Assembly: GCF_000271665.2 (NCBI RefSeq) | Contig: NZ_CP010978.1 | Span: 4,184,501 to 4,248,500, forward strand | Length of the DNA: 64,000 nt | Source of the DNA: Pelosinus fermentans JBW45 | Lineage (GTDB): Bacteria; Bacillota; Negativicutes; DSM-13327 | Reading direction: 5' to 3' | Shown here: in pieces, positions 1-64,000 of the stretch | Numbering within the stretch: the first letter of the stretch is position 1 | How the letters are laid out: each line of letters opens with the position of its first letter | Program-made: the position numbers and the translations under genes | The notes under the pieces: model-generated | Seen by the model: only the letters and a program-made list of their open reading frames with translations | Told to the model about the DNA's origin: nothing | The model's database searches: none

Positions 1-137
1 GTTCTTCAATAGAAAAGACAGGAATATTTATTTTAGAAAATAATGCTGCCGAATGTCTCCTCTCCGATAGCATACCAGCAGAGGAAAAAGTAAAAGTAAA
101 TCAATTAGTCAAAGACATCGTTGCTTTCTTAAAGTGA
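1..137 (+). CDS. C-terminal end of an unidentified protein (5' partial)
   Basis: An open frame runs in from the left edge (first whole codon at base 3) and stops at TGA 135-137, giving about 44 residues ending IVAFLK. The tail is mixed hydrophobic and charged with no motif I recognise, so no function is assigned. A good hairpin terminator follows at 193-227, which supports this being the true 3' end of a gene transcribed rightward. Confidence 0.5.
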   Translation, partial: SSIEKTGIFILENNAAECLLSDSIPAEEKVKVNQLVKDIVAFLK

Positions 138-192
138 TTTTCTTGGTTTATGATAGGGATGATAAGTGCCAATCAATACTTATTAAAGAATG

Positions 193-227
193 AAAAAGTG
201 GCGAGAAAATATTCTCAGCCACTTTTT
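193..227. terminator. Hairpin terminator after the partial gene
   Basis: AAAAAGTGGC (193-202) pairs with GCCACTTTTT (218-227), and an inner GAGAA/TTCTC extends the stem. The right arm ends in a T-run on the plus strand, and the A-run at the left gives a T-run on the minus strand, so it could work both ways. It separates the partial gene from the ArsR gene. Confidence 0.75.
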
Positions 228-343
228 CTGCAAGAACAAGGCACCCAAATTTACATCTACCATATTGACATTTATCCATCTTCATCATATCATTATATCG
301 TAATATATAAATATATAGATAATATAGCGAGGTGAACCATTTC

Positions 344-667
344 ATGGAGCTAAATTTGCAAAAATATACAGAGCTGGCCGAGATACTCAAAGCCCTGGCC
401 CATCCAACCCGCCTCTGCATCGTAAAAGGCTTGATTGAAAAAGGGGAGTGCAACGTTACCCATATGCAAGCTTGCCTAGATATGCCCCAGTCTACTGTAT
501 CTCAGCATTTGCAGAAGTTAAAATCCGCCAACATCATCATAGGCATACGCAGTGGTCTGGAAGTAAACTACAGAATCTGCGACCAGCGGGTCGCCAAGTT
601 AGTTAATATCCTATTTGAAGAAAACATTAATAACGAATTAGAAAAAAAAGATTATCAGAGGCTATAA
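344..667 (+). CDS. ArsR-family transcriptional regulator
   Basis: A 107-residue winged-helix repressor. The ArsR signature ILKALAHPTRLCIV is near the N-terminus and the recognition helix region reads MPQSTVSQHLQKL. I start it at ATG 344 because GAGGTGA (329-335) lies eight bases upstream; the in-frame GTG at 332 overlaps that ribosome site. It lies 34 bp before the sulfur-transfer fusion gene and is presumably co-transcribed and autoregulatory. Family members of this type sense metals or reactive sulfur species. Cysteines occur at about residues 22, 32 and 40, but the inducer cannot be read from sequence. The upstream AT-rich stretch 296-328 is the likely promoter and operator region. Confidence 0.88.
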   Translation: MELNLQKYTELAEILKALAHPTRLCIVKGLIEKGECNVTHMQACLDMPQSTVSQHLQKLKSANIIIGIRSGLEVNYRICDQRVAKLVNILFEENINNELEKKDYQRL

Positions 668-701
668 TTCCCAGTGTATTTAAAAGAAGGAGGTTATTAC
701 T

Positions 702-3146
702 ATGAGTAAAAAAGTACTAATTATTGGCGGCGTAGCTGGTGGAGCTTCTGCGGCAGCGCGTCTGAGACGTCTGGATGAACATGCACAAATCATACTGTTA
801 GAACGGGATGAGCACATATCCTTTGCCAATTGCGGTCTGCCCTATTACATTGGGGAAACCATACAGGATCGAGAAAAGTTGCTGGTTCAAACGCCGAAAG
901 GCATGCAGGATCGTTTCAATATCGATGTCCGCGTCAACAGCGAGGTGACGGCACTCCATCCAGAGCGTAAGACTGTCACCATTCATAGCACAACCAAGGG
1001 GATCTATGAAGAATCCTATGATGCATTAATCCTCTCACCCGGGGCCAAACCTATCAAACCACCCATCCCTGGAATTGACAGCAAGAAGATCTTCACTCTG
1101 CGCAACATTCCTGATACTGACCGTATCAAGAAGCAAGTGGACCTTGAGGACATTCAGCGAGCGGTGGTCATTGGCGGTGGTTATATCGGCGTAGAAATGG
1201 CGGAAAACTTAAAGGAACGCGGGATGGAAGTCACCTTAGTTGAGGCTGCTCCTCACATCCTGGCACCCTTTGATTCTGATATGGTGGCCATGATGGAAAA
1301 AGAATTGGAAGAGAACGGCGTCCGGCTGCTCCTCAATGATGGCGTAAAAGCCTTCCAGGAAAAGAGTACTGGATTAGATGTGGTATTGAGCAGCGGTACC
1401 ACCCTTACTGCCGACCTAGTCATCCTAGCCATCGGCGTTGCTCCGGACACGAGTTTCGTTAAAGAAAGCGGCATCCAATTGGGAGCTCGTGGACATATTC
1501 TGGTCAACGACCATATGGAAACCTCCATTCCCGATATCTATGCTGTGGGAGACGCTATCGAAGTGAAAGATTTCGTCAATGAGCAGGGTGCTGCCATTCC
1601 TCTAGCCGGACCGGCTAATAAGCAAGGACGCATTGTTGCCGATAATATTGCCGGCATCTCCTCCACTTTCAAAGGTACACAAGGAACCTCCATTATTAAG
1701 GTCTTTTCTCTGACTGGGGCCACCACTGGCAACAACGAAAGGAATTTAAAGCGTCTGGGTCTCCCTTATCAGGTAGTCTATGTCCATCCTTTCTCCCATG
1801 CCACATACTACCCTGGCGCTTTACAACTTTCCTTGAAACTCCTGTTCAACGGGGAAGGTCGCATCCTTGGCGCCCAAGGAATCGGTATAGAAGGCATAGA
1901 CAAGAGTATTGATGTCATTGCTACCACCATGCGCCTGAGTGGAACGATATATGATCTTACGGAGCTGGAACTCGCTTACGCTCCCCCCTATTCTTCTGCT
2001 AAGGATCCGGTGAACATGCTGGGCTTTGCCGCTGAAAATATTTTAGCCAAGCGCACCGAAGTCTTTACCTACGAAACTCTACAGGAGTATGACCAGGAGC
2101 ATACAATCCTTTTGGATGTTCGATCTCCACTGGAATTTGCTAACGGTCATCTAGATGGTGCCATCAATATTCCCTTAGATACGCTGCGGCAACGCCTTTC
2201 TGAACTGGATAAGGATAAACTCATCCTGGCTTATTGCAAAATGGGTCTACAAGGCTATCTTGCTTCCCGTATCTTGCGTCAAAATGGCTTTAAGGTAAAG
2301 AATATGACCGGTGGCTTCAAGTCTGCCTCCATCTTCTTTCCTTCCCAAGATACACCAAATTCCATTTCAAACCAGATAGCACCCGCAGCATCCTCTACTT
2401 CCTTTGACCGCTTTCTCGATGCCTGCGGCTTATCTTGTCCCGGCCCACTGATGCAGTTAAAATCAGTTATCGATGAAATGAAGGAGAATGAAATTCTGCA
2501 AGTAACGGCTTCCGATCCAGGTTTCACGGAAGATGTCAAAGCTTGGTGCTTGCGAACCCATAACTCCCTACTCGATTTGAGTAAAAACAAAGGTATCATC
2601 ACCGCCCTCATCAAAAAGGGTAGCGTTCCTCTTCCTCTAGCCGCCCCAGTTACCACGCAGCCCTTAGGTCCAGCCAAGGACAATAAGACTATTGTAGTAT
2701 TTAGTGGCGATCTAGACAAAGCCATGGCTGCCTTTATCATAGCTAATGGCGCCGCCTCCATGGGAAAAAAGGTCACCTTATTTTTCACCTTCTGGGGCCT
2801 AAACATCCTGCGCAAACCAGAACGTATTCCTGTCAAGAAAGGATTCATGGATAAGATGTTCGGTTTTATGATGCCGCGTGGCAGCAAGGCGCTGAAGCTC
2901 TCCAACATGAACATGCTGGGCATGGGCACCCAGATGATGCGGATGGTGATGAAGAATAAGAACGTCTCTTCTTTGGAAGAACTCATCCAATCTGCCATGG
3001 CAGCAGGCATCGAGATCGTAGCCTGCCAAATGTCCCTAGACGTCATGGGCCTAAAACAAGAAGAACTCCTAGACGGCGTCAAGGTTGGTGGTGTCGGCTA
3101 CTATCTTAGCGAAGCGGAAGATTCTAATGTGAACCTGTTTATCTGA
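702..3146 (+). CDS. CoA-disulfide reductase-like / rhodanese / TusA / DsrE fusion
   Basis: An 814-residue cytoplasmic enzyme with four sulfur-handling modules. Residues 1 to about 445 form a FAD/NAD(P)H pyridine-nucleotide disulfide oxidoreductase with GGVAGG near the N-terminus and the single redox cysteine Cys44 in SFANCGLPYY, as in CoA-disulfide and CoA-persulfide reductases. A rhodanese domain follows (about 453-550, LDVRSPLEF, active-site Cys near 512 in AYCKMGLQGY). Next is a TusA/SirA domain with CGLSCPGP (Cys near 579), then a DsrE-like domain from about 663 to the end. Such fusions are known from Firmicutes and are thought to move persulfide sulfur between carriers. AAGGAGG precedes ATG 702. 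The upstream ArsR regulator suggests induction by sulfane sulfur or metal stress; that part is inference. Confidence 0.9.
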   Translation: MSKKVLIIGGVAGGASAAARLRRLDEHAQIILLERDEHISFANCGLPYYIGETIQDREKLLVQTPKGMQDRFNIDVRVNSEVTALHPERKTVTIHSTTKGIYEESYDALILSPGAKPIKPPIPGIDSKKIFTLRNIPDTDRIKKQVDLEDIQRAVVIGGGYIGVEMAENLKERGMEVTLVEAAPHILAPFDSDMVAMMEKELEENGVRLLLNDGVKAFQEKSTGLDVVLSSGTTLTADLVILAIGVAPDTSFVKESGIQLGARGHILVNDHMETSIPDIYAVGDAIEVKDFVNEQGAAIPLAGPANKQGRIVADNIAGISSTFKGTQGTSIIKVFSLTGATTGNNERNLKRLGLPYQVVYVHPFSHATYYPGALQLSLKLLFNGEGRILGAQGIGIEGIDKSIDVIATTMRLSGTIYDLTELELAYAPPYSSAKDPVNMLGFAAENILAKRTEVFTYETLQEYDQEHTILLDVRSPLEFANGHLDGAINIPLDTLRQRLSELDKDKLILAYCKMGLQGYLASRILRQNGFKVKNMTGGFKSASIFFPSQDTPNSISNQIAPAASSTSFDRFLDACGLSCPGPLMQLKSVIDEMKENEILQVTASDPGFTEDVKAWCLRTHNSLLDLSKNKGIITALIKKGSVPLPLAAPVTTQPLGPAKDNKTIVVFSGDLDKAMAAFIIANGAASMGKKVTLFFTFWGLNILRKPERIPVKKGFMDKMFGFMMPRGSKALKLSNMNMLGMGTQMMRMVMKNKNVSSLEELIQSAMAAGIEIVACQMSLDVMGLKQEELLDGVKVGGVGYYLSEAEDSNVNLFI

Positions 3147-3210
3147 TTTAGAATTGGAGGCCAGTCAAAATAGTGGTATGAGCTTGCTTAGCCTTAAATT
3201 CATATTAAAA

Positions 3211-3254
3211 GCAAACAAGTCGCTACCACTTTCATGTGATAGCGACTTGTTTGC
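3211..3254. terminator. Bidirectional terminator between convergent genes
   Basis: A perfect 15-bp inverted repeat, GCAAACAAGTCGCTA (3211-3225) and its complement (3240-3254), with a 14-nt loop. It lies between the convergent fusion gene ending at 3146 and the thioredoxin-like gene ending at 3259. Confidence 0.8.
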
Positions 3255-3258
3255 TTCT

Positions 3259-3495
3259 TTAGCTATTAAGCAAAGCTTTAATTTCCTCTTTATTCGGAAC
3301 TTTACCAGATACTTTTACTACACCATCAACAACCAATGCTGGCGTGGACATAACGCCATACTTCATAATTTCCTTAATATTTTCCACTTTTACAAACTCA
3401 GCATTAATCCCAAGTTCCTCTGCGGCTTGTTTCGTTGTCTCTAGTAATGTGCTGCATTTCTGACATCCCATACCCAATATTTCAATCTTCATCAT
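3259..3495 (-). CDS. Small thioredoxin-like protein with CxxC (redox-active disulfide protein 2 family)
   Basis: A 78-residue thioredoxin-fold protein. The active-site motif GMGCQKC is at residues 8-14 and the cis-proline segment STPALVVDG follows, matching the small redox-active disulfide/thioredoxin-3 family. Two adjacent ATGs (3495 and 3492) sit behind a GAGAGAGG ribosome site. It is the last gene of an ArsR, thioredoxin-like and permease cluster on the minus strand. Very similar clusters carry a permease of the ArsP/DUF318 type, so it probably supplies a thiol or metal-handling function to the transporter. The exact substrate is not visible from sequence. Confidence 0.88.
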   Translation of the reverse strand: MMKIEILGMGCQKCSTLLETTKQAAEELGINAEFVKVENIKEIMKYGVMSTPALVVDGVVKVSGKVPNKEEIKALLNS

Positions 3496-3513
3496 TAAAA
3501 AAACCTCTCTCTT

Positions 3514-3840
3514 TTATTTAACATCCTGTAATAATGTTTTACTCTGATTTACCTGCTCAATCACCAGCGCTTCTGCAAGCTGCAGAATTTCTATAACAGT
3601 CGGATAGAGTGCAGTATAAAAAACGCGAGTTCCATCTTTTCTTGATGCAATTAACCCTTGTTTTTTCAATATGCTTAAATGTTGGGATAAATTTGATTGT
3701 TCAACACCCATTTCCTCGATTAATTCACACACACATCGTTCACCTGATTCCAACAATTTCAGAATTTGAATTCGAGCTGGATGGGCGAGTACTTTGAATA
3801 GCTCTACTTTTAAATTCATAATCACTTTTTGATTTCCCAT
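3514..3840 (-). CDS. ArsR-family metal-responsive regulator
   Basis: A 108-residue ArsR/SmtB repressor: VLAHPARIQILKLLESGE, then the metal-site type motif ERCVCELIEEMG, then the helix-turn-helix segment VEQSNLSQHLSIL and the wing DGTRVFYTA. The CVC pair in the alpha-3 helix is the classical thiolate sensor site for As(III), Sb(III), Cd(II) or Pb(II). It lies between the permease (79 bp upstream) and the thioredoxin-like gene (18 bp downstream), so all three probably form one minus-strand operon. Its likely operator is the 40-bp palindrome at 4887-4926, which is inference. Confidence 0.9.
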   Translation of the reverse strand: MGNQKVIMNLKVELFKVLAHPARIQILKLLESGERCVCELIEEMGVEQSNLSQHLSILKKQGLIASRKDGTRVFYTALYPTVIEILQLAEALVIEQVNQSKTLLQDVK

Positions 3841-3919
3841 CTTACATCCCCCTGCTAATTCCTAAATATAATAGTACTATATTCAGTATCTTGCTCAAAT
3901 CAGGTAATGTCAATCTCTT

Positions 3920-4876
3920 TTATAAAACAATATTAAACATATAACCAGTTAACGTAATTGCCACTACCAGAATACTTACAAATATTGCAATTAATTTAGG
4001 TTTTAACACATTGCGCAATATAATCATCTCAGGTAGGCTCAAGGCTGTGACCGACATCATAAAAGCAAGAACCGTTCCCATACTCATACCCTTTTCCATT
4101 AAAGCATAGACAATCGGTATTACCCCGGCAGCATTTGAATAAAGGGGTACCCCTACCAATACAGCCAATGGTACTGCAAAAAGGTTATCCTTCCCTGCAT
4201 AATCTGCCAGAAAATCCTGTGGCGCATAACCATGAATAAAACCGCCTAAACTGATCGCAATAACCACATATAGCCATACCTTCCGCAGAATCTCTTTCGT
4301 ATAGTCTTTCGCATATTGTAGTCTAGCTGCTACGGTCATGCTCTCGATTTCATTTTGTCCAACTTTCATCTGGTAAACATATTCTTCTACCAAATGCTCT
4401 AATTTAAATTTTCCAATAATATACCCAGAAATAATAGCGACTAATACACCTGTTGATATATAAATCATCGCAATTTTCCAGCCGAACATGCCCCATAGTA
4501 AAACTAATGCTACCTCATTTACCATTGGTGATGAAATCAAAAAAGAAAAGGTAACTCCTAACGGAACCCCAGATTCAACAAAACCAATAAACACAGGCAC
4601 TGCCGAGCAGGAACAAAAGGGTGTGACAATTCCGAGTAATGCTGCCAAAATATTTCCTAAAAATTCCCTCTTGTGACTCAGTAGTTGTTTCGTGCGTTCT
4701 GGTGGGAAATAGGTTCTTATGATTGATACAAAAAAGATAATGATGGCTAACATTATAAATATTTTCAGCGAATCATAAATAAAAAAATTTACCGCATCCC
4801 CTAATTTAGATCCCTTTGTGATTTCAAAAACTTGATATGTCATATAATCTGCAAAAACATCCAACAAAATACTCAC
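3920..4876 (-). CDS. Permease of the DUF318/ArsP family (metal or organoarsenical efflux)
   Basis: A 318-residue integral membrane protein with about eight to ten hydrophobic segments. TPFCSCSAVPVFIGF near residue 95 is the family-diagnostic Cys-Ser-Cys loop. A second, related half follows (PLYSNAAGVIPIVYALMEKG), as in two-fold repeat permeases. It is the promoter-proximal gene of the ArsR operon. Members of this family export trivalent organoarsenicals or heavy metals; the substrate here is unknown. The start is uncertain. GTG 4876 has AGAAGG only about two bases upstream, and the in-frame TTG codons at 4867 and 4864 fit GGTGAG spacing better. Confidence 0.88.
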   Translation of the reverse strand: MSILLDVFADYMTYQVFEITKGSKLGDAVNFFIYDSLKIFIMLAIIIFFVSIIRTYFPPERTKQLLSHKREFLGNILAALLGIVTPFCSCSAVPVFIGFVESGVPLGVTFSFLISSPMVNEVALVLLWGMFGWKIAMIYISTGVLVAIISGYIIGKFKLEHLVEEYVYQMKVGQNEIESMTVAARLQYAKDYTKEILRKVWLYVVIAISLGGFIHGYAPQDFLADYAGKDNLFAVPLAVLVGVPLYSNAAGVIPIVYALMEKGMSMGTVLAFMMSVTALSLPEMIILRNVLKPKLIAIFVSILVVAITLTGYMFNIVL

Positions 4877-4886
4877 CGCCTTCTTT

Positions 4887-4926
4887 AATAATTAATATAT
4901 TATAATATTATAATATATTAATTATT
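4887..4926. promoter_or_regulatory. Perfect 40-bp AT-only palindrome upstream of the permease operon
   Basis: The 40 bases are identical to their own reverse complement (centre between 4906 and 4907) and contain no G or C. The palindrome begins 11 bp upstream of the permease GTG. Its place just ahead of an ArsR-controlled operon suggests the operator plus core promoter. Internal TATAAT-like hexamers occur on both strands. Confidence 0.6.
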
Positions 4927-5096
4927 GCGTCAAGTAATTTTTAGTCAATTAATTTGGAAACAGCATAGTTCTATTCCAAAATAAGATGCGTTACCTATGG
5001 CAAAAAACGTGCTTCCCTCAATATAAACTTATTCTCACAAATTACCTACTGCTTTTATAATGCATTATAATCGAAATTCCTATAAAAAAAGATGAC

Positions 5097-5126
5097 CTTA
5101 CTTATAAAGATATTCCTATAAGTAAG
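5097..5126 (-). terminator. Probable terminator of the 22-codon unit
   Basis: CTTACTTATA (5097-5106) pairs with TATAAGTAAG (5117-5126). Reading leftward on the minus strand, a run of seven T (plus-strand 5085-5091) lies about six bases beyond the stem. It ends the short transcription unit that starts near 5284. Confidence 0.45.
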
Positions 5127-5148
5127 ATCCAGCGGCAAAATTTATGTA

Positions 5149-5217
5149 TTAACGTTGAAATATTATTTTAAAAAGATGAACAACAGGTAATAATTTCTTT
5201 ATTTTCGCTTGATACAT
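5149..5217 (-). CDS. Candidate 22-residue small protein
   Basis: ATG 5217 to TAA 5149 encodes MYQAKIKKLLPVVHLFKIIF plus QR, a basic and amphipathic peptide. Evidence for a real gene is contextual. There is a strong ribosome site GGAGGG seven bases upstream and a sigma-A-like promoter TTACAC, 17 bp, TATAAT (5291-5319, minus strand). A 19-bp palindrome lies between promoter and ATG, and a hairpin follows the stop. It might be a leader peptide, a small membrane-active peptide, or the remnant of a deleted gene. I know of no family. Confidence 0.45.
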   Translation of the reverse strand: MYQAKIKKLLPVVHLFKIIFQR

Positions 5218-5231
5218 TCAACACCCTCCAT

Positions 5232-5250
5232 GTTAGTTATCATAACTAAC
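5232..5250. promoter_or_regulatory. 19-bp palindromic operator-like site
   Basis: GTTAGTTAT, one central base, then ATAACTAAC: a perfect 9-1-9 palindrome between the promoter (5291-5319) and the ribosome site of the 22-codon unit. The form is typical of sites bound by dimeric MarR- or TetR-class repressors. The cognate regulator is unknown. Confidence 0.5.
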
Positions 5251-5290
5251 TAGCCTTCATTCTGGTGGCATACTTGACATAATTATTTGT

Positions 5291-5319
5291 ATTATACACA
5301 TAACCAAAAACTGGTGTAA
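5291..5319 (-). promoter_or_regulatory. Sigma-A-type promoter for the 22-codon unit
   Basis: On the minus strand TTACAC (5319-5314) is followed after exactly 17 bp by a consensus TATAAT (5296-5291). Transcription would start near 5284, giving a leader of roughly 65 nt that contains the 5232-5250 palindrome. Confidence 0.55.
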
Positions 5320-5458
5320 TCATACTTTCTTTCTATATTTTTCACACCCGTCACTTATTGTGAATACAGCGTATGTCGTAAATAATATGGCTTCATAATG
5401 ACGCCCTTTCGCCGTGATCAAGGCACAAAATAGATAAATTACTAACAATCACCAATTT

Positions 5459-5731
5459 CTATTTTCTACCAATCTCTAAATAAGATAGCATTAGCTTTCT
5501 ATTAAGGACAATATGTACCAATCCCGCTCCAATAAAGACAAATCCAACCCATTCATGAGCTTTTTTAGGATAAAACGGCATTTTTCCCCTCACTATTGAT
5601 TTATCACCACCATGATTACCTAGCATTTGCTGCTGAACATTTTGAGGTTTGGGTACAACAGCCATCTGTACCCCCGATACAGATAAAATGATGAATGCGA
5701 TCATCAATATAATGGATGTAATTCTTCTCAT
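5459..5731 (-). CDS. DUF4405-like small membrane protein
   Basis: A 90-residue protein with an N-terminal hydrophobic helix (about residues 6-26, could act as a signal anchor), a polar middle segment, then HEWVGFVFIGAGLVHIVLNRK, a second membrane helix. The two histidines about 13 residues apart resemble the cytochrome-b561-like DUF4405 helices, where they may ligate haem; that is family knowledge and not proven here. The ribosome site GTGGGAG precedes ATG 5731. No partner genes are adjacent, and the 205 bases downstream up to the 22-codon unit's promoter region carry no gene I can see. Confidence 0.65.
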   Translation of the reverse strand: MRRITSIILMIAFIILSVSGVQMAVVPKPQNVQQQMLGNHGGDKSIVRGKMPFYPKKAHEWVGFVFIGAGLVHIVLNRKLMLSYLEIGRK

Positions 5732-5950
5732 AATTCACTCCCACCTTTACATTACTAATTATAAATCAAAAATGTTACAACTTTGTTACGATACGTACTC
5801 TATCTGCCATGATATTCCCAGCTTTCAAGAATACATGCTATGAGTTTCCTGATGTAGTATGCCTTAGATTTTATAGATTAATTGTATTACAGTCTGAATA
5901 ACTAATCAATTCATAAGCAGCAGCAATCATCTAGATATAGTTCTACACAG

Positions 5951-5966
5951 TGGCAGGCAAGTTGCA
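5951..5966 (+). promoter_or_regulatory. Sigma-54-like promoter motif
   Basis: TGGCAGGCAAGTTGCA matches the -24/-12 consensus TGGCAYG-N4-TTGCA with correct GG-to-GC spacing and one mismatch in the least constrained part. It points toward the PEP-synthase-like gene, which starts about 236 bp downstream. I see no other gene in 5732-6195. Confidence 0.4.
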
Positions 5967-6201
5967 CCCAACCATGCTTGAAAAAGTCGGGGCGAACATT
6001 CTTAACCAGGCAAATCAATTTGCTTAGAATACTATATAGGGCTTACTTGGCGAACCTTAATTTCAGTCATTCTTGTTTTTTAGTGATGAGTGAAAAACGA
6101 GTCCTACAAAACAGCAACGAATAGTTAAGAAAGCCAGCGGGTAAGATACCTATATTGAAAACAACTATAACCGATAAGGATATGCGAGGAGCAATTTGCT
6201 G

Positions 6202-8841
6202 ATGACACCGTATGTACTTTTTTTTGAACAAATAGATCATCTAAGTCTTCCTTATGTTGGCGGCAAAGGGGCGAACCTGGGGGAACTAACGAAAGCAGGT
6301 TTTCCCGTACCCGGAGGATTTTGCATAACGACTTACGCTTATCGAGATTTTATCGCAACAAGTCCGAAAATGGATACGTTGTTTGCTGCGCTGAAAGCAA
6401 TCGACCCTACCGATTTAAACCTCATTAGGGAATTGGGAGAACGAATTCGGACACATTTACAGCAGTTGACGATACCTGCGCAAATAAGGAACGAAATCAT
6501 ACAGGCCTGGACGAAGCAAGGACCAAATCATGCGTATGCAGTTCGTTCCAGTGCAACGGCTGAGGATTTACCCAATGCTTCCTTTGCTGGTCAGCAGGAT
6601 ACGTATTTAAACATCAAGGGTCAGGATGAGCTTCTGCATCATGTTCGCAAATGCTGGGCTTCTTTATTTACAGACCGGGCCATTGCCTATCGAGCCAAAA
6701 ATGCTTTCGATCACTCTGAAGTCTATTTGTCAATCGTTGTACAACAAATGGTCATTCCCGATATTTCAGGAATACTGTTCACTGCCGATCCTGTAAATGG
6801 AAATCGTACTGTTGTTTCCATTGATGCCAGCTTTGGCTTAGGAGAAGCTCTTGTTTCCGGTTTAGTGTCGGCTGATTTGTACAAAGTAAAAAATGGTCGC
6901 ATCATTTACAAGAAGATATCACAAAAAAAAGTAGCCATTTATTCTTTACCCGAGGGTGGTACTATTACCCAAGAGCTGCCCGCAGAACAGCAAGAGCTGC
7001 AAGCTCTGACCGATCAGCAAATTATCGATCTTGCTGCATTAGGAAAACAAATTGGCCAGCACTATGGTACACCGCAGGATATTGAATTTTGCATGGTAAA
7101 GGAGAATTTCTTTATCGTCCAGAGCCGCCCAATTACTACGTTATATCCTTTGCCGGAAATTCCTGAACAACCGCTGCGGGTGCTGCTGTCCTTTGGTCAT
7201 GTTCAAATGATGCCGAATGCTATAAAGCCATTAGGCAGATCAGTATTACGTACGGCATTTCCCCCACAGGTATTTGTCGAGGCGGGCAGCCGAATCTATA
7301 TTGATCTTACGGATTTTCTGCTGTCTAAAATAGTGCGTATCCTTTTCCCAAAGTTATTATCATCAGTAGACGAAGCCATGAGCCGCTCTCTTGGTGCTGT
7401 CGTCAAACGACCAGGAATTTTCGCAGGAAACCTTCACTCAAATACTCCAGGTACTGCGCGCAAAATAGCAGCCCCCATTCTAAAAAAGGCCTGGAAGATT
7501 CTGCGTACGGGTGATCCCCGGCTGGCTAAACCTAGGATCGAAGCCTACATGCAGGAAAAAATGCAGCAAACCAGGCAAGCACTCAGCAGCGTGGAAGGTA
7601 CCGAACGACTAAAAGTCGTTCAACAGCAATTAGACGGTATGATGATAGACATTATCCAGGAGATTATCCCCTATGTTGTACCTGGTATACTTGCCAATAA
7701 GCTGCTGGAAAAGATGCTTGTCCGCTGGATGGGAGATGCAGCAGAGCTTCATAAGTTAAACAAATCCCTTCCCGGCAATGTTACCACCGAGCTGGGCCTG
7801 CAGCTTGGCGATTTGGCAGATCTACTGCGAAAACTTCCCGAGGTAGAAGAGTATTTAAAAACTGCTGATGATCAAACATTCTATACCGGGCTTGCTCAAG
7901 TTGCTGGAGGTAATACCTTTAGACACGCCTTTGAAAAATTTATTGATCAATACGGCATGAGATGCCCAGGCGAAATTGATCTGACAAATCCACGCTGGCG
8001 TGAAAAGCCAACGCAGTTACTGTCTGCCATATTCAGCCATATGCGAAGTGTAAAGCCAGGTGAACACCGCCAGCGATTTGCCGAAGGCGAAAAGGAAGCT
8101 GCAGAAGCCGTTCTGCGTGTTCTAAGCCATGTGAAAGACAATCATTTCAAATTAAAACTGTCTACCCGTTTAATTGCTGTATTTCGCTATTTGGGCGGAC
8201 TTCGGGAACATCACAAATATTTAATGAGCATGATTTTAGACGAATGCAAAAAAGCAATTATGGCTGAAGCCAATGAACTTGTTACAATGGGGAGACTAGA
8301 GCAGGCTCAAGACGCCTATTTCCTAAGTTTAGAAGAACTGATACAAATGAGGCAGGGCGATTTTAGCGGTAACGCAGCTGCATTGGTTGCGAAACGCAAA
8401 GAACAGTATCAATGGCATCAAAATCTAAAACCGCCCCGCATAATGACCAGTGAAGGTGAAATTATCATTGTTCCTCCTGATAGAAGGAATGTTCCTGAGG
8501 GTACGCTGATTGGCAGTCCTGTTTCCGCTGGGACTGCTGAAGGCATCGCTCGGATTATCCTAAGGCCGGAAAATGCTGTGCTGCATGAAGGAGAAATTCT
8601 CGTTTCGCCCCAAACGGATCCGGGCTGGACCCCCTTATTCCAATCGGCTAAAGCCATCGTCACTGAGGTTGGAGGGTTAATGACCCACGGTGCTGTTGTC
8701 GCCCGAGAATATGGTATTCCGGCAGTAGTAGGGGTTGATGATGCCACGACGCTCATTAAAGATGGCGAAAGGATACGGGTGGATGGCGATCAGGGTTTTG
8801 TGGAGATTCTGAAGCAGCCAAGACCGCCCGCTTTGAATTGA
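6202..8841 (+). CDS. PEP-synthase-like phosphotransferase, rifampicin phosphotransferase (Rph) type
   Basis: About 879 residues in three parts. First comes an N-terminal ATP-grasp PEP/pyruvate-binding domain (VGGKGANLGELTKAGFPVPGGF, AVRSSATAEDLPNASFAGQQ, DIEFCM and QSRPITT near 305). The middle domain contains DQYGMRCPGEIDLTNPRWRE, as in rifampicin phosphotransferases. The C-terminal swivelling domain has the phosphohistidine motif MTHGAVVAREYGIPAVVG (His near 829). Length and order fit Rph (about 860-870 aa) better than canonical PpsA. Rph uses ATP to phosphorylate rifamycin, but many relatives have unknown substrates. GAGGAG (6186-6191) fits ATG 6202; TTG 6196 is the alternative. The TGA stop coincides with the end of an IS3 relic, so the last few residues may be IS-altered. 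Confidence 0.82.
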   Translation: MTPYVLFFEQIDHLSLPYVGGKGANLGELTKAGFPVPGGFCITTYAYRDFIATSPKMDTLFAALKAIDPTDLNLIRELGERIRTHLQQLTIPAQIRNEIIQAWTKQGPNHAYAVRSSATAEDLPNASFAGQQDTYLNIKGQDELLHHVRKCWASLFTDRAIAYRAKNAFDHSEVYLSIVVQQMVIPDISGILFTADPVNGNRTVVSIDASFGLGEALVSGLVSADLYKVKNGRIIYKKISQKKVAIYSLPEGGTITQELPAEQQELQALTDQQIIDLAALGKQIGQHYGTPQDIEFCMVKENFFIVQSRPITTLYPLPEIPEQPLRVLLSFGHVQMMPNAIKPLGRSVLRTAFPPQVFVEAGSRIYIDLTDFLLSKIVRILFPKLLSSVDEAMSRSLGAVVKRPGIFAGNLHSNTPGTARKIAAPILKKAWKILRTGDPRLAKPRIEAYMQEKMQQTRQALSSVEGTERLKVVQQQLDGMMIDIIQEIIPYVVPGILANKLLEKMLVRWMGDAAELHKLNKSLPGNVTTELGLQLGDLADLLRKLPEVEEYLKTADDQTFYTGLAQVAGGNTFRHAFEKFIDQYGMRCPGEIDLTNPRWREKPTQLLSAIFSHMRSVKPGEHRQRFAEGEKEAAEAVLRVLSHVKDNHFKLKLSTRLIAVFRYLGGLREHHKYLMSMILDECKKAIMAEANELVTMGRLEQAQDAYFLSLEELIQMRQGDFSGNAAALVAKRKEQYQWHQNLKPPRIMTSEGEIIIVPPDRRNVPEGTLIGSPVSAGTAEGIARIILRPENAVLHEGEILVSPQTDPGWTPLFQSAKAIVTEVGGLMTHGAVVAREYGIPAVVGVDDATTLIKDGERIRVDGDQGFVEILKQPRPPALN

Positions 8842-8940
8842 CCCCAAAAAGTTGGACATATTCTTTTAGACAACTACAGAGGAATGAGTTCTGAAATAAT
8901 CTACAGGACTCGTTCCTTTTAGTTTTTAATTTATGCGGCT
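8839..8940. mobile_element. Relic of an IS3-family (IS150-group) element end
   Basis: TGACCCCAAAAAGTTGGACA (8839-8858) is a typical IS3/IS150-type terminal inverted repeat. It is followed by a hairpin (AGGAATGAGT 8880-8889 with ACTCGTTCCT 8908-8917, then T-run) and TTATGCGGC, which read on the minus strand gives the Ala-Ala-stop ending of an orfB. The complete IS at 18798-20518 has the same order: repeat, hairpin, TTATGCGGC. The rest of the element is gone. Confidence 0.6.
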
Positions 8941-9000
8941 TTTTTTATATGTCAATCACTATTATTTCAGTAGCATTTCATAGAACCTTTTTTTATACAG

Positions 9001-9009
9001 TGGTATAAT
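9001..9009 (+). promoter_or_regulatory. Extended -10 promoter for the MoxR operon
   Basis: TGG directly before TATAAT (9004-9009) gives an extended -10 element. The -35 region (TAGAAC at 8981) is weak. It lies about 90 bp upstream of the repeat-protein ATG; no other gene lies in 8941-9100. Confidence 0.5.
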
Positions 9010-9100
9010 TATTCTATTTAGATTAACTTAAAAAGCATTATTAATGATAATAAGTAATAATTACATATAATGAAAATAATGACAGAAGGAAAGTAACATT

Positions 9101-9901
9101 ATGGAAAAATCAAAGCTTATTGAAATGATAAAGAATAATCCTAATGCTATAGCATATATAAATAATCCTACAGATGAGATGAAGTTATTGGCTATAAAAA
9201 AAAATGGACTTGCGTTAAAATATATAGATAATCCAACTAGTCAGATGCAAGAATCAGCTATGGACAATAACGCTCGAGCGATTGAATTTATAAATAACCC
9301 TACAGAAGATATGATGATAAAAGCTATAAATGATGGATGGATTAACTTAGAGTATATTAAAAATCCAACCGATACGATAATTAAATTAGCGATAAATCAA
9401 GCTGGATGGGCTATTAAATATGTTAATAATCCAAGTGAAGAATTGCAATTATTAGCTGTAAGAAAAAATTACGATTCAATAAAGTTTATAAAAGAACCTT
9501 TTGAGCGTGCACAAGAAGAAGCGGTAAAAATAAGTTATGATGCATTAAGATATATAAATTCACCTACACATAATGCAGAGCTTATCGCTATCAAGAAGGA
9601 TGAGAGGGCTATTAGGCTTATAAATGACTTAGATAAAAATAAGATATTAGAATTTTTGAAAGTAAATATTTTAGTGATTAAATATGTTATGAAAGAAATA
9701 TCTAAAAATGAATTAGAGCAAGTGTTAAAAGAAGCACTATCAAATGAAGATGTGGAAGAAAAATATGTTAGAGATTATTTAAATAGTACTATAGATAAGA
9801 ATAGTGATATTATGCTAATGGACAAGATGATGTTTATTTATAAATATGGAAGTAAAAAGGCAAAAAAAATAGCTGTAGATGAAAAGCTAAAGCTGAAATA
9901 G
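9101..9901 (+). CDS. DUF4116-like helical-repeat protein, first gene of the MoxR/VWA operon
   Basis: A 266-residue soluble protein. Residues 14 to about 180 are seven to eight imperfect repeats of about 22 residues with consensus A-x-x-Y-I-x-N-P-T-x-x-M-x-x-x-A-I-x-x-N, for example AIAYINNPTDEMKLLAIKKN. They resemble DUF4116 repeats and should form a helical solenoid for binding proteins or peptides. The C-terminal 80 residues are charged and helical without repeats. The ribosome site AGAAGGAAAG precedes ATG 9101. The gene is strongly AT-rich, unlike the flanking 6202-8841 gene, which suggests transfer. Eleven bp separate it from the MoxR gene, so it is plausibly the target adaptor of that ATPase; this is inference. 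Confidence 0.75.
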   Translation: MEKSKLIEMIKNNPNAIAYINNPTDEMKLLAIKKNGLALKYIDNPTSQMQESAMDNNARAIEFINNPTEDMMIKAINDGWINLEYIKNPTDTIIKLAINQAGWAIKYVNNPSEELQLLAVRKNYDSIKFIKEPFERAQEEAVKISYDALRYINSPTHNAELIAIKKDERAIRLINDLDKNKILEFLKVNILVIKYVMKEISKNELEQVLKEALSNEDVEEKYVRDYLNSTIDKNSDIMLMDKMMFIYKYGSKKAKKIAVDEKLKLK

Positions 9902-9912
9902 GTGGAGATATA

Positions 9913-11040
9913 ATGAATTTTATAGATACATTAAAAAGTGTTGATTTAGTACTAGCGACTGGAGAAGTACCTTTAATCGTTGGCGAAAGTGGCATAGGAA
10001 AGACAGCTTTAGCCAAGGAAATTGCGAAAGATAACAATTGGAGTTTAATTGTCATTGATGGGAATCTCCTTAAAGAAGGTGAAATAGGTGGTCTTCCCAC
10101 TATAGAATCTTATACAAAAGCTAATTCTAAAGGAGATAAAGTTGAAAAGAAAACTACAGTATATACCATTCATAATAAGTTAAGGGAAATTGATGAAGAA
10201 ATAGCGGAGCAAAAAACAGTTCTTTTATTTATAGACGAAATCAATCGTTGTGAACATACAGTACAACAGGAACTTATGAATTTAATATTAAATAGAGAAA
10301 TTAATGGATATAAGTTACATGAAGATGTAAAAATAGTGGCCGCTATGAATCCTTCAAGTAAATATGGTTCGGATTTTGATTACCAAGTTGTAGATATGGA
10401 TGTAGCGCAAGAAAATAGATTTGTATGGTTACACATGGAACCAGATTATATTCAGTGGTTAGATTGGGCAATACATATAGGAATTGAGGAAAAGGTTATA
10501 GAGTTTATCTCAACCTTCCCAGAATATTTGCATAAAATAAACGAAGATGATATAAGAGCAACTCCAAGAAGCTATGAAAGAATTTCTAGCATTTATAAAA
10601 TTTATAAGGAGAAAAAAAATTCAATACCTAGATCCGTGTTTTTAAATGTTATCAAAGGAAATGTAGGGAAATTCATCGCAGAAGAATTTGTTAGCTTTGT
10701 TGAATCCGATTATAGTTCACTACTATCTTATGAAGATGTTTTTTCAGGAGATTCTCTTCATCAATTTATTATAGATAGAGTAAAAAGCGAAAGTCATACA
10801 AGGCTATATCTATCCGCAAAGAATATTCTAAAGAACTTAGAAGCAAATATAAAAAATGGTGATTATGACTCAAGTTATTATATTGACAGACTGATTGAGT
10901 TTTTGCAACTATATCCTGTAGATTTAATGATAGGAATCATGAAGGATATTAAAAATAGTTATACTGAAGTATACAAACATGCCATAGAAAATGAAGCCTT
11001 TGTAGAATCATATTTTGAATCTTATAATTTAGTAAGGTGA
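9913..11040 (+). CDS. MoxR-type AAA+ ATPase
   Basis: A 375-residue AAA+ protein. Walker A is GESGIGKT (residues 24-31), Walker B with its sensor is LLFIDEINR (about 103-111), followed by QELMNLILNREINGYKLHED and the sensor-1 segment AAMNPSSKYG. ATPRSYERI near 225 is the sensor-2 region. MoxR ATPases act as chaperone-like motors, usually with a VWA-domain partner that recruits or remodels the client. Here the next gene, six bp downstream, is such a partner. The GGTGGAGATATA ribosome site precedes ATG 9913. Sequence is AT-rich like its neighbours. Confidence 0.9.
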   Translation: MNFIDTLKSVDLVLATGEVPLIVGESGIGKTALAKEIAKDNNWSLIVIDGNLLKEGEIGGLPTIESYTKANSKGDKVEKKTTVYTIHNKLREIDEEIAEQKTVLLFIDEINRCEHTVQQELMNLILNREINGYKLHEDVKIVAAMNPSSKYGSDFDYQVVDMDVAQENRFVWLHMEPDYIQWLDWAIHIGIEEKVIEFISTFPEYLHKINEDDIRATPRSYERISSIYKIYKEKKNSIPRSVFLNVIKGNVGKFIAEEFVSFVESDYSSLLSYEDVFSGDSLHQFIIDRVKSESHTRLYLSAKNILKNLEANIKNGDYDSSYYIDRLIEFLQLYPVDLMIGIMKDIKNSYTEVYKHAIENEAFVESYFESYNLVR

Positions 11041-11046
11041 TAATGT

Positions 11047-12447
11047 ATGGAAACTTATTTTGAAACCCTTGTAAAAGGGCTTTATGAAAAAGCAAATAAA
11101 ATGATTACTATTTTTTTAAGAGAAAATCATAAAGATGGTAATTCTAAAATAAATATACCAAAAGATTTTAAAGAAGAGTTTTTTAGCCTTGTAGATAAAG
11201 TTAATTTAAGTCTTATGGAAGATAAAGATAATTTCTATGGATATTTTTTGTTTCAAATGTCAAGAGAAATAAGATTTGATATAAGCAGTCCTACTGCTGT
11301 GAATTTTAAAGGTTCTAAATATGTTGTCTATTTTAACCCCATAATTTTTTTAACTCTTACTATAAAACAAATGGAAAGTACAATTAAACACGAAATACTC
11401 CATATCGTATCTATGCATTTAATAAGAGCAAAAGAATGTAAGGTTGAATATGGAACATTAGCTGTTAATATGGCAATGGATGTTGTAGTAAATACATATT
11501 TAGATCATCTGCCCCCCTATGCTACAACTTTAGAATGGGTAAATTTAAATTATTCTTTAAAACTCTTGCCTTTTGAATCCTTCGAATATTATGCAGAAAA
11601 AATTCAAACTGCCATAGATTTACTAGAAGAAGATGCAGCAGAAGATGATAGTAATAAAGATGAAAAAATAGAAACTGATTATAATCCTGAAAAAACTCAT
11701 GACATTTGGGAAGATTCTAGTGATATAGATGAAAAAACGCTTAAAGAATTTACTGAGAAGTTTATTGATGATTCGCAAAAAGGCAATATTCCAAACTATT
11801 TAGCAAGTATGATATCATCACTTAAAAATAGCAAGGCTGAATTACCTTGGAATTTATATCTTAAGAGGTTAATGGGAACTGTTGAAAGTAATCAAAAGAA
11901 GACTATAACAAGAAGAAATCGAAGGCAGCCTGATCGATTCGATTTAAGAGGCCAGCTTAGGAGTCATAAAGCAAAAATTGTTATTGCCCTTGACATAAGC
12001 GGAAGCATTAGTGATGAAGAATTTAATCAAGCCATTAAAGAAGTATTCAATATAGTAAAAAATGTTAATCATGAAATTACGATTATAGAATGTGATAGTG
12101 AAATTAGACGTGTGTATAAAGTCAAATCTGTAAAGGATATAAAAGATCGAATGAATATAAGAGGAGGCACTAAATTTACTCCAGTTTTTGAATATGCTAA
12201 TAACAATAAGGTTAATTTGTTAGTGTATTTTACTGATGGCAAAGGTGAAGATAAACTTCTATCAATACCTAGGGGATATAAAACGTTATGGGTTATTTCC
12301 GGGAGAGGAGATAAGCTTTCATTAAAAGAACCTTATGGAACAGTTAAGAAACTTAATACTATTGAAATAAAAGATAATACATTATATACGAATGATCTTA
12401 TGAGAGATGGATATTCAATGAATAACCAAGAAGTAAGTCACGTTTGA
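11047..12447 (+). CDS. DUF2201-type metallopeptidase-like protein with C-terminal VWA-like domain
   Basis: 466 residues. The N-terminal part (about 1-290) is the putative metallopeptidase region of COG3864 proteins, with HEILHIVSMH near residue 115 as HExxH-x3-H-like zinc motif. An acidic linker lies near 195-225. The C-terminal VWA-like domain has the MIDAS-type sequence ALDISGSIS (Asp near 315), GGTKFTP and FTDGKGED. Paired with the MoxR ATPase this is the expected effector or client-recruiting partner. Whether the peptidase site is active is unknown, although the HExxH is intact. No terminator is obvious before the pseudogene at 12615. Confidence 0.85.
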   Translation: METYFETLVKGLYEKANKMITIFLRENHKDGNSKINIPKDFKEEFFSLVDKVNLSLMEDKDNFYGYFLFQMSREIRFDISSPTAVNFKGSKYVVYFNPIIFLTLTIKQMESTIKHEILHIVSMHLIRAKECKVEYGTLAVNMAMDVVVNTYLDHLPPYATTLEWVNLNYSLKLLPFESFEYYAEKIQTAIDLLEEDAAEDDSNKDEKIETDYNPEKTHDIWEDSSDIDEKTLKEFTEKFIDDSQKGNIPNYLASMISSLKNSKAELPWNLYLKRLMGTVESNQKKTITRRNRRQPDRFDLRGQLRSHKAKIVIALDISGSISDEEFNQAIKEVFNIVKNVNHEITIIECDSEIRRVYKVKSVKDIKDRMNIRGGTKFTPVFEYANNNKVNLLVYFTDGKGEDKLLSIPRGYKTLWVISGRGDKLSLKEPYGTVKKLNTIEIKDNTLYTNDLMRDGYSMNNQEVSHV

Positions 12448-12556
12448 AGGCAACCTACACAGATTTAAACCTATGTGAGTCCCCCCTCAGGAAACATCGA
12501 TTGAAGAAAGTTCATGCTGCTTGACGAGTGAAGTAAAATTCTCTACAATTATAATC

Positions 12557-12689
12557 ATTTGAAAAACTTCTTTTTTGCAAATAAACTAAATCAAAATGGT
12601 ATGAGGAGCAAACAATGACAACATTAAATGCAATCATTATGGAAGTAGGTAAAGATCCTGCTGTCTACAGCAATAAAAATTTACAATAA
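12557..12689 (+). pseudogene. Internally deleted copy of the 57389-57991 gene
   Basis: The leader (12557-12614) and first 18 codons match the intact gene at 57389 almost base for base, including ATGAGGAGCAAAC before the ATG at 12615. The sequence then jumps inside GTCTA to the last six codons (AGCAATAAAAATTTACAATAA). The result is a 24-codon in-frame remnant, with about 530 bp missing from the middle. The retained ribosome site means it could still be translated. Confidence 0.85.
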
Positions 12690-12735
12690 GATCCTTTGGT
12701 GATCCGTCTACTGAAACAGAGACAGGTATACTGAA

Positions 12736-12772
12736 ACAGTGGGACAGGTACATTGTTTTCCTGTCCCACTGT
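12736..12772. repeat. REP-like hairpin with GGGACAGG core
   Basis: ACAGTGGGACAGG (12736-12748) and its exact complement (12760-12772) form a 13-bp stem with an 11-nt loop. No T-run follows. The GGGACAGG core recurs elsewhere in intergenic DNA of this window, so I call it a REP-like repeat and not a dedicated terminator. Confidence 0.55.
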
Positions 12773-12835
12773 TCATATCACAAAACAAAAGAAATCCTGC
12801 TAATTCATTTCTAGAAACACACCTTGTTCCATTTC

Positions 12836-12988
12836 TTAATGTAAATCTTTTTTCAGCAGTCCCTGAATCGCTTTTGCCAATTCCTGCACAACCTCCGGCG
12901 GCGGCTGTTCTTTAGGGTACTTCTTATCACCTACAATCCAGCCATCTTTTGTCGCATGAAATTCTTGTTTTTTCTTATCCTCTGCCAT
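12836..12988 (-). CDS. Small 50-residue hydrophilic protein
   Basis: ATG 12988 to TAA 12836. The strong ribosome site AAGGAGGGGTG lies about eight bases upstream. The protein starts MAEDKKKQEFHATKDGWIVG and contains KYPKEQPPPEVVQELAKAIQ, so a charged N-terminus, a proline turn and a C-terminal amphipathic helix. No membrane segment or cysteine. I do not recognise a family. It follows the OmpH gene on the same strand, 188 bp downstream of that gene's stop, and could be co-transcribed or independent. Confidence 0.7.
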   Translation of the reverse strand: MAEDKKKQEFHATKDGWIVGDKKYPKEQPPPEVVQELAKAIQGLLKKDLH

Positions 12989-13176
12989 AAAAACACCCCT
13001 CCTTCCACTAATACATACACAGCCCCAAGGCGACGACTCTACCGTCTCCTCCTTCTTGAAGGGACTTTTAATTGCGCCTTCACTACAAAAAATCAGTGCC
13101 TCATTTAATTCTGCAAAAACAGAGAGATCAGCGTTTTTTTTGACCGTTGACCTCTTGATTAGTTGGATAACGCTTT

Positions 13177-13626
13177 TTATTTTGCCACGATCTTTTTCAT
13201 TACATCATCAGTTATATCCTGTTGGCCATAAACTGCAGCTCCTCTGTCTACGACAATAGTTAAACCTTTCGACTTCGCCACTGCCTTAACAGCATCATTT
13301 ATTTTATTTTGAATAGCTTCTAAAAGATTCTGCTGCTTAATTTGAAGTCCTCGCTGTAGTTGCTCATAGTATGATTGTTTTTCTTGATCGTTCATATTAA
13401 CTGATTTGGTGTCAAAGTTGGTTTTTGCTTGCTCAATAGCATCGTTCATCGCTGTTTGGGCTTTTGCTGAATCGGGATGCTGTTTCACTAGGAGTTGATA
13501 GTTTACTATTCCAACTGGAAATGCAGCAGCATAGGTAGTGCTGGTATTAGTAATGGTGATTATACTGAAGAGTACGAAGGCTGCTAGAAAAATATTCATA
13601 AGTTGCTTGCTGTTTATTTTTATCAT
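13177..13626 (-). CDS. OmpH/Skp-family periplasmic chaperone-like protein
   Basis: 149 residues with a signal peptide: hydrophobic core IFLAAFVLFSIITI and likely cleavage after TTYAAA near residue 34. The mature part begins FPVGIVNYQLLVKQHPD, then a long helical coiled-coil region rich in Gln and Lys (about 60-115), and ends with VAKSKGLTIVVDRGAAVYG, the typical OmpH C-terminal strand. Skp-like proteins hold unfolded outer-membrane proteins in the periplasm. Presence of this gene supports a diderm Firmicute. It stands alone here, away from the usual bamA-lpxD cluster, so it is probably a paralogue. Confidence 0.88.
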   Translation of the reverse strand: MIKINSKQLMNIFLAAFVLFSIITITNTSTTYAAAFPVGIVNYQLLVKQHPDSAKAQTAMNDAIEQAKTNFDTKSVNMNDQEKQSYYEQLQRGLQIKQQNLLEAIQNKINDAVKAVAKSKGLTIVVDRGAAVYGQQDITDDVMKKIVAK

Positions 13627-13806
13627 CCGGTTATTCCTCTTTTCTCGTTGATTTTAAAGGGCAATTATACATTAAAATTATCCTATTTATCATAATATAA
13701 AACTCCAACAGATGCATCTATCTAATGATATAGAATACTCTAGATCTAGACTACTCATAAGCGTTGTAGAAACATTATCAATACTAGTTAGCATAAAGTA
13801 AGAAAA

Positions 13807-14625
13807 CTAACTTTTATGGAGCTGCCAAACACGATAAACATAATAGTCTGCAACCCCAATTACTACGACCATGCAGATAAAAGCTAAAAATGCTATGAAG
13901 ACTTGGGTAAATTTAATACGATGTTTCGGTAGAAACAATCCATATAACCATCTGAAACATTGAATAACAAAAGTTATTCCTGATCCAAAGGTTAATATCA
14001 TCAAGATAAGCTGTACCAAAGTTACAATACTATGTCTCATGGAATAGCCGTCACTTAATCGCTGCCCGCTAACATTAAGTGTTGCAGATAGAATAACTGT
14101 CGTAATATTTAACAGTACACCAATTGCTCCGTATTTTAAAAAATTCGTCTTTATAAAAGCCTTGGTACCCAAGTTATCTTTAATTAGTCCTTCTAAACGG
14201 AAAACTTGTGTTACTGTTATTCGTCTTTTGGGAATTATAAGCCCTGACGATCTTCCCGTCATAAAAAATATCATGTTTCGGCTTTGCTTTACACCAAATA
14301 GTTCATCCCATCTTACATTGGAATTGCTGCTACCATCTACGCTAATAATTTCTATCCCATCGGATGTAATTTCATAAACTACTTCTTTTTGATCCAACTT
14401 ATTTGATTTAAATTGTTTCTTTATATTTATTCTTTTGTAAAATTCCAAAATAGCAAGGATTAAAAGAATATAGGCTATACCAGAAATATCATTAACAATG
14501 ATATTTCCTATTATTGCTGAAAGAAAAAAGCCATAGAATCCATAAAGCCATTTTTCATTAGACAATCTGTAAAAATGTTGATAATCTTGTAATTCCAATT
14601 TGACTGGCACACGAATTGTTTCCAT
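13807..14625 (-). CDS. YcxB-like membrane protein
   Basis: 272 residues from ATG 14625, chosen because AGGAGAAGGTGT sits directly upstream; the frame stays open further upstream without a ribosome site. The N-terminus has a hydrophobic hairpin (about 25-70). It is followed by a YcxB-type domain (VVYEITSDGIEIISVDGS, NVRWDELFGVKQSRNMIFFM, GLIIPKRRI), then three to four more membrane helices in the C-terminal half. YcxB-domain proteins are membrane proteins of unknown function. It is transcribed alone and no partner can be inferred. Confidence 0.72.
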   Translation of the reverse strand: METIRVPVKLELQDYQHFYRLSNEKWLYGFYGFFLSAIIGNIIVNDISGIAYILLILAILEFYKRINIKKQFKSNKLDQKEVVYEITSDGIEIISVDGSSNSNVRWDELFGVKQSRNMIFFMTGRSSGLIIPKRRITVTQVFRLEGLIKDNLGTKAFIKTNFLKYGAIGVLLNITTVILSATLNVSGQRLSDGYSMRHSIVTLVQLILMILTFGSGITFVIQCFRWLYGLFLPKHRIKFTQVFIAFLAFICMVVVIGVADYYVYRVWQLHKS

Positions 14626-14773
14626 ACACCTTCTCCTATGCAAATTATAGATAAGGATCGCCAATCCATTATACATCGAATTCACACTGCATTCCTCTCC
14701 CGAAAGATATAGATTCCATTTTTTCTTTTTAAAATAACAATTCACTAGTCCCTTTCCAGTCAAGACAAAGAAA

Positions 14774-14799
14774 AAAGGCACCCTTTACAGAGTACCTTT
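14774..14799 (-). terminator. Terminator of the 57-residue gene
   Basis: On the minus strand an eight-base-pair stem (plus 14792-14799 with 14774-14781, one G-U pair) runs straight into a T-run at plus 14771-14776. It starts four bases after the stop of the 14804-14977 gene. Confidence 0.6.
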
Positions 14800-14803
14800 A
14801 GCT

Positions 14804-14977
14804 CTATTCTTCAGTTACCTTCAACATCTTCAGAAATTCATTCATAGAATACGATTCTTCCTGATCTGGTTTATCATCGAACCTTACAAAAACCTTTGAC
14901 CCATCTATATTCGTTATCGTTCCGTTATGACAGGTATTAAAATAGAGAGATACTTTTGAACCAACTTCAATAAGCAT
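14804..14977 (-). CDS. Small 57-residue protein
   Basis: ATG 14977 to TAG 14804, with GGAGG eight bases upstream and a terminator just downstream. Begins MLIEVGSKVSLYFNTCHNGT and continues ITNIDGSKVFVRFDDKPDQE, a pattern that suggests a small SH3-like or KOW-like beta barrel, with an acidic C-terminus ending KVTEE. Not membrane bound. I do not recognise the family. It is expressed from its own unit between two unrelated genes. Confidence 0.72.
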   Translation of the reverse strand: MLIEVGSKVSLYFNTCHNGTITNIDGSKVFVRFDDKPDQEESYSMNEFLKMLKVTEE

Positions 14978-15105
14978 ACGAATGGCCTCCTATTCATTTG
15001 CTACTGCCTGTTGTAGTACTTGTTCAAGTAGTCTTACCTGTTATATTATTGCCCTGTTTTAGTTTCTTTAGCATTCAGTATCGTAAAGATTTCTTATGGT
15101 TTCGC

Positions 15106-15816
15106 CTAACATGTTAACCTATTTAATAACGGCTTCTCAACAAAACGGATTGCCGCCGCAGCTAATACTGAGGTGGGGTCAATTGACGGTCGTTCAATAT
15201 GAAATAGTTCAAATGCAACCGGAAGCTCTGTACAACCCAATACCAATATTTCTGCCCCTTTCTCAAAAAGCTCGTCGATTGTTCCATAAAACTGATTAAG
15301 ATTGATATTCCTATTTGACGCCTTTATTCCATTATAAATAACATCCATTACACTCATCTGCCTTTTTGGCGAAGGAATCACCAAATCGATTCCCGGGTCC
15401 GCTAAGGCCGTATGATACACTCTTGACTTAATGGTCCCATCGGTTGCCAGTAACCCAATTTTTTTTATTTTTCTTCTTTGGATTTCCTGCACCGTTTCTT
15501 TCAACATATTTAAAAGTGGAATATCGAAAAAGGGCGTAATCTTATCATAAAAATAATGCGCTGTATTGCATGGCATAATTAATACATTTGCCCCCATGGA
15601 CTGCAGTCTAACGCCGCTTCTCACCATTTCGGGGATGGGGTCCTTTCCCCCTCCTAATATGGCTTTTGTCCTATCCGGAATATTAGTATTACAATCTATA
15701 CAAATATGGATATGTTCCTGGTCACACTTGGCATCCGTCATATCTATAATCTTCTTAAACAAATCGCATGTAGCTAATGATCCCATACCGCCAATAATGC
15801 CGATTGATTTTTGCAT
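15106..15816 (-). CDS. Aspartate/glutamate racemase family protein
   Basis: 236 residues. IGIIGGMGSLAT at the N-terminus and the two catalytic cysteines in MPCNTAH (about residue 81) and LGCTELP (about 192) identify a cofactor-independent aspartate/glutamate racemase (YgeA/RacX/RacD type). It interconverts L- and D-amino acids by two-base proton transfer. Both Cys are present, so it should be active; the substrate (Asp, Glu or a broader set) is open. The ribosome site GGGGAAAGG precedes ATG 15816. It is divergent from a LysR gene with 136 bp between them, which is the usual arrangement for a LysR regulator and its target. Confidence 0.88.
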   Translation of the reverse strand: MQKSIGIIGGMGSLATCDLFKKIIDMTDAKCDQEHIHICIDCNTNIPDRTKAILGGGKDPIPEMVRSGVRLQSMGANVLIMPCNTAHYFYDKITPFFDIPLLNMLKETVQEIQRRKIKKIGLLATDGTIKSRVYHTALADPGIDLVIPSPKRQMSVMDVIYNGIKASNRNINLNQFYGTIDELFEKGAEILVLGCTELPVAFELFHIERPSIDPTSVLAAAAIRFVEKPLLNRLTC

Positions 15817-15952
15817 GATACCTTTCCCCCTGCTTATAACAATAACTTCAATGATTCCTTATTTGATTTCATTATAAATTTCAACTACAATAGAATCAAA
15901 TACATATATCAGTATAAACAATATAATCATTTGGTTATAACAAGGAGGCGTC

Positions 15953-16906
15953 ATGTTTAAAGGAAAAGAATATATCTATGAAGTATACAAAGAAAAAAGC
16001 TTTTCAAAAGCAGCACAAAATCTCTATATCAGCCAACCAGCGTTAAGTGCTTCCATCAAAAAAATTGAAAAGCGCCTTGGCTGTTGTATTTTTGACCGTA
16101 GCAGTAATCCTGTTCAATTAACAGAAGCCGGCACCGAATATGTAAAATCCATAGAAAAAATTATGGATATTGAAAATCGGTTTGAAAACTATCTCAGTAA
16201 TTTAAACCAATTAAAAACAGGACGCCTTTCTATTGGCGCAAGCAATGTATTTGCTTCATTTATTCTTCCAGCAATCATCACAAAGTTCACCAATAAATAC
16301 CCATCTATTAAAGTAAATCTAGTCGAAGCCAATAGTGCTCATTTAGAAGACCAGTTATTTTCAGGCGCACTTGATTTTGTAATTGATAATTACCCCTTGA
16401 ACGAACTAATCTATGAAAAACACTTATTTTGCAGCGAATGTCTTATTCTAGCCGTTCCTCAAGAATTTTCTTCAAACTGTCTTGCTCAAGAATATCAGTT
16501 AACAATCGACGATATCCGTCAAGGAATGCACTTAAAACCAGCGACCAAGCCCGTGCCTTTATCGTTATTTACCAATGATCCATTCATTTGTTTAAGGGCT
16601 GGAAACGACACGCGAATGCGTACAGATAAAATTTTCCAAGAACAAGGCATTACACCCAAAATTATTTTGGAATTGGATCAGTTAGCTACAGCTTATAATG
16701 TTTCCTGTTACGGCATGGCAATTACCATTATTAGCGATACCTTAGCTCAAAAAGCAAACGATTCTTCAAATATGCTATATTACAAAATAAATAGTACTCA
16801 CACATTCCGCAGCGTGTTCTTCTACAATAAACAAAATAAATATATCACCAAAGCCATGGAAGAATTTATAAAAATAGCACAAAATACAGATGGAAAACAC
16901 CACTAG
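15953..16906 (+). CDS. LysR-family transcriptional regulator
   Basis: 317 residues. The N-terminal winged helix (EVYKEKSFSKAAQNLYISQPALSASIKKIEKRLG) is followed by the linker helix and a periplasmic-binding-like effector domain from about residue 90 (GRLSIGASNVFASFILP). AAGGAGG precedes ATG 15953. Divergent from the racemase gene, so it most likely controls that gene and itself from the shared 15817-15952 region, with an amino acid or related acid as co-inducer. The last point is inference from arrangement only. Confidence 0.92.
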   Translation: MFKGKEYIYEVYKEKSFSKAAQNLYISQPALSASIKKIEKRLGCCIFDRSSNPVQLTEAGTEYVKSIEKIMDIENRFENYLSNLNQLKTGRLSIGASNVFASFILPAIITKFTNKYPSIKVNLVEANSAHLEDQLFSGALDFVIDNYPLNELIYEKHLFCSECLILAVPQEFSSNCLAQEYQLTIDDIRQGMHLKPATKPVPLSLFTNDPFICLRAGNDTRMRTDKIFQEQGITPKIILELDQLATAYNVSCYGMAITIISDTLAQKANDSSNMLYYKINSTHTFRSVFFYNKQNKYITKAMEEFIKIAQNTDGKHH

Positions 16907-16911
16907 AAACA

Positions 16912-16948
16912 TTCCTCTTTTGGCAACTTTAATTACCAAAAAAAGGAA
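16912..16948. terminator. Bidirectional hairpin terminator
   Basis: TTCCTCTTTTGG (16912-16923) pairs with CCAAAAAAAGGAA (16936-16948) with one bulge. It lies six bases after the LysR stop and serves the convergent nitroreductase gene as well. Confidence 0.65.
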
Positions 16949-17004
16949 CGCCCCTAACTGTCACTATTATGAATTCAGAGTTATTGCTTCAGGAAAAAAC
17001 TGCG

Positions 17005-17802
17005 TTACATTATGAATGTAGCATCTAGTGAATTTCTATCTACTAATCTCGTATATTGATACTTAGGATAACCAACCATAACTGCACCAACTACCGTTTT
17101 TTCGTCTGAAATATTGAATAAATCAGATAGCGGTGAATTTTCAATAGCTGCAAAATGTTCAAAAATACCAGCCCAACAGGTTCCAAGTCCTAATGAAGGG
17201 GCAAATAACTCCAGATAGGTTAAGCATGAAATAGCATTATTTTTAGCATATGGAAAATTCTTGTCTGCAATAGCTATAATTAAATTTGGTGCGCCGCGGA
17301 AAACTGAATCAAGTCCTTTTTCCCTGTAACCTATAATCGCTGCTTCTATTAAATGCCTTACAGGGGATTTTTCTGCCATCTGAATAGTTATTTCAGCAGC
17401 TTTTTCAAGTAGTTGTTTATTTTCTACGATAACATAGGATATACCCTGACTATTAGAGGCAGTAGGAGCTAGTCTAGCGATATTCACTAATTTTGATAAA
17501 ATTTCTCTTGATACAGGCTTGTCATGATAATTTCTTATAGAACGACGAGATCTTAAAAAATGCTCTGCCTGGTGCGGATTTAACTTAGGAAAATTATTAG
17601 CATCAACTTGTAGCGACAGTGGTGCTTTCTCGTTATCGATTGCAGAATTAGGACATATTGCAACACAATGTCCACAGGCATTGCAATTGGTGCTTGCCAC
17701 TTCTTCCGGCCCTTTTTCTCCCATCTGTAGAACATCTACTGGGCATTCTTTAATGCAAAGTCCACATTTAATACACCTTTCGTTGACCGTTATTAAGCTC
17801 AT
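17005..17802 (-). CDS. Nitroreductase with N-terminal 2x[4Fe-4S] ferredoxin domain
   Basis: 265 residues from ATG 17802, chosen because AAGGAG lies nine bases upstream and the longer frame would run across the operator at 17832-17857. Two ferredoxin motifs, CIKCGLCIKECP and CNACGHCVAICP, occupy the first 60 residues. A nitroreductase FMN domain follows (RSRRSIRNYHDKPV, APTASNSQG, LGLGTCWAGIF). Such proteins are cytoplasmic FMN oxidoreductases fed by reduced ferredoxin. The physiological acceptor (nitro compound, quinone or thioamide) is not known. Divergent from a TetR gene that probably represses it. Confidence 0.9.
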   Translation of the reverse strand: MSLITVNERCIKCGLCIKECPVDVLQMGEKGPEEVASTNCNACGHCVAICPNSAIDNEKAPLSLQVDANNFPKLNPHQAEHFLRSRRSIRNYHDKPVSREILSKLVNIARLAPTASNSQGISYVIVENKQLLEKAAEITIQMAEKSPVRHLIEAAIIGYREKGLDSVFRGAPNLIIAIADKNFPYAKNNAISCLTYLELFAPSLGLGTCWAGIFEHFAAIENSPLSDLFNISDEKTVVGAVMVGYPKYQYTRLVDRNSLDATFIM

Positions 17803-17831
17803 TGTAGTCATCTCCTTAATAAAAATAACCA

Positions 17832-17857
17832 ACAAATGTTGAGTTTTGAACATTTGT
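17832..17857. promoter_or_regulatory. Inverted repeat operator between nitroreductase and TetR genes
   Basis: ACAAATGTT (17832-17840), eight bases, AACATTTGT (17849-17857): a perfect 9-bp inverted repeat in the divergent promoter region, 30 bp ahead of the nitroreductase ATG. A related half-site, AATGTTCATTT, occurs at 17941-17951. This is the expected site for the TetR product. Confidence 0.55.
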
Positions 17858-17977
17858 CTAATATAATAGTAGCAACGCTGTTAACTGAAATCAATGAGTA
17901 AAACAGCCACATATGTTGATTAATAAACAAAATAGATAAAAATGTTCATTTATACAATAGTAAGGAGAAATTCTATT

Positions 17978-18547
17978 ATGGATAGGCGTATTGAAAAATC
18001 CAAGCAAGCCATTATGGATGCTTTTACTAAACTGATGTTGGAAAAAGATTTTGAAAAAATTACGATTAACGAAATTGCAGAATTGGCAAATGTAAATCGG
18101 GGAACTGTATATTCGCACTATGTAGACATATTTGATTTATTAAATCAATGCATAGAGAATCACTTAAATAAATTATTTGAGAATTGTCAGCCAAGAGGCA
18201 ATGATAACAGTATTTCTGGTAAAGATTCGCTTTGTAAAACATTTAAATATCTAGAGCAAAATGCTTTTTTCTATTCAAAAATGCTAATGAGTAAGAGTAT
18301 TACTGCCTTTAGAAACCGATTACATGCTTTGATGGTAAAGAGTGTTGAAGAACAACTTGATATGAATGGCATCAATACAGATGTGAATAGGGAAATCATG
18401 GTACAATATTTTGCTTCGGCAACCATCGGTGTAGTTGAATGGTGGATTACAAATTCAATGCCCTATTCATCAGAATATATGGCAGAACAGTTATTGTCTC
18501 TGATGGAGAGATATCAAAATGTCACTGAACCCCTTACAAGAAGATAA
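17978..18547 (+). CDS. TetR/AcrR-family transcriptional regulator
   Basis: 189 residues from ATG 17978, behind AAGGAG (17962-17967). The helix-turn-helix is near the N-terminus (AIMDAFTKLMLEKDFEKITI, then NEIAELANVNRGTVYSHYVD). The C-terminal part is the variable ligand-binding bundle, of the YfiR/TetR_C type often seen next to redox enzymes. It is divergent from the ferredoxin-nitroreductase gene, with the inverted repeat at 17832-17857 between them, so repression of that gene is likely. The ligand is unknown. Confidence 0.9.
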   Translation: MDRRIEKSKQAIMDAFTKLMLEKDFEKITINEIAELANVNRGTVYSHYVDIFDLLNQCIENHLNKLFENCQPRGNDNSISGKDSLCKTFKYLEQNAFFYSKMLMSKSITAFRNRLHALMVKSVEEQLDMNGINTDVNREIMVQYFASATIGVVEWWITNSMPYSSEYMAEQLLSLMERYQNVTEPLTRR

Positions 18548-18581
18548 TTCGACCCCACTGTTTATAAACCCCACACAAGCA

Positions 18582-18619
18582 AAAAGCCACTATTTATCAA
18601 AAACAATAAGTAGTGGCTT
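18582..18619 (+). terminator. Terminator of the TetR gene
   Basis: AAAGCCACTA (18582-18591) pairs perfectly with TAGTGGCTTT (18610-18619) across an 18-nt loop. It lies 35 bp after the TetR stop. Confidence 0.75.
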
Positions 18620-18657
18620 TAATTATATCCTTATACACAGGATTTTTCTCCTGGCTG

Positions 18658-18686
18658 GTTGCATATTTTTCAATCTATGGGTATAA
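18658..18686 (+). promoter_or_regulatory. Promoter of the putative antitoxin RNA
   Basis: TTGCAT (18658-18663), exactly 17 bp, then consensus TATAAT (18681-18686). It fires rightward toward the toxin locus and precedes no protein gene. Confidence 0.6.
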
Positions 18687-18692
18687 TATAAG

Positions 18693-18797
18693 AAAAGGAC
18701 TGATGTGCGCAAACACACCAGCCCCCACAGGCTGTCTAACCGGAAAATGGTTAGCCCAAACGTTAGTGATTAGAAATAACCGCCGCTATTTGTGAAG
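18693..18797 (+). ncRNA. Putative antitoxin RNA of a Hol-Tox type I system, 3' end cut by IS
   Basis: Starts about seven bases after the -10 box and has no ribosome site or long frame. It contains a small hairpin (CTAACCGG then GGTTAG, 18737-18756). Near its end it contains AGAAATAACCGCC (18770-18782), which is the exact complement of the toxin gene's stop region, GGCGGTTATTTCT (20533-20545 on the plus strand). Before the IS entered, the two arms would have formed the shared terminator hairpin. That arrangement, convergent RNA and toxin overlapping at the 3' ends, is that of TxpA/RatA-type loci. Activity is inferred. Confidence 0.5.
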
Positions 18798-18876
18798 TGC
18801 CCCCTGTCAAGTAGACAGTATAAAAAACAAAAAGTTTTATGATGTCAATCATTGAGTTGTGGTTGGCATCATTTTT

Positions 18877-19779
18877 TTATGCGGCTGTATTCAAAAGATA
18901 CTGTCTGTACTCTAGTGGAGTCATACAGTTGAGCCTCTTTTGATATCGATGATTATTGTAGTACTCTATGTATTCACAGATCGCATCTTCCAAATCGTCG
19001 TAGGAACTGAACTTTTTAAGATAATACATCTCTGATTTCATCATTCCCCAGAATGCCTCCATAGGACCGTTATCGATGCATCTTGAGACCCTGGACATGC
19101 TTTGTGTCATGCCTGCATCAACAAGTTTCTTATGGAAGCGCTTGCTTGTATACTGAAATCCCCTGTCACTATGAAAGAGAGGGGATGCATCCGGATATTC
19201 TTTGTGAGCGATATCAAAGGTCTTAAAAACAAGTTCATTGTTGTTGGAATGACCAAGAACAAAGGCGACAATGCTTTTGTCTCCTAAATCCAGTATTGCG
19301 CTTAAATATGCTTTTCCTCCAATGCCGTACTTCATCTCTGTCACATCAGTAAGCCATTTTTCTCCAAAGTTATTGGCTGAAAACTCTCTGTTCAAGATGT
19401 TTTCGGCGGTGATTTCAGGTGTGGAATGGATATATGTCTTTCTTTTTTTGCGGCATACGGACTGAATATGTAAAATCTTCATTAATCGGTAAATCCGTTT
19501 GTAATTCAAAGTAAGGTTGTATTCACGGTTGAGTTTGATAGTCATTTGACGGTATCCAAGAATACCATCACGTTCTTGATAGGCCTCTTTGATCAGTGGG
19601 ATTAACTTTGTATTAAATAGCGCGTTAGCATTCGCTTGTCTATTTCGCCATTTGTAGTAAGAAGATCTTTGTATACCTGCAATATCACATAGCTTCTGTA
19701 TTGGATAGTTTTCCTTCTCATAAAGCTCCTGGATTGCCTGATAGATCGCATCGTATTTTATTTGGCTTAGAACCGCCAC
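18877..19779 (-). CDS. IS3-family transposase OrfB (DDE integrase domain)
   Basis: 300 residues. An N-terminal HTH_21-like segment (YNLTLNYKRIYRLMKILHIQ) precedes the rve integrase core. The acidic residues lie in WLTDVTEM (first Asp), FHSDRGFQYTS (second Asp) and DNGPMEAFWG (Glu), so the DDE triad is intact. The frame begins GTG GCG GTT CTA inside the end of orfA with a 13-bp overlap. It is normally expressed as an OrfAB fusion by -1 frameshifting at A AAA AAG (minus strand, plus 19797-19803). No disabling mutation is seen, so the element may be active. Confidence 0.93.
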   Translation of the reverse strand: MAVLSQIKYDAIYQAIQELYEKENYPIQKLCDIAGIQRSSYYKWRNRQANANALFNTKLIPLIKEAYQERDGILGYRQMTIKLNREYNLTLNYKRIYRLMKILHIQSVCRKKRKTYIHSTPEITAENILNREFSANNFGEKWLTDVTEMKYGIGGKAYLSAILDLGDKSIVAFVLGHSNNNELVFKTFDIAHKEYPDASPLFHSDRGFQYTSKRFHKKLVDAGMTQSMSRVSRCIDNGPMEAFWGMMKSEMYYLKKFSSYDDLEDAICEYIEYYNNHRYQKRLNCMTPLEYRQYLLNTAA

Positions 19780-20450
19780 CTTTCTATTTCTTCCAACTTT
19801 TTTAAAAAATCGATCTCCATTTGCTGCCTTTTGTTCTTAGCTTCAAGAAGTTTATTCTCAGCTCTCAATTTTTCAATCTCGGACATTTCGTCCAGCGTCT
19901 TTCTTTTGCCACGTTTATCTTGCAGCGCTTCTACGCCATTTATTTCGTATTTGGTTGCCCAACTGTAAACCTGCTGGTAGGACACCCGATATTTTTGTGC
20001 GGTTTCCGCATAGTTATTCTGGTGTTCGATGCAATATTTAACGATTTCCACTCGTTCCTCATAGTTGGTTTTACGACCTTTAGTCATGATAGGTACTCCT
20101 CCCGTTCCAGAAGATTTTAACTTTTCATGACTATTATACTTTGAAATCCAGCTTCGCAGTTGACGGGTTGATTTAATTCCGTATTTTTTACAAAGGTCCA
20201 TATGAGAACCACTACCAGATAGATAATCCATCACGACTGTTTCTTTCAACTCCGAAGAATAGGATAGGTTTTTCGAGGTTTCCTGTAGCCCTTCTGGTCC
20301 TAAAGACTGATACCTTGCTAACCATCGCCTAATGCTTGTATTGGCCACCTTTAATTGCTTTGACAGATCGTTCATGGAGTATTCATTCCGTAGGTACTTT
20401 TCAACTGCATCAATGCGTTCTTCATATGAAACCGTAAATTTGCTCCCCAT
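19767..20450 (-). CDS. IS3-family transposase OrfA (helix-turn-helix)
   Basis: 227 residues with two helix-turn-helix repeats (YSMNDLSKQLKVANTSIRRW and NNYAETAQKYRVSYQQVYSW) and a C-terminal leucine-zipper-like helix (EIEKLRAENKLLEAKNKRQQ). It is longer than the usual 100-170 residues, as in the IS150 group. The slippery heptamer A AAA AAG lies in frame, 11 codons before the stop. A -1 slip there continues into orfB as KKVGRNRKVAVLSQ. The ATG at 20450 lies about 70 bp inside the right end of the element. Confidence 0.92.
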   Translation of the reverse strand: MGSKFTVSYEERIDAVEKYLRNEYSMNDLSKQLKVANTSIRRWLARYQSLGPEGLQETSKNLSYSSELKETVVMDYLSGSGSHMDLCKKYGIKSTRQLRSWISKYNSHEKLKSSGTGGVPIMTKGRKTNYEERVEIVKYCIEHQNNYAETAQKYRVSYQQVYSWATKYEINGVEALQDKRGKRKTLDEMSEIEKLRAENKLLEAKNKRQQMEIDFLKKLEEIERWRF

Positions 20451-20537
20451 AAAAAAAATATGCTCCTTCCTTGCAATAGACAGTTTTATTATTTCAACTG
20501 TCTATTACAAGGGGAGCATATCATTGAGCAGGGGCGG

Positions 20538-20615
20538 TTATTTCTTTTTGGTCGTGACCAATACCATGAGCGTGGCAAATGCGACAGCAAATGTCAATGC
20601 TTCATAAATAGTCAT
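20538..20615 (-). CDS. Hol-Tox-type small membrane toxin (type I TA)
   Basis: 25 residues from ATG 20615: MTIYEALTFAVAFATLMVLV then TTKKK. One membrane helix with a short acidic N-terminus and a lysine tail matches the Firmicutes putative holin-like toxin family (TxpA/BsrG-like). Directly upstream, CCCCTTCC and GGAAGGGG (plus 20627-20647) form a leader hairpin next to the GGGGGTGG ribosome site, which could limit translation as in known type I toxins. A -10-like TATACT lies farther upstream near 20685. The natural 3' hairpin has been split by the IS at 20518. The convergent RNA at 18693 is the presumed antitoxin. Confidence 0.72.
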   Translation of the reverse strand: MTIYEALTFAVAFATLMVLVTTKKK

Positions 20616-20760
20616 CTTACCACCCCCTTCCCTAAAAGGAAGGGGCTAACCGTCCCCCGAGCAGCCTGTATAATTAGTATAGCATATTTTCCCAGAGATA
20701 AAAAAGATAATTTTTACTACTATTGAGAGACAAATGTACAGGTCCCTTGATTTATAATAG

Positions 20761-20957
20761 CTATTTTTGTTTTCCTTCTAAAGCAGCAATCTTTGCCTTC
20801 ATGGTTTCTAAATCCTGATTTGCCCCAATGCTTCTACAAAGTTCCCCCAAATATTTAGTTGGTCTTCGTTAAGCTTGTCAGATACTATTATCGCTAGTAA
20901 AGCTGCGAGCAGTACTTGCTGCTCAGAATCAAGAGAAAAGAGAATTGATTCTTCCAT
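20761..20957 (-). pseudogene. Internally deleted copy of the 34091-34396 gene
   Basis: The start region and flanks match the 34.1-34.5 kb locus at close to 90% by eye, including the GGTGGG ribosome site upstream. About 110 bp are missing after GGGGCAAA, so the reading frame shifts and stops (TAG) at about 49 codons, ending GQIRI. The former C-terminal codons are still visible out of frame. Upstream conserved sequence extends to about 21045. Confidence 0.85.
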
Positions 20958-21075
20958 GGGCAACCCACCTGAAACATTTTATAAACTATATGATGACACT
21001 AAGCAATGGATAACTTAATTTTCCTGTTTGCTAAAGATTCAAGGGACGGCACATCTGCCTCCTCACTGAGAGTAA

Positions 21076-22311
21076 TCACTTCTTTACATTCATCCTTGAT
21101 ACAAGTAATGCGATTAAGAATATGGATATAATCACGATAATACCATTAAATACATATTTAATATTCAACGAGCTAGCAGGCGGCAGGGTTCTATGTTCTT
21201 CTTCAATAATTCCTAGCTTGGAACTATCTTGCCGTTCTTTTTCAATATATGTTTTTTGCAGTTCAATCTCATACTTAGGTTTTGTGGCTTTATCATTACC
21301 AAAATGCAGCCGATAGGACGCATTGCCACTACCAGGAAAAACTATTTTATCGATATAATACTCTATTTTTATAAACTTTATATCTAGAGGACGATCATCT
21401 CGATTATCAATTTTTATTGTAATTGGCGATGCAGAAGTTGGAGTCTTGCTTAGATCAATATTAGTACCTGAAATCTTCACATTCTCAAGCTGAAGGTTAT
21501 ATAGTTCGCCACTTTTAAGAGGAGCTCCATTCGGATTATCACCATATAATTTATAATTTCTTTGAAAATTCCCCTCTGCCTCTATGACTATTTGTTTTAT
21601 TTTTAATTTCTTGTCATTAAAAAAGGTAATTACCGAATCCGTTTTATCGGTTTTAATATCAAAATTTACTTGCGCCATTTTGAAATAACTACTCCACTGG
21701 CTATCAGTATACTGATCACTAAGATTTACATTCGTAAGAGTGATGTCCTCTGGATTATCCAGTACGACAATGCGGTAATATGTATATTTACTTTTATGAC
21801 CTACCGCAACTTCTTTTTTTTCTCGTTCTTCCGTTTTAAACACATAGTCCCTGCCAATATAAGACCACTTATCCCCATCATTACTACCATATATCTCAAT
21901 ATACTTTAAAAAATTCTCTTTAGGCAGTTCAAAAATAAGACTGTTACCTGATACATCAGTATTATTTTTTAAAGGAATGATCTGAACATCAATATAACTG
22001 TCATTATTCTTTTTAAAACGCTCTACTACTTCGGACTTATAAATAATTTTATTTTCCCGAACGATACTGAATCCATGCTGAATGTAAAATGGTATATACT
22101 CACCTTGCTCATCAACAATCCGCAGATCAGCAAGGCCTGGTGATGCATGTTCATAAATATCCTCAGTTACAAAAAACGTTTTATACTGATTGTTACCTTC
22201 ACAATAAATCGGCGCGAAATAGTTCCAGGCATTCATATTTTCTGCTGCGAAAACTGGCATAACAAACATCCATGTCAGAATAACCAGCAAACTACATCTT
22301 GCGATCATCAT
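21076..22311 (-). CDS. DUF3999-family exported membrane-anchored protein
   Basis: 411 residues: signal peptide (LLVILTWMFVMPVFAAENMN, cleavage near residue 24), a large extracytoplasmic region of beta-sandwich character (YIEIYGSNDGDKWSYIGRDY resembles a discoidin/F5-8 type module), and a C-terminal membrane helix (YVFNGIIVIISIFLIALLVS) with a short basic tail. It overlaps the upstream DUF2339 gene by 20 bp with GGAGGG before the double ATG, so the two are translationally coupled. DUF2339 and DUF3999 proteins commonly occur together. Their function is unknown, probably in envelope biology. Confidence 0.82.
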   Translation of the reverse strand: MMIARCSLLVILTWMFVMPVFAAENMNAWNYFAPIYCEGNNQYKTFFVTEDIYEHASPGLADLRIVDEQGEYIPFYIQHGFSIVRENKIIYKSEVVERFKKNNDSYIDVQIIPLKNNTDVSGNSLIFELPKENFLKYIEIYGSNDGDKWSYIGRDYVFKTEEREKKEVAVGHKSKYTYYRIVVLDNPEDITLTNVNLSDQYTDSQWSSYFKMAQVNFDIKTDKTDSVITFFNDKKLKIKQIVIEAEGNFQRNYKLYGDNPNGAPLKSGELYNLQLENVKISGTNIDLSKTPTSASPITIKIDNRDDRPLDIKFIKIEYYIDKIVFPGSGNASYRLHFGNDKATKPKYEIELQKTYIEKERQDSSKLGIIEEEHRTLPPASSLNIKYVFNGIIVIISIFLIALLVSRMNVKK

Positions 22312-24814
22312 CTCGTCCCTCCGCGTTCGCTCTTAATTGTTGATATAAATAAGATATACCCAATAATACAAAGCCAAAGACGAAATAAGCAATGATTTTT
22401 TTTAGAGAGTCCAAAAATATTAGATCAATAAGGAATAATTTTATCGTAGCAAACACGGATAAACCTAAACCAAATCGTCTCGTATAGATATAGTTTTTTC
22501 GGAAGCCATATACAAGAGAACCAAGGGCTGCTAAAAGACATACCAAGCTAGATAAAAAATGACCCCCGCCCAAATGAAACTGCTTCGTTAGTATAATCGT
22601 AACATTGCCAAGCAGGTATATAATGATCCCAAGCGGATAAATCTCTAGATTGATGTGTTGCCTTTTAATAATAGAAATAAGTAATTCTCGTACTACCACG
22701 AGCAGCAATAAGTTAAATATGATGAGTACTGTAATGGCACCATATTCAGCAGCACTAACTTTCTCAATATTTTTCATAACCGGAATAAATAAATTAATCA
22801 GAGTGCACAGCAAAATACCAAAGAGATAAAAAACGATACTAAACCCTTGAATGACTTTATTATAAAGTAGTGGAATGCGGCAAATAAAATATCCTAGAGT
22901 CATATTAATGATGGCCATCAATAATGTCTTATAAAAATCAAAATGGTAACCATGCGGCATCCAGGCATTATATATTTCTCCGCCAATATACAATAAGTAA
23001 ATCCATACATTGATGATGGTAAAATATTTAAAACTCATCGCAGTATCCCAGAACTTACCGTATTTGGCCATCCCCTCCTTCTGACTATCCCGCAAATACG
23101 CCGCCGTAACCAGGATGGTTCCTAAAGTAATTGCTGTAAACCGATATGTAAAATATTCCACATTGCCTAGTGGCAACATCCGCAGCCAATCTCCTAGGTA
23201 AAAAGCTCCCAAGCAAAGACCAAAGATTACCCAACCGGCTTTCTCCATCTTTTCTATTTGATATGCAAGGCTGTACACGATCAAAATTACACTTTCCACC
23301 AGCCACCCCATCGACATCCACTGAATGCCAAATTGGAATGGAATCATTAATACCGCAAAGGTCATGGCTGTTGCATAAAATAGCAAACAACCATTTTTTT
23401 CATTTGGGATTTTCCTGTCAATTAACTTACCTACTGTAATGTAAATAAGGCAAAAGGCAAGTGCCAGCACCCCTTGATAGTCCACTAAGCCTGCTTTGCC
23501 AAATAGACCATACAAAATTACACAACTGAGAAAGGTGTTAGCGCCCATCAACATGAGATCAACTCTTTTAATTGCCACTGCATATTTCAGCGGATAGGCA
23601 AGCTGCGTAATCAAATGAGTACTAAAAGTTAGCACCGTATATAACATAGCTACAAAAGCATTATCCGCAATAAACACTAGATATATTAGAGATGGAATAT
23701 GAAACAACATGCTCAGATAATTGAGAGCATCCCATTTTTTCCAAAACGATACTCCTAGTACCGACAAATTTAATAGCAATAAGTACCCCATCGCAATATA
23801 ACAAGCTTCCCCTCTAATTCCAAAAGACATTAGATAACTGAAAAAGGGAAGATATCCGCCAATCAGTCCTAGAGAACAAATTGTTTTAGACTGATATCGC
23901 ACTGCTAATACAACCGTTGTCAGCGTAATTAGTACCGACATAAATAGTCCGATATGAATGTCAATAATATGCAGCAAAAAGTAGCTGTAAAAAACAGCGC
24001 CATATAAAATAGATACACCGCCACCTAGTAACCCATTCCCCAATACATCTTTCCCTTTTCGATAGAACCATTCTCCACCTACTAAGAATAAACCGCCGAG
24101 CACGAAAAACGAAGCACCCCGCATATAGTCATTGAACCAGGTCGAATGCACATATTTTGCTGCAGCCCCTACCCCAAATAAAATTAAAATAATGCCTATC
24201 TTATTAATGCAATTTAAACCAATTTTCATTTCGGTTTCATTTTGTTTAATTCGCTTTTGAATAATCTCCTCTGATACACCCTCTGTAGCTAAAGCGTCAA
24301 ACTGCGTCTTAAATCCAGTAGTGAGCCCTACCGCAGCATCATTAAGTTCTTTCCGATGCTCACGAATTTTCTCGCCAAGTGCTTGAGACCATTGACTGAT
24401 TTCAGCTGCAAACATTTCTTTCTCATGCCCTAAGTTATCCATTGCCGTACTTCTTAACTGAGAAATTTCTTTTTCTGATTGGCGCTCAAAAGCCATGAGA
24501 CGATTCTCACAATCACCGACTGTATTTTTAAAATAGGTGTCTAATTTCTCTCGTGAAATCTTTAATATATCTAGTTTTTCATCTAAAATCTGTTCTTGCA
24601 GGCTAATTCTTAACCTTTCATTTTCCACCTTTATACTCTTATATTTAACTTCTAGCTGATCAAGTCGCCCCTTACACTCTATTAACTCCTTCTGCAACTC
24701 TTCATTTTGACTAATTAATCCGTCGGACTCATACTCTGCTAGCAACGTTTTATATTCCTCTAAAACGTTATCTTGATTTTGTTTGAGAATCAATAATTTT
24801 TCTTGAAAATTCAA
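22292..24814 (-). CDS. DUF2339-family polytopic membrane protein
   Basis: About 840 residues. The N-terminal 200 residues are coiled coil (EYKTLLAEYESDG, KELIECKGRLDQLEVKYKSI). The remainder has about 20 or more membrane helices, beginning with IGIILILFGVGAAAKYV. This is the DUF2339 layout. I favour the TTG start at 24814 (six bases after GAGAGGGGA). ATG 24820 in the same frame lies too close to that ribosome site, and a longer in-frame ATG exists at 24835. It forms an operon with the DUF3999 gene. No function is known. Confidence 0.82.
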   Translation of the reverse strand: MNFQEKLLILKQNQDNVLEEYKTLLAEYESDGLISQNEELQKELIECKGRLDQLEVKYKSIKVENERLRISLQEQILDEKLDILKISREKLDTYFKNTVGDCENRLMAFERQSEKEISQLRSTAMDNLGHEKEMFAAEISQWSQALGEKIREHRKELNDAAVGLTTGFKTQFDALATEGVSEEIIQKRIKQNETEMKIGLNCINKIGIILILFGVGAAAKYVHSTWFNDYMRGASFFVLGGLFLVGGEWFYRKGKDVLGNGLLGGGVSILYGAVFYSYFLLHIIDIHIGLFMSVLITLTTVVLAVRYQSKTICSLGLIGGYLPFFSYLMSFGIRGEACYIAMGYLLLLNLSVLGVSFWKKWDALNYLSMLFHIPSLIYLVFIADNAFVAMLYTVLTFSTHLITQLAYPLKYAVAIKRVDLMLMGANTFLSCVILYGLFGKAGLVDYQGVLALAFCLIYITVGKLIDRKIPNEKNGCLLFYATAMTFAVLMIPFQFGIQWMSMGWLVESVILIVYSLAYQIEKMEKAGWVIFGLCLGAFYLGDWLRMLPLGNVEYFTYRFTAITLGTILVTAAYLRDSQKEGMAKYGKFWDTAMSFKYFTIINVWIYLLYIGGEIYNAWMPHGYHFDFYKTLLMAIINMTLGYFICRIPLLYNKVIQGFSIVFYLFGILLCTLINLFIPVMKNIEKVSAAEYGAITVLIIFNLLLLVVVRELLISIIKRQHINLEIYPLGIIIYLLGNVTIILTKQFHLGGGHFLSSLVCLLAALGSLVYGFRKNYIYTRRFGLGLSVFATIKLFLIDLIFLDSLKKIIAYFVFGFVLLGISYLYQQLRANAEGRDDDRKM

Positions 24815-25078
24815 AGCCATTCCCCTCTCATACAACTATCACTAGAATCTCTCGGGGACGATTCCACCGATTCGATTCTGCCAGAAATTCATAAGTTATA
24901 AATTCCATAATGGATAAAAAATCCTGACCCCATTGCTTATTAACTCAGTAGAACCGTCCCCTCGATTACTTCCTTGCTCTACTCAAATGCTCTTTTATAG
25001 AATAAATGGTTTTCAAATTTATTACCTCTAGCAAAAGGTATAGATTCCCATATTTATTTAAAAATAGCAAAAAAAGAA

Positions 25079-25104
25079 CCGCCTCTCCCTGAAGGAGAAA
25101 ACGG
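25079..25104 (-). terminator. Terminator of the cdd-nupC-pdp operon
   Basis: CCG..CTCC (25079-25088) pairs with GGAG..CGG (25093-25104). Reading leftward on the minus strand, a T-rich tract TTCTTTTTTT follows. About 130 bp after the pdp stop. The rest of 24836-25235 holds no gene I can see, only a GTCCCC motif near 24957. Confidence 0.55.
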
Positions 25105-25235
25105 CAACGAGATTACGACCTGAACGAACGATGCCTTATAATGCACATGGATGGTTTGCACATCAAAATCGCATAGATGGCTCAGGCGAGTCAATCCAAT
25201 AGTTAAAACCTTCAAAATGTTAGCTAAAAAATAAT

Positions 25236-26537
25236 TTATGCCGTTATAATATCATGAATTAACTGCGGCACATCAGCTTTGTCTTCAATATATATGTTTT
25301 GATAGATTTTTTCTATGACCTCAGTTACCACTTCTTGATTCGCATGAATCGTTACCAATGACTCGTCTTTGCTGACTTTATCGCCAACTTTTTTATGCAG
25401 GACAAGACCAACCGCCAAATCAATTTCCGATTCTTTCGTTGCTCGTCCTGCTCCAAGTAGCATAGCCGCTGTTCCGATAGCATCGGCTACGATTCTGGCT
25501 ACTACTCCATCTTTTTTCGCGGGAACTTCAATGCGATAAGCTGCTTGTGGTAATTTTTCTGGATGATCAACCACCTCTGGATTGCCACCTTGGTTTATGA
25601 TAAACTCTTTGAACTTTGCCAAAGCTTTCCCATTTTTCATCACGTCTTGCAGCATTGCTTTTGCCTCTGCTAAAGAAGCGGATTTTCCTGCCAAATAGGA
25701 CATTTGACTACCTAATACTAGGCAGAGTTCTTCTAAATCTTTCGGACCTTTTCCCTGTAAGGTATCAATTGCTTCTTTGACCTCTAGCGCATTACCAATC
25801 GCAAAACCTAACGGTTGACTCATATCTGAAATCACTGCCATCGTTTTCCGACCAACATTATTGCCAATTCGTACCATGGCCTGTGCTAACTCTTTCGCAT
25901 CTTCCTCAGTTTTCATAAAAGCACCAGCGCCAGTTTTGACATCCAAAACAATAGCATCTGCGCCTGCTGCGATCTTTTTACTCATAATCGAACTAGCAAT
26001 CAAAGGAATGGAATTGACGGTAGCCGTCACATCACGCAAAGCATACAGCTTTTTATCGGCTGGCGTTAAATTACCACTCTGTCCGATAATGGCAATTTTA
26101 TGACGATTTACCAAGTTGATAAATTCCTCTTTCTCAATCTCCACATGAAAACCAGCAATCGATTCTAATTTATCAATCGTACCACCCGTATGACCAAGTC
26201 CCCGTCCCGACATCTTAGCCACAGGAACGCCGACAGCCGCCACGAGCGGTGCAAGCACCAAAGTAGTCGTATCACCTACACCGCCAGTAGAATGCTTGTC
26301 AACCTTGATTCCTTCAATCGCTGACAAATCAATCGTATCACCAGACTCAACCATTGCCATTGTTAAATCAGCACGTTCTCTCTCGGTCATATCTTGAAAA
26401 AAGATTGCCATTGCCAAAGCACTCACTTGGTAATCAGGAATCGTACCTTTTGTATAACCTTCAATAATAAAGTAAATTTCAGCTGTTGTTAGCTCTTTTC
26501 CATCCCGTTTTTTTTCAATCAAATCTACCATTCTCAC
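25236..26537 (-). CDS. pdp: Pyrimidine-nucleoside phosphorylase
   Basis: 433 residues. It starts at GTG 26537, which gives [16 protein letters not shown] as in Bacillus Pdp, with GGGGAGAG seven bases upstream. Signature: [20 protein letters not shown], then [18 protein letters not shown], covering the phosphate and nucleoside sites of the thymidine/pyrimidine phosphorylase family. It cleaves uridine, deoxyuridine and thymidine with phosphate to give the base and (deoxy)ribose-1-phosphate. It is the third gene after cdd and nupC, forming a pyrimidine salvage operon. Confidence 0.95.
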
Positions 26538-26635
26538 AGAAATTCTCTCCCCTCGAATTAGCGTAACTCATGCACACGTTTAAACGTCATAGTTTCATAT
26601 CTCATTATCTTCAACCGTCTTTTTATTCTATTATA

Positions 26636-27814
26636 CTAGAAAAAGAAGCCAGAGACAGTAGCTGATAGAAGACTAACCAGACTTGCTCCATAAATAAGCT
26701 TTAAGCCAAAGCGAGCAACGATGTCCCCTTGCTTTTCTTGTAAGGCTTTTACCGCCCCAGCTATAATGCCTACCGAGGAAAAATTGGCAAACGATACGAG
26801 AAAAACAGAAACGATACTGACAGTTCGCGCTGAAAGCTCTGTACTTTTTCCCAGATCCAACATCGCAACAAATTCATTAGCTACCAATTTCGTTGCCATA
26901 ATACTACCTGCACCCACTGTTTCCTGCATCGGTATCCCCATTACAAACGCAAGCGGAGCAAAAACAAATCCTAACATTTGCTGAAAGGTAATTCCGAAAA
27001 CTGATGCAAAAATCCCGTTTACCATGCCAATTAACGCTACGAACCCAATCAACATGGCTCCTACAATAACTGCCACTCGAAAGCCATCCATAATATATTC
27101 ACCCAGCATCTCAAAAAAGGATTGCTTCGTTTCTACCTCCACTTCCAAACTATCCTCCTGCGCTGTTACTTCATAGGGATTGATAATGGATGCAATAATA
27201 AAGCCCCCGAATAGATTGAGCACCAATGCAACCACAACACACTTAGGTTCAATCATTTTCATGTATGCTCCAACAATCGACATAGACACAGTAGACATTG
27301 CTGAAGCACACAACGTATATAAGCGATGCTCAGGCAATAATCCAATCTGCTTTTTGACCGAAATAAATACTTCAGATTGTCCTAAAATTGCCGATGCCAC
27401 TGCATTATAAGATTCCAATTTTCCCATGCCATTAACCTTACTTAAAACAATCCCAATATATTTTATGACAAAAGGTAAAATTTTAGTATATTGTAAAATG
27501 CCAATTAACGCAGAAATAAAAACAATCGGCATTAAAACACTAAAGAAAAATGCTACTTGCTCACCTTTCGCAAGTCCACCGAAAACAAAACCAATACCTT
27601 CCATAGCAAAAGAAATTAAAATTGAAAAAATAGCGGCAAAACCACCGATAAAGAATTCTCCAATCTCGGTATTAATTAACACAAAAGCCAATAAAAATTG
27701 TAAAACTAACATGATAAAAATAGACTGATAGCGAATTTGTTTTTTACTACTACTTGCAGCATACGCAAGCAAAAACACCACGAGTAAACCTACTATTGCT
27801 AATAAATAATTCAT
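26636..27814 (-). CDS. nupC: Concentrative nucleoside transporter (NupC/CNT family)
   Basis: 392 residues with ten or so membrane helices. CNT signatures are GQSEVFISVKKQIG, EPKCVVVALVLN, GIPMQETVGAGSIMATKLVANEFVA and SFANFSSVGIIAGAVKAL. It imports nucleosides by proton or sodium symport across the inner membrane. The start has GGGGATATC upstream of ATG 27814, 17 bp after the cdd stop, so it is co-transcribed with cdd. 98 bp separate it from pdp downstream. Confidence 0.95.
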   Translation of the reverse strand: MNYLLAIVGLLVVFLLAYAASSSKKQIRYQSIFIMLVLQFLLAFVLINTEIGEFFIGGFAAIFSILISFAMEGIGFVFGGLAKGEQVAFFFSVLMPIVFISALIGILQYTKILPFVIKYIGIVLSKVNGMGKLESYNAVASAILGQSEVFISVKKQIGLLPEHRLYTLCASAMSTVSMSIVGAYMKMIEPKCVVVALVLNLFGGFIIASIINPYEVTAQEDSLEVEVETKQSFFEMLGEYIMDGFRVAVIVGAMLIGFVALIGMVNGIFASVFGITFQQMLGFVFAPLAFVMGIPMQETVGAGSIMATKLVANEFVAMLDLGKSTELSARTVSIVSVFLVSFANFSSVGIIAGAVKALQEKQGDIVARFGLKLIYGASLVSLLSATVSGFFF

Positions 27815-27831
27815 GATATCCCCTTTAGTTA

Positions 27832-28230
27832 TTATTTTTTATCCATGTCACTTGACTTAAATGAACCGGGTAATAGTTGTTCCATCGTCCATACTTCTAT
27901 ATCACCATGTAAATTAGCCAAATAAATTTTGGTATCCCTTGTACAAAACTCAGACAATACTTGCCGACAAGCACCACAAGGCGAAACGGGATCTTCTGTA
28001 TCGGCAATCACGGCTAACGCTTCAATTTTATGCTCGCCTTCGGAAATTGCTTTAAAAATTGCTGTACGTTCTGCACAATTGGTCAATCCAAAAGATGCAT
28101 TCTCAACATTACAGCCACGATATATCTTCTGACTATCACCAACTACCGCCGCGCCTACCTTAAAATGTGAAAATGGTACATAAGCATACTCTCGCGCTTC
28201 TCTCGCCGCTTGAACTAATTTTTCTTTCAT
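27832..28230 (-). CDS. cdd: Cytidine deaminase
   Basis: 132 residues from ATG 28230, chosen for AGGAGG nine bases upstream. Zinc and catalytic motifs are NCAERTA (Cys, Glu general acid) and PCGACRQVLSEF (two zinc cysteines). YVPFSHFKVGAAV is the substrate region. It hydrolyses cytidine and deoxycytidine to uridine and deoxyuridine, feeding Pdp. First gene of the cdd-nupC-pdp operon. Confidence 0.95.
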   Translation of the reverse strand: MKEKLVQAAREAREYAYVPFSHFKVGAAVVGDSQKIYRGCNVENASFGLTNCAERTAIFKAISEGEHKIEALAVIADTEDPVSPCGACRQVLSEFCTRDTKIYLANLHGDIEVWTMEQLLPGSFKSSDMDKK

Positions 28231-28396
28231 GCTAGCTAACCTCCTATAAATCATTTTTTCTTATATTGCTTATTATTTTTTATAACAAGCACTTTTTAAT
28301 ATTCACTTGATACCGTTTCACCCTGCATTGACTTCACGCCAGAACTAGTACCAATACTTTTATTTTTAGTTTTGTAAAATGTAAAATTACTGCTAA

Positions 28397-29086
28397 CTAT
28401 TTAAAATTCTGAATTTCAAGAAGCAAATTAGCATACTGACCTTTACTAATATAAATTTTTCCGCTTCTCACAAAAACCAATCCGGCACTGTTCAGTTTAT
28501 CAACACATCTATTAATCGTTTTTACACTTACCCCTATTTCATCCGCAATCTGTTGTCGTTTTTTATCAATGAGCAATACATCGATATTCCCTTGGTTTTC
28601 TTGATAATATTTGATAATATAAGTCTGGATTTTGCGTATGCCTGACAAGAAATTAGCGGTTCCCGTTTTACTTGCCGTAGAATACATTTTCTTAGCAAGA
28701 ATTTGGGATATTTTCAACAAAACTGCATGATCGCACGCAATCCATTTAGCAAAGTCTTTAGCAGTAATCATCAGTACCTTGCAATTATTAACAGTTTCAA
28801 CCGTACTAACGTATTCCATTTCACCGGCTAAAATCTCCAGTTCACTAACAAAACTAATAGGTCGTATTCGCTCAAAGATATAAATCCGCCCATTTTCAAA
28901 TTCATTAATGACCTTCAATTCACCGCCAATAAGAATATAGGCATATTCTACCTTTTCCCCCTTTTTTAACAAAGTTTCCCCGGCAGGTATTTTTTTCAAA
29001 GAAACTTTTGCCCTTATCTTTTCTGGCATTCCGATTAGCAATTCTTTCAATTGAGGCTCACTAAATAAAAAATCATCAAACTGCAT
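28397..29086 (-). CDS. Crp/Fnr-family transcriptional regulator
   Basis: 229 residues from ATG 29086 (GTGAGGTTA ribosome site). A cyclic-nucleotide-binding-like beta roll (KKIPAGETLLKKGEKVEYAY, GGELKVI) precedes a C-terminal HTH_Crp helix (RQQIADEIGVSVKTINRCVD). It lacks the N-terminal cysteine cluster of FNR, so it is not an iron-sulfur sensor of that type. The sensor-domain ligand is unknown. It is transcribed alone, 166 bp upstream of cdd on the same strand, so the pyrimidine operon is a possible but unproven target. Confidence 0.88.
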   Translation of the reverse strand: MQFDDFLFSEPQLKELLIGMPEKIRAKVSLKKIPAGETLLKKGEKVEYAYILIGGELKVINEFENGRIYIFERIRPISFVSELEILAGEMEYVSTVETVNNCKVLMITAKDFAKWIACDHAVLLKISQILAKKMYSTASKTGTANFLSGIRKIQTYIIKYYQENQGNIDVLLIDKKRQQIADEIGVSVKTINRCVDKLNSAGLVFVRSGKIYISKGQYANLLLEIQNFK

Positions 29087-29356
29087 GATTAACCTCACAA
29101 CTTTCAAATTATATCTTTACACTCGCAGAATTATGAAAAATAGTTTTCTTTTTTAAATAGGATATTTTTTCTATTTAAAACTTGGCTCACCATCATTCTA
29201 ATTGTTCTAATAATCTTTTAAAAGGTCATATGTCCTTTTTCTGAAATTTTAGCATACTTAAATTCTCATAACATGTAAATATTTACTTTGATATAAACTT
29301 CTTTCTACCACAGCATTTTCATGTATAAATCACCTGCAAGATTAGATAACAAAAAA

Positions 29357-29379
29357 ACGCCCTGCTCGACACAGGACGT
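29357..29379 (-). terminator. Terminator of the cysteine desulfidase gene
   Basis: ACGCCCTG (29357-29364) pairs with CAGGACGT (29372-29379) with one mismatch, and a seven-T run follows on the minus strand (plus 29351-29357). It lies 60 bp after the stop at 29439. The rest of 29108-29438 shows no gene. Confidence 0.75.
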
Positions 29380-29438
29380 TTCGGTTTCTTTTGGCGTTTC
29401 ACTTACTTATTAGATAAGCTTCACCAACGCTCAACTTA

Positions 29439-30749
29439 CTATTTCTTTTTCAACATAATTTGTAAAATCTGTTCATCCGTTTGACTCATGCCTTGGCAGG
29501 CTAATTCGCCTAAGTTTGCAATGGATTGATCTACATCATTGGCAACAATTCCTTCATATTCTGTAACCCGTATGCCTTCGAGTGCCATTAGTACAGCCTT
29601 ATAAGCAGCTGTAGCTGACGTAGATACTTTCATGGCACAGCTATTGGAAGCGCCATCACAAATGATTCCGGCTACATCACCGATCATATTTGAAATAGCC
29701 ATACTGACGGTCTCAAAATCACCTTTCAATAACCAAGACATTCCGGCGGCAGCTCCCATAGATGCTGTAGTTACGGCGCACAGTGCCGATAATTTAGGAA
29801 GTTTGTCATGAATATAAATCGCCATCATATGGGATAACATTAATGCTCTTATCAGCGTTTCTTCATCGGCTTTTATATGCTGGGCGACTACTATGATAGG
29901 CATTGTTGCGGCTATGCCTTGATTACCAGAACCGGAATTAGTCATTGCCGGCAGGGTTGCCCCCCCCATCCGAGCATCTGAGGCAGCGGCAGTACGCATT
30001 AATATCTGAGTGAACAGACTGTCAGATAACAAGCCTTGATATATCTGACGATTCATGGTTGCACCAATATGCAGCCCGTATTGTCCATCCATACCTACTT
30101 TCGACAGTGACTCATTCAGGGTGGCGGCTTCACGGATAAAGCTAATCATTTCCAACGGTGCTTCTACTGCAAAATTATATACATCACTAGCTCGAACACC
30201 AATTAAAGAGTATTTATCCATGTCAACTGCTATCGTATTTTGTGGCTCATTTTGAAATACGATCTTACCATTTTCCTCAATAAGCACTACGTTGGTATGG
30301 GCATCAGCAATGCAAACCCGTACCCAATCCTCGCCGTGGATAACCCGTGCTTCTGAATAGAGAATATTAGGTACATGTGCAATGGAAAGTTGAACACGAT
30401 CTTCTGCAATCATACGTTTACCAGTCACAATCTGTTCAGGCGTTAGTTTTTTCAGAACCTCCAGCTTGCCTTCAGGATCGCCACCAAGAGCACCGACGGC
30501 AGCAGCAATTAAGAGTCCTGTGGTGCCAGTTCCCGGCACAGCAACTCCCATGCCATTTTTCATCAAATTTGCTGAGACCTTAGCTTCGATTCTTTCCACC
30601 GGTTTTGCCAGTCTCTGTGCGGCAATGGCTGCCGCCAACGCTAATGAAATTGGCTCTGTGCACCCTAAAGCAGGTACGACCTCTTTTTTTACCGCTTTGA
30701 TAAACTCCAACCACAAGGGATTGACTGTTACAGACGATAGTTCCTTCAT
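29439..30749 (-). CDS. cyuA: L-cysteine desulfidase (UPF0597/CyuA family)
   Basis: 436 residues from ATG 30749 (GAGAGGAAG upstream). Family motifs are [51 protein letters not shown] and [20 protein letters not shown]. The conserved Cys in GCTEP and in the last motif are those that ligate a [4Fe-4S] cluster in archaeal CyuA-type desulfidases. The enzyme converts L-cysteine to pyruvate, sulfide and ammonia in the cytoplasm. A sigma-54 promoter lies at 30844-30859, and the gene behind it encodes a sigma-54 activator, so induction by that activator is likely. Confidence 0.85.
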
Positions 30750-30843
30750 ATTAATCTTCCTCTCATTTTCATAAAATAGATTAGTCACCAGTGCAAGAAT
30801 GCCAATCCCTATCCAAATAAATGATCCGCTATCTAATTATTAT

Positions 30844-30859
30844 TGCAAAAAGCATGCCA
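30844..30859 (-). promoter_or_regulatory. Sigma-54 promoter of the cysteine desulfidase gene
   Basis: On the minus strand TGGCATGCTTTTTGCA, an exact fit to TGGCAYG-N4-TTGCA (-24 GG and -12 GC correctly spaced). The -12 end lies about 95 bp ahead of ATG 30749. The adjacent upstream gene encodes a sigma-54-dependent activator. Confidence 0.8.
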
Positions 30860-30864
30860 AAAAT

Positions 30865-30887
30865 AATCCCCCGAAAATCGGGGGATT
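30865..30887 (-). terminator. Terminator of the sigma-54 activator gene
   Basis: AATCCCCCGA (30865-30874) pairs with TCGGGGGATT (30878-30887), followed on the minus strand by ATTTTT. It insulates the regulator gene from the sigma-54 promoter five bases further on. Confidence 0.8.
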
Positions 30888-30948
30888 CATTCTAATTTTT
30901 CTCACTATTAAACGAGAAACACTGACAAATAATTGCGAAATTTCTCAA

Positions 30949-32679
30949 TTATTGCAAAGCATACTTCTTCATTTTGCGGTATAACGTTGCTAAACTGATT
31001 TCCAACGCAGCAGCCGCTTTTTTTTTGCCTTCCACATCTGAACCAAACTCGGCCAGTAAACTAACTAGGCGCTGACGTTCAGGCATATTTTTCATATGGC
31101 CGACTAAGCGATCTGGTAAGTCCCGTACGCTAACCAAAGGCTCTTTTGCTTTTACTACTGCACATTCTACTGCATTTTCTAACTCGCGCACATTACCTAT
31201 CCAATCATGGTTCTGCAGACAGTACAATGCTTCTGATTCAAAATCCTTGAGATTCTTATCGTAAGATGCAGCCAATCGTTGCAAGAAATTTCGCGCTAGT
31301 AGTAAAATATCTTCGACCCGGTGGCGCAATGGTGGTAATACGAGGTTGATTACATTCAAACGATAATATAAATCTTCTCTAAATAATCCTTCTTTAATCC
31401 GCTCAGCCAAATCCCGATTGGATGCTGCCAGTATCCTAACATCAATTGGATTACCCTGAATGCCACCAACAGGCTCCACAATACGATCTTGGATAACCCG
31501 TAGCACTTTCACTTGCAGTGACAGTGGCATATCGCCAATTTCATCCAAAAATAATGTTCCACCATGGGCCATCTGGAATTTTCCTGACTTGCCCCCCCGT
31601 TTAGCACCCGTAAAAGCCCCTTCTTCATAACCAAACAATTCACTTTCCATCAAGGATTCCGGAATAGCTGCACAATTTATTGCGACAAAAGGACCTTCCC
31701 TACGTGCGCTGGCAAAATGAATGGCTTTAGCTAACACCTCTTTACCCGTACCGCTTTCCCCACCAATCAAAATGGTAGCTGACCCTGCAGCTGCTTGCTT
31801 TGCTTCTTCTAAAATCTGCAGGAAAAGAGGATTTTTTCCTATTAAGTCAGAAAAACTTACCGGAGCTACTCGATGGGATCGGCCTATCTGTCCGCCTACC
31901 GTTCTGAAACTAGCAACAACCCCTTGAATGACATCACTATCTACTATTGGCTTAGCACTGATAAAATAATGGTGCTGATGGCCGTGTTGCCATAACTTCA
32001 CTTCCTTGTCGACAAATTGACTACCGTCTCTAAGAGATTCTTCTAACGGTGTTCCAGGAAATATTTCGTTAATGTGAAAACCGAGAACATCGCTAGTTTT
32101 GACTTTTAACAATTTTTCCGCTGCAAAATTCAAATTGCTGATTCTGGCTTGCTGATCAATGGCAATGATTCCTTCTGTAACAAAGTTAAGTACTATTTGT
32201 AGCTGCTTTTTTAGCGCTATCGTCCGTTGCATAGCCTCAACTTCAAGTACTTTGGCTGCTACCAATTCAGCCATCTTTCGCATAAAGGCCAATAAGTTTG
32301 GTCCCTTATGAACAAGTTCTTGCTGCTGCTCTTGCGAAAACGCTACCAGGCCAATTACGCCGATGGTATCCTGACCTAAACGAATGGGACAGCATAATTG
32401 GGCCAGTTCTGTACAAATGGACTTTCTTCCGCAATTTTCGCAAGCATTACTTGTACTTACATCCTTAATCAAATATTCATCGCCGCGACGTAACACCCGG
32501 CTGTAGATAGAATTACTACTCAAAGATTGACCGATAGTCTGTTGATGACATCCGGTTCCGGCTATGCGCACCAAAGTTTCATCAGCAATTGTCACATCCA
32601 TACTCAGCGCGCTGGATATGGCTTCGGCGATTTGCTGCGTTGCTGTCTGAATTTTTTGCAATCTGGTCATGTCTTTCAT
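30949..32679 (-). CDS. Sigma-54-dependent activator with cysteine-rich sensor and PAS domain
   Basis: 576 residues. The N-terminal sensor (about 1-150) contains the cysteine cluster CENCGRKSICTELAQLCCPI near residue 60. A PAS domain follows (about 170-265), then the AAA+ sigma-54 interaction domain with Walker A GGESGTGKE, GAFTGAKRGG (sigma-54 contact loop), Walker B GGTLFLDEIGDM and RVVQD-like region. A C-terminal Fis helix ends KKKAAAALEISLATLYRKMK. GAGGTGAG precedes ATG 32679. It sits just upstream of the sigma-54 promoter for the cysteine desulfidase gene. The cysteine cluster may sense cysteine, sulfide or redox state; that is inference. Confidence 0.9.
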   Translation of the reverse strand: MKDMTRLQKIQTATQQIAEAISSALSMDVTIADETLVRIAGTGCHQQTIGQSLSSNSIYSRVLRRGDEYLIKDVSTSNACENCGRKSICTELAQLCCPIRLGQDTIGVIGLVAFSQEQQQELVHKGPNLLAFMRKMAELVAAKVLEVEAMQRTIALKKQLQIVLNFVTEGIIAIDQQARISNLNFAAEKLLKVKTSDVLGFHINEIFPGTPLEESLRDGSQFVDKEVKLWQHGHQHHYFISAKPIVDSDVIQGVVASFRTVGGQIGRSHRVAPVSFSDLIGKNPLFLQILEEAKQAAAGSATILIGGESGTGKEVLAKAIHFASARREGPFVAINCAAIPESLMESELFGYEEGAFTGAKRGGKSGKFQMAHGGTLFLDEIGDMPLSLQVKVLRVIQDRIVEPVGGIQGNPIDVRILAASNRDLAERIKEGLFREDLYYRLNVINLVLPPLRHRVEDILLLARNFLQRLAASYDKNLKDFESEALYCLQNHDWIGNVRELENAVECAVVKAKEPLVSVRDLPDRLVGHMKNMPERQRLVSLLAEFGSDVEGKKKAAAALEISLATLYRKMKKYALQ

Positions 32680-33086
32680 CTCACCTCACCTGTTCATTCT
32701 ATCAAAAAGTACAAAATACAACATCGGCAAGTGTCCTATGTATATTTTGGCTGCCGTTTTATGTATTTTTACTTGCCAAAAACAAGGGCCAACATTTTGT
32801 AATTACTCACATACTCAATCACTTATATTCAACGAATAATTTTACTGGGCTCATCAGTATGTAATAACACTTTTAATTTTTTCAAAATATCCTCCTAATC
32901 ATTCTACTTTATATTCATTCTATCATAAAGATCAATATGGGAATATGCGTAGTTTTTATCCAGGACCAATGCTATTGAAAGAACATAAAAATTAATAAAT
33001 TGACGCTAAAATAGCCCACCTCTTGGAATTCCAGTATATAATAAAATCATATTCTACCTTACTTATATAAAGGAGTTGCATTTTTT

Positions 33087-33929
33087 TTGCAGATAGTTAC
33101 GAAGAAAGCGATCCGATATGGAATTATCATTTTAATTTTTATATTATTAGGACTAAGCTATATCGCCTTTCATTATTTCCAAGGCATACCAGTTTTAAAC
33201 TATCATCAAATCAACAATAAGGACCATAATACATTAACACTTAGCTCTACCGAATTTGAAGCGCAAATTAATTATTTATACCAGGAGGGTTATACCGGAA
33301 TCTCACCTGACCAACTAGCGGATTATTTGCAATCTGGAAAGAAACTTCCACCTAAACCTATTTTAATCACTTTGGATGATGGCTATAAAGATAATTATCA
33401 GGTAGCCTATCCAATCTTGCAAAAGTATCATTTTACCGCGACAATATTTGTAATCACCGATTTTGTGAACAATTACGGAAAATATTTAACATGGAATCAA
33501 ATAAGGGAAATGAGTGATAATGGGGTAAGTTTTGAAGCACATACTCTAAGTCATATTTCACTTCCAAAGGCTTCTGATGAGGAAATTCGTAATCAATTAG
33601 TCAAATCAAAGGAAGCGATAGAATGGCGGTTAGGTAAAAAGGTAGACTATTTAGCTTATCCAGGTGGAGAATATGATCAACGAGTAATCGGATTGGCAAA
33701 GGAAGCTGGCTATCGGGCAGCTTTTACCGTAAACTTTGGACGAGATAGGATAAATTCTACATTGTATACTTTAAATAGGATTCCTATCTTTGGGGGACAA
33801 TCACATACATTCTTTCGTTTTTGGCTACGTTTAAATTTTACGCAGACAATTAACGCCTTACAAAACCTCAAGGCCTATTTACTTAAAGAAGGTAATACTT
33901 CTATCGCTGGTTTGATCTATATCCCATAA
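33087..33929 (+). CDS. Membrane-anchored polysaccharide deacetylase (NodB fold)
   Basis: 280 residues from TTG 33087, behind AGGAG (33071-33075). A single N-terminal membrane anchor (GIIILIFILLGLSYIAFHYF) leads to the NodB catalytic domain outside the cytoplasm. The metal and catalytic motifs are ITLDDGYKDN, EAHTLSH (His pair) and AYPGGEYD. Such enzymes remove acetyl groups from peptidoglycan or exopolysaccharide. The closest family is the PgaB/IcaB-like and sporulation-type deacetylases. It is a single-gene unit, and 32680-33086 upstream has no gene I can see. Confidence 0.9.
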   Translation: MQIVTKKAIRYGIIILIFILLGLSYIAFHYFQGIPVLNYHQINNKDHNTLTLSSTEFEAQINYLYQEGYTGISPDQLADYLQSGKKLPPKPILITLDDGYKDNYQVAYPILQKYHFTATIFVITDFVNNYGKYLTWNQIREMSDNGVSFEAHTLSHISLPKASDEEIRNQLVKSKEAIEWRLGKKVDYLAYPGGEYDQRVIGLAKEAGYRAAFTVNFGRDRINSTLYTLNRIPIFGGQSHTFFRFWLRLNFTQTINALQNLKAYLLKEGNTSIAGLIYIP

Positions 33930-34090
33930 ATTTTATTGCGGTATAACCACGTGCGTTATGTGAACTATCATTTGACTCATATGATTCACATTAATCGTAG
34001 ACAGATTCCCCTATTTAATTGCTATCACTTTAACACCGTGAAACGAAAGCTTAATAGGTTCTTTTTAAAGCCTTTATCCCATTATAATAG

Positions 34091-34396
34091 TTATTGCTGT
34101 TTTCCTTCTAAAGCAGCAATCTTTGCCTTCATGGTCTCTAAATCCTGATGTAACATATTAATGCTGTTTTGCAGGTTTTGAACTTGTGTATTTGAGGAAC
34201 TATCCGATTTTGTTGATGGGGGATTCGACGATACTATCGCTTGTATTAGCAGGATGTTTTGCCCCACTGCTTCTACAAAGTTCCCCAAAATATTTAGTTG
34301 GTCTTCGTTAAAATTATCAGATACTATTATCGCTAGTAAAGCTGCGAGCAGTACCTGCTGCTCAGAGTCAAGAGAAAAGAGAATTGATTCTTCCAT
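34091..34396 (-). CDS. Small helical protein of unknown function
   Basis: 101 residues from ATG 34396 (GGTGGG six bases upstream). The N-terminal half is a hydrophobic helical pair (SEQQVLLAALLAIIVSDNFN, FVEAVGQNILLIQAIVSS), a Ser/Pro linker follows, then a C-terminal coiled coil (NLQNSINMLHQDLETMKAKI). No transmembrane signature is certain. I recognise no named family. A decayed, internally deleted copy lies at 20761-20957, so the locus has been duplicated together with its flanks. Confidence 0.75.
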   Translation of the reverse strand: MEESILFSLDSEQQVLLAALLAIIVSDNFNEDQLNILGNFVEAVGQNILLIQAIVSSNPPSTKSDSSSNTQVQNLQNSINMLHQDLETMKAKIAALEGKQQ

Positions 34397-34546
34397 GAGC
34401 AACCCACCTGAAACATTTTATAAACTATATGATGACACTAAGCAATGGATAACTTAATTTTTCTGTTTACTAAAAAGTCAAGGGACGGCAGGAAAAAATT
34501 GGGGTTCAGGCTTGAGTTCTTGTATCTTTATTGGCAAACAAATTAG

Positions 34547-34588
34547 AAATGTCCTCAATCCCTGCATACGCAAGGATTGAGGACATTT
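34547..34588 (-). terminator. Terminator of the chemoreceptor gene
   Basis: AAATGTCCTCAATCC (34547-34561) and its exact complement (34574-34588) form a 15-bp stem, 34 bp after the chemoreceptor stop. Confidence 0.8.
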
Positions 34589-34621
34589 TGCACCGTTATC
34601 AATGATACGGTTCTGCTATAC

Positions 34622-36565
34622 TTATATTCTAAACCTTTGAATAGCACTTTGCAAATCTTGAGCCATTTTTGCAAGACTCTGACTGGAGGATCCTATTTCT
34701 TCCATAGAAGCCGACTGTTCTTCAGTAGATGCCGATACTGTATGGGTTTGTCCCGCTGTTTCTTTACTAATCTTATGAATCATTTCCACAGAAGCAACAA
34801 CCTGCTCACTGCCACTCACCAATTGCTGAATTGCAGCCGAAATTTCTTTCACTTGGCTCGATACCTCGTTAACAAGTTTCATTATGTTATGAAAGCCTTC
34901 TCCTGTACTGCTTACAACTTCAGTTCCAATCTTAACCTCTTGCGTACCTTCATTCATTGCAGCAACAGCTTTATCTGTGTCATTTTGAATTTCGCCAATT
35001 AGATTGGCAATTTGCTTCGTTGCCTCCTGGGATTGTTCGGCAAGCCTACGTACTTCCTCAGCCACTACAGCAAAACCCCGTCCTTGCTCACCTGCGCGAG
35101 CTGCCTCAATAGCAGCATTTAAGGCAAGGAGATTCGTCTGTCCTGCAATACCGGAGATAACATCTACAATTTGTCCAATCTCCTTAGACCGGTCGCCTAG
35201 CTGTACCACTACATTTGCTGAATTAGTAACCGCCCTTTCAATATTTGCCATCTGGGAGATAGCTGTAGCAATTGACTTCGTACCGTCCTCAGCTGCCACC
35301 GATGTTTTCTCAGATATTTCAGATGCAGCGCTAGCGTTTGAAGCCACTTGGTGAATACCTGCTGACATTTTCTCGATGACCACAGTTGCCTCCCTAACAG
35401 CATTCACCTGATTTTCTGTTCCCTGTGCAACTTCAGTAATAGCGATAGCAATCTGACTTGTAACCTGGGAGGATTGCTCTGCACCGGCTGTCAGTTCCTC
35501 GGAGGAGGCTGCAAGTTGCTCAGCCGATTGAGAGATATTAAATACCAGTTTTCTTAGGTCTTTTACCATCTCATTAAAACTGCTAGCAAGATCGCCCATT
35601 TCATCTCGCGTTGTTATATCAACTTTATCGACTGCTAAGTTGCCGTTTGCAATTTCTCTAGCATGATTACATACTATTTTTATAGGCCGGACAAATTTAT
35701 TTGATATGAAGTATCCTAACGTGCCTATGATAAAGATCAACAAAGTAAGAACTATAACAAATCGTTTCTGCACAATTTTTATAGGAGCCATTACTACATC
35801 CTTTGAGACTTCAGAACAAATAATCCAACCCGTCTTAGCATCATAGGTGTAATAGACAAATTTAATATTTCCTTGATCATCCGTAATCGTTGTCGTACCA
35901 TTCTTACCTGTGAATCCATCTTGTATATAACTTTCCTTGCTTACATCTTTATGCTCGGCTGCAATGTTAGAATCAGTATGGGCCAAGATTTTCCCTGAGC
36001 GATCCACTATATAAGCTACAGACTGCCGCCCCGCCCTTTCCCGCAAAAAGTCATCTAAGACAGATAGCGGCAGGGCTCCCTGGATGACACCCGTAATCGT
36101 TTCTTGATTTTTAAGTGGCACGGCTAATACCACTATTGGTTTTCCATCTGACATACTAATGATAACATCAGATACCACTTCTTTACCATTTATTGAATCT
36201 TGGAAAAACTGTCGATGAGCCGCATTCCCAAGTTTTTGGTTATCATCACGAAAACGTTGGTTCCCCACTTTATCATCTACAACTAACTCCAACTTTGGAT
36301 AGAGCTTCCTAGCATCTACTAAATATGATTTTCCATTAGGATCCAAACTAATAATGCTAGGATTCTGAGCAAGTACTTTTAACACCACAAAGTGCATATC
36401 AAGATAATGGCTAACATCATTACGCACCGCAGATAATATTTCCATATTTTTCTCATTATATTCTTGTATCGTTTGATTGTAGATTAGATTGTAGTAATAA
36501 AATGAAGATAATACTAAAGGTAGACAGCTAACAATTAAAAGTATCATAATAATCCGTTTTTTCAT
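34622..36565 (-). CDS. Methyl-accepting chemotaxis protein (dCache sensor)
   Basis: 647 residues. First membrane helix about 5-25, then a large extracytoplasmic dCache-type sensor ([50 protein letters not shown]) to about 275, second membrane helix ([20 protein letters not shown]), and HAMP (about 300-350). The cytoplasmic signalling domain has the hairpin tip [20 protein letters not shown]. Methylation-type sites cluster around [11 protein letters not shown] near the C-terminus. The ligand is unknown; dCache receptors often bind amino acids or carboxylates. GGAGG precedes ATG 36565. It is a single-gene unit closed by the terminator at 34547-34588. Confidence 0.95.
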
Positions 36566-36721
36566 GTTTTACCTCCAACTGAATATTATTTTGCACTTTA
36601 CTGCAAATAAATGTAAGTACTAGATTCTCTTTCCCATCGCCTCCCTGTCCCTCACCAAACCTGTCCATGAGAACTAGAAGTCCCTCTTCCTCTCACCCTC
36701 CAGTGCATATCAGCACATGTA

Positions 36722-36776
36722 GGGTTATAATATTCTTATATATGAACCTTTTTCATATATAAGAATATTATAACCC
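36722..36776. repeat. Perfect 25-bp AT-rich inverted repeat with 5-nt loop
   Basis: Arms 36722-36746 and 36752-36776 are exact complements beginning GGGTTATAATATTC. It lies in the 346-bp gap between the flavoprotein gene and the chemoreceptor gene, with no T-run on either side. It could be a terminator for the flavoprotein gene (stop 36912, 136 bp away), a cruciform, or a small mobile hairpin. Confidence 0.6.
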
Positions 36777-36911
36777 ATATATTTCTACATAATATATCCT
36801 TTTCCTGCATTTTTATTTTTATCCTATTTGATTATATCTATATACATTTATTAAAGAAATCAGGAAGCCCGAACATTTCCTGGATTTTTGGCACCACATC
36901 AGGGCAATCTT

Positions 36912-37517
36912 TCACGGAACTGTTTCTGTGCTCCGATATTCCGGGAATCGTTCCGAAACCAGCGATGAACCGATATCCTTCATGACAGTGTGCAGATCTT
37001 TTCTTTCATGCGCCGGTCCATTTCGCATACCGGTAACGACAGGTACCTCTTTAACATCAAATTCCAGCAACTCAAACATGTGTTTCGTATAATCAATATA
37101 CGACTGGAACAGGCTGGAATCAGGATTACCCTGATTAAACGTAAGAATCAGCTTTTTTTGTGCGGCATTTTCTTCTTTGAAATACGGAGAGTATCTCGGA
37201 GAGAATCGTGCAAACATCCTATCGATGAATATCTTCGCCTGGGCACTCATCTGCATCATGTAAATCGGCGAGCCGAAAACAATGGCATCGGCATGATCAA
37301 TCGCATCATTAAGTTTCTGCATGTCGTCTTTGATAACACAACCCTGATCGCCCTTGTGGCAGCCCCAGCAACCCTGGCACGGTTTGATATCAAGATCGCT
37401 GCAATACCATGATTGGGTTTCGGCGCCATGTACTTTCGCACCTTCGAGTATTTGGTTTACGATCCAAGCGGTATTGCCTTCTTTCCGCGGACTTGCAATA
37501 AATCCCATGACTTTCAT
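36912..37517 (-). CDS. NADPH-dependent FMN reductase / iron-sulfur flavoprotein-like
   Basis: 201 residues from ATG 37517 (AAGGAGGAAAGAGG upstream). Flavodoxin-like FMN fold: MGFIASPRKEGNTAWIVNQI (phosphate loop), VFGSPIYMMQMSAQAK (isoalloxazine loop). The cysteine run CQGCWGCHKGDQGC near residue 48 resembles the compact 4Fe-4S motif of iron-sulfur flavoproteins (Isf), with spacing C-x2-C-x2-C-x6-C. It probably transfers electrons or protects against oxidants in the anaerobic cytoplasm. A MarR gene lies directly upstream on the same strand. The longer frame upstream lacks a ribosome site. Confidence 0.85.
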   Translation of the reverse strand: MKVMGFIASPRKEGNTAWIVNQILEGAKVHGAETQSWYCSDLDIKPCQGCWGCHKGDQGCVIKDDMQKLNDAIDHADAIVFGSPIYMMQMSAQAKIFIDRMFARFSPRYSPYFKEENAAQKKLILTFNQGNPDSSLFQSYIDYTKHMFELLEFDVKEVPVVTGMRNGPAHERKDLHTVMKDIGSSLVSERFPEYRSTETVP

Positions 37518-37609
37518 TTTTCCTCTTTCCTCCTTATCAAGGATTTGTTCTGTATATTGTGTATTGATTGATTTAAATTTACACATTTAAATTTCTCATC
37601 TCTCAAAAA

Positions 37610-37645
37610 AGAATGGTTATGTTTCCCCGGAAACATAACCATTCT
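37610..37645. repeat. 17-bp perfect hairpin upstream of the flavoprotein gene
   Basis: AGAATGGTTATGTTTCC (37610-37626) and its complement (37629-37645) with only two bases between. On the minus strand it would sit in the leader or promoter of the flavoprotein gene, and the left flank (plus 37605-37609) is A-rich, giving a T-run on the minus strand. Terminator, attenuator or operator are all possible. Confidence 0.5.
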
Positions 37646-37684
37646 ATCGCTTTATTGTTTCTTTGTCAACAATATATATAAAAA

Positions 37685-37733
37685 AAAGGGAGCTGTATCA
37701 TGCGCTGATGTTCCAGCGTTTTGATACAGCCCC
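37685..37733 (-). terminator. Terminator of the MarR gene
   Basis: GGG.GCTGTATCA (37688-37700) pairs with TGATACAGC.CCC (37722-37733) with one mismatch, then a seven-T run on the minus strand. It lies 28 bp after the MarR stop. Confidence 0.7.
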
Positions 37734-37761
37734 CTTTAGGCTACTTTTTGATACAACCCCA

Positions 37762-38247
37762 TTATTCAAAATCATTTGGATTTGTTATATCTACACCTAG
37801 CTTCTTTATTTCTGCATCCAAATGCCTACTATACTTTTCCACGAAGCTAAGCATACTATCAAATTGTTCCTCGGTTACTTGCTCAAATACGGCTTTATCC
37901 CGCTCTTGAAACTCTTTGTGCAGTTCCTCATGGACTTTGTTAATTACTTTCCCTTGCTCAGTAAGCCTAAAATAGATTTCTTTCTTGTTATCCTGTTTCT
38001 GGTAGCTTTCGATAATGCCTTTTTTTATGAGCTTCTTAGTTAGTTTACTTATGGCACCCCTAGTCACATAAAAGGACTCCGCAAGTTTTGTCACGTTGGA
38101 ATCTACATTTCTTCCAATATATTCGATGCAATGTACTTCAGAAGATTTATAACCCTTAAGACTGTCTTTCATCTTAAACTTATTAAGCGAAACCATCTTG
38201 TTTAATAAGTCCCTGAAACCCATTATGACCCGTTCTTCTTTGTTCAT
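37762..38247 (-). CDS. MarR-family transcriptional regulator
   Basis: 161 residues from ATG 38247 (GGGAGG upstream). Winged helix: VHCIEYIGRNVDSNVTKLAE, then SFYVTRGAISKLTKKLIKKG and the wing IESYQKQDNKKEIYFRLTEQ. The helical ends are dimerisation segments. It lies just upstream of the flavoprotein gene and is separated from it by a terminator. ACAATAT-type repeats occur in both upstream regions (38277-38323 and 37667-37676), which suggests common control by this regulator; inference. Confidence 0.9.
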   Translation of the reverse strand: MNKEERVIMGFRDLLNKMVSLNKFKMKDSLKGYKSSEVHCIEYIGRNVDSNVTKLAESFYVTRGAISKLTKKLIKKGIIESYQKQDNKKEIYFRLTEQGKVINKVHEELHKEFQERDKAVFEQVTEEQFDSMLSFVEKYSRHLDAEIKKLGVDITNPNDFE

Positions 38248-38446
38248 GGCCTGTCCTCCCACCCGTTGGTGCATTAACAATATTATATTAAATTTTTGTT
38301 TTTTCTATTTCAACAATATTAAAATAGGACACTGGGGACATTCCCTTTCTCCGTATCAGGTATAACAGTCAAATTATGTAACAATCTATAAATACATTGG
38401 ACAGATCCCCTTCCCTTGTCCCTCAAACCACCGTTCATGACTGTCA

Positions 38447-39307
38447 CTAGCGTTCTAACATGCGATAAATCGCTTTTGCTACACCATGTTCCACATTACT
38501 TGCCGTGATATATTTCGCCACCTCTTTAATTTCGGGTATTGCATTCTCCATAGCAAATGAATTGGGAAACTCTACAAACATAGAATAATCATTAAACCCA
38601 TCGCCTAAAATAGCTACTTCGTCTTTATTTATACCCATTCTTGCTGCAGCTTTGGCTAATATCCGTCCTTTGGTTGCATACCTGTCATTAATTTCAATAT
38701 TCGTTGTAAAGCTAGACGATACCACTATTCCTCTCAATTTATTTAATTTTTCTCGTGGTCCATTTAATTCATCAGCTGAATCTGCAAAAGAAATAAATTT
38801 GCCTATTTCTACATTACTTTTTAAAAATTCATCGATATTCGTTATGTATTTCATTTTAACAAAATGCGGATGATTCAACGCATTTCGGTAAATTTCATTT
38901 GGATCTGTAATATGCGGTCGGAAGATCTTTGATCGTTTAACCATACTATCTAATATTTCTTCCTCTGTATTTGTTGTATAATATCCATCATTTGTATATA
39001 TCTCAGCTGCTAGATTCCCCTCAGACAGTATGCTTATAATTTCATTTACCAAACTCTTATCAATATAAATTCCTTCAACGATTGTACCAGCACTATCCCG
39101 ATACTCTCCTCCATTCAAAACCACACATTCACATGTTAAGCCATATTCATCTAAGTATGGCTTAACGTCCTCATAGGCTCTACCAGTTGCAATAGCAAAC
39201 TTTATTCCTTTTTTTTGCGCTGCGTGAATCGCTTCTAGATTTTCCTTTGAAATTTTCTGATCAAATATGAGCGTTCCGTCCATGTCAGATGCAATTAATT
39301 TTATCAT
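38447..39307 (-). CDS. HAD-superfamily Cof-type sugar phosphatase
   Basis: 286 residues. Motif I is ASDMDGTLIF (nucleophile Asp9, acid/base Asp11), motif II IATGRAYED, motif III Lys in YATKGRILAKAA, and motif IV LGDGFNDYSMF. The C2B cap lies between motifs II and III. Cof proteins dephosphorylate sugar phosphates or similar metabolites in the cytoplasm, with broad specificity. GGAG lies nine bases before ATG 39307. Single-gene unit. The gap on the right, 39308-39749, holds only the hairpin at 39514-39551. Confidence 0.92.
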   Translation of the reverse strand: MIKLIASDMDGTLIFDQKISKENLEAIHAAQKKGIKFAIATGRAYEDVKPYLDEYGLTCECVVLNGGEYRDSAGTIVEGIYIDKSLVNEIISILSEGNLAAEIYTNDGYYTTNTEEEILDSMVKRSKIFRPHITDPNEIYRNALNHPHFVKMKYITNIDEFLKSNVEIGKFISFADSADELNGPREKLNKLRGIVVSSSFTTNIEINDRYATKGRILAKAAARMGINKDEVAILGDGFNDYSMFVEFPNSFAMENAIPEIKEVAKYITASNVEHGVAKAIYRMLER

Positions 39308-39513
39308 TTAAAAATTCTCCAATATATATTTTTTGCTTGTTTTTATTAGAAAGTTTTTCTTTCTTTTTCAGAAGTCCATGCCATAATCTTGATTTACTAG
39401 CCTTGAAATAGCATTCAAAATAGTTTTTCAGTGGTTTCGGACGGTTCCGATGAGTCATCCAATAATTAAAATCCCTCACTCTATCTTTTATAATATTTCC
39501 TATAAATACAAAG

Positions 39514-39551
39514 AACTCCTGCCAAAATTTCTACAAAATTGAGCAGGAGTT
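39514..39551. terminator. Hairpin terminator downstream of the BKACE operon
   Basis: AACTCCTGC (39514-39522) pairs with GCAGGAGTT (39543-39551), followed on the plus strand by TTTTTCGCTATTA. It lies about 200 bp beyond the last operon gene on the minus strand. A near-identical hairpin with the same TTCGCTRTTA tail occurs at 61096-61150, so it may be a dispersed repeat used as a terminator. Confidence 0.55.
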
Positions 39552-39749
39552 TTTTCGCTATTACAAATAGTACAGTTCATTTTACATATTCTATTATATC
39601 ATTTAACCTTTGATATTCATGCCTTTAGTTGTTATTTTTAGAGCGTTTTAGAGCGATTGTTTTCGCACACTCTGACGTCCCTAAATATCCTCCTAAATGT
39701 CCTCCAACCGCGCTGTCAGAAAGTTTTTGTCGTGGCTGTTGTCAAACAC

Positions 39750-40403
39750 TTAAACGATTGGCATGGTGCACATTTGAGGCTTTATCACAAATTCAGCCAC
39801 AGTATTGGTCCTCACTTCATCTACCGTAACCCCCGGTGCAATTTCTAGAAGAAGTAAACCTGCCGGAGTTACTTCAAATACACACAAGTTGGTAATAATA
39901 AAATTAACAACGCCTTTACCGGTTAAGGGAAGAGTACATTTTTTTAATATTTTGGGGCTGCCATCTTTTGTAGTATGTTCCATAGCGACGATGACCTTCT
40001 TGGCTCCCGATACCAGATCCATAGCTCCGCCCATACCCGGCACCAATTTCCCTGGCACCATCCAGTTGGCGAGATTTCCTTCCTGATCAACTTCTAATGC
40101 CCCCAGAACAGTCATATCCACGTGCCCGCCCCGAATGATGGCAAACGACATGGCACTGTCAAATACCGCTCCGCCAGGGATAATGGAAACTGCCTTGCCG
40201 CCAGCATTCACCAGATCCACATCGGCAACTGGGCCGTCCAAAGGAGCCAGCCCTAAAAAACCATTCTCTGACTGAAGAATAACGCTAATACCAGTTGGCA
40301 GGAAATCAGCTGCTAATGTGGGTATCCCTATGCCAAGGTTCACAACATACCCATCCTCAAACTCCTGAGCTACCCGCTTCGCTATAATCGTTTTTGCATC
40401 CAT
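39750..40403 (-). CDS. atoA: 3-oxoacid/acetate CoA-transferase subunit B
   Basis: 217 residues from ATG 40403 (GGGGGAT upstream). AKRVAQEFEDGYVVNLGIGIP opens the family domain. The catalytic glutamate is in SENGFLGL, and GGHVDMTVLGALEVDQEGNL and GMGGAMDLVSGAKKVIVAME are family motifs. With subunit A (14 bp upstream) it moves CoA from an acyl-CoA to a free acid such as acetoacetate. In this operon it would activate the acetoacetate released by the BKACE enzyme. Last gene of the operon. Confidence 0.93.
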   Translation of the reverse strand: MDAKTIIAKRVAQEFEDGYVVNLGIGIPTLAADFLPTGISVILQSENGFLGLAPLDGPVADVDLVNAGGKAVSIIPGGAVFDSAMSFAIIRGGHVDMTVLGALEVDQEGNLANWMVPGKLVPGMGGAMDLVSGAKKVIVAMEHTTKDGSPKILKKCTLPLTGKGVVNFIITNLCVFEVTPAGLLLLEIAPGVTVDEVRTNTVAEFVIKPQMCTMPIV

Positions 40404-40417
40404 TTTTATATCCCCCA

Positions 40418-41065
40418 TTACCCCTTGATAATCCAATCAACAAATATGCCCGGCGTCATCACTTGATCCGGATCAATCTGACCTTTTTCTACAATGTTTT
40501 CAGCCTCAACGATAACCACTTTAGCTGCCATGGCCATCAAGGGGTTAAAGTTGCGGGCTGAACGATAAAATATCAAATTCCCGGCTGTATCGGCAGTATG
40601 TGCCTTAATCAGTGCCACATCAGCCTTCAAGGATTTTTCCAGTAGAAATTCTCTCCCGTCTACTGTTATAACTTCCTTCCCCTCAGCGACAATCGTTCCA
40701 AGACCCGTTGGCGTGAGTATGCCACCTAATCCGGCGCCACCGGCACGAATCTGCTCGGCTAGAGTACCCTGGGGAATCAGTTCCACCTCAAGTTCTCCAG
40801 TATTCATCTGCCTCCCTGTTTCGGGATTAGTTCCGATATGAGAGACCACTGCCTTCTTTAGTTGTCGGCTAACCACAAGTTTGCCGATACCTTTATCGGG
40901 CATAGCCGTATCATTCGCAATGCAAGTCAGATTTTTCGTCCCTTTGTTAACCAGTGCATCTATCAGGCGTTCGGGCGTCCCCGCTCCGAGGAAGCCACCG
41001 ATCATAACAGTCATATTTTCCTGCACAAATTCAAGTGCTTGTTCAATCGTCGTAATTTTGGACAT
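40418..41065 (-). CDS. atoD: 3-oxoacid/acetate CoA-transferase subunit A
   Basis: 215 residues. It has the typical alpha subunit sequence: MTVMIGGFLGAGTPERLIDA (CoA-binding glycine loop), then SHIGTNPETGRQMNTGELEV and AGGAGLGGILTPTGLGT. GGAGG precedes ATG 41065. It is the partner of the subunit B gene 14 bp downstream; the heterotetramer is cytoplasmic. Gene order permease, A, B fits acetoacetate or butyrate metabolism, as in ato operons. The exact acyl substrates cannot be read from sequence. Confidence 0.93.
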   Translation of the reverse strand: MSKITTIEQALEFVQENMTVMIGGFLGAGTPERLIDALVNKGTKNLTCIANDTAMPDKGIGKLVVSRQLKKAVVSHIGTNPETGRQMNTGELEVELIPQGTLAEQIRAGGAGLGGILTPTGLGTIVAEGKEVITVDGREFLLEKSLKADVALIKAHTADTAGNLIFYRSARNFNPLMAMAAKVVIVEAENIVEKGQIDPDQVMTPGIFVDWIIKG

Positions 41066-41134
41066 ACCTTGCCTCCAATTTTATTTTGGCAGAAAAAGTC
41101 GGCTATTCCGGCTTTCTCTGCCAAAAACTCTCTC

Positions 41135-42532
41135 TTATATAATGCCTGTCACCATATGAATAAGAATAACAGCAAAAGCGGCTACCGTTTTAATACCAAC
41201 GATGGCACCGATATCCCCATACGATTGTTTATGCGTCAAACCACATACTGCAATAATGGTAATCACTGCGCCATTATGCGGCATACTGTCCATCCCGCCT
41301 GAAGCCATGGCTGCAACACGATGAAGAACCTCTGGAGACATACCTATAGCATTTGCCCAGGTCAGCCAATCTTTGGCCATCAAATCAAGAGCGATGGACA
41401 TCCCTCCGGATGCAGAACCAGTAATACCAGCTAATGTAGTTATAGTCACAGCTTCGGACATTAACGGCGTACCACCTAAATGGATACCCAAGAGTGCATC
41501 AGCGATGGACTTAAAGCCAGGTAACGAAGCAATAACATTACCATAGCCAACTTCAGAAGCGGTGTTCATAATTGCCAAAAGTGATCCGATAGCTCCTGCA
41601 TTTAATGCATTTGCCAAACCACCTTTGGGCAAGTTGCGGTAACCTAAGCCAATTGCCAAGACAATTCCAATGACAACAGCGATAATCAACGACCAGATTG
41701 CTAAAACATTCTTAACAGCAGGAGCAACCAGCGGTAATTTCATACCAATGAACGGAGCCAGAATATCGGGATTCCATTGATAGACGTTAGTCATAATAAA
41801 GTTAATAGACAATACGGCAAGCAGTGGTAACATCGCCAGTTTCCAGTCGGGGAGGGCACTAGTGTCGGCTTCGTCTGGTTCTAGGATATGACCTTCGCCG
41901 TAAAATTCTCCAGCGGCATGGGCTTTTTTAAGACGCCATTGAAAATAATACATACCACCAGCAAAAATCATTATTGACCCGATAATACCCAACAAAGGTG
42001 CGGCGTAGACATTCGTACCAAAAAAATTCGCAGGGATAATATTTTGTATTTGGGGCGTACCTGGCAGAGCATCCATGGTATATGTGCATCCACCTAATAC
42101 AATAATTCCTGGTATGAATCGTTTGGGAACACCAGCTTCCTTGAAAAGTGCCGCGGCGAAAGGATAGATAACGAATACAATGACGAAGAGGCTTACCCCG
42201 CCATAGGCCAATACACCACCCGCAATTACTACCGCTAAGATAGCGCGATCTTTTCCTACGATTTGCAGTATCTTATAAGCTATCGCCTTGGCGAAACCTG
42301 TTCCCTCCATGAGTTTGCCAAAAACGGCCCCCAGCATAAAGATAGGGAAAAATGACTTTACATAAACTACTGCCTTCGCCATGAACAATTCAGTGTATGA
42401 GGGCATCACTGAAAAACCTTGGCTTGCAGCTGCCATGAGTGCAAAAATCGGTGCAAATAGAATGACGGAAAAACCCCTGTACGCCATGAACATCAGCAAA
42501 AACAAACTGAGCAATATCCCAAATACTTCCAC
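41135..42532 (-). CDS. GntP-family organic acid permease
   Basis: 465 residues with about 12 membrane helices. Features of the GntP/CitMHS-like permeases include VFGKLMEGTGFAKAIAYKIL, AGITGSASGGMSIALDL and ASGGMDSMPHNGAVITIIAV. It starts at GTG 42532 (GGGAGG nine bases upstream). GntP proteins import gluconate, hydroxybutyrate or other hydroxy acids with protons. Here it is presumably the uptake route for the hydroxy or keto acid consumed by the PanE-like dehydrogenase and BKACE encoded just upstream. Confidence 0.88.
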   Translation of the reverse strand: MEVFGILLSLFLLMFMAYRGFSVILFAPIFALMAAASQGFSVMPSYTELFMAKAVVYVKSFFPIFMLGAVFGKLMEGTGFAKAIAYKILQIVGKDRAILAVVIAGGVLAYGGVSLFVIVFVIYPFAAALFKEAGVPKRFIPGIIVLGGCTYTMDALPGTPQIQNIIPANFFGTNVYAAPLLGIIGSIMIFAGGMYYFQWRLKKAHAAGEFYGEGHILEPDEADTSALPDWKLAMLPLLAVLSINFIMTNVYQWNPDILAPFIGMKLPLVAPAVKNVLAIWSLIIAVVIGIVLAIGLGYRNLPKGGLANALNAGAIGSLLAIMNTASEVGYGNVIASLPGFKSIADALLGIHLGGTPLMSEAVTITTLAGITGSASGGMSIALDLMAKDWLTWANAIGMSPEVLHRVAAMASGGMDSMPHNGAVITIIAVCGLTHKQSYGDIGAIVGIKTVAAFAVILIHMVTGII

Positions 42533-42571
42533 AGTAGATTGCCTCCCTATATTTCATTTTTATTAGCCGAC

Positions 42572-43600
42572 TTATTTTGCACTCGCGATAATTTCATTGA
42601 ACCGCTCAAGATAACTGAAATCATTTACGCCGCCTCTGGCTTCTGCTTCTTTTACCAACTTGACGACCATGTCATTAAAGGGAGTTGGTACCCCGCATTT
42701 TTGCCCTCCCAGGCATACAACACCATTGATATAGTCAATCTCAGTCTTGTTTCCCTTTTCCAAGTCTTGGAGCATACTTGCTTTGTTATTATGCCGACCC
42801 CACACTTTTTTGTAAAAATCCATTTTGGATGGAATATCAGCCTTACTACTTAGCTCTAGGAATTCCATATCAGCGCCCTGCATCTCCACCATACGGTATC
42901 CCAGAACGTGACATACCTTGATAACCTCGTCTGCAATATGGGCAACGCAGACCATAGCCTTAGGATTAGCCAGAACGTCGCTGAAAGTACCGTTTAGAGC
43001 AGCAGACATACCGCTAAACGTAGAATTCATCAGCAATTTGGTATAGCGGATGCCCATCAGGTTGGTTAAAATTGTTGTCCCGCCAGCTGCACTAAGGGTC
43101 TCTTTCACTTCTTCCAATCGCGGGCGCAGGATCCCATCAATTTCGCCGATCTCAAAAGCAAATTTTTCTACCGCTTCTAGGGTCGAAGTAAGCTCAGACA
43201 CACCTGGCTTAAGCCAAGTAGCACCGAATCCAACTGCGCCACCAATGGTTCGTTCCTTTCCAACGTACGAAGCTACCAAATCTTCAGGAACCCCGTTTTG
43301 CAGCGTACATACAATACTATCTTTGTGTAAATAAGGCAGCAGCTTGGGTAACGCTGTCGCGTTAGCTGTTTGTTTTGTTAATAAAAGGATAAGATCATAC
43401 GTTCCTGTCATTTCCTCAGGCGTGATTGCCTTTACCGGCTGATGAAGTTCAAGATTACCAGTAACCGTGGCGCCATTCGCATTCAGTGCATTAACGTTTT
43501 CTTTAAAAGAATCAATCAGCTCAACTTGCTTACCGTTCTTCGTCATCAAAGCACCAATGATAATCCCCAGTGCCCCTGCTCCTAAAATAGCCGTTCTCAT
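42572..43600 (-). CDS. Ketopantoate reductase (PanE/ApbA)-family dehydrogenase
   Basis: 342 residues. The Rossmann loop GAGALGIIIGALM is at the N-terminus, followed by LLTKQTANATALPKLLPYL and CTLQNGVPEDL. The C-terminal ApbA_C domain contains the family Lys/Asn region RYTKLLMNSTFSGMSAALNG. PanE normally reduces ketopantoate for coenzyme A synthesis. Its place between BKACE and a GntP permease argues for a catabolic role instead, oxidising a hydroxy acid to the keto acid that BKACE cleaves. This role is inference. GGAGGGGTG precedes ATG 43600. Confidence 0.85.
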   Translation of the reverse strand: MRTAILGAGALGIIIGALMTKNGKQVELIDSFKENVNALNANGATVTGNLELHQPVKAITPEEMTGTYDLILLLTKQTANATALPKLLPYLHKDSIVCTLQNGVPEDLVASYVGKERTIGGAVGFGATWLKPGVSELTSTLEAVEKFAFEIGEIDGILRPRLEEVKETLSAAGGTTILTNLMGIRYTKLLMNSTFSGMSAALNGTFSDVLANPKAMVCVAHIADEVIKVCHVLGYRMVEMQGADMEFLELSSKADIPSKMDFYKKVWGRHNNKASMLQDLEKGNKTEIDYINGVVCLGGQKCGVPTPFNDMVVKLVKEAEARGGVNDFSYLERFNEIIASAK

Positions 43601-43623
43601 ATTAGCACCCCTCCAGTTTTTAA

Positions 43624-44553
43624 TTAATAATTAACGTTCTCTATCCCCTTGAGATTCAGGATTTGTCGAGCCTCATCAGAATTGGCAATTTCCAATCCGA
43701 GCCTTTCTGCGATTTCTTTAATCTGAATTACTTGTTCAGCACTGGATTTCGCCAAAACTCCTGGTTTTAAATAAATATTATCTTCCAATCCAACCCGTGC
43801 GTTACCCCCCATTGTCAAAGCAGCAGTAACTATTGGAAATTGAGCCTTCCCCGCTGCCGCGCAGGACCAAACAAAGTCTCCGATTTGTTCACGAGCTGTT
43901 TTAGCCAAATAGACGAGATTATCCACAGTCGCAGGAATTCCGCCTAAGATCCCCATTACAAATTGTAGATACACTGGTCCCGTAAGCAGCCCTTTTTCCT
44001 TAAAGTAGGCAATGTTATTAATCATTCCTACGTCGTATACCTCAAACTCAGGGCGCATTCCGTGTTCATTCATGGTGTTCAGATAATACTCCAATCCTGT
44101 GAAAGTGTTGGTAAACACCAGTTCATTCGTGCGCTTGAGGTAAGGAATTTCCCAGTCGAATTTTGGGTTTTTTATCTTTGCCGCGAGATCAGCAAACACA
44201 AAGTTTACCGATCCTGCGTTACAGGAAGCTAACTCCGGTTTCAACTCCACTGCAGCAGCGAGACGTTGTTCTGAAGACATCCAAACTGCTCCGCCAGTGG
44301 TAATACAAACGACTGCATTACACTGCTGTTTGATGGAAGTAACGATTTCCCTCATAATATTTATATCAGGGGTTGGACTACCATCCTTTGGATCTCTAGC
44401 ATGAACATGAACGACTGCAGCTCCAGCCTTATGAGCCTCTACCGCATCCTTTATGATTTGTTCTGGTGTAAAAGGAAAATAAGGACTTAAACTTGGGGTA
44501 TGGGTTGCTCCTGTAACTGCTGCGGTTATAATGATTTTGCTTTGCTTTGCCAT
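43624..44553 (-). CDS. BKACE-family beta-keto acid cleavage enzyme
   Basis: 309 residues, TIM-barrel DUF849/3-keto-5-aminohexanoate cleavage (Kce) family. N-terminal IITAAVTGATHTPS, metal-binding histidines in VVHVHARDPKDGSPTPD, CITTGGAVWMSSEQRLA, PEFEVYDVGM (Glu ligand) and NARVGLEDNIYL. BKACE enzymes condense a beta-keto acid with acetyl-CoA and release acetoacetate plus a new CoA ester. The substrate varies across the family and is not readable here; the neighbouring dehydrogenase suggests a beta-hydroxy acid precursor. AAGGAGG lies before ATG 44553. First gene of the operon, 94 bp after a sigma-54 promoter. Confidence 0.92.
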   Translation of the reverse strand: MAKQSKIIITAAVTGATHTPSLSPYFPFTPEQIIKDAVEAHKAGAAVVHVHARDPKDGSPTPDINIMREIVTSIKQQCNAVVCITTGGAVWMSSEQRLAAAVELKPELASCNAGSVNFVFADLAAKIKNPKFDWEIPYLKRTNELVFTNTFTGLEYYLNTMNEHGMRPEFEVYDVGMINNIAYFKEKGLLTGPVYLQFVMGILGGIPATVDNLVYLAKTAREQIGDFVWSCAAAGKAQFPIVTAALTMGGNARVGLEDNIYLKPGVLAKSSAEQVIQIKEIAERLGLEIANSDEARQILNLKGIENVNY

Positions 44554-44646
44554 GTAAACTCCTCCTTGATATAAAGTCTGTTTCTGATTTAGATATACTA
44601 ATTCACGTTCGCTATATTTCTTTTATCAGAACTACCTTGCTATATA

Positions 44647-44662
44647 TGCAATCAGCATGCCA
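44647..44662 (-). promoter_or_regulatory. Sigma-54 promoter of the BKACE operon
   Basis: On the minus strand TGGCATGCTGATTGCA, a perfect fit to TGGCAYG-N4-TTGCA. It lies 94 bp upstream of the first operon gene and about 300 bp from a divergently placed, same-strand sigma-54 activator gene. Confidence 0.85.
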
Positions 44663-44756
44663 ACGTTAAAAACAACGCAGACATCGTGCTCTTTGGCGCA
44701 AATCAATGGATTTTGCTAAACTTTCGCCTTTCATTTTAAATACCCAAGTGTCAGTA

Positions 44757-44849
44757 TGTAATTACACAATTATTCTGAAATCAATGAATATTGTTACAAT
44801 AATCTATTGCCCAGAGGATAGAGGACTGTGTGTAATCGTAAACTTACAC
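44757..44849. promoter_or_regulatory. Candidate upstream activator sites for the BKACE operon
   Basis: Two related palindromes sit 95-200 bp upstream of the sigma-54 promoter: TGTAATTACA (44757-44766), and GTGTAA, 8 bp, TTACAC (44830-44849). Both carry GTAA/TTAC arms, as expected for paired binding sites of an enhancer-binding activator. Confidence 0.5.
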
Positions 44850-44884
44850 TGTCATTCTTTACTTACATTTGACACAAAAAATAG

Positions 44885-44934
44885 AAAGCACAGAAAACGG
44901 GGTAAGTATCGATTTACCCCGTTTTCTGTGCTTT
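44885..44934. terminator. Perfect 21-bp terminator hairpin
   Basis: Arms 44885-44905 and 44914-44934 are exact complements (AAAGCACAGAAAACGGGGTAA on the left) with an 8-nt loop. T-runs lie outside on both strands. It ends the activator gene, whose stop is at 44956, and keeps that transcript out of the sigma-54 promoter region. Confidence 0.9.
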
Positions 44935-44955
44935 TTAATATGATATAGGATTCCC

Positions 44956-46302
44956 TTACTGAATGCCGAGACGACGGATTTTTTGGTAAAGCAATGGACG
45001 AGCAATACCCAGTAGTTCCGCAGCCTTTTTTTTATTCCCCTGCGTCGATTGCAGCGCGTTTAAAATAACCTCTTTTTCGATAGCCGCTTTCGCCTCCTGA
45101 ATTCCTCGACCAGCAGTGAACTTCCCTTGTTTCTGGATCTTAGGTAGTAACCATTGAAAATGAATCGGCTCAAGAAAACTAGAATTGCAGTGATTCATCG
45201 CCCTTTCGATAGCATGTTCTAGTTCTCGAATATTTCCTGGCCATTCATACGCCATTAAAATTTTCACGGCCTCAGGAGCAATAGCCACTTTTCCTAACCC
45301 CGCCTGTTCTCCATATCGCTCTATGAAATTTTCTATGAGCAGCGGTATATCTGTTTTTCGCTCTCGAAGCGGCGCAATCTTAATAGGAATGACATTCAAT
45401 CGATAATATAAATCCGATCGAAAAGTCCCCTGCTTGACCAGGTCTTCCAAATCATCATTAGTAGCTGCCACAATTCTGATGTTAACGGATATGGGAGCCG
45501 TTCCCCCAACTCGCTCGATTTCCTTTTCTTGTAATGCACGAAGCAATTTGGCCTGGGCGGCCAACGACAATTGGCTGACTTCATCCAAGAATAATGTACC
45601 TTTCTCCGCTATCTCAAATTTGCCCTTTTTCCCCGCCCGGCGCGCTCCAGTAAAGGCCCCCTCATCGTAACCAAACAACTCCGATTCAATAAGTTCATTA
45701 GGAATGGCTGCACAATTGAGCTTAACGAAAGGATGATGCGATCGCCGACTTTCCTGATGCAAAGCGTGAGCGACTAACTCCTTGCCCGTACCCGTTTCGC
45801 CCTGAATCAATACCGTGGAGTTAGCACATGCAGCTCTTACTATTATTGCCCGCAATGCAACAACAGCATCGCTAGAACCGATAATGTTTTCTAAAGAATA
45901 CTTTACTCCAGAATTGTTTTTCAGTTTCTCTTTGTAATAGTCCAGTTCACCACGCAATTCTTCTACAGAATAGATCAGTTTGTCGACCCCTTCAAAAACT
46001 GAGAAGGACATGGCACCGATAATGACACCGTCCTTAACCAAAGGAACTCGATTGCAAATCAAAGGTTTACCTTCACTGTAGAATATTTCACCTAAAATGG
46101 GTTTCCCTGTTTCGAGAACTGCGGGAAGCCGACTTGTTGCCACTACATCCTTGATGTATCGCCCTATAATATCCTCCATTTTCCAGCCTTTTAGCTTCGC
46201 ATAATTTTCTTCTACAAAAACGATTCGTGCTTTATGATCCACTACTACTAATCCATACAGATGAGTACACACTTGCTTCATGATTTCACTGTGCGTTGCC
46301 AC
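44956..46302 (-). CDS. Sigma-54-dependent activator with PAS domain
   Basis: 448 residues. An N-terminal PAS domain (about 10-115, VVDHKARIVFVEENYAKLKG) leads to the AAA+ domain with Walker A GETGTGKE, GAFTGARRAG (sigma-54 contact), Walker B GTLFLDEVSQL and RIVAATNDDL. A Fis-type helix-turn-helix closes it (TQGNKKKAAELLGIARPLLY). It starts at GTG 46302 behind AAGGAGGGG. Such PAS-AAA-Fis proteins often sit upstream of the catabolic operon they control, as here. The PAS ligand is probably the substrate or a derived acid. Confidence 0.92.
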   Translation of the reverse strand: MATHSEIMKQVCTHLYGLVVVDHKARIVFVEENYAKLKGWKMEDIIGRYIKDVVATSRLPAVLETGKPILGEIFYSEGKPLICNRVPLVKDGVIIGAMSFSVFEGVDKLIYSVEELRGELDYYKEKLKNNSGVKYSLENIIGSSDAVVALRAIIVRAACANSTVLIQGETGTGKELVAHALHQESRRSHHPFVKLNCAAIPNELIESELFGYDEGAFTGARRAGKKGKFEIAEKGTLFLDEVSQLSLAAQAKLLRALQEKEIERVGGTAPISVNIRIVAATNDDLEDLVKQGTFRSDLYYRLNVIPIKIAPLRERKTDIPLLIENFIERYGEQAGLGKVAIAPEAVKILMAYEWPGNIRELEHAIERAMNHCNSSFLEPIHFQWLLPKIQKQGKFTAGRGIQEAKAAIEKEVILNALQSTQGNKKKAAELLGIARPLLYQKIRRLGIQ

Positions 46303-46547
46303 TACAACCCCTCCTTACAGATAAAGTGAGTCTATTTTTATATTTTCTCGATAATGAGCATAACTTTTCTTCAGGAGCTGCACCATCAGCCGTATCTGGG
46401 GCAGACGGATTGCATATCACTAAAACCCCTCTCATACTGTAATAATAATAGCACATCTTCATTCTTGCCGCATACGTAAATCAATACCAGTTTCTAACTC
46501 TCTGCCATCATAACGTTTGAACTTTTATTCTTTTTTATCCACAAAAA

Positions 46548-46618
46548 ATCCCCTCCAGATTGTTAGTGTAAGTCCATTCTATCAATGGCCTTTTTTACAC
46601 GGTCAACCTAAAGGGGAT
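46548..46618. other. Nested imperfect inverted repeat, possible structured element
   Basis: ATCCCCT (46548-46554) with AGGGGAT (46612-46618), GTGTAA (46566-46571) with TTACAC (46595-46600), and inner CCATT with AATGG (46574-46588) followed by TTTTTT at 46591-46596. The arms nest in order, so a single long hairpin or a short RNA with its own terminator is possible. It lies in the 368-bp gap 46303-46670, which has no gene. Confidence 0.35.
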
Positions 46619-46670
46619 AATACCTTATTGTTCTTATTCTATTAATAAACCACTTTTCTATTTTTCCTTT

Positions 46671-47237
46671 TCAATAGTCTTTTCCAATAGAAAAGGCCTG
46701 AGCGACTTGTTTTCCTACACCATAGTAATGGCCACTGTCAGCAGCAAAAATTAAAGGTTTTATTTGTTCAATAACCGGCTGACCGCCTTTTTCTTGTATA
46801 CTCTCATCCATTTTGACATCCATCACTTCACCTATAAACTGGGTATGCAGGCCAAGCTCAATAACCTGGATAACTTTACACTCCAAATTAATTGGAAATT
46901 CCCTGATGTAAGGAGCATCAACAATATCACTTTTTACCGCTGTAAGGCCAGTCTTAGCAAATTTATCTTCCTTATGTCTGGAGGCTATGCCAAAGTAATC
47001 AGCTTCTTTTGCATAGTTTTCTGAAGGAATATTAATTGTGAATGCCTTTTTGAGAATTAGATTATCATACGAATACGTTGCTTTGCGTAGTGAAACGGCA
47101 ACACAAGGGGGAGCTGAGCAGCAAATACCTCCCCAAGCAGCAGTCATCGCATTAGGATTTCCTTCCTTATCATAGGTACATACGACTAGAATAGGTGCAG
47201 GATAGAGCAATGTTTTAGCACCCAAACTTTTTTTCAT
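46671..47237 (-). CDS. Flavin reductase-like domain protein (FMN-binding split barrel)
   Basis: 188 residues from ATG 47237 (GAGGTG upstream). It shows the flavin reductase-like pattern: [47 protein letters not shown] and [19 protein letters not shown]. The two cysteines at CCSAPPC are typical of the flavoredoxin subgroup of anaerobes. It is probably an FMN-binding cytoplasmic electron carrier or reductase. It is transcribed alone, and the 337 bp upstream to 47574 carry no gene I can see. Confidence 0.88.
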
Positions 47238-47574
47238 ACTTTTCACCTCTTAGTTATTATCTGCATAAAACCTTACTTTAGATCCTTTAATTGTAATTAC
47301 AGGCATTGTACATCGTCGTCCTATAAGTATGGTTGTTTCTCTCATTATATATGTTATTCTTTCAATACAAAAGTATGCACTTTTACGATGGGTGCTATAC
47401 ATTAGAGAAGTAACCATTCTAAAGGAAGATCCCTAACTGACACACTAAGTAAGATCGCTTTCTAATAGAGATACCAAAGACCAGCTAATTAGTGATTTTC
47501 ACTATAAAAGAAGTATTTTGGCATTAATGTAGAATTTGTTAAATGATTACAATTAAAACGGGGGGTTATTAATA

Positions 47575-48609
47575 ATGAGAAATAAGGTTTTTGGCCTACT
47601 GGTTTTTACACTGATTATTGGATTTATTAATTTATCGCAAGTTTATGCAGAGGATCGGCTTGTATTGTTAGGGTCATCGGAAAAAGTTAATCTTTATCTA
47701 GATTCTGCAACACTAGCTGTTACAAAAGATGATACAAATTCAATTTATTATGATGTATGGATAAAAATGACGATTAAGGAAGATATCCAACAATTAAATA
47801 TGTATACTCATCAGCAAGAACCTTTAAACTATCTGATACAGCATATGATAATAGCCACAACTAAAGATAGAAAAATGAGTCAACTTCGAAGTACTACTGC
47901 TTACGGCAAAAGTGGCGAAGTGCTTTTTACGTATGCTAACGCCAAGCCCATGGCAGATATTGCTGCGGGATCAATAGTTGACTACTTGGCTGACAGAATA
48001 GCGGAATATGTATCGAAGAATTATATTGAGCCAATTGCCGCGCCTAATAAAAAATATTTGCCTTTTAATCAAAGGGAATATTATAATTTGTTTGAAACCA
48101 AAGGTTATAAAATAAGTAAAATAGAGGAGAGCCAAGGAATTAATATTTATGGTGAGTCCTATAGTAGTGCTGCAACCACTTGTAGCTTTTTAGGCAAAGA
48201 TCTTGATAAAGAAGCTTATTTTGGTGTCTTTGGAGACGATGAGCAACACTTAAAGGGAGCATCTGCAGTTTTGTATACTAATTCTTTGCTTTCAAAAGAA
48301 AATTTGAGTTTATTTTATATTACACTGCAAGAATTATTTCCCGACTGGACACAAGATCAATCTAAAAACTGGGTCGATCAGTCATTGGAAAAGATGAGTC
48401 ACAGCAATAAAATTATGTTTATATACTTACATAAAGGTAAGGACTATATAACAATTACGCGGCAAGATATAAAAGGAAATGATGGTATAGTATATAAACT
48501 AACGATTACCCAAAATGATCCAGCCAGAGTTAATCCCATCCGGCCATACAATGATGGGATTAATAGTATATCCATTTTTGAGGAATGGAAGCCATCGCAA
48601 AGTAATTAA
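47575..48609 (+). CDS. Secreted protein of unknown function
   Basis: 344 residues. A signal peptide (KVFGLLVFTLIIGFINLSQV, cleavage after YAE near residue 25) shows export to the periplasm or cell surface. The mature protein has a repeated plan: LVLLGSSEKVNLYLDSATLA and YYDVWIKMTI resemble the beta-rich domain of surface-adhesin-type proteins, followed by a YNLFETKGYKISKIEES segment and a C-terminal alpha/beta half. No catalytic motif is evident. A strong ribosome site GGGGGGT lies before ATG 47575 and a GC-rich terminator follows at 48705. I do not assign a function. Confidence 0.78.
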   Translation: MRNKVFGLLVFTLIIGFINLSQVYAEDRLVLLGSSEKVNLYLDSATLAVTKDDTNSIYYDVWIKMTIKEDIQQLNMYTHQQEPLNYLIQHMIIATTKDRKMSQLRSTTAYGKSGEVLFTYANAKPMADIAAGSIVDYLADRIAEYVSKNYIEPIAAPNKKYLPFNQREYYNLFETKGYKISKIEESQGINIYGESYSSAATTCSFLGKDLDKEAYFGVFGDDEQHLKGASAVLYTNSLLSKENLSLFYITLQELFPDWTQDQSKNWVDQSLEKMSHSNKIMFIYLHKGKDYITITRQDIKGNDGIVYKLTITQNDPARVNPIRPYNDGINSISIFEEWKPSQSN

Positions 48610-48704
48610 CTGATGATCCGCTCATAAAAAACACCCTTCATTTTCTAGAATAATTAATAAGCTTGGACTACCATATGTCACAATCTTTAGACTTTACCTA
48701 AAAA

Positions 48705-48743
48705 ACCGCCCCTACCCTCAACATTTTGAGGATAGGGGGCGGT
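48705..48743. terminator. GC-rich terminator hairpin
   Basis: ACCGCCCCTACCCTCAA (48705-48721) pairs with TTGAGGATAGGGGGCGGT (48726-48743) with one mismatch and one bulge. It lies between the convergent 47575 and 48789 genes. A near-copy with its flank occurs at 56041-56077. Confidence 0.8.
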
Positions 48744-48788
48744 ACCAATTTACCGATTCTACTGTTACAGACTTCGCCACAAAATTTC

Positions 48789-49082
48789 TTACCGCCTTGA
48801 TGGTTCCCAGGACAATGCTTGCATGATAAATCGTATGGAATCAGAAAATCCTTGCCGATAACTAACGGCCATACTCGCTGCTTCCCTTTCATTGTTTTTA
48901 TCCGCTAGCCTGCTTAAAATGAGATGTAAATTTTGGGGCAATGCTGCACGTAGTTCTTCTTCATATTCTTTAGCCGCTATATTGGAATAGTAATAGTCGT
49001 TTGATATTTGCTGTAGTGGTATGTTAAGACTAATATCCTCCATAGAATCCATTGCACTTTCAAAAAGGCTTTCTTTTTTCAT
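48789..49082 (-). CDS. Small helical protein, DUF6809-like
   Basis: 97 residues from ATG 49082 (AAGGAGAGG upstream). Acidic and helical: MKKESLFESAMDSMEDISLN, AAKEYEEELRAALPQNLHLI, and a C-terminal AVSYRQGFSDSIRFIMQAL. The arrangement of an N-terminal YYYSNIAAKEYEEEL-type segment and a C-terminal QGF-helix resembles DUF6809 proteins of Firmicutes, but I am not certain. It is located head-to-head with an XRE regulator gene, 358 bp apart, so it may be under that regulator's control. Confidence 0.65.
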   Translation of the reverse strand: MKKESLFESAMDSMEDISLNIPLQQISNDYYYSNIAAKEYEEELRAALPQNLHLILSRLADKNNEREAASMAVSYRQGFSDSIRFIMQALSWEPSRR

Positions 49083-49370
49083 GATAATCCTCTCCTTCGT
49101 ATTTAAAATGAACTCCTGCCATGCCCTTAATCGATTGTCCTTAGCCATGTACTCCGTGGAATCTTGTTTTGACAAGCTTTACGAATACGCCATTTATATT
49201 ATTGATCTGATTAGACTATATATAGCCATACAAATATGGTTTACCAACTTTTATATGTTTTTTAGAGTATTTTATAAAATCAACTATGAACTATAGTTGG
49301 ATATGAGTTATAATGAAATACATATGTAGTTATATATCTGTACCGCAAATATACAATTAATGAGTTATTT

Positions 49371-49424
49371 AATATAGTAAGTATTACTTACTATATTAAC
49401 AGTATAACGTAAGTGTAACTTACG
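49371..49424. promoter_or_regulatory. Tandem palindromic operator of the XRE regulator
   Basis: A perfect 27-bp palindrome (49371-49397, core AGTAAGTATTACTTACT) is followed by CGTAAGT, GTA, ACTTACG (49408-49424). Both contain GTAAGT-N3-ACTTAC; their centres are 32 bp apart, about three helical turns. The second ends 16 bp before the XRE start codon, ideal for autorepression. Confidence 0.75.
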
Positions 49425-49440
49425 GTCAAGAGGTTTTTCT

Positions 49441-49668
49441 ATGTTTAAAAAAGAACTTTTTATTGAACGTTTAAATTTACTTATGAAAAAGAATCAAACC
49501 TCCAAACAGGCTTTAGGAAATGCGATTGGTGTAAGTCGTCCAGCTATCAGCCAATTTGCGAGTGGTAGCAATCTGCCTTCAATTGAAAAACTAGCGGCTA
49601 TCGCTGATCATTTTGACGTATCTATTGACTATCTCGTTGGACAATCCGATGACCCGAAGCGAAAATAG
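49441..49668 (+). CDS. XRE-family transcriptional regulator
   Basis: 75 residues, a single Cro/cI helix-turn-helix: MKKNQTSKQALGNAIGVSRP, then AISQFASGSNLPSIEKLAAI and ADHFDVSIDYLVG, the usual C-terminal signature. No additional domain. The ribosome site is AAGAGG, about 8 bases upstream. The tandem GTAAGT palindromes directly upstream point to cooperative autorepression. Similar small repressors control prophage-like or mobile genes, but no such genes are adjacent here; the neighbouring broken XRE gene suggests a decayed island. Confidence 0.88.
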   Translation: MFKKELFIERLNLLMKKNQTSKQALGNAIGVSRPAISQFASGSNLPSIEKLAAIADHFDVSIDYLVGQSDDPKRK

Positions 49669-49757
49669 TGGCTCTTTATCCTAACAATCAAATCTACCAA
49701 AATATAGGCTTAAAGTTGACCTGCCCCCGCACAAGACAGGATTAATAGTTAAAATCC

Positions 49758-49794
49758 AAAAGCCAATTCCCTTACTATAAAGGAATTGGCTTTT
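49758..49794 (+). terminator. Terminator of the XRE gene
   Basis: AAAAGCCAATTCC (49758-49770) pairs exactly with GGAATTGGCTTTT (49782-49794), followed by T. About 90 bp after the XRE stop. Confidence 0.85.
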
Positions 49795-50121
49795 TATGTT
49801 GTGTGTTAAAAAAGAACTCTTCTATTGTATTGTTTCACGCGGTTTATACAAATATATTATTCATTGTATTTCACTATTTCCAGAGGCAATCAACCTGTCC
49901 CTGGAAGATATTCTAGGCTATTCCTATGAAGTTGTCAAAAAGAAACGTCCCCTTTGTCTTCATAAGCGGATTTTCTCTTTATAATGACGCGAGGACGGTG
50001 GTTTTGCCTTGAAATTTCTTTCATCAACTTCCATATTGCCATACACCGCATCCGTCCCCCTTACATTCATTTTTAAATAAGGAATGAATCAGAGCACCGT
50101 CACCTTACTTATTTTTCCATA

Positions 50122-50449
50122 AAAATTAAAACAACTACGTATTTGCGTGAATTATCACAAGATGCTCTTGCAAAAAAATTGGTATAGCACAACAAACATA
50201 TGGACATTGGGAAACAGGTCGAACAGAACCGGATCACGCTACCTTAAGCGCATAGCTGACTTTTTTAACGTTTCAATAGATTATCTCTTGGGTCGCGAAA
50301 CCATCCAACCTCCACCTCACCAAAAGCGAATTTATCTCAAGAAGATCTAGTTCTTGTTGAACTAGCCCGAGATATAAAAAAAACTTCCTGAAGATCATCG
50401 GAAGATTATTGATACTATTATCGAAATAAACAAAGGCAAGAACATATAA
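50122..50449 (+). pseudogene. Frameshifted XRE-family regulator
   Basis: Three reading frames together give a helix-turn-helix regulator: TTTYLRELSQDALAKKIGIA and QQTYGHWETGRTEPDHATL in one frame, then after 50250 LKRIADFFNVSIDYLLGRET in another. A third frame gives EDLVLVELARDIKK and a fourth segment ends LPEDHRKIIDTIIEINKGKN. At least two frameshifts and no convincing start codon, so it is a pseudogene. It differs from the intact XRE gene at 49441. 49795-50121 holds no other gene I can support. Confidence 0.75.
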
Positions 50450-50595
50450 AATGTTATAGTGCGAGAAATAGTCCCCCTCTTCACCTCCTCTAAATCCTAA
50501 CTTTTAGCAAAACACTATTTCGGTTCATCTTTCTCTTATTCACAGTTACTGACTACGCCAATTTTTTGGGGTTACCAACATTAACACCAGTCACA

Positions 50596-50623
50596 GAAAG
50601 CAGCCCCAATTGGAGTTGCTTTC
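50596..50623. terminator. Hairpin terminator
   Basis: GAAAGCAGCCCCAA pairs with TTGGAGTTGCTTTC (50596-50623, one mismatch and one G-U pair), followed by TTCTT. It separates the XRE remnants from the accessory operon that ends at 50736. Confidence 0.5.
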
Positions 50624-50735
50624 TTCTTACAATAATAGGAACACAATTAGACAGTTTTAGAACAGACTGCATCACTACATATCCCATAAGAGCTACAATA
50701 AATATTCTAAGTTCTTTAAAAAACAGATGATGTAT

Positions 50736-51242
50736 TTATGATCCAAATCCTAAAATACAAGCAAGCACTAATCCACCTATCCCAAAAGATTGAATAACAA
50801 GAATGTTTTCAATTAGAAAATCTTTAGGAACTACAAACTCAGTTAAAGTTAAAATGCCAATATCAACAGTTGCAAGAATTTTACCAAACTTTAAACGAGA
50901 TTGTTCAAAATTAAACATTTCAAGATCGTGTTTAAATTTCTCGAGTTCATTCTTTAAGACTTCAGTAGCAACAGGTAATTGAGATTCACCAGGAATAAAC
51001 TGGTTGATTTTAATATAGATATCATCCTTTGCAATAGCAATCTCTGTAATAGTGATTTTTTCACGTAAATTATCAATCACATTTTGACAACGCTCAATAT
51101 TAACATCAAAAATTATTGATATGCAAAAAAATAGAAAAAGATATAATTTCAACTTATCAATACTATGATTCTTATAATGAAATTTCAAAGCCGAAATACG
51201 AACACTAGCCTTGAAAAGGCAGGCTTTAAATTTAGATAACAC
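50736..51242 (-). CDS. Small membrane protein, last gene of the toroid-GT operon
   Basis: 168 residues. It starts at GTG 51242 with GGAGG six bases upstream and overlaps the previous gene by 11 bp, so translation is coupled. One hydrophobic helix (LKLYLFLFFCISIIFDVNIE) near residue 35 and another at the C-terminus (NILVIQSFGIGGLVLACILG). The middle is a helical, charged segment (ATEVLKNELEKFKHDLEMFN). I recognise no family. It may anchor the operon's products at the membrane or be an effector; there is no motif to decide. Confidence 0.65.
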   Translation of the reverse strand: MLSKFKACLFKASVRISALKFHYKNHSIDKLKLYLFLFFCISIIFDVNIERCQNVIDNLREKITITEIAIAKDDIYIKINQFIPGESQLPVATEVLKNELEKFKHDLEMFNFEQSRLKFGKILATVDIGILTLTEFVVPKDFLIENILVIQSFGIGGLVLACILGFGS

Positions 51243-53571
51243 GAGCGACCTCCAAATCGAGTTTACTTAAAAAAGTTTGCGCCGCATTTTCCCATGTACA
51301 ATTTTTAGATAAAAGCATATTCTTCAAAGATTTCGCACCAGACTTAACTCTTGCCTTATCACTAGCAATTTCCAATAGTGCCGTAGTTAACTGCTCTAAA
51401 TCATCTTCCGAAAAGGCCTCGTCACCAAAACTACCTTTAATCTCGATTGCCTTAATACATCCAAGACCTGGAGAACCACATTTATCTTTTATCATTTCGT
51501 ATAACCCGCTATTCTTTGAAATAATTATTGGTACTTCACCAGCGATCGCTTCCATGCCAACAAGCCCAAATCCTTCATGCCATGATGGCATGATACATAC
51601 ATCTCGCAAAGATAGATTTTCAAAAATTTTATTTCGGTCTTCACAATAAGGCACTGCTATAATACTTACTAGCCTTCCAGCCTCTTGAGATGCTAGAATT
51701 CTCAGTTCATCGCATTTCTCTTCATAGCTATCCCCAGCCTCTAATCCCATGACATAAAGACGCGGAAACTCATTCCCAAATGAACAAGGATTATTTTTAA
51801 AAGCTCGTGCGAACGCCTTGACCGCCAACTTACCTTGTTTTATAATTTCATTGTTTGAGTCTAACCTTCCAAATACAATAGCTGAAAATATTCCAGACGA
51901 ATTACAAGATGGAGATATTTCCTCTGTTAGTCCTGGAATGATTTCAATGATGTCTTGTTTCCTTCGTAGTTCTTCAGCTGACAACCTTAACTTAGGACCT
52001 ATAGCAAAAACTCGGTCAGCATGAGTAAATACCTTCCTTTGTACATCTTCTTTTGCAGCAGAGGAAATTCCCTTACTATATTTTATAGGATAGTATGAAG
52101 GGTAACTCATATGATGAATAATTGCACATTTACCTTCTTTTAACTGCTCACGACATTTAAGTGCTACTTCACCAGTTATAGTATCGTGCCCTACCCACCA
52201 CAGGATACTGCCTTTATCTATTTTTTTTACTTTATCAATAATTTCGTACGATCTTGAAGCATCAATCTGTTCAGATCCTATGTCTAAAGGGATTAGTGTT
52301 ACTTTGCTTTGATTAGCTTCGGCTATATCAAGTGGTGTAGCCTCTTTTACCACGCATACTATTCTAGGGGTGCTCACCAAGCCTAATGCTCTGCAAAAGT
52401 CGTAATTGAAAGAATTAATACCACCTAGTTTCGTTCCCCAAGAATCAGCAATAAGTATAATTTTCCCACTATCCACCTCAGTTTTTTCCTCTTTGCCAGT
52501 GGTAAGCATAGCTAACTTTTCTCCATTAGAAGGATTTTCAGTTTTATCAGATCTTCCCTTCTCATACCATAAATCTAGGCACATTAGCACATCATAAATT
52601 GCCCACATTGTAATTTTGTCACCTAATTGCGGGTGATGCCAAATACCGTCTTTTTCTTGACCTTCACTTATAAGTGAACTAATCACATTATTTATAAGCT
52701 TATCAATATCAGCATCCACACTCAGCAGGCTTTTTATGACGCGTACATTAGTAAGATGATAATGGTGCACGCGTTTAAGATCAATACTAATAATTTCAAG
52801 TAATCCAGAATTTTGATTTTGGTGCCAAAAAAAAGCCTCATTAAAATTACTACACAAGAAATCAATCGCCTTTTTTTTGCTTCTAAGTAATTCTTTTTTA
52901 AATGTAAAGACAGTATCCAAAACACATGCAGTATGGAAACAAGTTGATTGCTTGCCTTTATATTCTCCCCATCCGCCATCACTATTTTGGATACTAATTA
53001 TCCAATTAGAAGCATTCTCAATACATTCTTCAATGCTTTGTTTTTGCATACCATTTACCGGAATTTTTTCTATAATTTTTCTTAAACAATCTAAAACTAA
53101 AGCTGACGTATAAATTCTTTGATTGTCATCTTTAGTCATTCCCCACGCATTATTCGCTAAATTGTCTAGTAACCAAGTTATGCCCTTGTAAACGCTCTCA
53201 ACAATTGCATCCTTTTTGTCTATTAATTCTAGCCCGTAAAATTCACATAAACAAATTAATGCCCATGATGTTGGCTCACTAGATGATCGATCATTCAAGT
53301 TTGTTTTGTACGCCCAGCCACCATCGTCTCTTTGGATCTTTAACACCGTATTTAATGCTTTTTCAATTTTGATTTTATTTTCATCTATGATTTTAAATTT
53401 TTTTGCAAGTAATAACCCCTGAGAGGTAGCAACTATTCCAACATTCACGTTCTCGTCAAGATATTGATGCCAACCATCAGTATCTAGCTGAGGATCCGAT
53501 CGAAATCTTTGAATTATATAGCTCAAAGATAGAGACCTTATTTGCTTTAATTCATTTCGTGATGCGTCCAT
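51232..53571 (-). CDS. Terpenoid-cyclase-like toroid fused to a GT4-type glycosyltransferase
   Basis: About 779 residues from ATG 53571. Residues 1 to about 340 form an alpha/alpha-toroid like prenyltransferase/squalene cyclase repeats. QW-type motifs QRDDGGWAYK and QNSDGGWGEYKG recur, but the DxDD catalytic motif of squalene cyclases is not evident. From about 375, KIILIADSWGTKLGGINSFN begins a GT-B glycosyltransferase. It contains a donor-site segment PSWHEGFGLVGMEAIAGEVP and the E-x7-E-like helix of family 4 near residue 665. Fusion of these two is unusual. The gene lies 36 bp after the DUF1599 gene and overlaps the membrane protein gene. Confidence 0.82.
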   Translation of the reverse strand: MDASRNELKQIRSLSLSYIIQRFRSDPQLDTDGWHQYLDENVNVGIVATSQGLLLAKKFKIIDENKIKIEKALNTVLKIQRDDGGWAYKTNLNDRSSSEPTSWALICLCEFYGLELIDKKDAIVESVYKGITWLLDNLANNAWGMTKDDNQRIYTSALVLDCLRKIIEKIPVNGMQKQSIEECIENASNWIISIQNSDGGWGEYKGKQSTCFHTACVLDTVFTFKKELLRSKKKAIDFLCSNFNEAFFWHQNQNSGLLEIISIDLKRVHHYHLTNVRVIKSLLSVDADIDKLINNVISSLISEGQEKDGIWHHPQLGDKITMWAIYDVLMCLDLWYEKGRSDKTENPSNGEKLAMLTTGKEEKTEVDSGKIILIADSWGTKLGGINSFNYDFCRALGLVSTPRIVCVVKEATPLDIAEANQSKVTLIPLDIGSEQIDASRSYEIIDKVKKIDKGSILWWVGHDTITGEVALKCREQLKEGKCAIIHHMSYPSYYPIKYSKGISSAAKEDVQRKVFTHADRVFAIGPKLRLSAEELRRKQDIIEIIPGLTEEISPSCNSSGIFSAIVFGRLDSNNEIIKQGKLAVKAFARAFKNNPCSFGNEFPRLYVMGLEAGDSYEEKCDELRILASQEAGRLVSIIAVPYCEDRNKIFENLSLRDVCIMPSWHEGFGLVGMEAIAGEVPIIISKNSGLYEMIKDKCGSPGLGCIKAIEIKGSFGDEAFSEDDLEQLTTALLEIASDKARVKSGAKSLKNMLLSKNCTWENAAQTFLSKLDLEVARVI

Positions 53572-53607
53572 CTTCCCCCACAATCCGCAAAATATATCTA
53601 TGATAGA

Positions 53608-54210
53608 TTATTTTGAGTTATAATCAATTGATTCTAATTTTATTAATGCAAAGATACAATAATTTATAATATCACTTAATTGGGCATCTATGTCCTCAGA
53701 TACAATTAATCGCCTATCGTTGTCAATAATATTTTTTACTCTTAGTATTTTAATAATTATCTGATCCGTAATTGATATTAATGACATATCCCTCCAGGCT
53801 TCACCATAATCATGATTTTTATTTAACATTAACTCCTTGATACGACCTGAGCTATCAGAGTATTTTTCCATTACTATATTAATGTCTATTGTTTTTAATA
53901 TACTGATATTATTAATAGCATTATCAGATGTAGGAATAATGTCACTATGATAAAACTTAATAAGACCAATTAAACAATAATTTATGATTCCGATATATTC
54001 AACATCTCTCCCTTCCGGAATCAAACATTTGTCTCCATTTTGTTCCAACGTTCTAATTCTCTTAATTTTAATCCATAATTGATCTACTAACGAAGGCCAT
54101 CTAAATAAGATCCACGTTGCTCCATAATCTTTCATTTTATTGTAAAAGATACTTTGACACTTTGAAATTATAGTATCAAAGTCTTCTTCCACGCGATATT
54201 TCTTATCCAT
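53608..54210 (-). CDS. DUF1599 (nucleotide-modification-associated) protein, two repeats
   Basis: 200 residues built of two similar halves. The first has KMKDYGATWILFRWPSLVDQ, RIRTLEQNG and VEYIGIINYCLIGLIK; the second has LNKNHDYGEAWRDMSLISIT, RVKNIIDND and AQLSDIINYCIFALIK. This matches DUF1599, which is reported from operons for modified nucleotides or DNA bases. The motif K-x-x-DYG-x-x-W is in both halves. Function unproven. AGGAGAG precedes ATG 54210, and the preceding HIT gene ends 11 bp upstream. Confidence 0.8.
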   Translation of the reverse strand: MDKKYRVEEDFDTIISKCQSIFYNKMKDYGATWILFRWPSLVDQLWIKIKRIRTLEQNGDKCLIPEGRDVEYIGIINYCLIGLIKFYHSDIIPTSDNAINNISILKTIDINIVMEKYSDSSGRIKELMLNKNHDYGEAWRDMSLISITDQIIIKILRVKNIIDNDRRLIVSEDIDAQLSDIINYCIFALIKLESIDYNSK

Positions 54211-54221
54211 AATTTACTCTC

Positions 54222-54926
54222 CTAAAGGTTTGTTATAAGTTGATTTTGCTTCTTATAGCTTGTTATGCTATTTATAGTATTGATAATAATATCTACTCCA
54301 TAATTTTTTCTCCAGTCCCATTTATTCATAATTCCAAGCTCTTGACATAATATTTGCCTAAAGAATTGAGATACTATAACATCATTTTCAAATATAAATC
54401 TTTCTCCAAAATTATTTTGATAAAATAAATAATCTTTTTTATTTTGATATTCATCCTGAAGAGTCGTAAATCTTTCGAATTTCTTACGGCTTAGTACTTT
54501 AATGTAATCATTATTCAAAAGTTCGCCATCAAAGGGCACAACATGAATATGTGTATGGTCTACGCAACATCCGCCCTTAAGCCTATCATTTACGGCACCG
54601 TGTTCAAATAAAATAGTTTTCTTATTGTAAACCTTTTCTATTAGACTACCTAAAAAAGATATTATCTTCTCTAATTCCTCAAAATAGTCTTCTGGGCAAT
54701 CTAACACTGAAAAATAGTGTTTTTTAGTGATAATCAATAAATATCCTGGTACAAATGAACCGACTGACGGTACTACCACCCAATATTTCGTTGAAAATAG
54801 CACCCGTTCTTGCAGTTTGTATAGACAGGCAATATTTTTGTAAAAAAAGCTTTCCTTATACATCTGATTAAATTCCATGCAAAAACTACACCCATGTACT
54901 GTCTCTGATATCGTTGATTTGATCAT
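54222..54926 (-). CDS. HIT-family nucleotide hydrolase/transferase-like protein
   Basis: 234 residues from ATG 54926 (GGAGG 14 bases upstream; a longer start at 54956 has no ribosome site). It opens with CSFCMEF, as in HIT proteins with a CxxC zinc pair. The histidine triad follows as DHTHIHVVPFDG near residue 120. The region PSVGSFVPGYLLIITKKHYF matches the HIT core strand. HIT proteins hydrolyse or transfer nucleotidyl groups (Ap4A, AMP-lysine, UDP-sugars). The C-terminal 100 residues are unassigned. In this operon a nucleotide-sugar or adenylated intermediate is plausible; inference. Confidence 0.8.
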   Translation of the reverse strand: MIKSTISETVHGCSFCMEFNQMYKESFFYKNIACLYKLQERVLFSTKYWVVVPSVGSFVPGYLLIITKKHYFSVLDCPEDYFEELEKIISFLGSLIEKVYNKKTILFEHGAVNDRLKGGCCVDHTHIHVVPFDGELLNNDYIKVLSRKKFERFTTLQDEYQNKKDYLFYQNNFGERFIFENDVIVSQFFRQILCQELGIMNKWDWRKNYGVDIIINTINSITSYKKQNQLITNL

Positions 54927-54958
54927 AAAATTGATACAAGCCTCCTTTTGCATCAATT

Positions 54959-55261
54959 TTATAGTAGCTTTTTTGCATCAATAAACATTTGAAAAAGCTT
55001 CTGCTCCGAAAAGTTATACTTTTCTACGAGTTTATTCATATTTGTTCTAAAGCTTTCAACTGGATACAAGTCCAAGCTATCATGTTCATAAAACCATAGA
55101 AGTAAACCCAATGCACTTTGGGTATTATTTTCATTACAATTAATATCATCCCCCCCAAACCATTGTAATAATATTGCTATATCATCGCTATTTAGAAATG
55201 ATTCATAATCTGCATTACCATGTTGCTGGACTTGCTCAATATACTTCATAAAGTTACTCAT
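54959..55261 (-). CDS. Unknown 100-residue protein, first gene of the toroid-GT operon
   Basis: Acidic helical protein beginning MSNFMKYIEQVQQHGNADYE, with ILLQWFGGDDINCNENNTQS and a C-terminal SEQKLFQMFIDAKKLL. No motif I recognise. GAGGAAGG precedes ATG 55261. It is followed by the HIT gene with essentially no gap, so it belongs to the same transcript. It might be a small regulator or adaptor. The promoter is probably in 55262-55330 but I see only a weak TATTAT -10 there. Confidence 0.65.
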   Translation of the reverse strand: MSNFMKYIEQVQQHGNADYESFLNSDDIAILLQWFGGDDINCNENNTQSALGLLLWFYEHDSLDLYPVESFRTNMNKLVEKYNFSEQKLFQMFIDAKKLL

Positions 55262-55568
55262 CTCAGAACCTTCCTCTCAGAATTCATCATATCTTCTAAT
55301 GTTAATAATACCCCAAAATGCCAAAATCCACACATATTATCCATCCCTTACTATTAAGCTTTTTTATCAACGCCCACTTTGAAGGTTTCCCATTACTGGT
55401 CTATCTCTTACTCAAATCCGAGCAAAAAGATTATTATCGCACTATAATTTATTGCGATATTTTTTTTATTCTAGGCGAATTGTCAACTAAGTGAAAACTC
55501 ATGGAGGGTTCCGCGGGTCAACTCTACAGTATTAAACTATAAGTTATAAAATTCCATAAAAAATATAA

Positions 55569-55606
55569 AGGTCCTGCCAAGTCCCTATAAAAATTTGGCA
55601 GGACCT
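55569..55606. repeat. 12-bp perfect hairpin (AGGTCCTGCCAA type)
   Basis: AGGTCCTGCCAA (55569-55580) pairs with TTGGCAGGACCT (55595-55606), followed by CTTTGGCTACTATA. It resembles the 39514 and 61096 hairpins with their TTCGCTRTTA tails. It lies in the 977-bp gene-free stretch 55262-56238. Confidence 0.55.
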
Positions 55607-55910
55607 CTTTGGCTACTATAAAATGATATGGTTTCCCCCGATTAGTCTCGTTAAGGAGGACAGTTATTTCGACATAGGATGGAGGGACGCCAGGGACGTT
55701 CCTTTTTGACAACTTCATAGTGAATATACTCATAAATTATTACTAACCTTTAGACAGCTTTTTAATTTCTCTCATAAGCATAACATTTTTCTGAGAGTTT
55801 GGTTCGAAGAGAAAGAGTCAACTCTTTGGGATTTATCATTCATTTTCTAGAATAATTGATAAGCTTAGACTACCATATGTGACAATCCTTAGAGTTTACC
55901 TAAAAGCAGA

Positions 55911-55975
55911 AAGGGTCAATGTTATTATAAGCGGAGGTTAAGTATCACGGCGAAGCGTTAATAACATTGACCCTT
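55911..55975. repeat. REP-like 17-bp inverted repeat, inserted element
   Basis: Arms 55911-55927 (AAGGGTCAATGTTATTA) and 55959-55975 are exact complements around a 31-nt loop. The block 55905-56040 interrupts a sequence that is continuous at 48695-48706. A partial copy (GCAGAAAGGATCAATGTTAT) is at 61215-61234. It behaves like a short mobile hairpin. Confidence 0.6.
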
Positions 55976-56040
55976 CCCCCTCATACAGCAAAAAACATCT
56001 TTTCTAAAAAGAGCAAAAACCCTAACCCCCAACAACAAAC

Positions 56041-56077
56041 CCGCCCCTACCCTCAACACTCTGAGGATAGGGGCGGT
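56041..56077. repeat. Second copy of the GC-rich hairpin of 48705
   Basis: CCGCCCCTACCCTCA pairs with TGAGGATAGGGGCGG. With its flanks (55843-55904 and 56078-56105) this duplicates the 48636-48780 region. No protein gene precedes this copy. Confidence 0.65.
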
Positions 56078-56238
56078 ACTCATTTATCTATTCTACTGTT
56101 ACTGGCATAACCTTGTCTCTAGCTCAACGCAATCGCCCTTGCTTTGCCAACTGTTAATGTTGCTTTACTAAATTGTACCTGCTATCATATAATTTGTAAC
56201 AAAAGTACAAAAATATTTGATAAAAATGAGGGAATAGA

Positions 56239-57303
56239 ATGGCCCCAGATCACACCTTGGACGAGCAAGAGCCCAAACATCAGCGACGTGTTCGCTATAA
56301 AGGCACTCACCCTAAGAATTTTAAAGAAAAATATAAGGAACTGCAGCCAGAGCAATATGCTGATGATGTGGCAAAGATTATTCAGAAGGGCAATACTCCT
56401 GCCGGTATGCATATTTCAATCTGCGTTAAAGAAATATTGGATTTCCTGCAAATTACCCCAGGACAAACTGGATTAGATGCAACACTAGGTTATGGCGGAC
56501 ATACCTTAGAGATGCTTAAATGTTTACATTCAAAGGGGCGCTTGTACGCTACTGATGTAGATCCCCTTGAATTACCGCGCACCAAAGATCGTTTAGAGCG
56601 TTTGGGTTATGGCTCCGAAATTTTAGAGATCAAGCAAATGAACTTTTCCAAAATAGATCAAATCATTCCCGAATCAGGGCTATTTAATTTTGTATTGGCA
56701 GACTTGGGTATTTCCTCTATGCAAATAGACAATCCTGAAAGAGGGTTTTCGTTTAAGTATGAAGGGCCATTGGACTTAAGACTTAATCCGAAAGCAGGTT
56801 ACTCCGCAGCAAGTCTTTTAAAGAAAATATCTCTAGATGAATTACAAGATATGCTGATAGAAAATGCTGACGAGCCTCATGCCGAAGTAATCGCTCGTGC
56901 TATTACTTCCAACATTAAAAAAGGAACTGTTATATCGACAACAACTGAGCTTCGAAATATCATTACAGATGCTCTTAAATTTGTTCAAAAAGTCACCAAA
57001 GATGATATTAAAAAATCTTGTCAACGAACCTTTCAAACATTGCGAATTGATGTCAATAAGGAGTTTGATGTGTTAGACGAATTCCTAGAAAAACTTCCTG
57101 ATGTCATGGCGACCGGTGGACGCGTTGCTATACTTTCCTTTCATTCAGGAGAAGATCGTCGCGTAAAAAAATCTTTTAGACAATTTTTTCGTGAAGGCAT
57201 TTATCGTGAAATAGCACCCGATCCTATTCGGGCATCAGCAGAAGAATGCCATATCAATAGTCGTGCCCGTTCTGCTAAATTGCGTTGGGCAATCAAATCA
57301 TAA
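56239..57303 (+). CDS. RsmH-like class I SAM-dependent methyltransferase (second-type MraW)
   Basis: 354 residues of the 16S rRNA (cytosine-1402-N4) methyltransferase family. SAM loop DATLGYGGHT, then DLGISSMQIDNPERGFSF, RTFQTLRIDVNKEFDVL and ILSFHSGEDRRVK are all RsmH signatures. An N-terminal extension of about 60 basic residues (MAPDHTLDEQEPKHQRRVRY) is not part of standard RsmH, and the usual HxPV start of the domain reads HISICVKEIL. It lies outside any dcw cluster, so it is probably a paralogue with a changed target. GAGGGAAT precedes ATG 56239. An unknown gene follows 85 bp later. Confidence 0.88.
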   Translation: MAPDHTLDEQEPKHQRRVRYKGTHPKNFKEKYKELQPEQYADDVAKIIQKGNTPAGMHISICVKEILDFLQITPGQTGLDATLGYGGHTLEMLKCLHSKGRLYATDVDPLELPRTKDRLERLGYGSEILEIKQMNFSKIDQIIPESGLFNFVLADLGISSMQIDNPERGFSFKYEGPLDLRLNPKAGYSAASLLKKISLDELQDMLIENADEPHAEVIARAITSNIKKGTVISTTTELRNIITDALKFVQKVTKDDIKKSCQRTFQTLRIDVNKEFDVLDEFLEKLPDVMATGGRVAILSFHSGEDRRVKKSFRQFFREGIYREIAPDPIRASAEECHINSRARSAKLRWAIKS

Positions 57304-57388
57304 CTTGCAAAAAACACACTACATCTTTTCATTTGAAAAACTTCTTCTTTGCAAATAAACAAAATCGAAATGATATGAGGAGCAAACT

Positions 57389-57991
57389 ATGACAACATTA
57401 AATGCAATCATTATGGAAGTAGGTAAAGATCCTGCTGTCTATAAACTATCAACGGCGATTGATAAACAACTTGAAGAAATGGCCATTGTATTAGGGGGAA
57501 ATTTCATTAGTTCTCGCTTGTTCGAAGTCGGTGAAGGTCTATCCTTACATATTTTTATAAACGATATGGCAATTCCTCTACAACTGACTGCAAATCGTCG
57601 TTTCCCTGAACCTGATCAAGATCAAATTATTTTTGGTAATGCTCTTTTTCTCATCATTGATGATGTCATCGGTGATGAAGAAGGTGCATTAGATATTCCC
57701 GATCAATATTGTGAGGTTTTCATCAACAAACTCAAAGAGAGTTTTGCGCCTTGTAGAGGTGACGAGAAACCAGATCTGGATGCAGAAATTTTTGTCGAAA
57801 ACCCAGGTACAAACGAAGAACGAAGGTTTAGGTGGGAAGAAGTGCAAGCACCTGGCAAAGAAAACGAGTTAAAATTTATTGGACAAGGTTATGTTCGTAT
57901 TGTTGATGATGGTACCTGTGATATTCTAGAAATTCGCGGACGTTACTTCAAACAAAAATATCTCAAAGAAAGCAATAAAAATTTACAATAG
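57389..57991 (+). CDS. Unknown 200-residue protein linked to the RsmH-like gene
   Basis: Soluble alpha/beta protein: MTTLNAIIMEVGKDPAVYKL, then AIVLGGNFISSRLFEVGEGL, a Pro/Asp-rich middle (RRFPEPDQDQIIFGNALFLI) and a C-terminal FIGQGYVRIVDDGTCDILEI. No signal peptide, no catalytic motif I recognise. GAGGAG precedes ATG 57389 and it is probably co-transcribed with the RsmH-like gene. A deleted copy with the same leader is at 12557-12689, so this gene and its own leader have been duplicated without the methyltransferase. Confidence 0.8.
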   Translation: MTTLNAIIMEVGKDPAVYKLSTAIDKQLEEMAIVLGGNFISSRLFEVGEGLSLHIFINDMAIPLQLTANRRFPEPDQDQIIFGNALFLIIDDVIGDEEGALDIPDQYCEVFINKLKESFAPCRGDEKPDLDAEIFVENPGTNEERRFRWEEVQAPGKENELKFIGQGYVRIVDDGTCDILEIRGRYFKQKYLKESNKNLQ

Positions 57992-58030
57992 AATGTTTGA
58001 ACAAAACATCGAATCAACTTATATTTTCAC

Positions 58031-58555
58031 TTAATCTGCATTAGCAACAATTAAGGATATAGATTCTTTAGAGACTGATTTCTCAATATAAAATGCCATG
58101 AGAAGATATAAAGGTATACTGATTGCTATATGAATCAATGTGAAGCTTACTCCTAATGAAGCTGCTTCAAATACTACTATAGGAAGTTTTGTGCTTGACC
58201 ATACGCCTAGAAAAAATATTACATTGGACAACTTCGCTCCTTTTTTCAGGAGAAGAACCCCCATTGGAAATGCTATATATAATGGTCCTGCCGCTATCGT
58301 TCCAAGTACGAAACCTATGAGAAGTCCAGTTGCCCCTGATCCATGGCCCATATATCTTATCAAGGTTTCCTTTGGAACCCAGATATCCATCAGGCCCATA
58401 ATAATAAAGATCGGAGGAATTAATAAAAGCATTTCCTTCAAATTGGATAGTGTAATATCAAATGCATTTTTACCAACTTTATTATTTATAAAAAAGATTG
58501 TTATTTGTATTAAAAGAAATAGTAGTGCCCATTTATATGCTTTCAATAGTTTCAT
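58031..58555 (-). CDS. Permease half (DUF318-like), distal subunit
   Basis: 174 residues with about five membrane helices. The segment KEMLLLIPPIFIIMGLMDIW and AAGPLYIAFPMGVLLLKKGA resemble one half of the two-fold DUF318/ArsP-type permeases. The start ATG overlaps the end of the preceding permease half within one base (TAA then A then ATG), so both are produced together. The two proteins presumably form one transporter. The Cys-Ser-Cys loop of the 3920-4876 permease is not present, so substrate may differ. Confidence 0.8.
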   Translation of the reverse strand: MKLLKAYKWALLFLLIQITIFFINNKVGKNAFDITLSNLKEMLLLIPPIFIIMGLMDIWVPKETLIRYMGHGSGATGLLIGFVLGTIAAGPLYIAFPMGVLLLKKGAKLSNVIFFLGVWSSTKLPIVVFEAASLGVSFTLIHIAISIPLYLLMAFYIEKSVSKESISLIVANAD

Positions 58556-58556
58556 T

Positions 58557-59033
58557 TTACATCACCATCCCTATTACAGCAGTAAATACTATACAAATCA
58601 TAAATGATAAAACAATTCGTTTTACAGCGATATCTTTATTAAAATATTTTATCTCTGCTGGAAAAGAGACAATACCAACGGCCATGATTGTTGAAACCAA
58701 TGCAGCAACTTGCATATAGCCAGCCCCGGCTTTAAGCAACGTCCCTCCTAGAGGAAATGCCACGAAACTTGGAAGTGATACAATAGACCCAATTATTAAT
58801 GCTATAATTGCACCTAACACACCAGACTCTGATCCGATCAGAGTTGTAATTACACTTTGGTTAAGAACAGCCAAGGTGATTCCTATAAAAAGCATCATTG
58901 CAAGCACAATGGGAACCAATTTCTCAAATGACATCCACGCAACTTTGATGCTTTTTTTAGTTTTGTTCTTGTCCTTAATAAATGAAACTAGTAATAGAAT
59001 TCCGGCAACTGCATATAAAACACTTGATACCAT
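58557..59033 (-). CDS. Permease half (DUF318-like), proximal subunit
   Basis: 158 residues, about five membrane helices: VSSVLYAVAGILLLVSFIKD, KLVPIVLAMMLFIGITLAVL, and IVSLPSFVAFPLGGTLLKAG. The last is closely parallel to the AAGPLYIAFPMGVLLLKKGA of the distal half, showing common ancestry of the two. ATG 59033 has AGGGGTG upstream, 15 bp after the PadR gene. Three-gene operon PadR, half A, half B. Confidence 0.8.
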   Translation of the reverse strand: MVSSVLYAVAGILLLVSFIKDKNKTKKSIKVAWMSFEKLVPIVLAMMLFIGITLAVLNQSVITTLIGSESGVLGAIIALIIGSIVSLPSFVAFPLGGTLLKAGAGYMQVAALVSTIMAVGIVSFPAEIKYFNKDIAVKRIVLSFMICIVFTAVIGMVM

Positions 59034-59048
59034 TTCACACCCCTATTC

Positions 59049-59384
59049 CTAAAAATCTAATCGATCAAACTCGGATAGAAAGTATTCAAGATTTCTTTTT
59101 CTTTCCTCGATATCATCTTTAAATTCTTTAAGCAGCCTACGTCCTTGTTCTGTTATGGTATAACACTTTCTTGCAGCTCCTGGATTTGCTGTATCCCAGC
59201 AAGCTTCAACAGCATCTGATTTTTCCAATTCAGAAAGTGCGCGGTAAATAGCAGGCCCATCTGCTTTAATATATGGCATGGACTCATTCATTTTGCTAAG
59301 CAACATAGAACCATGTGTACTCTCTTTAGCTAAAAATAATAATATAAATGCCGGCAAATGACGGCCATAATTTAATTTATTCAT
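59049..59384 (-). CDS. PadR-family transcriptional regulator
   Basis: 111 residues. Winged helix of PadR type: LPAFILLFLAKESTHGSMLL, SKMNESMPYIKADGPAIYRA and LSELEKSDAVEACWDTANPG, with the wing AARKCYTITEQGRRLL and a C-terminal coiled-coil helix. AGGGGAT precedes ATG 59384. It opens the operon of the split permease and likely represses it. ATATGTGTTAATCACATTATAG-type inverted motif in the 59410-59435 region is a candidate operator. Confidence 0.88.
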   Translation of the reverse strand: MNKLNYGRHLPAFILLFLAKESTHGSMLLSKMNESMPYIKADGPAIYRALSELEKSDAVEACWDTANPGAARKCYTITEQGRRLLKEFKDDIEERKRNLEYFLSEFDRLDF

Positions 59385-59594
59385 AAAAATCCCCTTTATT
59401 TAAAATCAATACATATGTGTTAATCACATTATAGTGTTTAAAGCATTATAATGTCAATTGAATTTTTACCCTAAGACTTCTTTCCTTTATCTTGAAACAA
59501 CTCGTTTTACCATCCATTTATCTCTATTATTACGACAATTCGGGCTTTAGCTAGTGAAGCTATCCCAAACCTTCTAAAACCACATAAAGCAAAA

Positions 59595-59615
59595 AAGCCA
59601 CGAAATTCGTGACTT
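59595..59615 (-). terminator. Terminator of the aldo/keto reductase gene
   Basis: AAGCCACGAA (59595-59604) pairs with TTCGTGACTT (59606-59615) with one mismatch; A-run on the left gives a T-run on the minus strand. About 60 bp after the stop at 59672. The tight one-base spacer means the functional loop must be larger. Confidence 0.5.
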
Positions 59616-59671
59616 CATAAAATCTGGATTTACATGGTGGCGAAGAGGGTAACCTAAGGGTAGCTGCTATG

Positions 59672-60571
59672 TTAGATAGAACAATTCATAGTTTCCATTA
59701 AATGTTCTATTGAAGATGTAGTAAGCAGTGCAACACTACCACCGAATTGCTGCATGATATATTTTAGAACCCATTGATTAGGACTCTTTTCTTCTTCTAA
59801 CAGTTTCTTTAATTTTCTTTGATTAAACAATGTATCGTAACCCTCATGCAATATCTGCTGCTGATTATATTGCCCCTTAAGCAGAGGCGAATATGCAACC
59901 AATGTCAAGTCTCTATAATACTCGATGTATTTCTGCAATCCTTGATCCACTGCAACTTGAGGATAAAAATCCGTATCAATGGTTGGAGTTAGATAACTAT
60001 ATCGCTGTTGAATTGCATTAAAAAAATGATAATTGTATTTTTCACAAATTTTTCTAGCGCTTTCTATACGCCATGTATAAAAATTGCTGCAGCCAATTGC
60101 TCTAATCAATCCTTTGTCTACCAACTCTGATAAAGTAGCCATAGTTTCTGCCTGAGGCGTTTTAAAATCATCCACATGAAGATATAGTAAGTCTAAATAG
60201 TCTGATTGCAAGTTTTCTATGGATTCCTGTACACTCTTTAGGATTACTTTTCTACCTAATCCTTGCATATTTGTAAAATCATTAACATTCATATTGCCTG
60301 GCTTTGCACCGAGTTTGGTCGCAAGTATTATATTGCCTCTGTTACCTTCTTTTTTTAACCACCGTCCTATAGTCTTTTCACTTTCACTACCATCCCCACC
60401 ATTCCAAACAGCATAGTTATTAGCTGTATCAAAGAAATTACCACCGCATCTAACATATGTATTCATTAGCTCAAATGCTTGTTCCTCATGAACTTTAGTC
60501 CCAAAATTAATACAGCCAAGACCTATCTGAGAGACTTTCAATGAAGATTTCCCCAAACTTATTTGATTCAT
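59672..60571 (-). CDS. Aldo/keto reductase
   Basis: 299 residues. AKR motifs are GLGCINFGTKVHEEQAFELM, FFDTANNYAVWNGG (Asp and Tyr of the tetrad), ILATKLGAKPG (Lys) and DLLYLHVDDFKTP (His). GLIRAIGCSNFYTWRIESAR is the cofactor side. The C-terminus (SPNQWVLKYIMQQFGGSVAL) closes the TIM barrel. It is an NAD(P)H-dependent reductase of carbonyl compounds, substrate not predictable. Divergent from an HxlR regulator that probably controls it. GGGGGTG precedes ATG 60571. Confidence 0.92.
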   Translation of the reverse strand: MNQISLGKSSLKVSQIGLGCINFGTKVHEEQAFELMNTYVRCGGNFFDTANNYAVWNGGDGSESEKTIGRWLKKEGNRGNIILATKLGAKPGNMNVNDFTNMQGLGRKVILKSVQESIENLQSDYLDLLYLHVDDFKTPQAETMATLSELVDKGLIRAIGCSNFYTWRIESARKICEKYNYHFFNAIQQRYSYLTPTIDTDFYPQVAVDQGLQKYIEYYRDLTLVAYSPLLKGQYNQQQILHEGYDTLFNQRKLKKLLEEEKSPNQWVLKYIMQQFGGSVALLTTSSIEHLMETMNCSI

Positions 60572-60704
60572 ATTAACACCCCCGCGTTAAGTATACTATC
60601 TAGTGGACTATCTAGAAATATGTACCTTTTTGTGGTATGGTATACTTTAAGTAACTATCAATTATTTATTGTAATTACAATTACTTAAGGAAGGTATTCT
60701 TTTT

Positions 60705-61043
60705 ATGAAAGAATGGGAAAAAGATTGTCCAATATTATTAACCCAACGTCTTATATCTGGTAAATGGAAACTGTCCATTATTTGGTTCTTAGCACAAAAT
60801 AATGTAATGCGTTTTGGTGAACTAAAAAATGCATTTGATGATTCTCTATTGACACAAAAAATGCTCACACAACATCTTAAGGATCTTGAGCGAGATCATT
60901 TGGTAAACCGTCAAGTGTATAATGAAATGCCGCCAAAAGTAGAATACAGCCTAACTCCTACAGGTAAAAGCTTCATTCCCGTTTTAGAACACATGGAAAA
61001 ATGGGGTCAGCATTATATGCATATACATACTGATGAAGCATAA
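60705..61043 (+). CDS. HxlR-family transcriptional regulator
   Basis: 112 residues. The HxlR signature starts CPILLTQRLISGKWKLSIIW (N-terminal Cys), then LKNAFDDSLLTQKMLTQHLK, and the wing YNEMPPKVEYSLTPTGKSFI. Most HxlR proteins sense aldehydes, quinones or disulfide stress through the conserved Cys. The divergent aldo/keto reductase is a fitting target. AAGGAAGG precedes ATG 60705. A palindrome-like TAGTGGACTA (60601-60610) is in the shared promoter region. Confidence 0.9.
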   Translation: MKEWEKDCPILLTQRLISGKWKLSIIWFLAQNNVMRFGELKNAFDDSLLTQKMLTQHLKDLERDHLVNRQVYNEMPPKVEYSLTPTGKSFIPVLEHMEKWGQHYMHIHTDEA

Positions 61044-61095
61044 ATATTTGCAGCTTGTATTCCTCGTTAAATATTTATGCAGTTATAATACTGTT

Positions 61096-61137
61096 AAACT
61101 CCTGCACGGATTCGCGCTAGAATCCTTACAGGAGTTT
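61096..61137 (+). terminator. Terminator of the HxlR gene
   Basis: AAACTCCTG (61096-61104) pairs with CAGGAGTTT (61129-61137); an inner GGATT/AATCC helix extends it. TTCTTCGCTGTTAT follows, a tail shared with the 39514 hairpin. Confidence 0.7.
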
Positions 61138-61155
61138 CTTCGCTGTTATCAGAAT

Positions 61156-61194
61156 GTCAAGGGGACAGGTCAAGGGGACAGGTCAAGGGGACAG
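61156..61194 (+). repeat. Three tandem 13-bp units GTCAAGGGGACAG
   Basis: Exact copies begin at 61156, 61169 and 61182, then GTCCTTCGAC. The unit carries the GGGGACAG core seen singly near 12741, 38328 and 36650 in intergenic DNA. Confidence 0.8.
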
Positions 61195-61291
61195 GTCCTT
61201 CGACACAGTGACTTTCTTATCTACAGCAGAAAGGATCAATGTTATTATAAGCGAAGGATCGAAAAAAAATATCCACTACGACTTCTTCCCA

Positions 61292-61320
61292 TCTCATTTT
61301 GATCTCATTACATTCTCATT
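61292..61320 (+). promoter_or_regulatory. Triple direct repeat, OmpR-type response-regulator box
   Basis: TCTCATT at 61292, 61303 and 61314, exact copies with an 11-bp period, about 107 bp upstream of the response-regulator ATG. Direct repeats with one-helical-turn spacing are the standard target of OmpR/PhoB-family proteins, so autoregulation is likely. A -10-like TATAAT at 61389-61394 follows. Confidence 0.65.
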
Positions 61321-61426
61321 GGACAAAGATTAGAATTAGATTAAAAAAAGTTATTTGCTCTTCCTATCTGTACAAAAAAATGTTCTTATATAATTAAGAA
61401 GTATTATTTAAGGAGGGGTCGTTTTC

Positions 61427-62119
61427 ATGTCGACGAAAAATACAACTATATTAATTGTGGAAGATGAGTGGAAAATCGCCCGTTTCCTGCAAATGGAACT
61501 GGAACACGAAGGCTTTACAACAATCATTGAAACCAACGGTCGCCGAGCTCTAGACCGAATTATCCAAGAAACCTTTGATCTCATCTTATTAGACATCATG
61601 CTTCCGGAGATGACCGGTATCGAAATCTGCCGTCGGGTTCGAGATATATCGGAAATCCCTATCATTATGATAACTGCCAAAAGTACAATCGAAGATACAG
61701 TAGCGGGGTTAGATATTGGCGCCGATGACTATCTAACCAAACCATTCGCCATTCAAGAACTTCTGGCCCGAATCCGAGCAACACTTCGTAAAAATGTGAA
61801 CAAGCGTCAAATAGCCGACGAAGGAAAATTAATAGTAAAAAATCTTGTCCTATTTCCAAACCGTTACGAAGCACAGGTCGGTGGACAGCCCGTGGAATTG
61901 ACAAAAAAAGAATATGGACTCCTCGAATATCTGGTCCGCAATAAGCACATCGTGTTGGAACGCGAACACATTCTACAAGAGGTCTGGGGGTATGAATATA
62001 CAGGAAATACAAATGTAGTAGATGTCTATGTTCGCTATTTACGCAGCAAACTAGACGAACAGTTCGAAGAAAAATACATCCATACGGTCAGAGGAGTAGG
62101 CTATGTGGTCAAAGATTAA
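61427..62119 (+). CDS. OmpR/PhoB-family response regulator
   Basis: 230 residues. Receiver domain: ILIVEDEWKIARFLQMELEH, the phospho-acceptor Asp in DLILLDIMLPEMTG (about residue 55), and MITAKSTIEDTV plus the switch Lys in DYLTKPFAIQEL. The C-terminal winged helix (GQPVELTKKEYGLLEYLVRN, YVRYLRSKLDE) binds direct repeats. AAGGAGGGG precedes ATG 61427. The gene overlaps the histidine kinase gene by 17 bp. The closest named type is ArlR/CzcR-like; the signal is unknown. Confidence 0.95.
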   Translation: MSTKNTTILIVEDEWKIARFLQMELEHEGFTTIIETNGRRALDRIIQETFDLILLDIMLPEMTGIEICRRVRDISEIPIIMITAKSTIEDTVAGLDIGADDYLTKPFAIQELLARIRATLRKNVNKRQIADEGKLIVKNLVLFPNRYEAQVGGQPVELTKKEYGLLEYLVRNKHIVLEREHILQEVWGYEYTGNTNVVDVYVRYLRSKLDEQFEEKYIHTVRGVGYVVKD

Positions 62120-63521
62120 GAGTATTGCTTTACCCAGTTCGATTAAATTATCAATACTCTATATCGCAATTTCATTGTGCATTCTATTCATCATCAGTTT
62201 AATTTCAGTCTGGCGGGTACAATATATCTTGTATTCTCAAGCACGAGACGATCTGGCTATAAGTGCCAATAACGTAAGGAGTTATATAGCAGAGGGTCAT
62301 TCCTTGGATGAACATATGTTAAATGAAAATATTCTCGTACCCAATGTTATCCTCAGGGTCTTTGACGACCAAAGCACCTTGCTACTAGACAATTCTCCCT
62401 ACAAACTTAGCGCTCTCCAACTTCAGATGAAAAATCAGGAAGGCATTCATCTTTTTGAGAATGCTTTACTTAGTGAAAAAGCGTTGCCAGACTTCGAGGT
62501 GAACCATACTCATTTTTATTCCCTAAAGCAATCGGTACAACTAAATGGACATTCATATCAATTGCACTTTCTGAAAATAATCGCAGAAAATGATGACTTT
62601 CTAGAGAATTTATCATATATCATGAAAGCAAGCAGTTTCCTCGGACTATTGATTCTCATCATGTTAGGTCTATTTATCATCCGCAATATTTTGCGACCCA
62701 TTAGCGATATAACGGAAATTGCTAAAGCTATCGAGATTAACGACCTAGGTAAGCGCATTCCTATCAGTGATAACAATAATGAACTGCACAAATTGGCAAA
62801 AACATTCAATCATATGTTAGATCGGCTTCAGATGGGCTTTGAACAGCAGCAGAGATTTGCTGCTGATGCTTCACATGAACTGCGTACTCCCATCGCGGTT
62901 ATCAGCGGCTATACAAATATGCTGGACCGTTGGGGTAAACAAGACCCTGTTGTCTTAGAGGAAGGAATCAGCGCAATAAAATCGGAAGCAGCCAATATGC
63001 ATGAACTCATTGAGAAGTTACTTTTTTTGGCACGAGCCGACCAAAGTAAACAGGTTCTGGAGAAGTCTAACCTCGATATAAAGGAGCTAATTAAAGAAAT
63101 CGTACAGGAAACTCGCCTTATCGCCCCAAACCACTGTATACTTTTAATTAAAAATGATACTGCTGTTATTTATGCTGATTCTGCCTCCATCAAGCAAATG
63201 TTACGAATTTTTATCGAAAATAGTATCAAATATACGCCTATCGGCGGAACCATTTCGATCTCCTCACACCGAACCAGCACTTACTTAGCTATTACGATTC
63301 AAGATACTGGAATTGGTATATCACAAGAACACCAATCCAAGATTTTTGACCGTTTTTACCGGGTTGATACATCTCGTTCAAAGCTTACAGGTGGAACCGG
63401 CCTCGGTCTATCGATTGCACAATATATTGCTGAGCAGCACAATAGTATTATAGACTTGATCAGTACACCAGGTGAAGGTACTACACTTAGACTGCATATT
63501 CCCCTGTATTTCGAAAAATAA
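62103..63521 (+). CDS. Sensor histidine kinase (HAMP, HisKA, HATPase)
   Basis: 472 residues. Membrane helix about 14-38 (KLSILYIAISLCILFIISLI), an extracytoplasmic sensor of about 130 residues, second helix (SSFLGLLILIMLGLFIIRNI), HAMP domain, and HisKA with phospho-His in FAADASHELRTPIAVISGYT. The HATPase part has N box FIENSIKYTPIG, G1 DTGIGIS and G2 GGTGLGLSIAQY. Architecture is that of ArlS-like kinases. It is coupled with the response regulator by overlap (GAGGAG upstream of ATG 62103). The ligand cannot be inferred; the sensor has no recognised fold. Confidence 0.95.
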   Translation: MWSKIKSIALPSSIKLSILYIAISLCILFIISLISVWRVQYILYSQARDDLAISANNVRSYIAEGHSLDEHMLNENILVPNVILRVFDDQSTLLLDNSPYKLSALQLQMKNQEGIHLFENALLSEKALPDFEVNHTHFYSLKQSVQLNGHSYQLHFLKIIAENDDFLENLSYIMKASSFLGLLILIMLGLFIIRNILRPISDITEIAKAIEINDLGKRIPISDNNNELHKLAKTFNHMLDRLQMGFEQQQRFAADASHELRTPIAVISGYTNMLDRWGKQDPVVLEEGISAIKSEAANMHELIEKLLFLARADQSKQVLEKSNLDIKELIKEIVQETRLIAPNHCILLIKNDTAVIYADSASIKQMLRIFIENSIKYTPIGGTISISSHRTSTYLAITIQDTGIGISQEHQSKIFDRFYRVDTSRSKLTGGTGLGLSIAQYIAEQHNSIIDLISTPGEGTTLRLHIPLYFEK

Positions 63522-63611
63522 TAATGTCCTTTAATGTCTTACTACAGGAAAAATCGTGAAGGATCCAAACTAACGATTCATAATGGAATTATAACGCATA
63601 ATTACATGCAA

Positions 63612-64000
63612 TTATGCGGCTCTGATTAACTCTAAATTGTTCTGATAAATGATAAAGAAAATAATTACTATCACAACACCTAAAAAATTTAGATGCTCTC
63701 TATTTAGAATAACATTTTTCCAACTGAATTTGGCACCATCTTTTTTGAACAAATTTTTAAAAGTGGGAATAAATAAAGGTGTATTATTTTGGTAATTTTC
63801 ATATTTTTGCCCAAATTTATCCATCAAATACCTTTCTTCAAGTTTCATCTTCTTATAATAGGTGCAGAAGAATACAGGAATATATAACACAACCAATGGA
63901 TAAGCATTTACAAAAAGTGCAACGCCTAATCCTTTGATAAAATTTCCTAAATACAATGGGTGACGTAAAAACTTATATGGTCCTGCTGTAGTTACCTCTT
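63612..64000 (-). CDS. Isoprenylcysteine carboxyl methyltransferase (ICMT)-family protein, 5' partial
   Basis: The frame continues to the right edge, where its N-terminal part is cut off; visible are about 128 residues. The segment TTAGPYKFLRHPLYLGNFIK carries the family motif G-P-Y-x-x-x-R-H-P-x-Y-x-G. Membrane helices follow (ALFVNAYPLVVLYIPVFFCT), then EERYLMDKFGQKYENYQNNT, another ICMT-family feature, and a last helix (FLGVVIVIIFFIIYQNN). Bacterial members are membrane methyltransferases of mostly unknown substrate. The stop TAA lies at 63614-63612, inside the right arm of a small hairpin (63595-63618). Confidence 0.85.
   Translation of the reverse strand, partial: EVTTAGPYKFLRHPLYLGNFIKGLGVALFVNAYPLVVLYIPVFFCTYYKKMKLEERYLMDKFGQKYENYQNNTPLFIPTFKNLFKKDGAKFSWKNVILNREHLNFLGVVIVIIFFIIYQNNLELIRAA

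Follow-up and report, generated by a model that had tools for sequence, protein, structure and literature searches.

The predicted L-cysteine desulfidase gene cyuA of Pelosinus fermentans JBW45 appears to be switched on by a sigma-54 activator encoded directly upstream of it, through a -24/-12 promoter that lies between the two genes. Judging from the DNA and its relatives in other genomes, we give this reading, in which activator, promoter and enzyme gene form a unit of the CdsR-CdsB type, a probability of about 0.88. Sigma-54 and CdsR are already known to control a cysteine desulfidase in C. difficile; what may be new is that such a unit occurs in a bacterium that is probably a diderm Firmicute, that its presence varies patchily from one cyuA gene to another, and that the activator carries a CX2CX5CX6CC motif, the final CC of which tracks cyuA.

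In the mechanism that we propose, the N-terminal GAF-PAS half of the activator (32679->30949) would respond to a high level of cysteine in the cell, or to a signal closely tied to it, and the protein would bind a dyad at 30947-30934, immediately past the stop codon of its gene. Its ATP hydrolysis would open the sigma-54 RNA polymerase waiting at 30859-30844 and turn on cyuA, whose product would break cysteine down into pyruvate, ammonia and sulfide. Read-through from the activator gene would be limited by the terminator between the genes, so that cyuA would depend on the sigma-54 promoter.

Gene order, promoter and enzyme

The window, the whole stretch of 64,000 nucleotides that was analysed, carries on its minus strand, in this order, the activator gene (32679->30949), a palindrome that overlaps the activator stop codon (30953->30928), a terminator (30887->30859), the -24/-12 element, a ribosome-binding site and cyuA, which runs from its ATG at 30749 to 29439. 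The element, TGGCATGCTTTTTGCA, is on the same strand as both genes (30859->30844) and conforms to TGGCAY-N5-TTGCA. The terminator has a stem of 10 pairs (30887-30865) and a T-run that ends at 30859, and the last T of this run is the first T of TGGCA in the -24 element, so that the intrinsic terminator of the activator gene (30859..30887, minus strand) runs into the promoter. The original prediction had claimed an exact -24/-12 match, placed between a sigma-54 activator gene and cyuA and set apart from the former by a terminator, and in all three respects it agrees with what we found. The assignment of 30844..30859 (minus strand) as a sigma-54 promoter draws on the pattern match and on the comparison across genomes described below, and from its position we infer a transcription start for cyuA near 30834. 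A 13-nucleotide look-alike of the -24/-12 pattern, TGGCATTCTTGCA, with a spacing 3 bp too short, lies between the promoter and the start codon (30804-30792, minus strand), and a full pattern match inside the cyuA codons (30555-30540, minus strand) is probably coincidental. Downstream of cyuA a terminator-like hairpin (29354..29382, minus strand) suggests a single-gene transcript; it separates cyuA from a gene for a CRP/FNR-family regulator located directly 3' of it (28397-29107, minus strand).

The genome, one contig of 5.38 Mb, encodes rpoN (PF04552 match at C1:1009228-1009707, E 2.7e-62) and has 43 matches to the sigma-54 activator domain PF00158. The pattern TGGCAYRNNNNTTGCW occurs in it 43 times, compared with 0 times for a reversed-pattern control.

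The product of cyuA, also called cdsB (29439..30749, minus strand), is a predicted L-cysteine desulfidase of 436 amino acids. Its start is likely the ATG at 30749, which is preceded by GAGAGGAAG, rather than a GTG at 30788. The protein matches SDH_alpha (E 2.3e-58) and the solved L-cysteine desulfidases 9he0 and 9fsl (E 2-3e-35), while NCBIfam returned no family for it. When aligned to 9he0, it contains the three Fe-S ligand cysteines and a GCTE motif with the catalytic cysteine and glutamate, the roles of these residues being those described in PMC12647591. Cys30 and the Fe-S ligand positions Cys324, Cys364 and Cys371 are kept in 29 of 29 homologs. The clusters of two relatives, L106 and L043, include a Ribonuc_L-PSP gene, presumably of the RidA type, which would fit an enzyme that forms aminoacrylate.

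The activator and its cysteine motif

The activator gene (30949..32679, minus strand) encodes a CdsR-like protein of 576 amino acids in which Pfam, the translation, an AlphaFold2 model and structural matches point to a GAF domain with the CX2CX5CX6CC motif (residues 80-97), a PAS domain, an AAA+ domain and a Fis-type helix-turn-helix. Pfam identifies Sigma54_activat (E 2.7e-68) and the AAA lid, with PAS slightly over its cut-off and HTH_8 marginal at exactly its cut-off of 22 bits, and GAFTGA is present in the translation. Membership in PrdR (NCBIfam NF041552) was rejected, the score being 389.9 bits against a curated cut-off of 795. A contig search with the activator found four distant relatives, in Azospirillum, Halobacillus and two MAGs.

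No sequence of a solved structure matched residues 1-150 at E up to 1. The AlphaFold2 model of residues 1-275 has a mean pLDDT of 93 and resembles the GAF-PAS sensory half of DhaR, which has unrelated target genes. The match to the DhaR N-terminal half (PDB 4lrx, 4lry, 4lrz) spans both model domains, with Z 16.1 over 239 residues for 4lrz, although identity is 15-18%. Foldseek and VIA-align 2 comparisons also place the model close to GAF domains (SpoVT, 2w1t, Z 17.0) and PAS domains (8bjp, Z 16.1). Matches of a predicted model such as these support the fold only.

The motif in the GAF domain reads C80-X2-C83-X5-C89-X6-C96-C97-P. In a model alignment of 54 rows, comprising the window and 53 loci and leaving out L031 (the same protein), L063, L041, L086, L094, L096, L098 and L105, C80, C83 and C89 are present in at least 90% of the activators. 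The CC at 96-97 is more restricted, being found in 18 of 61 rows, and a cyuA gene lies within 1.5 kb in 15 of the 18 rows with CC vs 3 of the 43 without. The 61 rows include near-copies that cluster on the activator tree, where CC needs just three label changes (40 of the 61 rows are on the tree, 17 of them labelled CC, L085 not), so independent CC events are few. A wider look beyond 1.5 kb covered the CC rows and, among the 40 non-CC rows without cyuA, just L042. Among the remaining CC rows L057 has cyuA downstream, while L079 and L085 do not; L079, with the full motif, precedes a different gene in place of cyuA, and L085 has the CC without the other motif cysteines. For L042 the longer stretches (L045) show no cyuA. 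L076, which is nested in the CC clade, has neither Cys97 nor a cyuA gene in its fetched stretch. The activator of L042 and L045 (G000:C1:2833045-2834778) has CTP in place of CCP and relatives in the genus, and a -24/-12 element lies between its gene and another gene cluster that follows.

CX2CX5CX6CC is a candidate sensor motif. We tentatively suggest that the GAF domain might be a dedicated thiol or Fe-S/Zn sensor, with a metal or cluster held by the CX2CX5C core and open to the action of cysteine itself through the final Cys-Cys. If this were true, an Fe-S enzyme that destroys cysteine would be switched on via a cysteine-reactive metal site of its own activator, and we found no description of such a mechanism among the open-access papers listed by our searches. 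The cysteine-rich GAF domain is of specialist interest as a testable hypothesis, with Cys80, Cys83, Cys89, Cys96 and Cys97 as named residues for probing how such activators sense cysteine.

The activator and the sigma-54 promoter could also control cyuA in response to another inducer, with the GAF cysteine cluster or the PAS domain detecting sulfide, serine, the redox state or the Fe-S status of the cell. The CX2CX5C core need not read cysteine, because it is near-universal in the activator family and is also found beside genes unrelated to cyuA; the gene that follows the full-motif activator of L079 is glyA-like. We nevertheless consider a different inducer rather unlikely, since the final CC tracks cyuA linkage and since cdsB of C. 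difficile is induced by cysteine but not by Na2S (PMC5767170).

Activator and promoter across genomes

A search of 300 genomes of the class gave 13 activators at E <=1.4e-137, including that of the window, and for 12 of these the fetched flank includes a gene of the cyuA family. In the thirteenth, L057, the activator gene comes first in a cluster that also holds a Ribonuc_L-PSP gene, a transporter-like gene and cyuA; the homolog of this transporter in L046 scores slightly under the Trp_Tyr_perm cut-off. A cyuA-family gene is absent from all 21 lower-scoring activator loci that were fetched in the class search. Among the loci fetched from a search of 398 genomes of the phylum, a cyuA homolog lies in the stretch of 6 of 27 analysed (L077-L105, 29 loci, without L087 and L089, in which no ORF with a GAFTGA-like motif was found). 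Several of the phylum-search activators without cyuA reach scores equal to those of linked activators, so the target of an activator cannot be told from its similarity alone. The class and phylum results cover the loci that were fetched, up to 30 at a time. In the order of G354 (5 genomes) a search gave no activators beyond two that were already in the set.

The loci that combine a CC-type activator with cyuA number 16, the 13 best of the class search together with L077, L092 and L099. All 16, the window included, have a -24/-12 element, 12 of them an exact one and 4 with one mismatch, while 100 shuffles of these loci gave means of 0.08 exact and 0.96 one-mismatch elements (maximum 5). By comparison, the element is found at 0 of 9 cyuA genes without an activator, a difference which argues that the -24/-12 match is not due to chance. 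Three of these nine are the paralogs L046, L011 and L012, and TGG[CT]A-N6-TTGC is absent from the whole 14 kb stretch of L046, where cyuA is placed after a transporter gene, and from the 4.3 kb of L011 and L012. Outside the 16 are three loci with non-CC activators and a cyuA homolog: L097 and L102 have an exact element before the homolog, and in L093 the homolog is located upstream of the activator.

The same association is seen when starting from the enzyme. In 30 cyuA loci fetched from a cyuA search of the class (50-100% identity), an exact element lies within 330 bp in 3/3 loci with an adjacent activator and in 0/27 without one; one-mismatch matches are found in three of the latter (L138, L139, L147). 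Nine of the 27 carry a transporter gene in the flank, which leaves room for a more distant promoter in these cases, and one of the nine, L134, closes the L057 cluster, the first gene of which is preceded by an exact element. The idea that a sigma-54 promoter links cyuA to the adjacent activator thus gains support at the level of sequence, the element and the activator being present or absent together.

Close relatives of the enzyme are arranged differently. The cyuA genes of six further genomes from the genus (G003-G007, G009), at 77-82% identity, have neither activator nor element alongside, and a second cyuA in the genome of the window (74-75%) lies behind a transporter-like gene without the element. 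On the tree a supported group of nine (100/99) unites the six genus copies, this second cyuA and two more paralogs and leaves out the cyuA of the window, which sits in a fork without resolved branching order. Some cyuA genes have the activator-promoter unit while close relatives of theirs do not. In G008, of the same genus, two more distant cyuA homologs (41-42%) each lie behind a sigma-54 activator with an exact element. In L058 the activator groups with a second clade, whereas cyuA belongs to the type seen in the window, so activators and enzyme subfamilies have been recombined.

A rival view, in which a sigma-70 promoter or read-through of the activator gene accounts for most cyuA transcription and the -24/-12 element has a minor role, is suggested by these close genus relatives and by the same-genome paralog, which must be expressed otherwise as they have no such element nearby. 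It is nonetheless improbable for the window, where a scan for sigma-70 promoters (>=9/12 matches) listed no site between the activator gene and cyuA and where a strong terminator precedes the promoter. Least probable by far is that the -24/-12 match arose by chance or has no function: the match inside the cyuA codons (30555->30540) indicates that matches without evident function exist, but the element is found where the activator is and missing where it is not (16/16 vs 0/9; 3/3 vs 0/27), the genome count is 43 vs 0 for the reversed control, and we reject this explanation.

Several other loci of the genus also carry cyuA homologs. One genome (L043:5319-12524) has a CC-type activator followed by a TSCPD-domain gene, cyuA, an SDF symporter gene, a pyridine nucleotide-disulphide oxidoreductase gene and the Ribonuc_L-PSP gene, with two -24/-12 elements; in the same genome (L044:3183-6834) a second cyuA homolog lies behind a different sigma-54 activator of 704 residues and has its own -24/-12 element. 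A distant homolog (32%) in the genome of the window (L025, G000:C1:1010621-1011826) is close to rpoN (G000:C1:1009228-1009707), and similar distant homologs are found in other genomes of the genus (L016, L021, L022).

Candidate binding sites and known systems

Directly past the activator stop codon, the core of the palindrome at 30953-30928 is the dyad TGAGAAATTTCGCA (30934..30947, minus strand), which begins 88 bp ahead of the -24 element, counted to the first T of the latter, and would lie about 100-113 bp upstream of the transcription start. The longer pattern TTGNGAAATTTCNCAA has an exact match at one place in the genome, with TGAGAAATTTCGCA as its core; it is found at three further places with one mismatch, but these mean little because a reversed control yields two on each strand. 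In 13 of 13 loci the promoter is preceded by dyads of TGAKA-type half-sites (34 dyads, compared with a mean of 2.3 and a maximum of 7 in 200 shuffles). The dyad starts 88 bp before the -24 element in the window and L053, 86 bp in L054 and L057 and 85 bp in L056, with L055 deviating from this -85 to -88 position. In the other seven loci, TCTCA-N3-TGAGA-like elements are located near -133 to -145 (7/7), -115 to -121 (5/7) and -57 to -66 (5/7), and elements of a similar kind lie between the divergent genes of L092 and of L099. Such dyads also accompany related activators located next to other genes (49 in 16 of 21 loci; shuffle mean 6.8, maximum 16), and the motif was chosen post hoc, after the sequences had been viewed, so TGAGAAATTTCGCA is a strong candidate for the activator-binding site and not a proven one. 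A second possible binding element, TTTCTCG-N8-GTGAGAAA (30898..30919, minus strand), was seen in the sequence; it is weak, and a similar element is found in one relative, L053.

The unit is most readily compared with CdsR/SigL-cdsB of C. difficile, to which we liken it by domains and gene order: there too, an activator with PAS, AAA+ with GAFTGA and Fis domains is encoded directly upstream of the desulfidase gene, which has a -24/-12 promoter and inverted repeats further upstream (PMC5767170; PMC7438776). The SigL promoter of cdsB was mapped by 5' RACE, and induction by cysteine is lost in sigL and cdsR mutants (PMC5767170). The mapped element is ATGGCATGTATTTTGCTAT, and 5'-end sequencing gave the same start, yet SigL control of cdsB went undetected under the conditions used (PMC7438776). 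A difference is that cdsB requires a region 153-223 bp upstream of its start (PMC5767170), further away than the dyad here. The main text of that paper nowhere mentions 'CXXC'. CdsR1/CdsR2 regulons, with sigma-54 and activator sites upstream of cdsB as in the window, have been predicted in several Clostridium; this prediction covers Clostridiales only, and the available text does not mention a cysteine motif in the activator (PMC6615313). Among the open-access papers listed by our searches we found no report of such a unit outside Clostridiales, nor of the cysteine motif.

In E. coli, the desulfidase gene is likewise under cysteine-induced control, together with a partner importer, but cyuPA depends on CyuR and Crp in place of an adjacent sigma-54 activator (PMC9040844). 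The original prediction was thus right that enteric cyuA is controlled by other means. Its description of sigma-54 control as a different regulatory solution holds against the CyuR/Crp system of E. coli but not as something new, the same solution having been published for cdsB of C. difficile with SigL and CdsR (PMC5767170). Cysteine breakdown is a source of sulfide, and its control by sigma-54, published for clostridia, would with the present analysis extend to what is probably a diderm Firmicute (Negativicutes), the presence of LpxC in the genome making an outer membrane probable.

The window contains another sigma-54 activator gene (44956-46302, minus strand), followed by an exact -24/-12 element, TGGCATGCTGATTGCA, at 44662-44647 (minus strand). 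This element lies upstream of further genes on the same strand, which we take to be a CoA-transferase pair and a transporter.
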